Positions 1-33,507 of a DNA stretch of 33,507 bases are shown in pieces. Numbering within the stretch: the first letter of the stretch is position 1; each line of letters opens with the position of its first letter. The position numbers and the translations under genes were made by a program. Origin of the DNA: Candidatus Aenigmarchaeota archaeon LH_S4 (lineage in GTDB: Archaea; Aenigmatarchaeota; Aenigmatarchaeia; QMZS01). Under the pieces are notes generated by a model. That model did no database searches. It saw only the letters and a program-made list of their open reading frames with translations, and was not told the DNA's origin. The stretch lies in contig JAGXOI010000005.1 in the NCBI GenBank assembly GCA_023659975.1, positions 1 to 33,507 of the forward strand, given 5' to 3'.

Positions 1-85
1 TGTTATGTTCTTTATTTAAATGTTTTAGTTTTAACTCTGTTGGTTTTATTATTTTGCATTTAACTGTTTTTCTGACTCTAACCAT
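1..85 (-). CDS. tnpB: TnpB-like (IS200/IS605, IS1341-type) protein, N-terminus only
   Basis: Partial gene: an ATG at 85 opens a minus-strand frame that stays open for 28 codons to the window edge. The peptide begins MVRVRKTVKCKII, a basic short-beta-strand start of the kind TnpB proteins have (two or more strands rich in Arg/Lys before the RuvC-like nuclease). TnpB is an RNA-guided nuclease carried by IS605-type transposons. The catalytic region is outside the window, so activity cannot be judged. A hairpin typical of the element end lies just upstream (114-155), and a second copy of the same start plus hairpin occurs at 6822-6925, which supports a mobile-element origin. The call rests on a short N-terminus and recalled family resemblance. 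Confidence 0.55.
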   Translation of the reverse strand, partial: MVRVRKTVKCKIIKPTELKLKHLNKEHN

Positions 86-170
86 ATTTAATTATGTTTT
101 TAAACTATTTAAGGGCAATTCATCTCCCCTCAATAAATTCGGGAGTTTTCTTGCCTTTGGTTAACTATAA
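79..170 (-). repeat. IS605-type left-end hairpin, copy 1
   Basis: Nested inverted repeats: TAACCA (79-84) with TGGTTA, GGCAA (114-118) with TTGCC (151-155), and CTCCC (124-128) with GGGAG (141-145). The segment sits directly upstream of the tnpB-like start. Copy 2 at 6835-6925 keeps both outer stems and the flanks (GGCAATTCATC, TTTTCTTGCCTTTGGTTAA) but has a different inner stem that still pairs, so structure is conserved over sequence. Confidence 0.6.
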
Positions 171-228
171 AATTGTAAGGAATTTAATACTCTATAGAAT
201 TAAGCTTAGCACTAATTTCACATGTCTA

Positions 229-774
229 TTATTTAAACCTAAAAGAAACAAGTTTCTCTAATTTCTCTTTTTTCTCTTCACTCAAAAAACCAATTTTCTC
301 TTTAAAAATCGTACACTTGATTTTTCCTTCAAGGTTCAAAGAAAAATAATTCCTGTTTTTATAGATCCATGCCTCTATATTTTCAAGTTCCAGAAGTTTT
401 TTTATTTGTTCTAATTGCCCTCTTTTCCCGGAAATTTTTATAATTCTGTTTTTTACTGAGATTGAACTTTTTCCCTCAAAAAATCCTTTCAAAAAATAAA
501 CTCTTTTTTCACTTTTATCCAAAATTTTTATTGGTAAATTATTTTTGTTTAAAGGCAGGTTTATTCCAAAAACTCTAAAAAAATCATTTAATTTTTTATC
601 TTTTAGGCAAACAGTAATAGTTGTACTTTTATTTATATCAGGTTTTCCAATTTCACTTAGTAATTTAAAAAAAAGAGCTGCAAGTCCTGGCCTTTTTGTT
701 TGTAATTCTACTCTATTCTTTGATTTTATTGATCCACAGGAATAGAAAAGTCCAAGTGCTTTAAAATTATTCAT
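229..774 (-). CDS. Degenerate two-domain LAGLIDADG-family protein
   Basis: 181 residues. Two LAGLIDADG-like helices are visible: ALGLFYSCGSI at 6-16 and FLKGFFEGKSSI at 94-105, each followed by a strand-rich half and an EQIKKLLELENIEAW-like helix, the normal order in single-chain homing endonucleases. The acidic residue that binds metal in each motif is replaced, by Cys13 in the first and Lys102 in the second, so DNA cleavage is not expected. The fold probably survives as a nucleic-acid-binding protein, as in other domesticated members of the family; that is inference. It is a free-standing gene, not inside an intein or intron, and shares a 26-bp divergent spacer with the coiled-coil gene at 801. 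Start ATG 774. Confidence 0.6.
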   Translation of the reverse strand: MNNFKALGLFYSCGSIKSKNRVELQTKRPGLAALFFKLLSEIGKPDINKSTTITVCLKDKKLNDFFRVFGINLPLNKNNLPIKILDKSEKRVYFLKGFFEGKSSISVKNRIIKISGKRGQLEQIKKLLELENIEAWIYKNRNYFSLNLEGKIKCTIFKEKIGFLSEEKKEKLEKLVSFRFK

Positions 775-790
775 AAATATATAAAAAAGA
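775..790 (+). promoter_or_regulatory. TATA-like element for leaderless transcript of the gene at 801
   Basis: An AT stretch (AAATATATAAAAAAGA) lies about 20-26 bp before the ATG at 801 with no recognisable Shine-Dalgarno between, the spacing expected for an archaeal leaderless mRNA. The same spacer must also serve the divergent gene starting at 774. Confidence 0.35.
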
Positions 791-800
791 ACTTGTTTTT

Positions 801-1637
801 ATGGAAGATAATAAATTTGTTAGAGATTTGAAGGAAGGGGTCAGTAGGAGAAAACTTCCTGTCAAAGAAGATTTAGGTCCAGGATATACCTCTCCCTTTG
901 AAGAATCTACAACTCCTAATTCGGAATTACCATCAGATGAAAAGACAGAAGATTTATCTGAAGAAGAAATAACTGAAAACAAAAAAGAGCTATCTGAAGA
1001 AGAAAGAAAAGAAAAGCAAACTGAAAACAAAAAAGATATTTTAGCTAAAGTTAAAGAACTTCATAGGGAAGGAAAGACAATAGATGAAATTTATTCTACT
1101 CTAAAAGAGCAGGGTTATTCTTACCAGAGTATAGAGGGGGCTGTTTTAGAGTTAGTAAAAGAAGAAAAACAATCAAGACAAGAGGAAAGGATAGAAGAAC
1201 CTAAAAAGTTTGAAGTTCCTAAAGAAAAAATCAGTTTGGAAGAAAATCCGAGCACAGAACCAAAATCCACGGAGGAATCTGAAGAAAAAGGGGATTTTGC
1301 ACCTCTCTTTATTAGAGTAGGGAAATATAGGGAGACTATTAAAACTCTCCAGAATCTTGAAAATTATCTAAATGGAATGGCTAAATTGTTTAATCTGGTA
1401 AATAGGTTGGAAGAAATAAGGGGAAATAATATAAATACCCTGAACAAAATGTATAAAAAAGCAAGTGAAACAGCCTCAACCTTATCTTCTGGTTTATTAA
1501 AACCAAGAGGAATGAAATTGGAGGGTGGAAAAGAAAGTAGGGCTGAGATGGATGAATTAAATAAAATTATCTCAAATTTAAACACAGAATTGGGGACCTT
1601 AAAGGAAGAAGTGGATAAAATAAAAGTTTTAGAATAA
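801..1637 (+). CDS. Hypothetical coiled-coil protein with short helical module
   Basis: 278 residues, soluble, no signal peptide. Residues 1-77 are acidic and low complexity. Residues 78-118 form a compact helical module with the pattern I..(V/L)..L...GK(T/S)..EI...LK..GY....IE.A, also present at residues 18-57 of the coiled-coil protein at 31404-32111. Residues 160-278 begin with APLFIRVGKYRETI and continue as long amphipathic helices likely to form coiled coil, ending in a heptad-like stretch. No enzyme motif is seen. It lies 12 bp before rsmA on the same strand and may be cotranscribed with it and rpl30. Function unknown; the module shared with the 25-32 kb locus is the main clue. Confidence 0.7.
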   Translation: MEDNKFVRDLKEGVSRRKLPVKEDLGPGYTSPFEESTTPNSELPSDEKTEDLSEEEITENKKELSEEERKEKQTENKKDILAKVKELHREGKTIDEIYSTLKEQGYSYQSIEGAVLELVKEEKQSRQEERIEEPKKFEVPKEKISLEENPSTEPKSTEESEEKGDFAPLFIRVGKYRETIKTLQNLENYLNGMAKLFNLVNRLEEIRGNNINTLNKMYKKASETASTLSSGLLKPRGMKLEGGKESRAEMDELNKIISNLNTELGTLKEEVDKIKVLE

Positions 1638-1649
1638 TATACAAAGATA

Positions 1650-2390
1650 ATGAAATTAGACCAGCACTTTGTTACTGACAGAGAAGTCTTAGTAAGAATT
1701 GTAAAATTAGCAGAAATAAAGAAAGATGAAACTATTTTAGAAATTGGTCCTGGAACAGGAAATTTAACAAAACTACTAACTAAAAAAGCAAAAAAAGTTT
1801 ATGTAATAGAAAAAGACAAAAACTTATTTTCTGCTCTGAAAAAAATAGATAGTAAAAAACTAAAACCAATTCTTGCCAATGCACTTAAGGTTAAGCTTCC
1901 AAAATTTGATAAGGTCGTGGCAAATATCCCTTATTCAATTTCTGAGGCTTTGATTCAGAGATTAATCTATGTTAATTTCAAACTTGCTGTTCTACTCCTG
2001 CCGGAAGGTTTTGCTAAAATTATTTCTGAAAAGAAAACAAAACTTTCTTTAATCTCAAATCTTTTTTTCAAAATAGAATTAGACAGAAAAGTTTTTCCAG
2101 ATTCTTTTTCCCCCATACCAAAAGTTTGCTCAAGGGTTATTTTACTAAAACCAAAAATTCCAAAAAAGAATGAGTTAATTTTTAGGGAATTCTTAAAACA
2201 AACAGATAAGAAAGCAAAAAATGCGATTAGAGAAGCAATTATAATAGGGAGAAATAATTTTGGAGAAAAAGTTACAAAAAGAGAAGCAAAAAAGAGTTTG
2301 GAAAAATTTAAAATTAACAAAAAAGTTGCAAGTCTAAGTTTGAAAGAATTAGAGGGGGTAAAGAATTTTATAGATAGTTTAAATTTTTAA
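1650..2390 (+). CDS. rsmA: 16S rRNA dimethyladenosine transferase (RsmA/KsgA/Dim1)
   Basis: 246 residues. Class I SAM methyltransferase that dimethylates two adjacent adenosines in the 3'-terminal hairpin of small-subunit rRNA late in 30S assembly. Visible: the family N-terminus LDQHFVTD (3-10), SAM-binding motif I EIGPGTGNLT (31-40), acidic motif II VIEKD, and the catalytic motif IV ANIPYSISEAL (91-101), where the NIPY tetrad (92-95) replaces the usual NLPY. The C-terminal helical domain is complete and length fits the archaeal family. It starts 12 bp after the coiled-coil gene and ends 6 bp before rpl30, so a three-gene unit is likely. Confidence 0.95.
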   Translation: MKLDQHFVTDREVLVRIVKLAEIKKDETILEIGPGTGNLTKLLTKKAKKVYVIEKDKNLFSALKKIDSKKLKPILANALKVKLPKFDKVVANIPYSISEALIQRLIYVNFKLAVLLLPEGFAKIISEKKTKLSLISNLFFKIELDRKVFPDSFSPIPKVCSRVILLKPKIPKKNELIFREFLKQTDKKAKNAIREAIIIGRNNFGEKVTKREAKKSLEKFKINKKVASLSLKELEGVKNFIDSLNF

Positions 2391-2396
2391 TTATTT

Positions 2397-2765
2397 ATGG
2401 AAAAGATTGCAGCAATCAGACTAAGAGGAAAATGGGGGGTAAGAAAAGAAATAGAAGATACCCTGATTTTACTGGGTCTAAAAAGGAAGAATAATCTGGT
2501 TGTTCTAGAAAACAACAACTATAATTTAGGGATGCTTAAAAAAGCAAAAGATTATATAACCTATGGAGAGGTAAGAGAAGAAACACTGAAAAAATTAATT
2601 CCCAGAAAAGAGCCTAAGGGAAAAGAGAAATTAATATTCACTCTACCAAATCCAAAAAAAGGTTTTAAAAGCATAAAAAAAGGTTTTAATCAGGGAGGAG
2701 ATTTAGGGTATAGAGGAGAAAAAATAAATGAATTGGTTGAAAGAATTATTGAGAATATTAAGTAA
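2397..2765 (+). CDS. rpl30: Large-subunit ribosomal protein uL30
   Basis: 122 residues. N-terminus IAAIRLRGKWGVRKEIEDTL is the uL30 signature (family: ..IRIRG..GV...I.DTL..L.L...N); DYITYGEV matches the conserved archaeal K(D/A)YVT(W/Y)GE(V/I) segment. Shorter than most archaeal homologues (about 150 residues), with a trimmed C-terminal extension. In most archaea the gene sits between S5 and L15 in the spc operon; here it follows rsmA with a 6-bp gap, part of the dispersed ribosomal gene order of this window. Confidence 0.93.
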   Translation: MEKIAAIRLRGKWGVRKEIEDTLILLGLKRKNNLVVLENNNYNLGMLKKAKDYITYGEVREETLKKLIPRKEPKGKEKLIFTLPNPKKGFKSIKKGFNQGGDLGYRGEKINELVERIIENIK

Positions 2766-2850
2766 ACTGTTAATTTCTATTTTTCAATAGAATCTACTAA
2801 ATTTACCGGTTTTACCCCTAATCTAAAATCCCTTAATCCTTCCAATTATT

Positions 2851-3924
2851 CTACTCAACGATTTCTACTCCAAGAGTCTTTTCAACTTCCTTCTTTTTTA
2901 TCTCTTTATACTCATCTCCTTTGATAAATTCCTGTGGAGAATTTATACCTGTGACTACAAGCAAGGTTTTAACAGAATCTCCAAGTTCTTTATCTATAGT
3001 TGCTCCCCAGATTACTTTTGAACTTGGATCCAAAACTGAAGAAATCCTTTCAACAGTTTCCTGACACTCTTTTATTGTAATATCCTTTCCTCCAGAAATG
3101 TTAATCAAAGCCCCTTTTGCACCTTCTATTTCAACATCCAACAGAGGATTATTCAAAGCTCTTTCAACAGATTCCAAACTTTTATTTTCAGTATCACTCG
3201 AACCCAATCCAATCATAGCCAAACCACCATCCTTCATAACCGCCTTCAAATCAGCAAAGTCTAGGTTTACAAGTCCTGGTCTGGTAACTAAGTCTGTGAT
3301 TCCTTTTACAGCATTAACCAAAACTTCATCAGCAATTTTAAAAGCTGTAGTTATTGAAACATCTGGTACAATCTCAAGAAGTTTATCATTTGGAATTATA
3401 ATTAGAGTATCTACATTTTTTTCTAATCTGTCTAATCCTACTAATGCAGTATCCATCCTCTGTTTACCTTCCATCGTAAAAGGCATTGTAACAACTCCGA
3501 CAGTTAGACTATTTGCTTTTTTTGCCAACTCAGCAATTATAGGAATTGCTCCTGTTCCAGTTCCTCCACCAAGACCACAAGTAACAAAAACCATATCTGC
3601 CCCCTTTAAAATTTCACCTATTTCCTGCTTATTCTCTTTTGCAGATTCTTCACCTAGTGCAGAGTCTGCACCAGCACCGAGACCTTTTGTAAGGTCTTTA
3701 CCTATTAATACCTTCCTATCTGCCTTGCAATACAAAAGTTGCTGTGCATCTGTATTTACACTAATTATTTCTGCACTATTACTACCACTTTCCATTAATC
3801 TCGTAGCAGTATTATTTCCTGCACCACCAACACCAACAACTTTTATTACTGCTTTTCTTTGATCTAAAAGTTTCTCTAAACCTACTTTTGAATCTTTTGG
3901 TTTTTCCTTCTTTTTACTAACCAT
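2851..3924 (-). CDS. ftsZ: Cell division GTPase FtsZ
   Basis: 357 residues. Tubulin-like GTPase forming the cytokinetic ring. All landmarks are present: T1 region GVGGAGNN (31-38), T3 NTDAQ (57-61), the tubulin signature GLGGGTGTGA (117-126), and the T7 catalytic loop NLDFADLK (220-227) supplying the acids that hydrolyse GTP in the next subunit. An N-terminal extension of about 25 charged residues precedes the core. The C-terminal tail is short, and no obvious conserved terminal peptide for a membrane anchor is seen. Convergent with rpl30 across an 85-bp spacer and divergent from the gene at 3981. Confidence 0.97.
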   Translation of the reverse strand: MVSKKKEKPKDSKVGLEKLLDQRKAVIKVVGVGGAGNNTATRLMESGSNSAEIISVNTDAQQLLYCKADRKVLIGKDLTKGLGAGADSALGEESAKENKQEIGEILKGADMVFVTCGLGGGTGTGAIPIIAELAKKANSLTVGVVTMPFTMEGKQRMDTALVGLDRLEKNVDTLIIIPNDKLLEIVPDVSITTAFKIADEVLVNAVKGITDLVTRPGLVNLDFADLKAVMKDGGLAMIGLGSSDTENKSLESVERALNNPLLDVEIEGAKGALINISGGKDITIKECQETVERISSVLDPSSKVIWGATIDKELGDSVKTLLVVTGINSPQEFIKGDEYKEIKKKEVEKTLGVEIVE

Positions 3925-3980
3925 AACTTAATATATAAAATTATTTATTATTTAAGCGTTATTTTTTAAAAAATACTCTT

Positions 3981-4847
3981 ATGAAAAAGATAATTATTCT
4001 ATTAGCGGTTTTTTTGCTGATTCTCCCTGTTTTAGGGGATTTACCGACAAAATACAGTAACTGTGAGATTGAAGTGAAACTCCAAGAGAGTGGAGTAATG
4101 AAAGAGAGTATATATCTAACTTTTCCAAAAAATGTTACTAAATTCAATTATTATATAATCCACCCTGTAACAGATTTACAAATTTTTGCTAATTCAAAGG
4201 AAATAGAATGTGAACAGGGGTATGAGGGGGCGGGAACTTTGGTTTCCTGTAAAAATTTCAACTCTAACAAAATCAGTATGTCATTCAATTATTATGGTTT
4301 AATAACCCCAACCAAAGATTATAACGTTTTTTCAGATAGGTATATAATTTCTACTCCAACAGATAATTTTAATTTAAAGATTTTTCTTCCAAAAGGATAT
4401 ATTTTGGCAGAGCAGGAGGGAGAGGTAACACAACATCCTTATTATCCTGTTAAGGGCATACAAAAGACAGATGGAAGGAATATCTATATAGAATGGAAAA
4501 GTACTCCGAGACTTGGAGAAGTCTATGATGTTTCAATATTTTATGAGCAGGCTCTAGGCTCTGACAACTTTGCAGTTATAATTTTTACTGTTCTTATAAT
4601 TGTTGCAATAGTTAGTGTTTTTATCTTCTTTAAAAGAAGCCAAAAAATTAAGGATTATGGTCTTACAGAAGATGAGAGAAAATTTTTAAATGTCCTGTCT
4701 AAAGAAAAGAAACTTTCTCAGAGGAAAATTTCTAGAAAAATTAATTTATCCAAAGCACAAACAAGCAGGATATCAAAGAGTTTGGAGAAAAGAGGTTTGA
4801 TTAAGAGAAAGAGAAAAGGTAGGAATTATGAAATGACTTTAAAGTAA
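3981..4847 (+). CDS. Membrane-anchored extracellular-domain protein with cytoplasmic winged-helix DNA-binding domain
   Basis: 288 residues. Signal peptide 1-20, an external beta-rich domain about 21-190 with Cys28, Cys77 and Cys90, one transmembrane helix about 197-217, then a basic linker and a winged helix-turn-helix at about 228-288 (LTEDERKFLNVLSKEKKLSQ, then a recognition helix around SKAQTSRISKSLEKRGL and a basic wing). This topology matches a known archaeal class of one-component membrane regulators in which the sensor is outside and the MarR-like domain inside. Target and ligand cannot be told. Divergent from ftsZ with a 56-bp spacer, so autoregulation or control of ftsZ is possible but unproven. 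Confidence 0.75.
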   Translation: MKKIIILLAVFLLILPVLGDLPTKYSNCEIEVKLQESGVMKESIYLTFPKNVTKFNYYIIHPVTDLQIFANSKEIECEQGYEGAGTLVSCKNFNSNKISMSFNYYGLITPTKDYNVFSDRYIISTPTDNFNLKIFLPKGYILAEQEGEVTQHPYYPVKGIQKTDGRNIYIEWKSTPRLGEVYDVSIFYEQALGSDNFAVIIFTVLIIVAIVSVFIFFKRSQKIKDYGLTEDERKFLNVLSKEKKLSQRKISRKINLSKAQTSRISKSLEKRGLIKRKRKGRNYEMTLK

Positions 4848-4850
4848 GTA

Positions 4851-4940
4851 TTATTTAGTCTTATGTCTCATTTTTTTCCTCCTCTTTTTTAGTTTATGGG
4901 CCTTTATTTTCCCTTTCTTTCTTTTTTTACCACATGGCAT
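4851..4940 (-). CDS. 29-residue basic peptide resembling mS38/COX24 (AURKAIP1 domain) and eL41
   Basis: Not in ordinary gene predictions because of its size. ATG at 4940, stop TAA at 4853-4851. The peptide starts MPCGKKRKKGK and ends KKRRKKMRHKTK: about 60 percent Lys/Arg with no acidic residue. This matches the pattern MP(S/C)GKKRK..K...HK.KKR....RHK.K known from a tiny Bacteroidetes ribosomal protein and the C-terminal domain of mitochondrial mS38, and its second half resembles eL41. Such peptides thread into rRNA near the decoding-site helix h44 at the subunit interface. It lies back to back with rps8, ATGs 22 bp apart, with a TATA-like ACTATAAAAG upstream. Assignment to a ribosomal role is inference from composition, pattern and neighbour. 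Confidence 0.6.
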   Translation of the reverse strand: MPCGKKRKKGKIKAHKLKKRRKKMRHKTK

Positions 4941-4962
4941 TATTTAATTACTTTTATAGTTT

Positions 4963-5346
4963 ATGAGACACGACTTACTTGCGGATGTTTTTTCAGCAAT
5001 AAAAAATGCTGAGAGAGTAGGGAAGAAAGAGACTGTTGTAGGAAATAGCAATCTTGTCAAAAATATCTTGAATATTCTAAAGGAGAAGGGTTATATAGAG
5101 AGTTATAATGTTTTAATGAGAAATAACTATCAGGAACCCCTTGTAAAACTGAAAAACAAAATAAATGAATTGAAGGTTGTGAAGCCAAGATCTTCTTTCA
5201 AGAAAAAAGAGATAACCAAATTTAAGTCCAGATATCTACCGGGAGAAGGAGTAGGATTTCTGCTTGTTTCCACACCAAAAAATAAAGTAACTACAGATAG
5301 AGATTTAAAAGAGGAAGGAGGAATTATACTTGGATATGTCTATTAA
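4963..5346 (+). CDS. rps8: Small-subunit ribosomal protein uS8
   Basis: 127 residues. Primary binder of the 16S rRNA central domain (h21). The start RHDLLADVFSAIKNAE and the C-terminal block LPGEGVGFLLVSTPKNKVTT followed by GGIILGYVY are the uS8 signatures (family: G.G..I(I/V)STS.G.M(T/S) ... GG..LAYV(F/Y)). Length normal for archaea. It stands alone instead of between S14 and L6. No leader to speak of: the ATG lies 22 bp from the divergent peptide gene. Confidence 0.95.
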   Translation: MRHDLLADVFSAIKNAERVGKKETVVGNSNLVKNILNILKEKGYIESYNVLMRNNYQEPLVKLKNKINELKVVKPRSSFKKKEITKFKSRYLPGEGVGFLLVSTPKNKVTTDRDLKEEGGIILGYVY

Positions 5347-5353
5347 TCAGATA

Positions 5354-5767
5354 ATGGTTAAAGCAACTGTAGGAGCAATAATTGAAAAAGATAATAAAGT
5401 TTTACTGACAAAAAGAAAAGTGGAGCCATTTAAAAATAACTGGTGTATTCCAGGGGGACATATTGAATCCAGCGAATCTGCAGTAGAAGCTGTTAAAAGG
5501 GAAGTAAAAGAGGAGGTGGGAATTAATTTTGAACCAGAATTTTTTGGTTATTTTGATGAAATTATACCCAAAATTAACTGGTATGCAGTTGTCCTAGTTT
5601 TCAAGGGTAAATTCAAGGGGGAAGTAAAACCAAATGAAGAAGTAAAAGAGTATAGGTGGTTCCCAAAAGAGGATATAAAAAATTTGAAATTTGCCTTTAA
5701 AAATAAGGAGGTTATTGAGAAATATTTTAATGAAAATGATCTTGGTAAACTACCCCCAACAAGTTGA
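5354..5767 (+). CDS. Nudix hydrolase
   Basis: About 137 residues. Hydrolyses a nucleoside diphosphate linked to another group, releasing phosphate or nucleotide; the substrate cannot be told. The full Nudix box GX5EX7REUXEEXGU is present, starting at GGHIESSESAVEAVKREV with REVKEEVGI following, all four catalytic Glu and the Arg intact. The N-terminus KATVGAIIEKDNKVLLTKR is the usual first strand pair. The frame is open from an ATG at 5330 inside rps8, but the ATG at 5354, 7 bp after the rps8 stop, gives a normal Nudix N-terminus and was chosen. Likely cotranscribed with rps8. The tail GKLPPTS looks non-native and abuts the region discussed for a transposon end. Confidence 0.88.
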   Translation: MVKATVGAIIEKDNKVLLTKRKVEPFKNNWCIPGGHIESSESAVEAVKREVKEEVGINFEPEFFGYFDEIIPKINWYAVVLVFKGKFKGEVKPNEEVKEYRWFPKEDIKNLKFAFKNKEVIEKYFNENDLGKLPPTS

Positions 5768-5922
5768 GGAACTTCCAACGTTAAACTTCAGTTTTTTAAG
5801 AGAAAAGTAGAGAGACATCAATTACAGTGTTATAATTATAGTGGTTTGGGTAACCTTCGGCTAAATATAAGAAAGTCTATTTGCTGCCAAAAACCAGATA
5901 TTAAATAGAACAATTATTTATT

Positions 5923-6822
5923 TTAAGTTAATGGTAAATCAAACCTATAAACAATTTTATTATAATCGTCATCATATCCTCCTTCAACCCTAAATTCTGC
6001 AGAAGTAGTAGTTTTAGGCAAAGTCTCAAAAAGCATAAAACCTTTTTTAGTTACGCCTTCATATATTTTTCCTGTATCTAATTCACCTTCTCCAGAATAA
6101 TATTCTTTATCATATTGGTTGCCTTTTTTATCAAGAATTACAAATCCAGAACACCAATACCCTGGCTCTACACCAATATTCTTAACTTCCAAATCAACTC
6201 TAAAATACTCTTTTCTTTCACCATATTCTGTTATAGGGCTAAAAAATCCAACTCTAACAACAGTAATTTCAAAACTACCCTTTCTTTGTTTTTTGTTAAT
6301 CTCAATAGCATTTTCTAAATATTTCTGCTCGTTCAATTTGGTAAGTTCCTCTTCTGTATATTGAGGCACGGAAATAGAATCATCTATTGCTTTAAATTGT
6401 TTTCCACTTGGTGTTGTAAATGTTAATATACCTGTTCCATATGAAAAAACTGATTTTTTAATCTCTGATTTAGGGACTCTCCACTCGTACGCTTTTTCTA
6501 CCTCATCAACAAATTCTGAGGCTTTTACATCAAATTCTTCTAAATAAAGAGTATTATTCATTTTATCAGATATTTCTACCTCCACATGACCATCTCCTAT
6601 CGTATTATATCCATCAGCATCTTCTAATAAAAAGCGAAACATTATAAACTTTCCTTCTTCAGTAGAAGTAAAAAAATCTATATTTGTTGGAGGATGCTCC
6701 GTTTTTAGATACTCCGAATACTCTGTTTCTGTAGTGCAACCACTCACAAATACCATAGAAATCATCATCAAACACAAAACCAACAAAGATGGTTTATTTT
6801 TCATAACTTTGCTTGCCCTCAT
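5923..6822 (-). CDS. Secreted lipoprotein of unknown function
   Basis: 299 residues from ATG 6822; an ATG at 6804 (MKNKPSLLVLCLMM) would give a canonical signal peptide and may be the true start. Lipobox FVSGC with Cys29 as the lipidation site. The rest is beta-rich: an N-terminal half with ATEDADGYNTIGDG-like DUF-style Ig strands, an acidic Glu/Lys linker near 165, and a C-terminal Ig-like domain (FEITVVRVGFFSP ... YFRVDLEVKNIG) of the type seen in DUF4352-like and CARDB-like surface domains. Two further Cys are not obvious. Its start codon overlaps the stop of a seven-codon TnpB-start remnant, so it may ride on, or have landed in, an IS605-type element. Confidence 0.72.
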   Translation of the reverse strand: MRASKVMKNKPSLLVLCLMMISMVFVSGCTTETEYSEYLKTEHPPTNIDFFTSTEEGKFIMFRFLLEDADGYNTIGDGHVEVEISDKMNNTLYLEEFDVKASEFVDEVEKAYEWRVPKSEIKKSVFSYGTGILTFTTPSGKQFKAIDDSISVPQYTEEELTKLNEQKYLENAIEINKKQRKGSFEITVVRVGFFSPITEYGERKEYFRVDLEVKNIGVEPGYWCSGFVILDKKGNQYDKEYYSGEGELDTGKIYEGVTKKGFMLFETLPKTTTSAEFRVEGGYDDDYNKIVYRFDLPLT

Positions 6823-6925
6823 AATTTCCTAACTTTAACCATATTATTATTCAAAAAAATTATTTCTAGGCAATTCATCCACCTAACAAATTAGGTAGTT
6901 TTCTTGCCTTTGGTTAAGTATAAAA
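6819..6925 (-). repeat. IS605-type left end, copy 2, with seven-codon tnpB start remnant
   Basis: An ATG at 6842 reads MVKVRKL then TGA, matching MVRVRK of the left-edge TnpB. Upstream the same nested stems occur: TTAACCA/TGGTTAA, GGCAA (6869-6873)/TTGCC (6904-6908), and inner ACCTAA (6881-6886)/TTAGGT (6891-6896). ATG-to-hairpin distances are 29 bp in copy 1 and 27 bp here. The rest of tnpB is missing. Confidence 0.6.
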
Positions 6926-6932
6926 TTTATAA
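6919..6932 (+). promoter_or_regulatory. TATA box of rpl40e, leaderless spacing
   Basis: TATAAAATTTATAA about 13-26 bp before the ATG at 6945. The sequence TATAAAATT is shared with the outer flank of the copy 1 hairpin (166-174), so the promoter may have formed at the transposon boundary. Confidence 0.4.
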
Positions 6933-6944
6933 TCTTCTATATTT

Positions 6945-7121
6945 ATGGCAAAAAAGGTTGGAGGTGTTATCTATAGAAGGTTATTTGAAAATGTGTTTGT
7001 TTGCCTCAGATGTAAGCACAAGATGAGAGCAAACCCTCAAAAAGTGAGAGCAGGAAAAATACACTGCAGAAACTGTAAGTATTCCAAGTTCAGACCAAAA
7101 TCCAAGCAGGGAAAAAGATAA
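6945..7121 (+). CDS. rpl40e: Large-subunit ribosomal protein eL40
   Basis: 58 residues, missed by length filters. Zinc ribbon with Cys20-X2-Cys23 (CLRC) and Cys41-X2-Cys44 (CRNC), followed by a basic RPKSKQGKR tail. The frame AxxRLFxNVxVCxRCxxxxRANPxKVRAGKxxCRxCxYxxxRPK is the eL40 pattern, with the 17-residue spacer between Cys pairs seen in the longer archaeal form. Same strand as rpl29, 42 bp ahead of it. Confidence 0.82.
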   Translation: MAKKVGGVIYRRLFENVFVCLRCKHKMRANPQKVRAGKIHCRNCKYSKFRPKSKQGKR

Positions 7122-7163
7122 TTTATCCTATTTAAATAATTTAAAAACAAATAATATTGGGAT

Positions 7164-7349
7164 ATGGCGATTCTAAGACAGAAAGAAATTTCAAAAATGA
7201 AAAAAGAGGAATTATTAAAAAAGAAAAGAGAATTAGAGCTAGAATTGGCTAAGGAAAGGAGTAGTGCAGCAATTGGGGGGACAGTAAAGAATCCCGGCAG
7301 GTTAAAAGAAATCAAAAGAACTCTTGCGAGGATTAAATCTATAAAATGA
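7164..7349 (+). CDS. rpl29: Large-subunit ribosomal protein uL29
   Basis: 61 residues, an antiparallel helical hairpin at the peptide-exit side of the ribosome. LRQKEISKMKKEELLKK, the long charged helix and the final GRLKEIKRTLARIKS follow the uL29 pattern (..IR.M...EL...L.EL...L ... GR...IR..IAR). The stop overlaps the aIF1 start by four bases (ATGA), giving translational coupling. L29-SUI1 is a surviving fragment of the ancestral archaeal S10 operon order. Confidence 0.93.
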   Translation: MAILRQKEISKMKKEELLKKKRELELELAKERSSAAIGGTVKNPGRLKEIKRTLARIKSIK

Positions 7350-7654
7350 GTGAGATTTGTCCAATTTGTGGTTTGCCAAAGGAAATTTGTGTTTGTGAAA
7401 AAGCAGCCAGAGAAGAACAGAAAATTGTTATTTATACAATAGTTGGTAGATTCAAGAAAAAAATCAGTGCAATTTCTGGAATTGACCAGAAAAGAGTAGA
7501 TGTTAAACAACTATTAAAAAAATTCAAGCAAAAACTTGGCTGTGGTGGAACAATAAAAAACAATGAACTTTGGCTTCAGGGGAAACACAAAGAAAAACTG
7601 AAAGAACTACTTATGGAGGAGGGTTTCAAAAAAGAGCAGATTGAGATAAAATAA
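7346..7654 (+). CDS. Translation initiation factor aIF1 (SUI1)
   Basis: 102 residues. Binds the 30S P site and secures start-codon selection. Residues 1-18 form a small Cys motif, CPICGLPKEICVC, also found in many archaeal aIF1 proteins. The SUI1 core follows: strand KIVIYTIVGRFKKKISAISG, then VDVKQLLKKFKQKLGCGGTI with the conserved (K/R)KF...GCGGT loop, and the terminal LQGKHKEKLKELL...GF block. Coupled to rpl29 by a 4-bp overlap and followed 14 bp later by the primase gene. Confidence 0.93.
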   Translation: MSEICPICGLPKEICVCEKAAREEQKIVIYTIVGRFKKKISAISGIDQKRVDVKQLLKKFKQKLGCGGTIKNNELWLQGKHKEKLKELLMEEGFKKEQIEIK

Positions 7655-7668
7655 TTTCTCTTTTTCTT

Positions 7669-8910
7669 ATGGCATTAACTAAAGAACAGTTAGTTGGGTA
7701 TTATTCAAATGAGAAATTACAGGAAATTCTCTGGAATTTCGGGAAAAATAGGGAGTTTGTCGCAAGAAATATTGAAGGGCAGTATTTTAAAAGACCAAAT
7801 ATGCTTCTTTACCCAAAAGATGTTTTGAGGCAGGTGGAACTTGGAGCTGTTTCTTTTCACTGTTCTGTTGAGAGATGGAGAAACCCATTATTGGTAAATG
7901 AAAGAAATTATAATGAACAGAGAATTGGTTCTGATTGGGTTATTGATATTGATTCAGACAAAGGAATTGAGGAAGCAAAAATTGCTGCAAAACTTGTAAG
8001 AGATTTTCTGGATAAATATAAAGTTGGTTATTTGTTAAAGTTTTCTGGTAGAAGGGGTTTCCACTTCTGTGTTTTTTGGGAAAATTTTCCTGCAGAGATT
8101 AACTATAATAAGACAGAGAATTTATATCCAGAACTCCAAAAAATTTTGGCAAGTTTTTTAAGGGAGCAAATCAGAAACAATTTGTGGGCTGAGCTTGTAA
8201 AACATGCGGGATCAATAAAAGAATTAACAAATGGCAAAGCAATAGAGGGCATAGACCCCTTTAAATTTACTGAGGTTGAAAAAGATTGGAGTATAAGGCA
8301 TTTGTTTAGAGCTCCTTACTCCTTACACGAAAAAACCGGATTAGTTTCTATTTTAATAAAACCGGAAAACCTAGAAAATTTCAAGGTAGAAGATGCAAAA
8401 ATTGAGAAAGTAAAGTTTGAAGAAATTGAATTAAAGAGAGAAGATGCAACAAAATTAGTAGTTGACGCTTATGACTGGAGTGCAAAACAAAGAGAAAAAA
8501 CAGAATTAAAACCAAGAAAGGAAGTAGTATTATATAGGGGAAAAATCAGTCCTGAAAATTTTCCTCCATGCATTCAAAAAATTCTGAGTGGAATTCCTGA
8601 TGGTAGAAAGAGAAGCGTATTTACTTTGATAACTTTCTTGAAAAGTTGCAATTGGCCTATGGTAGAAATTGAAAAAACTGTTTTAGAATGGGGGAAGAAG
8701 GTTGGATTACAGGAAAATTATATAAAATCACAGTTAACTTGGCATAAAAAACAGAAAAAAAATATTTTATCCCCAAACTGCAAAAATGATCTATTCTATA
8801 AGGATATAGGAATATGCAAACCTTTACCCCTCTGCGAAAAAATAAAAAATCCAATTAATTTTGCAATTTTAAAAGTTTCCGGAAGAAAGAAGAAGAGGAG
8901 AAAGAAATAA
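7669..8910 (+). CDS. Fused DNA primase, PriS catalytic domain plus PriL Fe-S domain
   Basis: 413 residues. Makes RNA/DNA primers for replication. Normally archaea use two chains, PriS and PriL; here both essential parts are in one. PriS part (about 1-240): RPNMLLYPKD, the metal-binding Asp93 and Asp95 in WVIDIDSD, the nucleotide-binding SGRRGFHF (126-133, His132) and HLFRAPYSLHEKTGLVS (211-227). After a linker, residues 295-400 match the PriL C-terminal 4Fe-4S domain: PPC at 301, then Cys371, Cys383 and Cys389 with a helical core between and the terminal NPINFA. The PriL N-terminal domain is missing. Same design as the monomeric primase of Nanoarchaeum. Basic tail GRKKKRRKK. Confidence 0.9.
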   Translation: MALTKEQLVGYYSNEKLQEILWNFGKNREFVARNIEGQYFKRPNMLLYPKDVLRQVELGAVSFHCSVERWRNPLLVNERNYNEQRIGSDWVIDIDSDKGIEEAKIAAKLVRDFLDKYKVGYLLKFSGRRGFHFCVFWENFPAEINYNKTENLYPELQKILASFLREQIRNNLWAELVKHAGSIKELTNGKAIEGIDPFKFTEVEKDWSIRHLFRAPYSLHEKTGLVSILIKPENLENFKVEDAKIEKVKFEEIELKREDATKLVVDAYDWSAKQREKTELKPRKEVVLYRGKISPENFPPCIQKILSGIPDGRKRSVFTLITFLKSCNWPMVEIEKTVLEWGKKVGLQENYIKSQLTWHKKQKKNILSPNCKNDLFYKDIGICKPLPLCEKIKNPINFAILKVSGRKKKRRKK

Positions 8911-8912
8911 AA

Positions 8913-9116
8913 TGCGGCTGCCGGGATTTGAACCCGGGTCGCAGGCTGTTTCCAAGGTTTTATTTTTTTTTTTGGATTGAGGGTTTTTATCCTTATTAGC
9001 CAATTTCTCTGTTTGGGGTGCAGTTCTTGTTTTTTCAGAGAACAACCATTTCTAAAGGGTTGCGCCAATAAAAGCCTTGTGGGAAGCCCGAATCCTAACC
9101 ACTAGACTACAGCCGC
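8913..9116 (-). tRNA. tRNA-Gly(CCC), one intron
   Basis: The 5' exon 9116-9080 and 3' exon 8947-8913 join to a 72-nt cloverleaf: acceptor GCGGCTG/CAGCCGC, D arm GTCTAGTGGTTAGGAT, anticodon stem CGGGC/GCCTG with loop TTCCCAA (anticodon CCC), four-base variable region, T arm CCGGG-TTCAAAT-CCCGG, discriminator A. CCA is not encoded. The gene is divergent from rtcA, 26 bp away. Confidence 0.95.
8948..9079 (-). other. 132-nt tRNA-Gly intron at position 37/38
   Basis: The borders form a textbook bulge-helix-bulge: anticodon stem, 3-nt bulge CAC, central helix TTCC/GGAA, intron helix AAGG/CCTT, bulge ACA; cuts fall between the second and third bulge bases. The intron is long for an archaeal tRNA and is itself structured: hairpin CAACC/GGTTG and hairpin TTCTCTG/CAGAGAA with a 24-nt loop. 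That loop contains AAAAACAAGAACTGCAC (9034-9018), repeated at 32536-32552. Confidence 0.9.
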
Positions 9117-9142
9117 ATAAACAAATTATCTTAATTACTCTT

Positions 9143-10153
9143 ATGCTTGAGATAGATGGAAGTTATTTGGAAGGAGGAGGTCAGATTCTGAGAACATCTG
9201 TTGGTTTATCTGCTCTAACAAAAAATCCAATCCACATTTATAATATAAGAGCTAATAGGACTCCTCCTGGATTGAAAGTACAGCACCTCGCAGCAATTTC
9301 TGCTGTTGCTGAGCTTTTTGATGCAGAACTGAAAAATGCTTTTGTTGGCTCCAAAGAACTTTATTTCACTCCTAAAAAAATTTCACTAGATTTTCTGAAA
9401 ATCAAAATAAAAACTGCAGGTTCTGTTGGATTAGTTTTGCAGACAATTTTTCTTTCATCTGCAACAATAAACAAAAATTTGAAAATTGAAATAAGCGGAG
9501 GAGGAACTTTTGGAAAATGGGCTCCTTCTATTATTTATCTCCAGAAAGTTTTTTTACCTGTCCTAAATAAATTTGGATTTAAAGCAAGAGTAAAAATTCT
9601 AAAACATGGTTTTTACCCAAAGGGTGGGGCAAAAGTTGTTGCAGAAATTTTTCCTTCAAAACTAAAAGGTTTTTATATTGGAAGAAGAATAGAAAAAATT
9701 AATGGAATTTCAATTGCCTCGAAAAATTTAAGAAATGCGAAAGTTGCAGAGAGACAGGCAGAAAATGCAAAACAAATTTTAAATAAATTAAACCTTAACA
9801 CAGAAATTAAAAGCAAATATGTTTCTTCCCTCTCTATTGGAACAGGTATTGAATTATGGACAAATCAGACAATTTTTGGGGCAACTTCTCTTGGAGAATT
9901 AGGTAAGAAAGCAGAGGTCGTTGGAAAAGAAGTTGGTGAAAAATTGGTTGGGGAGATAAATTCTGGTGCAACAATTGATAACCACCTTGCAGATCAATTA
10001 ATTCCTTTTATGGCCCTAGCAGAGGGAAGTTCAGGTTACAAAGTTTCTGAATTAACAAACCATACAAAAACAAATATATGGGTTACTGAAAAATTTATTG
10101 ACAGAAAAATTAAAATTAAGAAAGTTGGTAGATTGTTTGAGGTTTTTATTTAA
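9143..10153 (+). CDS. rtcA: RNA 3'-terminal phosphate cyclase
   Basis: 336 residues. Converts RNA 3'-phosphate to a 2',3'-cyclic phosphate using ATP through a histidine-AMP intermediate. The frame is open from 9077, but that start lies inside tRNA-Gly; ATG 9143 gives the family N-terminus LEIDGSYLEGGGQILRTS. Also seen: RANRTPPGLKVQH, the GGGTFGKWAPS loop, the FYPKGGAKV strand, and near the C-terminus NHTKTNIWVTE with the catalytic His that is adenylated. Length matches the family (about 340). It lies between two intron-containing tRNA genes, and tRNA-intron removal generates the cyclic phosphate ends that this enzyme can make, so a tRNA-maturation role is tempting though unproven. Confidence 0.95.
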   Translation: MLEIDGSYLEGGGQILRTSVGLSALTKNPIHIYNIRANRTPPGLKVQHLAAISAVAELFDAELKNAFVGSKELYFTPKKISLDFLKIKIKTAGSVGLVLQTIFLSSATINKNLKIEISGGGTFGKWAPSIIYLQKVFLPVLNKFGFKARVKILKHGFYPKGGAKVVAEIFPSKLKGFYIGRRIEKINGISIASKNLRNAKVAERQAENAKQILNKLNLNTEIKSKYVSSLSIGTGIELWTNQTIFGATSLGELGKKAEVVGKEVGEKLVGEINSGATIDNHLADQLIPFMALAEGSSGYKVSELTNHTKTNIWVTEKFIDRKIKIKKVGRLFEVFI

Positions 10154-10155
10154 TT

Positions 10156-10410
10156 TTAAATTACCTTATAAACCTTATCATTTTCTCTCACAACTTCGTT
10201 TACTTTTAACCCTATAAACTCTCCAGATTTTGCGTTATCCACATTTTTGTGCTCTATTTGCATTGAATCAACTTTTTGCTGAAAATTTGTTTTGAAACCT
10301 TCTATGGATATACTATCGCCTACAGACAATTCTTTTTCCAGCTCGATTATACCTACACCTATTTTAGAGAAGTATTGTCTTACCTCCCCCACAAATTCTT
10401 TTTCTACCAT
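10156..10410 (-). CDS. EF-Tu domain-2-like small beta-barrel protein
   Basis: 84 residues, a single translation-factor-type beta barrel (EF-Tu domain 2 fold) without a GTPase domain. GEVRQYFSKIGVGIIELEKE, LSVGDSISIEG, VDSMQIEHKNVDNAKSGEFI and GLKVNEVVRENDKVYKV follow the order of the barrel, including the MQ...(V)..A..G..(V/I)G(I/L) block of EF-Tu/IF2. Such stand-alone archaeal proteins are often annotated translation elongation factor-like; their role is unknown. Convergent with rtcA (2-bp gap), followed 27 bp after its start by tRNA-Glu. Confidence 0.75.
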   Translation of the reverse strand: MVEKEFVGEVRQYFSKIGVGIIELEKELSVGDSISIEGFKTNFQQKVDSMQIEHKNVDNAKSGEFIGLKVNEVVRENDKVYKVI

Positions 10411-10451
10411 AATAATAAGGCTTTATTATAAAATATTTGCCCCTGCCGGGA

Positions 10452-10492
10452 TTTCCAAACATCTTTTCTTTTTCTAAAAGAAAAGGGATGCC
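10452..10492 (-). other. tRNA-Glu intron 3, T loop 59/60 (41 nt)
   Basis: Inserted between TTCAAA and the last T of the T loop. Central helix TTCA/TGGA, bulges AAG and AAT, intron stem GCATC/GATGT capped by a CTTTTC/GAAAAG hairpin. Confidence 0.85.
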
Positions 10493-10513
10493 TTTGAACC
10501 CGAGTCTCTGGCT

Positions 10514-10552
10514 TTCTCTTCAATTTAAATTTTAGGTTTTCTAAAGGCTAAC
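10514..10552 (-). other. tRNA-Glu intron 2, anticodon loop 37/38 (39 nt)
   Basis: Anticodon stem CTGGC/GCCAG, bulge CGG, central helix CTCT/AGAG, bulge AAA: the canonical site and a good bulge-helix-bulge. Confidence 0.88.
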
Positions 10553-10568
10553 CGAGAGGCCAGTATCC

Positions 10569-10621
10569 ATAACCCTCTCCTCTTCCTTAATTTTTTTTTA
10601 TTTTCTAAAGAAAGAAGGGTT
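10569..10621 (-). other. tRNA-Glu intron 1, D loop (about 53 nt)
   Basis: Sits between GTGGCCA and GGAT of the D arm. Ends pair as AACCCT/AGGGTT. The bulge-helix-bulge is relaxed and the cut sites could be off by one or two bases. Confidence 0.75.
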
Positions 10622-10671
10622 TGGCCACTAGACTACAGGGGCATAACAAATTAATAAAAATAATCTAAATT

Positions 10672-11181
10672 ATGATATCCCTTTTCTCTGGCTCAATATT
10701 TTCTGATTATCTCTATTATTTGATCCCCTTTATATTCACCTTTGCCCTTGTATTTGGTGTTCTTGCGATTTCAAATGCATTTAAAAATCAGAAAAATGTT
10801 AATGCAATGATTGCCATAGCAATTGCTTTATTTGCAACTATCTACCCTCCTTATACAAAAATTTTATATAACTGGCTCCCTTATCTTTGTATTTTGTTTA
10901 TTGTAATTTTTGTAATCTCAATGTTGAAGGATCTGTTTGTTAAAAGTGAAAAATCCCAAGATAAAAGTGAAAACTCACAACAGAGTTGGCCAGTTTTAAT
11001 TACAGTTGCTATTTTATTTTTGGTTTTTATGTTTGTTTCACCTTCAATTCCTTTACCAAACAGTTCATTGATTTCTTCCGAAGATCTTTTGCTTATTATT
11101 GGACTAGCTTTTATAGCAATAATAATGATTGTTGGCTCAAAAGTAAAATTAGATACTTCAGAAAATAAATCAGAAAAGTAA
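10672..11181 (+). CDS. Small multi-pass membrane protein, unknown function
   Basis: 169 residues. Four to five hydrophobic helices: about 12-34, 43-60, 65-85, 108-126 and 136-155, with a hydrophilic KSEKSQDKSENSQQS loop between the third and fourth and a charged tail. No recognised motif. Divergent from tRNA-Glu (29-bp gap) and convergent with radA (4-bp gap), so it is probably transcribed alone. Confidence 0.65.
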   Translation: MISLFSGSIFSDYLYYLIPFIFTFALVFGVLAISNAFKNQKNVNAMIAIAIALFATIYPPYTKILYNWLPYLCILFIVIFVISMLKDLFVKSEKSQDKSENSQQSWPVLITVAILFLVFMFVSPSIPLPNSSLISSEDLLLIIGLAFIAIIMIVGSKVKLDTSENKSEK

Positions 11182-11185
11182 GAGG

Positions 11186-12121
11186 TTAGTCTCTAATCCC
11201 CTCTTCAGTAACTTTAAAAATTGTTTCTGCATCTGGCAGGCAAGGAGAATCTATCAATTTTACGATTCTTTTTTGTTCCCTACTTTTTCTTAAATATAAT
11301 CTGAAGGTTGCGGCATGCCCAAGTACGTTTCCTCCAATTGGCCTTGTTGGGTCCCCGAACATCATCGCAGGGTCAGACAACACCTGATTTGTTACATAAA
11401 CTGCAAGATTGTAAACTTCAGAAAGTTTCTGCAACTCATGTAAATGTCTGTTCAATTTTTGCTGTCTTGGTGCCAGCTCCCCTCTCCCAGAATAATCACT
11501 TCTAAACATAGAAGTTAAGGAATCCACAACAAGAAGTTTAACATTTTTTTCTTTAATTATATCCTTTACTTTGTCTACAAGTAAAATCTGGTGGTCTGAA
11601 TTATAAGCTCTACCAATGGAGATATTCTTTAAAGTTTTCTCAGGATCTAAACCCAAAGCTGTAGATATTTGCTGGATTCTCTCTGGCCTGAATGTATTTT
11701 CTGTATCAATAAAAAGTGCTGTTCCCCCTAAACCACCTTTTTCTTTTGGCAACTGGGCATTAACTGCTAACTGGAAAGCCAGTTGTGATTTTGAAGAACC
11801 AAAAGCTCCGTGAGCCTCTGTAATTGCCCCTGTTTCTATTCCACCACCGAGTAACTTGTCTAAATTCTTGGAGCCTGTAGTAAGTTTTCCCACTTGTTTT
11901 CTTTTTTCATAGATCTTATCAGCACTCTCAAACCCCATCTCAACAGCACTTCTCGCAGATTCAATAACTTTCTCTGCGGTTCCTTCCCCAACATCAATTG
12001 CATCGCAGATTTCCCCTACAGAAGCAGCAGCAATAGCCATCAAATCCTCATAACCTGCCTCTTTCAGTTTTTCAGCAGTTTTCTCTCCAACTCCAGCAAG
12101 ATTTTTTAGTTCTTTCACCAT
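11186..12121 (-). CDS. radA: DNA repair and recombination protein RadA
   Basis: 311 residues. Archaeal RecA/Rad51-type strand-exchange ATPase. Helix-hairpin-helix N-domain at 7-60 ([20 protein letters not shown]), polymerisation motif region, ATPase core with [13 protein letters not shown], Walker B LLVVDSLT, and the L1/L2 region ending [20 protein letters not shown]. The Walker A loop reads GAFGSSKS (105-112) where archaeal RadA has GEFGSGKT: the Gly before the invariant Lys is Ser. Everything else is well conserved, so the protein is probably active with an altered P-loop, as may be normal in this lineage. Single gene, start ATG 12121. Confidence 0.95.
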
Positions 12122-12163
12122 AATCTAATAAAATTATAAATAAAAGGAAAGTTTTTATCCTTT

Positions 12164-13129
12164 CTAAAACCTAAAAATATAAAATAAAATATAAGAAAAA
12201 ACTCCAGAAAGTGGAGAAAGCAGAATTCCCCTGAGAAACTCAAGAATAACCCAGAGTGTAAGGCTCATTATTAAAGGAAACCAGGCAAGAAAAGCCTTTA
12301 GTAATAAAGAATTTTCAACCCCTTGGGAAATAACAGAACTTAAATTAAGTTCATCAAGTTTTATTGGCTCAACTCTTTCTTCTAAATTCTCTCTTATTTT
12401 ATTTTCCATCGCTAAATATTGCTCTTCTGTTAAATTTGGATACTGTTCTCTTATTTTATTCATTTGCTCATCTATAAATTTATCAGTAAAATTTCCGCTG
12501 ATTATCTGGTTGTTGAAATTTGAGGTCTCTGCTTTAAAAATATTTGATATACTAGAGATTGTGTTATTTAAAAAGAGTTGCTGGTAACTATCATTAACAG
12601 AGAATGAGACAAATGAACCCAAAAAAACAAATAAAAATAAAACAAACAAAGCTTTGGAAACCGCATTACTTCCTACCCTGAATTTCTTCCATTTTTTTAA
12701 TTCCTGTTTATAAGTTTCTCCAAGAGGAATTACATACAAACTTGAGATAAAAAGACCAAGAGCAAAGAACAGAAATAAAACTGAGAAATTAAACAAAAAT
12801 CCGGAGCAGAGAATCGGGATTATCAAAAAATATTTTAATTTATCCAACTTTTTAACTGCTAAATAAGATAAACCTAAACAGAATATAATTAGACCTAAGA
12901 TTGTAGTTAAAATTCCAGTTGAAACAAAAACTTCAAAAATAGAATGCTCCTGTATCCCTAAAGTGAACAATTCTATAAAATTGGCTTGTAGTAAAGTTAA
13001 TGAATTCAGACTAACCCCACCTAGATAAATAATACAAAATCCAACAAAAAACAGAACAGAAACAAAAACAAATTTTGGTAGTTCAGCATTTATATTTTTT
13101 TCATACTCTTCTTCCACTTTACTCTCCAT
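12164..13129 (-). CDS. Polytopic membrane protein, unknown, coupled to surface subtilase
   Basis: 321 residues. Hydrophobic segments at about 18-42, 68-92, 98-133 (two helices), 158-180, 276-298 and 302-320. Between the fifth and sixth lies an external loop of about 95 residues with several Asn-X-Ser/Thr sites and an Asn/Glu-rich helical stretch (DKFIDEQMNKIREQYPNLTE). No family recognised. Its ATG lies 11 bp inside the end of the 2182-residue protease gene, so the two are translationally coupled; it could assist export or anchoring of that protein, an inference from the overlap only. Confidence 0.65.
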   Translation of the reverse strand: MESKVEEEYEKNINAELPKFVFVSVLFFVGFCIIYLGGVSLNSLTLLQANFIELFTLGIQEHSIFEVFVSTGILTTILGLIIFCLGLSYLAVKKLDKLKYFLIIPILCSGFLFNFSVLFLFFALGLFISSLYVIPLGETYKQELKKWKKFRVGSNAVSKALFVLFLFVFLGSFVSFSVNDSYQQLFLNNTISSISNIFKAETSNFNNQIISGNFTDKFIDEQMNKIREQYPNLTEEQYLAMENKIRENLEERVEPIKLDELNLSSVISQGVENSLLLKAFLAWFPLIMSLTLWVILEFLRGILLSPLSGVFSYILFYIFRF

Positions 13130-16100
13130 ATTTTTTCTTTTTTAAATCATCATAATACTTCCTCCACTCTGACAATTTTTGCTCCCTTACTTTTTCCTCT
13201 TCACTCTTACCCTTTCTAAATTTCTTAAATAGCCCTCTTATTTTATCCTCAAAATTACTTTTCCTACTTTGTGCTATATAACCTTTACCGGGCAGGTAAC
13301 CTTTCTTTGGTAAAAATGTGTAAAATACTATTATCCCTACAAGAGCAACTACAAAAATAACTATTACAATAATAAGGAGTTTGGAGGTACCTTTCCTTTT
13401 CTCTAAATTCTCAAGGTCTGCTGAAAGAGAATTCAAATCAACTGGCAAGGAATCTATCAAAGTTTTTGCTTCAATATATTTCCCCTGCTCAATATAATCT
13501 TTTATCTGATTTAGGGTCTGGTTTGCATTTATAATTTCAGATTCAATACCAGAAATATTTTTTCCTTCATTTTTTGCTTTTTCAAATTCCTCGAGAAGAG
13601 ATTGAAATTCTAAACTCAAATTTTCATAATCTTCTTTTATTTTGAGTTTCTCTTCTTCACAAGGCAAAATTATTAAATTGAATTTCTTTGTGAAATTTTT
13701 CTCATCAGAAATTATTTTTAAAGTTTTTTCTTTTACTCCAATTTCCTCATTTTTAGAAATTGAGAAATTCATTTCATATTCTTTTTCTGTGTTTTTAGAC
13801 AAATTAATTTTTGCTGAGGGGATTATAGTTATACCAGATAATTCAGGGTATAAATTGTGTAACTTTCTTTCACCTATATTTTTTATTTTGAATTTTTTTG
13901 TTAACTGCTCTCCCTGTGTAATTGTTACATTTGTTAGATTTATAAATTCAATAGAGAGTTTATAAACAGTTAAAGTAATTGATTTTGTTTTGTTTTTCTC
14001 ATCAGAAATTGCTTTTAAAGTTAAAGAATAGTCTTTTGCTTCAAAATCCTCAGGAATTGAAAAATGTATCTCAAAATTAAGAGTGGAGTCCACAGATAAA
14101 TCTCTTTCAGTTGTTGGTGTAATTGAATAATAACTTGAATTTAGCCCTATTAATTTTAAAGATAAATCGTGCAGTTTTGCATCTCCTGTATTTTTTATTT
14201 TTACATCCAAATCAGCACTCCCACCCTGATTAATTGTAAGTGTTGAAGAGGTTGGTTTCTCAAATGAGAGATCATAGTTTGTTGTGGGAGTCTCATTACC
14301 ATCCCCACCATCTCCATCTGAAGGAGGACTTGTTATTGTTATTTCACCAATTTTTTTAAAATCAGAATATATATTAGTTGCATTTTCAACATCAGACAAC
14401 CTTATGTAAATAGATCTATCTCCAGTAGAACTACATTCAAATCCAGAAGCAGAATAGGTTTCTGAACCACCATCCTCTATTGTTTCATCTTCATCTGCAG
14501 TTTTTACTGTATCACAAACTTTAATTTTAATTTTATCTATAAAAGCATCCCAATCTCCAGTGTTTTCAACATCTACATGAACAGTAAAACTTTTATTAAC
14601 TTCTTTTGAATCTGGGGTATCTTCACCTAGAGAAGCAACTAAATTTCCATATTTAACTACAACATTCTGTTCTTTAGTTTTGTTAAATCTTCCATCGGCA
14701 GAGTAAGTAGTTATGTTTATTGTGTAAGTTCCTTTTTGGGTCCCATTTAAAGTAAAATTTGTCTGGTTCCATTCTCCTCCAGTTAAATTTCCAATTAAAA
14801 CACATTTTGGAGTCTGGTTTTTTATTTCATCTGGCAACTCCAAACAAACCGTAACATTATCTGCACTTAAGTTTCCTAGTTTAGAGACATTTACTTCAAA
14901 GTCAAAAGGATACCCTCTAACTATTTGGCCTAAATCACTTATCACATTTAAATTCAGATTATTTAATAGTTCAAAAGTCAAATTTATATCAGCGATATTT
15001 CCTGCATCATCCAACAAAATATTGTTTGTTGGATTATAAATGATCGTATAATTCTTTCCTTCGGTTAAATTTGTTGTGTTTATCATTCCGGAAAACAAAC
15101 CATTTGAAACATCAAAAGTTAAATTCTGTAAATCCTGTGAATTATTTGTTGAATTCACTAAAGTTAAATTATAAGAAGAGTTCCAAAATTTATCAACGGT
15201 CTGGTTGTCAAAGAAATAAACAGAAAAATTTATCTGGGTTGAGTTATCTGATTCAAGATAATAAACTGGTGAACTTAATCTAGGCAAAGTTTTGTTTGTA
15301 ACAGTTAGATTTAAAGTCAAGTTCAAATAATTAAAAGGCTGACCATTGGAAGAATTTAAATAAATCCAGCCAGAATAATTTCCCGTAGCATTTGGTGAAA
15401 AAACAGTTATATCTAGAATTTTAGAACTTCCTGCTGTAATATTTCTTGGTTCAGAGATAGTTATATTTAATTCACTAAAACTACTATTAGAAATAGTTAA
15501 GTTCTCTAACTTTGAAGTTCCAGTATTATTTACAACAAATAATAAACTCTTTGTCTGATTTAGATTTATAAACAAATTTCTTGTTGTATTGTAAGTTTCT
15601 GTTTCCCCAGCACTTAAACTCTGGTTTCCAATAAAGTAATTTTCCTTCCAGTTTGGCCTGAGTTTTAAAATTGGTGTATCAGACATTATGGTTAAAGGAA
15701 TTTTCATTGTTGGTTTATGAGAAATAATGCTTATTTCTGAAGTATAGTTTCCATCTGTAATCTCTGTTGGTGGAGAAGTTACAGTAAGGGTAACATTAGA
15801 ATAATCTGATGTTAAATTTCCCAACTTTGTGAAATTATTTCCTGATAAATGTATTGTTAAATTATAAGTGAAATTTGTTGTCTGGTTTGTGTTGTTAATT
15901 TTTACTTTCCAATTACCTTCTGTTATTTCGGTACTTGAAATAGTTTCTGTTCCATTTGTTGTTTTGTTTGATTCTACTAAACTATCTGTTGAATTATAAA
16001 GAGATAAATTAATATCCTCTTCTGCATTGGAAATTAGGGAAATATTTATTGAACTAACAGAGTTATCAACATAAAAACTCCACTCTTTTTCTGTTCTATT

Positions 16101-19100
16101 TTCAATTTTTTTGTTTTCAAATTTATGCTTAACATCAGTAAAATTTATTTTAAATCTATTATCCAGAAGTTTTATTGTTAAATCGAAAGTTTCACTTCCA
16201 GTAATATTTTCTCCGAAAATAGTTGCATTCCAGATTCCATAAGAAATATTATCCACTTCCAAATCTATTATCTGGTTTCCAGAACCGGAACTATTAAAGT
16301 AAGTCTGGCTCTGGTTTCTCAAATTTGTCAGGTTAATAGTCAAATTATTTGTCGAATTTGTCCAGCTCAGATTTGCAGTTAAATTTGAAGAATGAGGGAT
16401 AATGAAAGCAAAATTTGTCCTGGTATTATTTTCAATGGTACCACCAAAAGAATAAGTTAAATAATTGTCTGTTATGCTAAGACTGACATTTTCAGAAACA
16501 TTCATCATCTTAAAACTGGTGGTATTTGTTTCTTCTGGTTTTAGAGGTATATTAATAGAACTCGGAAATACAGTTTGATTTGTTGTATCAACTGTTATAG
16601 ATACAGAAGAAGAATTAAAATTTGTTGCATTATCATAGGTAGTTGCAGTTATATTATAAATATCATCTGTTAGGACAGATAAAGTTATAGTATAAGTTCC
16701 GTTTGTTTGATTTCTTGTTGAATTTACTAAATTCCCAGTTGAATTATAAATTGAGATATTTGTGTAATTCAAGAAATTATCTGTTACAGTCAGATTAATT
16801 GTAATATTGTGAGTATAAATATATTGATTGTTTGTTGGGGAATTTACTGTTATTTTTGGGGGGGTTCTGTCTATTTTTATTGTTTTATTTTGGACAGTTT
16901 CATTATTCCCTGCATTATCTTTAGAATAATATCTAATATAACTAATTCCTTCTGTAGAAACATTGACTTTTTCTATATATGGAGTGGTTGGTACACAGGA
17001 ATTGTTTTCCTTACAGTAGGAAGTCCCTCCACACCCAGAACCTGAATCATTACAATTGAGGGTTACAGTTATATAACTTGAGTTTGTCCAGGTGTCAAAA
17101 GTATATTCAGAGTTATCTGGCTTCTTAGCAGTTGCGGTAGTATTAGGCTTAACTATATCTACTATTATGTTTGGTACAATCGATGAATTAGATTTATTTG
17201 TTTTGTCATAGGCTGTTGCGTTTATTGAATAGTTTCCATCTTCAGGAACAGATAAATTTATAGTATAAGTTCCGTTTGTTTGATTTCTTGTTGAATTTAC
17301 TAAACCAGTTGAATTATAAATTGAGATATTTGTGTAATTCAAGAAATCGTCTGTTACGGTCAGATTAATAGTTATTGTCCTGTTGTTTAAACAATCATTG
17401 TCTTCAGGTGAATTTATGGTTATTTGAGGAGGACTTCTATCTATTTTTATTGTTTTAGTTTTGTTTTTTTCTGTATGTCCTTCAGTATCATTACTTCTAA
17501 ATCTTATATAACTTGTTCCTTCTGTTGAGATTTGGACTGGAGTTCCATTATATTCTATATTTGGGTCGCAAGTATCATCAGTACTATTACAGTAGAGAGT
17601 TATATTGCAGTTTTCTCCATAATCTGTACAGTTAAGAGTTACATTTACATAAGTTGAGTTTGTCCAAGTGCCAAAAGTATAGTTTTCTCCATCTGCTGTT
17701 TTTGCAGTTGCAATTGTTGTTGGTGCTTTGTCTGTTAAATTTAGAGTAATTGTCCTACTTTCAGTTAGATTTATTTCTGTGGTATTTTCTCCAGTACCCC
17801 AATGAAATCCATGAATTGTATAATTTGTAAAATAAGTTATATTTGAGCTTGTTTGATTGTATTCCTGTAAGGTTTGCCTCTGAATACATCCACTTTCATT
17901 TGTTAACTTGGAAACAGAATTGTTAAATTTATCTGTAATTGTAACATTTGTATTATTTAGAGGGTCTCCTGTTGAGTTTGTAGCATTAACATCAAGGTAC
18001 CAGTACCTCCATAGTGAAGATGATTCTACAAGCGTAATATCGGAATAAGTAGAGTTTATTAATTTAATATTTTCTGAACGATCTAATCTTATATCCTTAG
18101 TACCTTCGTCTGTAGCATTTAATATAGAATCTGTGACATTAATATTTGAAGAAGATGGAAGATAAATAGGATAAGAACCAAATCCTGAAGTACTAATTAT
18201 ATTATTCTGTATTAATCCATTATTTACACCATTAAAATAAATTGCATGGGGATTACCAGAACCCCCTCCCTGAACAATCCCACAGTTTTTTATTGTTATG
18301 TTAGCATAGCCGCCAGAATTATTTATTGCATAGCCTTCTGAAGTTGTTGAATAGTTAATCTGGTATCCCTTGCAATCTAAAGTAACATTATTTGATTTAA
18401 TTGTAAAGCAGGTTCCTGAAGAACTAACATTTTGTGTTAAATTGTAGTATCCTGAAGAAGTAATCTCTTCGCAGGTAGTTAGATTATTAGATGAAATTTT
18501 GAGATAAAAATTGTAAGCATTTATTCTTGAATGATTTTCGTTACCACCAATTTTATATCCACTATCCCCTGCCATATCCTCCAATTCTTGAGGTATTTTT
18601 GTTTTTCCACTCAGATTTAAATATTGATTAATTAATGCGAAAACTCCTGAAACATGTGGGGCTGACATTGAAGTCCCATTTTTATCTTCCCAATTATTTG
18701 TTAGAATTGTTGAATAAATATTTTCTCCTGGAGCAAAAAGGATTGGCAGAGACCAATAATTTGAGAAAGAAGATTTAGCATTGCTATTATTAACTGAGCC
18801 AACAGGGGTTGCGTTAGATAAACAAGCGGGAGCAGTTATATCTGTAGTATTTCCTTTATTTCCAGAGGCAACAACTACAGAAATATTTTTTGCTGTTGCA
18901 TTGTTTACTGCAGAGGATAGTCCTCCTAAATCAGTTATGTCGTCACAATAGTGGTCATACAAACTGCCTGTACCTAAACTCATAGAAATCACAGAAATAT
19001 TATATTCTTCTGAAAAATTTGTGCAATAATTTATTCCAGAAATAACATCACTTGTCCACCCAGAACCAGAACTATTTAAAGCTTTTATAACAACTAATTT

Positions 19101-19667
19101 TGCATCAGGAGCAACTCCTCTGTAAGTTGTATTATTGGAAGCAACAATCCCTGCAACATGTGTTCCATGACCACCATTATAATCATAACATGCAGAATTG
19201 TTATAGGTGCAATTACAACTTTGATTAGTTATATTACAACCGTCTAAAAATCTCCACCCACCGATAACCTTATTTCCCCAACTGCCACCAAGAGCGGGAT
19301 GATTGTAATCAATTCCTGTATCAATAATACAAACTGTCTGCCCCTTTCCAGTTAAATTTGTTCCACTGACAGAGATATTCCATAATTTATCTGCCTGAAT
19401 TTGTGGAACTGATTCATCCAAAAAAGCATAAACTTTCAGGTTTGGATATATATTATATCCTTTAGTTATTAAGATTTGTTTTTCATTTTCTGTCAATTCT
19501 CCAGAACAGGAATTTGTTCCATAGATTGGGTTACAACCTATTTCTTTTTCACTAAGAGAAGAAACAACCATCTCCTGTTTATCTTGAGGAGTTATAATAT
19601 AGCTATCTCCAAAACAAGGTGCAATTAAAATAACCGACAAAACAAGCAATAAAACTATCTTTTTCAT
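13119..19667 (-). CDS. Giant cell-surface subtilisin-like (S8) serine protease
   Basis: 2182 residues. Signal peptide 1-20. Subtilase domain about 85-385 with the full catalytic set: Asp116 (IIDTGID), His167 (GGHGTHVAG), oxyanion Asn270 (ASGN) and Ser333 (GTSMSAP). Next come a beta-helix-like repeat region (about 390-540), two tandem units of about 190 residues each with Cys pairs and TINLTV.D.FLNYTNISIYN cores, many Ig/CARDB-like beta domains, a coiled coil near 2030-2110 and a transmembrane helix (LLIIVIVIFVVALVGIIVFY) with a basic cytoplasmic tail. N-X-S/T sites are extremely dense, over a hundred, so heavy N-glycosylation is likely. It probably cleaves external protein and spans a thick envelope. 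The downstream membrane gene overlaps its end. Confidence 0.9.
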   Translation of the reverse strand: MKKIVLLLVLSVILIAPCFGDSYIITPQDKQEMVVSSLSEKEIGCNPIYGTNSCSGELTENEKQILITKGYNIYPNLKVYAFLDESVPQIQADKLWNISVSGTNLTGKGQTVCIIDTGIDYNHPALGGSWGNKVIGGWRFLDGCNITNQSCNCTYNNSACYDYNGGHGTHVAGIVASNNTTYRGVAPDAKLVVIKALNSSGSGWTSDVISGINYCTNFSEEYNISVISMSLGTGSLYDHYCDDITDLGGLSSAVNNATAKNISVVVASGNKGNTTDITAPACLSNATPVGSVNNSNAKSSFSNYWSLPILFAPGENIYSTILTNNWEDKNGTSMSAPHVSGVFALINQYLNLSGKTKIPQELEDMAGDSGYKIGGNENHSRINAYNFYLKISSNNLTTCEEITSSGYYNLTQNVSSSGTCFTIKSNNVTLDCKGYQINYSTTSEGYAINNSGGYANITIKNCGIVQGGGSGNPHAIYFNGVNNGLIQNNIISTSGFGSYPIYLPSSSNINVTDSILNATDEGTKDIRLDRSENIKLINSTYSDITLVESSSLWRYWYLDVNATNSTGDPLNNTNVTITDKFNNSVSKLTNESGCIQRQTLQEYNQTSSNITYFTNYTIHGFHWGTGENTTEINLTESRTITLNLTDKAPTTIATAKTADGENYTFGTWTNSTYVNVTLNCTDYGENCNITLYCNSTDDTCDPNIEYNGTPVQISTEGTSYIRFRSNDTEGHTEKNKTKTIKIDRSPPQITINSPEDNDCLNNRTITINLTVTDDFLNYTNISIYNSTGLVNSTRNQTNGTYTINLSVPEDGNYSINATAYDKTNKSNSSIVPNIIVDIVKPNTTATAKKPDNSEYTFDTWTNSSYITVTLNCNDSGSGCGGTSYCKENNSCVPTTPYIEKVNVSTEGISYIRYYSKDNAGNNETVQNKTIKIDRTPPKITVNSPTNNQYIYTHNITINLTVTDNFLNYTNISIYNSTGNLVNSTRNQTNGTYTITLSVLTDDIYNITATTYDNATNFNSSSVSITVDTTNQTVFPSSINIPLKPEETNTTSFKMMNVSENVSLSITDNYLTYSFGGTIENNTRTNFAFIIPHSSNLTANLSWTNSTNNLTINLTNLRNQSQTYFNSSGSGNQIIDLEVDNISYGIWNATIFGENITGSETFDLTIKLLDNRFKINFTDVKHKFENKKIENRTEKEWSFYVDNSVSSINISLISNAEEDINLSLYNSTDSLVESNKTTNGTETISSTEITEGNWKVKINNTNQTTNFTYNLTIHLSGNNFTKLGNLTSDYSNVTLTVTSPPTEITDGNYTSEISIISHKPTMKIPLTIMSDTPILKLRPNWKENYFIGNQSLSAGETETYNTTRNLFINLNQTKSLLFVVNNTGTSKLENLTISNSSFSELNITISEPRNITAGSSKILDITVFSPNATGNYSGWIYLNSSNGQPFNYLNLTLNLTVTNKTLPRLSSPVYYLESDNSTQINFSVYFFDNQTVDKFWNSSYNLTLVNSTNNSQDLQNLTFDVSNGLFSGMINTTNLTEGKNYTIIYNPTNNILLDDAGNIADINLTFELLNNLNLNVISDLGQIVRGYPFDFEVNVSKLGNLSADNVTVCLELPDEIKNQTPKCVLIGNLTGGEWNQTNFTLNGTQKGTYTINITTYSADGRFNKTKEQNVVVKYGNLVASLGEDTPDSKEVNKSFTVHVDVENTGDWDAFIDKIKIKVCDTVKTADEDETIEDGGSETYSASGFECSSTGDRSIYIRLSDVENATNIYSDFKKIGEITITSPPSDGDGGDGNETPTTNYDLSFEKPTSSTLTINQGGSADLDVKIKNTGDAKLHDLSLKLIGLNSSYYSITPTTERDLSVDSTLNFEIHFSIPEDFEAKDYSLTLKAISDEKNKTKSITLTVYKLSIEFINLTNVTITQGEQLTKKFKIKNIGERKLHNLYPELSGITIIPSAKINLSKNTEKEYEMNFSISKNEEIGVKEKTLKIISDEKNFTKKFNLIILPCEEEKLKIKEDYENLSLEFQSLLEEFEKAKNEGKNISGIESEIINANQTLNQIKDYIEQGKYIEAKTLIDSLPVDLNSLSADLENLEKRKGTSKLLIIVIVIFVVALVGIIVFYTFLPKKGYLPGKGYIAQSRKSNFEDKIRGLFKKFRKGKSEEEKVREQKLSEWRKYYDDLKKKKYGE
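16685..16799 (-). repeat. Intragenic direct repeat, copy A
   Basis: Near-identical to 17258-17369 apart from a 3-bp insertion and a few substitutions. Encodes the FLNYTNISIYNSTG..VNST core of the tandem Ig-like units in the protease. High nucleotide identity implies a recent duplication or gene conversion within the gene. Confidence 0.85.
17258..17369 (-). repeat. Intragenic direct repeat, copy B
   Basis: Partner of 16685-16799; lacks one codon relative to it. Confidence 0.85.
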
Positions 19668-19690
19668 AATAAATCAAAAAATTAAAATAA

Positions 19691-19726
19691 AGAAATATCT
19701 TAAGGAAGAGATAACTTCCTATTTCT
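19691..19726. promoter_or_regulatory. Inverted repeat upstream of protease gene
   Basis: AGAAATA ... AGGAAG, loop AGATAA, CTTCCT ... TATTTCT: two stacked stems 24-60 bp before the protease start and after the sepS end. Could be an operator, an RNA hairpin in the protease leader or a transcription stop for sepS. The 19668-19894 spacer holds nothing else convincing. Confidence 0.4.
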
Positions 19727-19894
19727 TTCATTTCCATAATTCAGTAATTAGATATTAATAGAAATACCTAAAAAATCGTCAATTGTTGAAACTGCAAACA
19801 GTTTCATCTGTTACCATATCTTCCCTTTCATTTTTTTGCTCTGTAAAAGATGCATCACCTGAAGGAGGAATATCAACTTGATAAACTTTCAAAA

Positions 19895-21409
19895 TTACTC
19901 AATTTCAATATCTACAAAAATTGGAGCATCAATCTTTATTTCTTTTTTATTTTGGAGCAGATATTTTGAAATTTCTTTTTTCATTTTCAAATTTATCGAA
20001 GGTAAAGTATCAGCGTATTTTATTGTCAGCCTCCCCCTCTTTCCTCTTTCTATCTGATAAGCAAAATAGTTTGAAATTGCCTCCAAAAAAGAGCATACTT
20101 TTACACCTTTTCTTAAAATTTCTTCAAATCTTTTGTCGTCTGTTTTAACCCCTAAAATTTCTCCTTTGTAAACATAAATTTCATTTAGCCCCCCTGGACC
20201 AAGTAATTTTTTTCCTTCCTCTGGCTCAACCACATAAATTTTTATTTCTTTGTCATATATTTTTTTTCTTATTTTCCCAATCAAATTTCTATTTTCGATT
20301 ATTCCTTTTTCAATTATTTTTGCTAAATTCTTACCTTTTGGTTTTTTATCAATTTTTATCCTATCTGCAATCTGCTTGTCAGAAAACCTGGTATCTTTTG
20401 AATAGTATAAGTCCCTTATATCATTTATATTTTCCAAAGCCATCACAATTCTGCCAAGACCTGGACCTGAATTAAACACAGGATATTTTATTTTATAATT
20501 TGCCAGGGAAACAGGAGAATACATACCAATCTCAGAAACTTCAAGCCACCCTCCTTTTGGGTGTTTTACAAAAACCTCATAATTTGTTCCTGGAGCATAA
20601 TAAGCTGGCTGGTTTGGTTTTACTTCAAATTTCACTTTTTCAAAACCCAGTTTTTTAAAAAATTTTTCTGTCAGTTCTTTCCCGTTTTCAATTTTAAAAT
20701 CTTCATCCATAATCACCATTGAAAAATTCAGATGTGTCCTCAGATGTTTTGCATCCTCCTTCTGCTCCCTTCTATTCCTCCATACCAGAGAAAAAAGCAT
20801 TATTGGATGTTCTTTTTTATCCTGCAATTCTGAAAGTAGAGGAAACCATGCAGTTGTTGCATGAGAAATTAAAGATAAATTCGAGGCTTCTGGTTTTAAT
20901 CCAGCTAATTCTTTGAATACTTCCTTTAACAGATAGAGAGCATCTGATGTAGAGATACCCAAATCAGAAACAAGAGCTTCTGTCAAATCTTCTCCACCTT
21001 CAATTTCTCCTCTTTTATATTTCATCAAAATATCCTGAAGTTTTTTGAATTTTTTGAATTTTGGTAATCTCTTTTTAATGAGTTCTTTTTTTTCATCAGA
21101 TAGCCCAATATCCGGTCTTGGAATAGTCGCAAGGTAATATAATCTATCCAAAATTGCTCCTGCCTCAGGTCCATACTGCTTCCTAACTTCATCATCAGGT
21201 TGAATAGGATTTAAAATAACTTCATCAAAGCCCATTTCCAAAAAAACCTCCCTAACCTTTAGAATATATTTCCACAATAAGTGCTCTGAGCCAGTTTTCT
21301 TTTTTAAGGTAAACTTTCCTTTACCTTTTACTAATTCTGCTGTTTCTTTCCATTCCTTTTCCCAGTTTTTTTCAGCTTCATTTTTAATTTTTTTAGGGTT
21401 TAATAGCAT
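19895..21409 (-). CDS. sepS: O-phosphoseryl-tRNA(Cys) synthetase (SepRS)
   Basis: 504 residues. Class II synthetase of the alpha4 PheRS-like type that charges tRNA(Cys) with O-phosphoserine, which SepCysS then converts to Cys-tRNA. Visible: LYYLATIPRPDIGLSDEKK (90-108), SHATTAWFP (182-190) corresponding to the phosphoserine-binding HxT loop, motif 2 VWRNRREQ with HLRTHLNFS (209-230), the YAPGTNYEVF and WLEVSEIGMYSP strands, and motif 3 GPGLGRIVMAL (315-325). The C-terminal anticodon-binding part is present; length is slightly below the methanogen enzymes. Divergent from the reductase with 27 bp between start codons. SepCysS and CysRS are not in the window. Confidence 0.88.
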   Translation of the reverse strand: MLLNPKKIKNEAEKNWEKEWKETAELVKGKGKFTLKKKTGSEHLLWKYILKVREVFLEMGFDEVILNPIQPDDEVRKQYGPEAGAILDRLYYLATIPRPDIGLSDEKKELIKKRLPKFKKFKKLQDILMKYKRGEIEGGEDLTEALVSDLGISTSDALYLLKEVFKELAGLKPEASNLSLISHATTAWFPLLSELQDKKEHPIMLFSLVWRNRREQKEDAKHLRTHLNFSMVIMDEDFKIENGKELTEKFFKKLGFEKVKFEVKPNQPAYYAPGTNYEVFVKHPKGGWLEVSEIGMYSPVSLANYKIKYPVFNSGPGLGRIVMALENINDIRDLYYSKDTRFSDKQIADRIKIDKKPKGKNLAKIIEKGIIENRNLIGKIRKKIYDKEIKIYVVEPEEGKKLLGPGGLNEIYVYKGEILGVKTDDKRFEEILRKGVKVCSFLEAISNYFAYQIERGKRGRLTIKYADTLPSINLKMKKEISKYLLQNKKEIKIDAPIFVDIEIE

Positions 21410-21436
21410 AATAATTTATTTTTGATAAACTATATG

Positions 21437-22477
21437 ATGTACGATATAATTATTGTCGGAGGAGGAGTTGCCGGTTTATACTTTGCAACTCTTCTCAATA
21501 GTAAAAAAGTTTTGTTAATTGAAGAGCACAGAAAATTGGGTCCTCTAAGATGTTCAGGAATTGTTTCCAAAAGAGTAAATAATTTTTTACTCTTACCAAA
21601 GAATGTGATTGAGAGGGAAATTAATGAATCTATTATTGTTTGTGGAAAATTAGGGGCAAGGCTCGGTATGGATTCTTTGGTTATTAACAAAGAAAAATTT
21701 GAAAATTTTTTGTTGAAAAAAGCAGAGAAAAAAGTTGAGATTAAATTTGAGATAGTTGGAAAAATATCAGAAAGTTATGATGGTGTAGTTGTTTCTACAT
21801 CAAAAGGAGAATATAGAGCAAAATATATTGTAGGGTGTGATGGCCCAAATTCAATTGTAAGAAAGACATTTTTAAAAGAAGAACCAAAAAAATTCTATTT
21901 TGGAAAATTCTGCCACTCTTTTGAGAGGCCTGCTAATTATTGTAGTATATTTCTTGATTCAAAATACTCAGACTTGTTTTCATGGATTGCCCCAAGAAAA
22001 AATAAAGTGGAATATGGCCTGATATGTGAGAGAAATCTGAATAAATATTATAGTAATTTCCTTAGTTCCAAAAAACCAAAAAATAAAGAGGATGAATTTT
22101 TTGGTGTGATTCCAACAGGTCTCTGTAAGTGTTCTTTTCCAAGAGGAATTTTAATTGGAAACTGTGCGGGAATGACAAAACCTCTGACAGGAGGAGGAAT
22201 AATCTATTCTCTTACTGCTGCAAAAATTGCTGCCAAAGAATTCAACAAGGATAAACCAGATTTTCAAAATTATGAAAAAGAGGTTAAGGGAATTTTTAGA
22301 AAAGAAATAAAATACCAGTTGTGGTTCAGAAAAATCTATTCAAAATTAAGTGATAAAAGAAAACAGAAATTGGTAAAGTTAATAGCCAAGAGCAAACTAA
22401 AAATTGATATGGATTTCCCAATTACAGATATTTTAAGAAAACATAAAATAAGGGTTTTGAGGAGTTTGTTTGGGTGA
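21437..22477 (+). CDS. Geranylgeranyl reductase family FAD-dependent oxidoreductase
   Basis: About 346 residues. Family members saturate the isoprenoid chains of archaeal lipids. FAD-binding Rossmann start YDIIIVGGGVAGLYFA, the CSGIVSKRV element with the family Cys after the nucleotide motif (PLRCSGIVS), the GCDGPNSIVRK motif, and GNCAGMTKPLTGGGI near the flavin ring, in the normal order. A TTG upstream (21422) extends the frame, but ATG 21437 (or 21434) places the dinucleotide-binding strand at the N-terminus as usual. Whether it acts on membrane lipids or another isoprenoid cannot be told. Confidence 0.88.
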   Translation: MYDIIIVGGGVAGLYFATLLNSKKVLLIEEHRKLGPLRCSGIVSKRVNNFLLLPKNVIEREINESIIVCGKLGARLGMDSLVINKEKFENFLLKKAEKKVEIKFEIVGKISESYDGVVVSTSKGEYRAKYIVGCDGPNSIVRKTFLKEEPKKFYFGKFCHSFERPANYCSIFLDSKYSDLFSWIAPRKNKVEYGLICERNLNKYYSNFLSSKKPKNKEDEFFGVIPTGLCKCSFPRGILIGNCAGMTKPLTGGGIIYSLTAAKIAAKEFNKDKPDFQNYEKEVKGIFRKEIKYQLWFRKIYSKLSDKRKQKLVKLIAKSKLKIDMDFPITDILRKHKIRVLRSLFG

Positions 22478-22692
22478 TTTTGATTTTGTAAAAAATGAAA
22501 AGAATATTTGGTTTTATTCCTCTGAGAAATGTTAAACTTGAGATAAGAAGAGAAGGTGGATAAGTATAGTTATGGTAGTTGTGAATGATATAGAAAAGTT
22601 CAAAAGAATGATGGATATTAAATTAAGTAAACTGGATGACGAAAAGTTTAAAGAAATGTTCAATATCGGTTTTGAATGTCCATTAATTATAA

Positions 22693-23903
22693 AAGTTTTG
22701 CACTTTTAATATAAACCTTCCATAGCGGTTTTAACCACTTCCCCAATATTCCCAATTTTCTCATATAATTCAATACTCCACTCAACAAACTTTCCAACAA
22801 TTCTTCCTTTTACTGCTCTACAACTTTCTCCAATAGTCCTGATTTTTTGACTTACAACTTCTGACAGGGATTTAAGTAAGCAGGAATCTCTTAGTAAGGA
22901 ATAAGTTAAGAAAACCAGCCACAGGTGTTTAACTATGGCGTCCAGTTTCCTTAACTGATATTTCCCAAATCCCAGATTCTGCTTAGAATCCCTATAAAAT
23001 GTTTCTATTGCAAATCTTTTCTTGTTCAACATAACAATTGTTTCATTACTATAATTACTGTTTGTTGTAATAGCAACAATATTTCCATTCAAAGAGTTCT
23101 TGAGTAAAACAAGTTTTACTTTTCCAATTCCTTTCATTTTTGTAGTGATTGAAGTTATCAAGTTATATCTTTCATCACTAATCTCAACATCAAACTTTCT
23201 AAAGTCTTCTAGTTGAGAGGCAAGTTTCTTTACTGAAATCCATTTTCCCTCATACTTCACCAATCTATTTAATTTGGCTCTGGATACCCAAATTTTACCT
23301 TTTAGAGCCTCTACAATCTCTTCACAGAGATACCATGCATCAAAGAGGACGACAGATGGACTAACAAACTCCAAAGCTTTCTTTATCAATTCTATACCTA
23401 TCTCAATCTTTGTTTTGAATTTCTCTGCTGTTTCTTTCTTCTGATAGAGTTCAAAATGCATTGGTGTCTGGTTCCCGTTTACATAATGAGTTGAAACAAT
23501 ATTGTGGCAAAGTATGTTCTTGTTTTGTGTGTGGTCAAACAAGTAACCAACTCCTTCAATCCTTTTTCCTGTCTTCTCAATCAAAGAGTCATCGAGTATT
23601 AGCATACCTCCATTTCTTTTTGTCAGGAATTCTTTTAACCTCAATTCATTTAGCTTGTTTTCATCCCATTTATATTTTGTTAAAAACCTGTTCAATGAAC
23701 TCTGGTTTTTACTGTTCATAAAGTCCTTGTTTATTGAGTTGATTGTCTTTTTATCTGATACAACCAAACCATGTATATATCTGACAAAGTGATTAAAACA
23801 AGGTTTGTTAAAGAGTGTTCTGAATTTTGACAAAGAAGGAATTATTGATATATCTGCTATCATAATTTGTTAAAATCATTAAAAACTAAAAAGTGCAAAA
23901 CTT
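22693..23903. mobile_element. Insertion sequence, IS4/IS701-like, about 1.2 kb
   Basis: Terminal inverted repeats AAGTTTTGCACTTTT at both ends (22693-22707 and the complement 23889-23903). Flanked by TTATAA (22687-22692 and 23904-23909); because this is palindromic with the ends, the target duplication may be counted as 4-6 bp. Contains a single complete transposase gene. Both host halves are otherwise intact, so the insertion is recent. Confidence 0.9.
22706..23863 (-). CDS. DDE transposase, IS4/IS701-like
   Basis: 385 residues. RNase H-fold transposase with candidate catalytic acids Asp in GGMLILDDSLIEKTGK, Asp in SVVLFDAWYLCEE, and Glu in RFAIETFYRDSKQNLGFG, where the Y..D.KQ..G pattern is the IS4-superfamily signature around the catalytic Glu. 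N-terminal helical region SLNRFLTKYKWDENKLNE is typical of the IS701 branch. The frame is full length and undamaged. The stop lies within the left inverted repeat region. Confidence 0.88.
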   Translation of the reverse strand: MIADISIIPSLSKFRTLFNKPCFNHFVRYIHGLVVSDKKTINSINKDFMNSKNQSSLNRFLTKYKWDENKLNELRLKEFLTKRNGGMLILDDSLIEKTGKRIEGVGYLFDHTQNKNILCHNIVSTHYVNGNQTPMHFELYQKKETAEKFKTKIEIGIELIKKALEFVSPSVVLFDAWYLCEEIVEALKGKIWVSRAKLNRLVKYEGKWISVKKLASQLEDFRKFDVEISDERYNLITSITTKMKGIGKVKLVLLKNSLNGNIVAITTNSNYSNETIVMLNKKRFAIETFYRDSKQNLGFGKYQLRKLDAIVKHLWLVFLTYSLLRDSCLLKSLSEVVSQKIRTIGESCRAVKGRIVGKFVEWSIELYEKIGNIGEVVKTAMEGLY

Positions 23904-24450
23904 TTATAATTATTGACTTTTTGAAAAGATTTGAGCTTTCTAAAAAAGAACTAAAGGAAAAAGTAATATATAGAGAAAAAAAACTGATGGGAGAGTTCGC
24001 CCATTCTGAATCAACTTTTTATTATTGGTTAAAAAGATTGAGAGAATGGAATATGGTAAGGGAGGTAAATAGTATTGTTTCTTTAACTAAATTAGGTGAG
24101 TGGGTTTCGAATGCAAGCGGAGATGAATTTGTACACAGATTTGAGTTTGTAGAAGAGTTCATATGTAACAGTTGTAGTTCAGAAGGCACTGTTGTAATTT
24201 TTAAGCCAATTATAGAAAGTTTACATATAAGTAAAGAGAATAGCTTAAATGTTAAGGCAAAGTGTCCTGTATGTAAAAAGGAAGAAAAGATTTATATCAA
24301 AAATTGGAAACTTGATGATTTTAAGAATCTCTACAATAATTCAATAGATAATTTGAAGAAATTTGTGAATATAAAAACCCAAAAAATATAGGTTCTTAAT
24401 TTTTTGATTTGCAAAACTAAGATAAAATTTAAAATTTATTTAACAGAATT

Positions 24451-24699
24451 ATGACCGATGTCTGTAATCTATTAAAAAGAGAAAAGGTAAGTGCTGAGAG
24501 GAAAGGAAATCGGGAAACGGCCAGACTAATAGAAGACGCTAGGGAAGAATTAAGTTGTGGGTGTGGAACTGTTTGCACAGGTATCACCAAATTAAGTGAA
24601 GGAATATGCAAAACAGCTGTTCCATTTCCATTAAGCATAACTTGTGGAGCTATAAATACAAAAACTGCAACCAAAATAAGAAACAGGATTAACTCGTGA
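24451..24699 (+). CDS. Small Cys-rich protein, unknown
   Basis: 82 residues, ATG 24451. N-terminal charged helix (LLKREKVSAERKGNRETARL) followed by a segment with CGCGTVC, then IC and TC: six Cys in all. No membrane anchor and no known family. An AT-rich stretch AAAATTTAAAATTTATTTAA precedes the start at the spacing of a leaderless promoter. Codon use looks like the neighbours. Could be a metal-binding protein. Confidence 0.45.
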   Translation: MTDVCNLLKREKVSAERKGNRETARLIEDAREELSCGCGTVCTGITKLSEGICKTAVPFPLSITCGAINTKTATKIRNRINS

Positions 24700-24727
24700 G
24701 GAATTTATAGAACTTTTATAATCTTTT

Positions 24728-25201
24728 CTAAATAAACTTCTCCAAATTAGTTTTTTCTGGCTCTTTTCCAAAATAATCTACAAACAATTTTGTTGTTTTA
24801 AGTATTTTTGTTCTACCTGCTTTTTTTGCTGAAATCAGTCCCCGCCTTTCCAGCTCATGAGCATATTCATAAGTTCTGTTTCCAATAGTATTTACAAGGA
24901 CACTCTGTCTTACTGGACCTTTAAAGGCAATTATGGATAGAGCTTTTAATAATCCTGGAGACAAATCTTTGTAAGGAGCAAGTTTCCTAACTTTCTGCAA
25001 AATTTCAGGGTTAACAATTAACTGATAGGTTTCATTTGCTTCAACCAATTTTATCCCACTTTCTTCACTATATTTCTCTTTTAATTCTAGAATTTTTTCT
25101 TTAATCTCTCCTGAAGGAATTTGAGTTAGTTTAACCAATTCAGCAATATTCATAGGTTTTGATTTCAAAAATAAGGCAGCTTCTATTGTTCTCTTAGGCA
25201 T
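24728..25201 (-). CDS. scpB: Segregation and condensation protein ScpB
   Basis: 157 residues. Partner of SMC-ScpA in chromosome compaction. Two winged-helix domains: EAALFLKSKPMNIAELVKLT with EGGIKLVE-type wing (YQLIVNP), and LSPGLLKALSIIAFKGPVRQ with VNTIGNRTYEYAHELERRGLI, followed by the wing and the terminal FVDYFG. Matches the family throughout. scpA and smc are not in the window. Its upstream region carries a 20-bp sequence repeated before the gene at 32487. Confidence 0.92.
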   Translation of the reverse strand: MPKRTIEAALFLKSKPMNIAELVKLTQIPSGEIKEKILELKEKYSEESGIKLVEANETYQLIVNPEILQKVRKLAPYKDLSPGLLKALSIIAFKGPVRQSVLVNTIGNRTYEYAHELERRGLISAKKAGRTKILKTTKLFVDYFGKEPEKTNLEKFI

Positions 25202-25215
25202 AATTAAGCCTTTTA
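25196..25215. repeat. Direct repeat flanking the 25-32 kb cassette, left copy
   Basis: AGGCATAATTAAGCCTTTTA, covering the scpB start codon and leader. The right copy at 32482-32505 differs only by an extra TTAA. The two bracket the gene set 25232-32487. Confidence 0.6.
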
Positions 25216-25231
25216 AAAAATTAGATTAATT

Positions 25232-26788
25232 TCAGTCTGTGTAATGTGGAGTCTTAATTTGCAGATTGTCACTTCTTTCCATTTTAACTCTGTAAGTTGC
25301 ATCTGCTTTTATTCCAAAATTTAAGTCTAGGGTATCTTCATCAGGCCATCCTGTTAGAGAAACAGTTAATCCACCATAGAGTAATTCTTCATTGTTTGGT
25401 TTTATCTCCAAATCACTTTTTTCTCCCACATATTTTATTTCACAAACATTATTTGCGCAAGTGCAACTGCCAATTTTCCCCTCTTCACTTGATTTTTTAT
25501 TACAACTTAATTTAATATAGTCTCTAACATCTCCAACCGGCTTTATTGCTATTTTATCATATTCTGTTTCACTCCTGTCTCTTCTACCATATTTTCTATA
25601 ACTTGGTTCTCCCTTACATTCTACACAAGTGCTCTCATTATTTATTGTAATGTTTTCTTCTCCTACCTCTTTTTCACATTCATCTAATTTTTGTGAAATA
25701 TTAGTTTTATTTACACAATATTGATATTTATAATCACCTAATGGTGTCCAGCCCACCAATTCTTCTTCAATAGATTTTAAAGTTCCAGTAAACCAATTAT
25801 ATTCATATTTCCCTCTAAAAGTAACCTTACCCCCTCTTCTCTCATTTTTGAAACTTACTGGAATTATTCCTTCTTTAAAACCTGCTCCAGCTCCTTTCCA
25901 GATAAGAGGGACAAAAGTGTACATCAAAGTATTTGCTGGAGCTGCTTTCTCTTTTGCAGAGTTAACTTTAAATTTAGATTTACTTTCATTAATATTTTTT
26001 ATTGCTTCTATCTCTAGATAACTTTCAGTCTGATAATCATAAGAGTAAGTTGTTTTTATTGTCCCACCTATTGACATTTTATTTTTTGCATAAGTGCACT
26101 CTTCTGTCCAGGGATCATTTACCCTCCCTGTTAAACTAAAATAATGGTCAGTCTCTTTTCTTATATTATCAGAATAATCTCCAGTAATTCCAGTAATATT
26201 GAGAACTTCCAAATTTTCACACACCTCATATTTTCCCCCTGTAGTTTTTATTGATACATTTGTAGCACCATAACTTCCTTTATTTTCCAGAGTCATCCAA
26301 CTTTGTATCGGCATTCCAGCATAGGTTTCTCCCTTTGGCTGTAATTCAAAATTTGTTATTTCCAAACCATAATCCTCTGGTTTTTCTCCAGTAGCTTTTT
26401 CCTGATCAGGAAGTACACACTCCTGTTGGTAAGCCATAGGATTTGAGAAAATTAACATTAGGCAGTGCATCTGCTTTTCAGCCGTTCCTGGTAATTCAGA
26501 CATACTTTCTCCAATATTACTCATCGGACCTCTCAAATAACTTGCATAGGGTCCATAGGCTGCGTAACCTAGAATCATAGTAATTACAAAAAATACAAGC
26601 ACCCCTGAGAGTCTGAAAGGCCAGGCAATCAATAAAAGAATCCCAAAATCTACAATCATTAATCCTACTGCAAAAACACCTATAAACTTGCCGATATCTG
26701 CAACCCCGAAATATTCAACAAACAGAGCCGCAGTTAAGGCTACCAAAAAACCGCAAATCAAAGCCTCCAAAAAATCTGCTTTTCCCAT
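25232..26788 (-). CDS. Membrane protein with large external Cys-containing beta domain
   Basis: 518 residues. Three hydrophobic helices near the N-terminus (about 6-24, 33-55, 59-79), then an external part of about 430 residues: an Ig-like domain (YGLEITNFELQPKGETYAGM, LENKGSYGATNVSIKT) of CARDB type, and a second beta-rich part with several Cys pairs (CVNKTNISQKLDEC, CVECKG, CTCANNVC) likely to form disulfides. No enzyme motif. It begins 2 bp after the GAP1-like gene stop and has a purine-rich GAGGAAGG upstream, so it is the last gene of that operon and probably its surface component. Confidence 0.7.
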   Translation of the reverse strand: MGKADFLEALICGFLVALTAALFVEYFGVADIGKFIGVFAVGLMIVDFGILLLIAWPFRLSGVLVFFVITMILGYAAYGPYASYLRGPMSNIGESMSELPGTAEKQMHCLMLIFSNPMAYQQECVLPDQEKATGEKPEDYGLEITNFELQPKGETYAGMPIQSWMTLENKGSYGATNVSIKTTGGKYEVCENLEVLNITGITGDYSDNIRKETDHYFSLTGRVNDPWTEECTYAKNKMSIGGTIKTTYSYDYQTESYLEIEAIKNINESKSKFKVNSAKEKAAPANTLMYTFVPLIWKGAGAGFKEGIIPVSFKNERRGGKVTFRGKYEYNWFTGTLKSIEEELVGWTPLGDYKYQYCVNKTNISQKLDECEKEVGEENITINNESTCVECKGEPSYRKYGRRDRSETEYDKIAIKPVGDVRDYIKLSCNKKSSEEGKIGSCTCANNVCEIKYVGEKSDLEIKPNNEELLYGGLTVSLTGWPDEDTLDLNFGIKADATYRVKMERSDNLQIKTPHYTD

Positions 26789-26790
26789 TT

Positions 26791-29115
26791 TTATTTACCT
26801 TCTTCCTCATTTTCAGTTTCTCCTTCACCTTCTCCCTCCCCTCTTTTCAGTTTCTCCTTTATTTTCTTTCCCCCCCTTTTCAGTTTCTCCTTTGTTTTCT
26901 TTCCCCCCCTTTTCAGTTTCTCCTTTGTTTTCTTCCCCCTCTCAGTTTCTCCTTTAGTTTTTTTTATCTGCTCTTCTAGTAATTCTTTCTCAAGCGATTC
27001 TTTCATACTTTTTCCGCTTTTAAAAGACCAAAGCATAAATAATAGAAAGGTATTTAATGCAGAAAAAGCGGCAAGAAGGGGCCAAGAAATAGTAATCCCA
27101 GACCAACTCAGAAAAGCAGGAACGCCTGCAACTAGTAATATTAAAGTGATACCTAATTCAATTATTTTTGCAATACCTGTTTTTCCTATTTTTCCTTTTT
27201 CAGGAATAAACTTATAAAGTACAAAAACACCACCTAAAGCTGCTATTGCTAATCCATACAAACTGTGGGTATAATACAGAACTAAAATACCGACAATAAT
27301 AAACAAAACCCCCATCTTCTGCTTAAAACCAAAACCCTCGATTTCTGGAATTAAAATAAGTAGATAAATAGAACCTATGATTATTGCGGGTATTCCAATA
27401 ATCCACAGCCCTGGTAAAAGGATTAAAATAATTAGCCCAACTGCAATTGCAACGAACGGTAAAATAACCTTTGTATACTTTTCCACATTTTCTGATGGTT
27501 TTCCTTCATATACTTTTCCTCCTGCCTTTCCAAAAGCTTTTCCTGTTTTTACTCCTCCCTTTCCAAAAGCTTTTCCTGTTTTTACTCCTCCCTTTCCAAT
27601 ACCTTTTCCTGTTTTTACTACTGCTTTTTTACTTACTCCCACTGCTTTTCCAAGACCTCTTCTTATTTTAGAGAATTTTAACAAAGATTCCAATCCTTTC
27701 CTAAACTTTTCCAACTCTTGCAAGGCTTTATCATATTCATCATTTTCTATCAAATCCTGAATTTTATACTCAAATTTATCTAAAGATGAATAACCAAGTT
27801 CTACTATCAAATTGTTTATTTGTTCATCACCCTTTTTTAGCTTACTCTTAACTTCTTTAATTAAATCATCACACTTACATCTAAGTTTGTAAACTTTTAT
27901 ATCCGTATCTTCATCAGAAGGAGGTTGTCCATCCCCCCCTGCTCCTCCAGCTCCTTCCCCTCCTGCTCCTCCAGAACCTTCTGTGTAAAACCAGTTTTTC
28001 CAGTTTTTTATTCTCTGCCTTAAATTACTTCTACTTTCCTTATCTTTACCAGAAGATTCCGATGGCTTTGACAAATCTCCATTAGAGGGAGGTTGTCTAG
28101 TCCCCCCTCCTCCTCCAGCTTTTTCTTTTCCTTCTTTTCCAAAATTTTCTCTTACTGATTCCAATCTTTCTTTAAGATTAACCTCTTCATCTTCAGACAC
28201 AGAAGCCCCTCCAAGTTCATTAACTTTTTCATCCACAAACCTACTTGCACATTCTTTAAAATCCTTATATTCTTTTTCTAATTCTTCATAAAAATTGTAA
28301 TCTTCTCTCAAAGCTTTAGATCCTTTCTCAAAATATCTATCAATTACATACCCAACAAATTTATCTATATTATCCCGCTTAGTAAATTCCATCTCTTTAT
28401 CAATATCTATTACTTTCCTTTCACTTTTAAAAGGGCCCTCAGTTAGAAGAATAAGCCCAAATTCGCCTTTATTCTTTATGACAGGGAGAGTACTGAATTG
28501 TATTACCCTTTGTCTCCGGGGCAGAAGATCTAAAAGTGCATATACTATCTTAATTAAAGTGTCAGTGTCTCTGCCTCTACATAATAGTTCTAACTTTTCT
28601 TCTTTAAGAAGCGCAGCGAGAACATTTTTTAAAGTAGTCCTAAATTTTATATAGTTCTCTATCTTGTCTTCTACTTCATATTTCCAACTTTCATCTATTT
28701 TAATTTGAATAACATCAGCTTTTCCTTTTGATTTTATATCTCTAACAAACTTCTCATACTTTTCTACATCTTTAATGAAATGTTTCTTGAGTAATCTTGG
28801 GTTCGCACCTATTTTTACATAATCATCCAAATTAATAACTATATGATGACTATATACACCTTCTCTATCAATTTTATCTCTTGTTCCACCTTTAAATAAT
28901 GATAATACTACCTTTTCCCTGCCATTTTTTATTAGCTTTGTCAAGCCATATGCTTCTCCAACTTTTGAAACCTTTGAAAAATCAACAAACTCAAATTTCC
29001 TTCCATAATCTCTGGCAATTTCTCTATTCCATCCCTCCTCGCTCCATGTTTTTATACCATAACCCAGTTCATCTGGGTGAATTCCATAGGTGTAATGGTC
29101 AGCTTTTACTAACAT
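26791..29115 (-). CDS. GAP1-like (GTPase-associated) domain protein fused to multi-pass membrane domain
   Basis: 774 residues. Residues 1-300 resemble the GAP1 N-terminal and middle domains that accompany GTPases in bacterial conflict systems: ADHYTYGI...GIKTWSEEGW at the start, DREGVYSHHIVI with an ANP..L motif (83-108), and LLPRRQRVIQFSTLPV followed by LILLTEG (198-226). Then Gly/Pro/Ser linkers, a module (306-325, SVSEDEEVNLKERLESVREN) and a helical module (430-480) both shared with the AAA+ protein at 29545, an 11-residue Gly/Lys repeat (500-533), about seven transmembrane helices (546-698) and a basic KKTKEKLKRGG repeat tail. Overlaps the GTPase gene by 7 bp. The GAP1 call is from recalled patterns. 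Confidence 0.6.
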   Translation of the reverse strand: MLVKADHYTYGIHPDELGYGIKTWSEEGWNREIARDYGRKFEFVDFSKVSKVGEAYGLTKLIKNGREKVVLSLFKGGTRDKIDREGVYSHHIVINLDDYVKIGANPRLLKKHFIKDVEKYEKFVRDIKSKGKADVIQIKIDESWKYEVEDKIENYIKFRTTLKNVLAALLKEEKLELLCRGRDTDTLIKIVYALLDLLPRRQRVIQFSTLPVIKNKGEFGLILLTEGPFKSERKVIDIDKEMEFTKRDNIDKFVGYVIDRYFEKGSKALREDYNFYEELEKEYKDFKECASRFVDEKVNELGGASVSEDEEVNLKERLESVRENFGKEGKEKAGGGGGTRQPPSNGDLSKPSESSGKDKESRSNLRQRIKNWKNWFYTEGSGGAGGEGAGGAGGDGQPPSDEDTDIKVYKLRCKCDDLIKEVKSKLKKGDEQINNLIVELGYSSLDKFEYKIQDLIENDEYDKALQELEKFRKGLESLLKFSKIRRGLGKAVGVSKKAVVKTGKGIGKGGVKTGKAFGKGGVKTGKAFGKAGGKVYEGKPSENVEKYTKVILPFVAIAVGLIILILLPGLWIIGIPAIIIGSIYLLILIPEIEGFGFKQKMGVLFIIVGILVLYYTHSLYGLAIAALGGVFVLYKFIPEKGKIGKTGIAKIIELGITLILLVAGVPAFLSWSGITISWPLLAAFSALNTFLLFMLWSFKSGKSMKESLEKELLEEQIKKTKGETERGKKTKEKLKRGGKKTKEKLKRGGKKIKEKLKRGEGEGEGETENEEEGK
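26844..26942 (-). repeat. Three 33-bp tandem repeats
   Basis: Starts at 26844, 26877 and 26910. Encode the KK(T/I)KEKLKRGG repeat in the C-terminal tail of the GAP1-like protein. Copy number is likely variable between strains. Confidence 0.9.
27530..27620 (-). repeat. Three 33-bp tandem repeats
   Basis: Starts at 27530, 27563 and 27596. Encode KTGKAFGKGGV-like units just before the membrane part of the GAP1-like protein. Unrelated in sequence to the repeat at 26844 but with the same 11-residue period. Confidence 0.9.
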
Positions 29116-29582
29116 TTTAAATCTTCATCCCAACTCCCCCATCTCGTTATTTCAGTGGTTACCGTCTCATAAATTTCTCTAATTTTTTCACCGCTGATTT
29201 CATAAAGTCCAATCTCGTACTCTTTCGGCCTCCTTAACCGTCCTCCTTCTGCTCTTAACCCTATAGCTACCTTGTAAAATACGGCAGGAGAGGTTGCAGG
29301 TGGCCACTCACCAGCATTAAGATGTAGCGCAACTTCTTTGAAATGATTCGCTGAAGTTGTATCGATACTTCTCGTTGTAAAATCAAGCTTACTATAACCA
29401 CTCCTTATAAGCCAAGAAAGGAAATTACTTTCTTCTACTCTTTCCTTGGAAGGCAGGATTTCTCTATCACTTACTATATCTACTCCCTGTTTAGCATTTG
29501 CATGTATGGTCGCAGCTTGCTCTAATAGGTATCCCACAACAGTTTTACCAGCACTCATTCCACCAATAAAAGCTACATTCAT
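29109..29582 (-). CDS. Small P-loop GTPase-like protein, DO-GTPase type
   Basis: 157 residues from ATG 29582 (a GTG at 29594 would add four). A Shine-Dalgarno GGTGA at 29595-29591, eight bases before the ATG, decides the start and is one of few in the window. Walker A: AFIGGMSAGKTVVGYLL near the N-terminus. Then LNAGEWPPATSP and, after a strand, YEIGLYEISGEKI, which follows the ..G.WP..T ... l.DisGE pattern of the GTPases paired with GAP1 proteins, with Asp changed to Glu in the switch II motif. The protein stops soon after, with no NKxD-type base-binding motif, so it is short for a GTPase and may be truncated. Overlaps the GAP1-like gene (7 bp) and the AAA+ gene. Confidence 0.6.
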   Translation of the reverse strand: MNVAFIGGMSAGKTVVGYLLEQAATIHANAKQGVDIVSDREILPSKERVEESNFLSWLIRSGYSKLDFTTRSIDTTSANHFKEVALHLNAGEWPPATSPAVFYKVAIGLRAEGGRLRRPKEYEIGLYEISGEKIREIYETVTTEITRWGSWDEDLKC

Positions 29583-30810
29583 AATAACCTTCACCTATTA
29601 TTATATTAGTAAACAAATCTTTTATGTTCTTTCCTGATTCTCCAAACCATTTAGAAGATATATCTGAAATAGGGACTTCGAAAGAAGTGGCGTCACACTC
29701 TACAGCCGCTACCTTTGCCAGTAAGCTCTTTCCACATCCTGGAGGACCAAAAAGCAATACTCCCTTCGAGGGTTCAATCCCGTATCTTTCCAAATATTCT
29801 GGATACTTCAATGGCATAGTAATTACATCTCTTATTCTTTCCTTTGTCTCTTTCAATCCCCCTATATCCTCCCACTTTACATTGGGCTTCTCGACAATTA
29901 TTAATTCCTTCTTCCTTTCGCCCTCCTCTTGATTTTTTTCCCTAACCTTTTCAGTTAAATCAGGTAAGAATTGTTTAAATGCCTTCTCAAGAGCATTACA
30001 TCTTGTAGTAATATCCTCAAGCCTTTCTTTTAATTTGTCAAATTCAGTATTTGTCTCTTTAATCATGTTATCTCTTTTCTTAATTGATGAAGCAAATATA
30101 TTTTTAAGATTCTCTATACTTTCCTTAACTTTCTCGTGCTCTTTCTGTATACTCTCAAACCGTTTATCCAAACTTTCAAACTTTTCCTCAACTACTCCTT
30201 CGTAAATTCTTCTCCACTCTTCTATTCTTTCCCTTAAATTACTTCCACCCCCCTTATCTCCTTTAGAAGAAGGTTGTCCAGTTTTCTTTTTTCTTCTTAT
30301 TATTCCAAAAATTCCAAGAGCTTTTTTTGTTTTTCCTACTTTTTCGTAAATTCCTTTCCACTTTTCTCTTTTTTTCTCTAAATCACTTCCACCTCTTTTA
30401 TCTTTACCAGGATGTTGTCCAGTCCCCTCTTCTACTTCTGCTTCAGTACCTTCTCTTTCTGCTTTTACAAAATTTTCTCTTACTGATTCTGGTCTTTCTT
30501 TAAGATTAACCTCTTCATCTTCAGACACAGAAGGAGGTTCCGATGGCTTTGACAAAGATTCCAATCCTTCCTTAAAGTTTTTCAACTTTTGCAAGGCTTC
30601 ATTATATTTTCCCTCTTCTTCCAAACGCTGAATTTCATCCTCAAATTTATCAAAAGATTCATAACCAAATTCTCCTATCAATTCCTTTAGTCGTTTATCA
30701 TCTTCTAGCCTTTCCTTACTTTTTCTAATCGAATAATGACAATCTAGTATAAGTCTGTTAATTCTATTTTTCATCTTTATTTCTTCTTTGTTCTGGTTTT
30801 CTTCAGGCAA
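29545..30810 (-). CDS. Coiled-coil AAA+ protein, truncated after the pore loop
   Basis: 421 residues from a TTG at 30810 (MPEENQN, like MPEAKQN of the gene at 32487); ATG 30774 is the first ATG. Residues 30-90 are a helical module also in the GAP1-like protein; 93-113 SVSEDEEVNLKER is also shared; 206-293 is a coiled coil nearly identical to one at 31404-32111. Residues 305-400 are a Cdc48/proteasome-ATPase-type AAA+ start: KWEDIGGLKETKERI, Walker A GPPGCGKS (355-362) and pore loop KWFGES (387-392). Reading then runs out of the family at residue 400 into a 21-residue tail made by the out-of-frame start of the GTPase gene. Walker B, sensor 1 and arginine finger are missing, so it cannot be a normal ATPase. 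Confidence 0.7.
   Translation of the reverse strand: MPEENQNKEEIKMKNRINRLILDCHYSIRKSKERLEDDKRLKELIGEFGYESFDKFEDEIQRLEEEGKYNEALQKLKNFKEGLESLSKPSEPPSVSEDEEVNLKERPESVRENFVKAEREGTEAEVEEGTGQHPGKDKRGGSDLEKKREKWKGIYEKVGKTKKALGIFGIIRRKKKTGQPSSKGDKGGGSNLRERIEEWRRIYEGVVEEKFESLDKRFESIQKEHEKVKESIENLKNIFASSIKKRDNMIKETNTEFDKLKERLEDITTRCNALEKAFKQFLPDLTEKVREKNQEEGERKKELIIVEKPNVKWEDIGGLKETKERIRDVITMPLKYPEYLERYGIEPSKGVLLFGPPGCGKSLLAKVAAVECDATSFEVPISDISSKWFGESGKNIKDLFTNIIIGEGYYECSFYWWNECW
29931..30200 (-). repeat. 270-bp direct repeat, copy A (coiled-coil module)
   Basis: Aligns without gaps to 31436-31705 (constant offset 1505), above 90 percent identity by eye; from about 30070 to 30200 there is one mismatch. 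Encodes EKFESLDKRFESIQKEHEKV and the following coiled coil in the AAA+ protein. Confidence 0.92.
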
Positions 30811-30859
30811 GGCTTCTACTCTCTCTATTAATCTCTCGAATTCTTCATATTTTCTTTAC

Positions 30860-31130
30860 TTAATTAGGTTTCTTTGTCTTTTTACCAATCTCCTCTTCTT
30901 TTTCTTCTTTAAGTTCTTCAGCGGGAGTTTCTTTTTTTGGTTCTTTTTATGGTCATTTCTTCTCTTCTTGTCCATGCCCTATCTATTGAATCTAAGTCTT
31001 TGAGTTTCAAATTTCCGTTTTCATTAAAAAAGTGTTTAAATGGTTCGACATCATATAACTTTGGAGCATCAATAACCTGCCTTCCATTACCAACTTCTGT
31101 GATTTTAAATACTAATTCCTTAATTGATCG
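30860..31130 (-). pseudogene. Decayed, frameshifted gene remnant
   Basis: In frame after the stop of the 85-residue gene, a coding-looking segment reads SIKELVFKITEVGNGRQVID and LDSIDRAWTRREM (31130-30918). A shift in an A-rich run continues in the next frame as EPKKETPAEELKEEKEEE ending at TAA 30862-30860. No start codon of its own is apparent. It is best read as one former protein with a charged C-terminal tail, broken by a stop and a frameshift. Family not recognised. Confidence 0.5.
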
Positions 31131-31388
31131 TTAAAATTTTTTAACCCTAATACTCTGAATTATTCTATGGAATATATTAAACCTCCCTTTTTTCTTTCTT
31201 AGATTAGAGTTATAAATTATCTCATCTAATGTTTTTGAGGTAATTTCCATGATCTTATTAAATCTAATATCAACTTCAGACATCTCTCCTTTATCTAAAA
31301 GCACCTTGCAATCATTTAGCAAATCTTTTACAGCTTTTATATTATAACTAAAAACATCATATTCTCCAGGGTAATAATCCTTAACCAA
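31131..31388 (-). CDS. Hypothetical helical protein
   Basis: 85 residues, soluble: an amphipathic N-terminal helix pair (YNIKAVKDLLNDCKVLLDKG, FNKIMEITSKTLDEI) and a basic tail ending IRVKKF. Not recognised. Starts 15 bp after the preceding coiled-coil gene and its frame continues past the stop into the remnant at 30860-31130, so it may be the head of a longer broken gene. Confidence 0.45.
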   Translation of the reverse strand: MVKDYYPGEYDVFSYNIKAVKDLLNDCKVLLDKGEMSEVDIRFNKIMEITSKTLDEIIYNSNLRKKKGRFNIFHRIIQSIRVKKF

Positions 31389-31403
31389 TAGTTTATCCTG
31401 AAA

Positions 31404-32111
31404 TTATTCAACAACTTCAACTCCTCTCTCTGAAAGATTTTTTTCCCTAACCTTTTCAGTTAAATCAGGTAAGAATTGTTTAAATGCCCTCTCAAGAGCA
31501 TTGCATTTTATGACAATATCTTCAAACTTTTCTTTTAGTTTATCAAATTCAACTTTTGTTTCTTCAATCATTGTATCTCTTTTCTTAATTGATGAAGCAA
31601 ATATATTTTTAAGATTTTCTATACTTTCCTTAACTTTCTCGTGCTCTTTCTGTATACTCTCAAACCGTTTATCCAAACTTTCAAACTTTTCCTCAACTAC
31701 TCCTTCAACAACTTCCTCAATCAAATCAACAGGTCCGGACTGCCCTTCAAGTGAAACATTTTGATTAGAGGGTAACTTAGGTCCTGGCATTAAATTTTCT
31801 CTTGTTGGTAATCTTTCATGTGAGGAAGATCTTTCTTTTGGTTGAGGTGGCTCGGATTCAGAATCAAAACCCTGTGGTGGACTACGAGGCATTTCCTGGC
31901 TCGGTTCCTGAGATTTTCTCTCAGAACTAACACTAGATTTTAACTCTTTCAACATAGCCTTCTCAACTACCTGAAAAGGATAACCTCTATTTTTCAGTTC
32001 ACTAATTATCTCTCTGTCAGACTTTCCACTCTCCCTCATCTTTCTTACTTCTTCAGTTGGTATAGAGCCAACTTCTTCCTTCTTATGGCTGAACGGCAAT
32101 TTTACTCCCAT
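31404..32111 (-). CDS. Coiled-coil protein with short helical module
   Basis: 235 residues. Residues 18-57 (IPTEEVRKMRESGKSDREII, then LKNRGYPFQVVEKA) are the same module as in the gene at 801. Residues 60-135 are Ser/Pro-rich linker. Residues 138-225 are a coiled coil almost identical to that in the truncated AAA+ protein, ending FKQFLPDLTEKVREK. No enzymatic motif. Overlaps the end of the upstream gene by 29 bp. It probably oligomerises or pairs with the AAA+ protein through the shared coil. Confidence 0.7.
   Translation of the reverse strand: MGVKLPFSHKKEEVGSIPTEEVRKMRESGKSDREIISELKNRGYPFQVVEKAMLKELKSSVSSERKSQEPSQEMPRSPPQGFDSESEPPQPKERSSSHERLPTRENLMPGPKLPSNQNVSLEGQSGPVDLIEEVVEGVVEEKFESLDKRFESIQKEHEKVKESIENLKNIFASSIKKRDTMIEETKVEFDKLKEKFEDIVIKCNALERAFKQFLPDLTEKVREKNLSERGVEVVE
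31436..31705 (-). repeat. 270-bp direct repeat, copy B (coiled-coil module)
   Basis: Partner of 29931-30200. Signs of recent gene conversion or duplication between two genes of one operon. Confidence 0.92.
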
Positions 32112-32487
32112 CTTTCAGTTTTTTAATTTCCCTATTAAACTCACTCCAAGTAACAAACTCATGTTTAACAGGAGAAAGTAATTCTATCTCTTTTTCAACT
32201 GTTTCTACTCTCTTATTCTTTGCAAACTTTTTCTCTTTATCCTTAATTTTCAAAATTTCATTTTTTAAATCACTCAGATTTTTATTTATCTCTTCTACCT
32301 TTTCCATAATCTTACTAAACTTTTCCTTATTTAATTTATCAGTTTTTATTTTCTGCTCTTCACCACTATCAATTTTTGAGTTTATATTTCTTATTTGCTC
32401 ATCTATCTTTCTCAATCTCTGTGTGTGTGAATTCGCTCTTCTAACCAACTCCTGTATAACTAAACTATTCTGCTTTGCTTCAGGCAT
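32083..32487 (-). CDS. Coiled-coil protein, first gene of the 25-32 kb cassette
   Basis: 134 residues. Long coiled coil at about 15-95 (heptads with Ile/Leu in HTQRLRKIDEQIRNINSKID and IMEKVEEINKNLSDLKNEIL), then a conserved-looking C-terminal end ELLSPVKHEFVTWSEFNREI. That end resembles terminal motifs of archaeal motility-accessory coiled-coil proteins, but not enough to assign. Start ATG 32487 lies in the right copy of the flanking direct repeat. Confidence 0.65.
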   Translation of the reverse strand: MPEAKQNSLVIQELVRRANSHTQRLRKIDEQIRNINSKIDSGEEQKIKTDKLNKEKFSKIMEKVEEINKNLSDLKNEILKIKDKEKKFAKNKRVETVEKEIELLSPVKHEFVTWSEFNREIKKLKDGSKIAVQP

Positions 32488-32505
32488 AATTAATTAAGCC
32501 TTTTA
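32482..32505. repeat. Direct repeat flanking the 25-32 kb cassette, right copy
   Basis: Same as 25196-25215 with an inserted TTAA. Covers the start codon and leader of the first cassette gene. Confidence 0.6.
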
Positions 32506-32535
32506 TTTATTAAGTTTGTTAGAGGGATAAAAGGT

Positions 32536-32609
32536 AAAAACAAGAACTGCACTCAAACAAGGATATTGGTTAGTTTTCGCTCGAGCCTTTCTGATTTTGC
32601 ATAGCAAAA
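32536..32609 (+). other. Noncoding segment homologous to part of the tRNA-Gly intron
   Basis: 32536-32552 (AAAAACAAGAACTGCAC) is identical to the tRNA-Gly intron in RNA sense; similarity continues as CAAACA ... ATTGG(T/C)TA to 32572. A hairpin TTTTGC-ATA-GCAAAA follows at 32595-32609. The 252-bp spacer 32488-32739 has only a 60-codon reading frame without protein-like features, so a small RNA is plausible. No box C/D or H/ACA pair could be placed with confidence. Confidence 0.35.
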
Positions 32610-32739
32610 TAGGTGCCGTTTTCCAAAGAGAAATGAGTAGAACTTTTTCTCCTTTTCCTTCACGCTTTTCACCTAAATTAATCAATAAAAAGGGTCGATT
32701 TCATCAAAAAGGCTCACCTTAAGCCAGAAAGATAAATTC

Positions 32740-32886
32740 TCAATTGTATTTTTTAAATCCTATTCTCCTTGCAACCTCCCTAAAACAGTGTCTGCAATAA
32801 TATAGATGGTATTTAGTTATCACTCCAGTTGTTGCTCCACATCTTCTGCAGGTTGCAGGTGTATTATTTTTCTTTTCTGTTACCAT
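32740..32886 (-). CDS. rps14: Small-subunit ribosomal protein uS14, zinc form
   Basis: 48 residues. Start ATG 32886; a longer open frame upstream is only the shadow of rps11. Zinc site CRRC ... CRHC (TCRRCGATTGVITKYHLYYC then RHCFREVARRIGFKKYN), matching the archaeal uS14 pattern C.RCG....I.KY.L..CR.CFRE.A..(I/L)GF(K/R)K. Divergent from rps11 over 57 bp. Confidence 0.95.
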   Translation of the reverse strand: MVTEKKNNTPATCRRCGATTGVITKYHLYYCRHCFREVARRIGFKKYN

Positions 32887-32943
32887 AACTTTGTACAAAA
32901 AAGTTTTCTTAACAGTATTAAGATAAATAATTTTTAATATTTT

Positions 32944-33333
32944 ATGGGAGGAGAAACAAAAGGGATAGTACATATTTACTCGAGTGGGAATAATACAATT
33001 ATACACATAACTGATATTACAGGCTCTGAAACAATAGCAAGAGTGTCTGGAGGAATGGTTACAAAAGCAGATAGACTTAAGGGAGCCCCGTTTCAGGGAA
33101 TTCTTGCTGGAAAAAAAGCAGCAGCAGAAGCAAAAGAAAGAGGAATAGATAAAATTGATATTAGAATTAGAGCTCCTGGAGGAAATAAACAGATAAGTGT
33201 TGGAAAAGGGGTCCAATCTGCAATTAAGGCAATTTCAAAGTCTGGACTGAAAATAAATATTATTGAAGATGTAACTCCTATTGTTCATGGGTTTGTAAGA
33301 AGAAAGGGGGGTAGAAAGGGAAGAAGATTGTAA
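32944..33333 (+). CDS. rps11: Small-subunit ribosomal protein uS11
   Basis: 129 residues, platform of the 30S near the mRNA exit. GIVHIYSSGNNTIIHITDIT, the SGGMVTKADR(L)K segment, IRIRAPGGNKQ and the terminal DVTPIVHGFVRRKGGRKGRR are all uS11 signatures. Start ATG 32944 preceded by AAATAATTTTTAATATTTT. Isolated from the S13-S4-S11 operon found in most archaea. Confidence 0.96.
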   Translation: MGGETKGIVHIYSSGNNTIIHITDITGSETIARVSGGMVTKADRLKGAPFQGILAGKKAAAEAKERGIDKIDIRIRAPGGNKQISVGKGVQSAIKAISKSGLKINIIEDVTPIVHGFVRRKGGRKGRRL

Positions 33334-33343
33334 TTGATTCAAT

Positions 33344-33490
33344 ATGAGGAAAACCAAAAAAAGAAAGGTTAAGAATTGTAATCAAATTTCAAAGTATTTC
33401 CTCGTTTTATCTATTATCTTAATTTTAGTTTTGGTATTATGTGTTTTATCCTTATTGACACTCTCCACGATTAAAATCGGGAGATTCTGA
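33344..33490 (+). CDS. Possible small single-pass membrane protein
   Basis: 48 codons from ATG 33344: a basic start MRKTKKRKVKN, one hydrophobic helix of about 25 residues (YFLVLSIILILVLVLCVL) and a short tail. It starts 10 bp after rps11. Its end overlaps a transposon-type hairpin at 33462-33484, which argues that either the tail is recent or the frame is fortuitous. Confidence 0.3.
   Translation: MRKTKKRKVKNCNQISKYFLVLSIILILVLVLCVLSLLTLSTIKIGRF
33455..33490 (-). repeat. IS605-type right-end hairpin (3' end of a TnpB element beyond the edge)
   Basis: On the minus strand the sequence reads AGAATCTCCCGATTTTAATC then GTGGAGAGTGTCAA: stem TCTCC(A)CGAT/ATCGGGAGA with a TAAA loop, followed by GTGTCAA. 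This arrangement is typical of the 3' end of IS605-type elements and the guide-RNA scaffold of TnpB. It implies a minus-strand tnpB just to the right of the window. Confidence 0.5.
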
Positions 33491-33507
33491 GATCGCACTC
33501 TGAACCA

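Follow-up and report, generated by a model that had tools for sequence, protein, structure and literature searches.

A 29-codon gene head to head with rps8

The window, by which we mean the whole 33,507-nucleotide stretch of DNA analyzed here, carries on its minus strand, at positions 4851 to 4940, an open reading frame that runs over 29 codons from an ATG start to a stop and encodes the peptide MPCGKKRKKGKIKAHKLKKRRKKMRHKTK, exactly as in the preliminary description. Upstream of the ATG there is a single extra in-frame codon and then a stop, and the start is without a Shine-Dalgarno (SD) sequence. A 22-bp intergenic stretch (4941 to 4962), read from the sequence, separates this start codon from the divergent start codon of the uS8 gene (rps8; 4963 to 5346, plus strand; PF00410, E = 8.1e-18), the two genes lying head to head.

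The contig is archaeal, given that it encodes archaeal-type uS8, aIF1, RadA, a fused PriS/PriL-type primase, uL30, uL29, and KsgA and that the nearest named relatives of the host genome (a 779-kb assembly, 72% complete) are Aenigmatarchaeota. The genes for uL30 (2397 to 2765), uS8, uL29 (7164 to 7349), and aIF1 (7346 to 7654) stand in the window apart from a full S10/spc operon. A 413-aa open reading frame (7669 to 8910, plus strand) has matches to the small subunit and to the large subunit of archaeal primase, as a fused PriS-PriL, and a free-standing LAGLIDADG open reading frame (229 to 774, minus strand) has archaeal IF-2 as its closest NCBIfam model and probably corresponds to the intein region of that protein.

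A search with the 29-mer detected the peptide throughout the genus (nine of nine genomes) and in 25 of 60 relatives. We then built a profile (A1) from 22 archaeal copies and used it to search the phylum Aenigmatarchaeota, where it matched 57 of 156 genomes, mostly as whole families rather than as a random scatter. Because the carriers include single-contig genomes (G122, G125, and G133), contamination can be excluded as their source. A broader profile for diverged copies gave only partial, noise-like matches in the 99 genomes of the phylum that lacked a match. One contig scan with the peptide yielded 15 loci, and we left its absences out of account, as low-complexity filtering probably drops such lysine-rich peptides. 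The peptide is under strong purifying selection: pN/pS was 0.031 across the nine genomes of the genus and 0.128 across 52 genomes, heterozygosity at the first, second, and third codon positions in the latter set was 0.152, 0.153, and 0.506, and amino acid identity was 0.81 in frame but 0.41 and 0.40 when the two alternative frames were read. Missing homologs in relatives and a lack of purifying selection had been named beforehand as evidence that would count against the peptide, and we found the reverse of both. Together with the family match described below, the orthologs and the codon conservation identify the open reading frame as a real gene.

The head-to-head arrangement with uS8 was kept in 10 of the 11 genomes of the window's family. 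Outside the family, at other loci of the phylum and of other archaea, the neighbors differ, so the adjacency to rps8 that had been pointed out holds at the locus and within the family but not elsewhere, and we rejected the idea that linkage to rps8 is general. As read by eye from the sequences, the neighbor in family f4 is a 116-aa protein, and in families f16 and f10 it is an ~85-aa membrane-like protein, often followed by a GET3/ArsA-like ATPase or a PIN protein. Gene order thus varies between families while the peptide stays constant, implying that the conserved unit is the peptide itself.

The ~85-aa, apparently membrane-bound protein is itself conserved downstream of the peptide gene at loci of f16, f10, and f32 (such as L049, L058 to L060, L062, and L069). 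In many f16 genomes, the gap between the two genes is from a few bases up to some tens. Often a gene for a GET3/ArsA-like ATPase or PIN-domain protein is also present, and the arrangement looks operon-like.

Membership of the bS22 family

When we searched all PDB chains with phmmer, the only proteins matched were bS22 proteins, namely, those of Borrelia (8fmw_V, E = 3.7e-4) and Flavobacterium johnsoniae (7jil_5, E = 0.008) and chain 9i5v_10 (E = 0.015), in alignments that were free of gaps, began at residue 1, and covered nearly the full length. Short lysine-rich sequences limit the statistical power of such comparisons. In a shuffle test against bS22, however, the z scores were 8.8 to 11.3 and none of 2,000 composition-preserving shuffles reached the real score, showing that the likeness is no artifact of lysine and arginine content. 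Copies in bacterial genomes are also close: MPSGKKRKRQKIKTHKLKKRRRANRHKKKIR of Zixibacteria is 72% identical to the archaeal peptide, and MPCGKKRKRKQMAKHKLRKRMAKMRHKKK of Acetothermia differs little from it.

The traits of bS22 in our alignments (A2 and A5) are all present in the peptide: a length of ~27 to 34 aa, high basicity, and residues P2, G4, K6, H15, K16, K19, and R25. P2, K6, H15, and K16 are invariant in archaea and bacteria alike, and G4, R7, K19, and R25 are nearly so, G4 being absent from a few diverged copies (MPNL...). The peptide shares with the 27- to 31-aa bS22 proteins of Borrelia burgdorferi, F. johnsoniae, and their relatives (AURKAIP1/COX24 domain) an extreme basicity and the pattern MP[CSN]G[KR]KRK...HK..KK.....RHK, without gaps over nearly the full length. 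It differs from them in its archaeal host and in a preference of the archaeal copies for K/R13, L17, and M24 (KxHKLKKRRKKMRH), at which stretch most of the sampled bacterial copies have HKRKKRLRANRH; in several archaeal copies, moreover, AUU or AUA stands at the start position. By sequence, then, the peptide belongs to the bS22 family of Bacteroidetes and spirochetes, the bacterial counterpart of mS38, in line with the mS38/COX24-like identity proposed earlier; that it is an archaeal bS22 is almost certain. A tree of 30 archaeal and bacterial copies (30 columns) had no well-supported fork and fits both transfer from bacteria and an older presence.

The likeness to mitochondrial mS38 (AURKAIP1/COX24) is more distant, consisting of a low-scoring alignment of residues 5 to 27 to PF08213 (COX24_C; 11.8 bits, below the gathering cutoff of 23 bits) and a published common binding site. 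Little weight attaches to the missed cutoff, because the structure-verified bS22 proteins of Borrelia and F. johnsoniae gave no match above it either; the cutoff does not define the bacterial family. For the same reason, and because PF05162 (eL41) was empty in all 14 control genomes, the lack of PF08213 and PF05162 matches in searches of the host genome is not diagnostic. An NCBIfam search with the peptide gave no match. The archaeal peptide consists of the core alone, whereas mS38 is longer, with an extension around that core, and the single codon available upstream of the peptide's start rules out a long protein of the mS38 type.

Two departures from the standard gene were seen among the archaeal copies. 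Four diverged copies (L080, L081, L082, and L083) begin with MPNLRK or MSNLRK in place of MPCGKK, so that the N-terminal hook is altered while the helical part is kept. In G143 (locus L077), the intact gene (1884 to 1976, plus strand) is directly followed by a second, tandem copy (2021 to 2092, plus strand), KRKKMKKHKLRKRRKKTRHRSKK, which is truncated at the N terminus and has no evident start codon.

bS22 and eS32 in archaeal genomes

Across 392 archaeal genomes, the bS22 profile matched 73, comprising the 57 Aenigmatarchaeota and 16 of the 236 genomes sampled outside the phylum. The peptides from outside the phylum are clear family members, as exemplified by MPCGRKRKKQKIRNHKLKKRRRKMRNKG in the single-contig genome G319, and in the phylum of G188 bS22 is present in 24 of 29 genomes. 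Starting from a Thermococcales eS32 (eL41) protein whose sequence we confirmed against solved structures, we gathered 70 archaeal loci into a second profile (A3), which detected eS32 in 111 of the 392 genomes. None of the 73 genomes with bS22 had eS32, nor did any of the 156 Aenigmatarchaeota. For genomes outside the window's phylum, zero overlap had a probability of ~2e-5 when counted by genome and 0.002 when counted by family, figures that ignore phylogeny and are indicative only. Such mutual exclusion is what a shared ribosomal pocket predicts. Many archaea, including 99 of the 156 Aenigmatarchaeota, have neither protein detectably, which implies that the pocket need not be filled.

Published structures have already placed eS32, bS22, and mS38 in a single cavity, which lies between h27, h44, and h45 (PMC7005279, PMC10618245, PMC10085706); the equivalence of the three sites, which the preliminary description had drawn on for eL41 and mS38, is therefore not new, and uS22 has been put forward as a common name (PMC10085706). 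In Pyrococcus abyssi, this region of eS32 contacts modified P-site nucleotides and its C terminus contacts aIF2gamma (PMC7005279). The RWKW core of P. abyssi eS32, with Arg15 contacting ac4C1479, is absent from the archaeal peptide.

The common site and the mutually exclusive distribution would also be expected if the peptide were a diverged archaeal eS32 that merely resembles bS22, or an intermediate in a single family embracing both. Like the peptide, eS32 (33 to 38 aa in archaea; 25 aa as eukaryotic eL41) is short and basic and frequently has a non-AUG start. The C-terminal half of archaeal bS22, too, is weakly like eukaryotic eL41 (mean z of 2.4 against human eL41, versus 0.2 for bacterial bS22), and the whole peptide scored z = 3.1 against human eL41, with 12 of 2,000 shuffles reaching the score. 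Profile comparison by hhalign with 32 archaeal eS32 sequences, however, gave probabilities of only 1.6% for archaeal bS22 (A1) and 0.4% for a mixed bS22 alignment (A2); the shuffle z against archaeal eS32 was 1.8 to 1.9, and PF05162 did not match the peptide up to E = 1. The W.KK.....RWKW core of eS32 is missing, as are R15 and W16, which are invariant in A3 and absent from A1, and the peptide is far nearer to bacterial bS22. No eS32 was found in the host genome itself with PF05162 and the archaeal eS32 profile. We therefore consider an eS32 origin very unlikely. Of the earlier suggestion that the second half resembles eL41, a weak likeness to the eukaryotic protein survives and a likeness to archaeal eS32 does not; the idea that the peptide links eL41 and mS38 in sequence was not borne out, and a "missing link" between them is unproven. 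Convergence on one rRNA surface would explain the weak eL41 likeness as well as common descent.

Two further readings concern whether the peptide acts on the ribosome at all. Free bS22 of Cutibacterium acnes is inhibitory both to the growth of bacteria in a disk assay and to in vitro protein synthesis (PMC10085706), and a conserved basic peptide could likewise have kept the bS22 sequence for a role off the ribosome, in nucleic acid compaction or as an antimicrobial. A near-invariant sequence over large distances and an exclusive pattern with eS32 both fit a fixed rRNA pocket better, and we rate such a role as less probable still. As for a chance open reading frame or a noncoding element, the frame is very short and lies in AT-rich DNA with many lysine codons, but the low pN/pS in the genus and the frame-specific conservation refute it, and orthologs persist across many families and phyla despite altered surroundings; we give this reading practically no credence. 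Our preferred reading, which we hold to be very probably right, is that the open reading frame genuinely encodes a ribosomal protein, an archaeal member of the bS22 (AURKAIP1/COX24-like) family, that apparently replaces eS32 in its pocket.

Predicted ribosomal role and apparent noncanonical start codons

By analogy with the bacterial structures, archaeal bS22 would consist of a short hook at the N terminus and one helix and would lodge below the decoding/P site, in the cavity that lies between h27, h44, and h45 of the 16S rRNA. The hook (MPCGKKRK) would be buried near h44 and h45, with the remainder forming a helix toward the 50S side, and the invariant P2, K6, H15, and K16 and near-invariant G4, R7, K19, and R25 would serve as rRNA contacts. 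So placed, the peptide may stabilize the base of h44 and the decoding region and aid a bridge to the 50S subunit. We infer from the same analogy that it binds the ribosome in this very pocket and functionally replaces eS32, filling the place that eS32 has in Thermococcales and many other archaea.

Among Aenigmatarchaeota bS22 genes, the codon before Pro2 was ATT in seven and ATA in three, preceded by an SD sequence of the GGTGAT type at a spacing equal to that before ATG in sister genomes. No in-frame ATG, GTG, or TTG alternative was available in G130, G143, and G145; the bS22 loci with AUU or AUA at the start position and no such alternative within the stretch examined are L066, L070, and L077 (the last in G143). 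In the remaining ATT or ATA genes, an in-frame GTG three codons upstream is a possible start, and G025 also has an ATG two codons upstream. Of the 70 archaeal eS32 genes, 11 have ATA at the start position, whereas 15 start with TTG, 2 with CTG, and 2 with GTG, and 10 of the 11 ATA genes lack a canonical alternative within the stretch examined (L123 to L126, L128, L130, L135, L147, L154, and L158); an SD-like motif lies upstream in most of both sets. For Borrelia bS22, a GUG start has been reported (PMC10618245). As a control, uS8 began with ATG in all 17 readable cases among the 25 genomes of the set, a control that consists of one gene, in draft assemblies that could hide errors. In most bS22 genes outside the window's phylum, we saw by eye a TATA-like TTTATAT ~23 to 30 bp upstream of the ATG, which fits leaderless transcription in archaea.

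In bacteria, infC has an AUU start and is subject to feedback through start codon stringency. That weak starts recur in both proteins of a pocket adjacent to the P site suggests feedback of the same kind. It is conceivable, though we think it unlikely, that the archaeal pocket protein, whichever of bS22 and eS32 it is, controls its own abundance in the manner of infC, with ribosomes that carry it discriminating against AUA and AUU. If so, the pocket protein would be a start codon fidelity factor, and bS22 and eS32 would be two interchangeable archaeal solutions. The recurrent AUA and AUU starts offer a testable link between a P-site-adjacent protein and archaeal start codon selection.

Our literature search, which covered few subscription journals and preprints, gave no earlier description of an archaeal bS22; one paper describes, in general terms, some eS32 homologs of bacteria and archaea as similar in sequence to that of Pyrococcus furiosus (PMC11724365). 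A bS22 family in archaea and its mutual exclusion with eS32 therefore appear to be new findings. They place a bacterial and mitochondrial protein family in archaeal genomes, and in those searched either bS22 or eS32 is present, never the two together. Part of the apparent loss of L41e in earlier phylogenomics (PMC3353972) may be explained in this way. An archaeal bS22 also supports uS22 as one universal name for the site, and it makes a definite prediction of what a ribosome structure from any DPANN archaeon should show.
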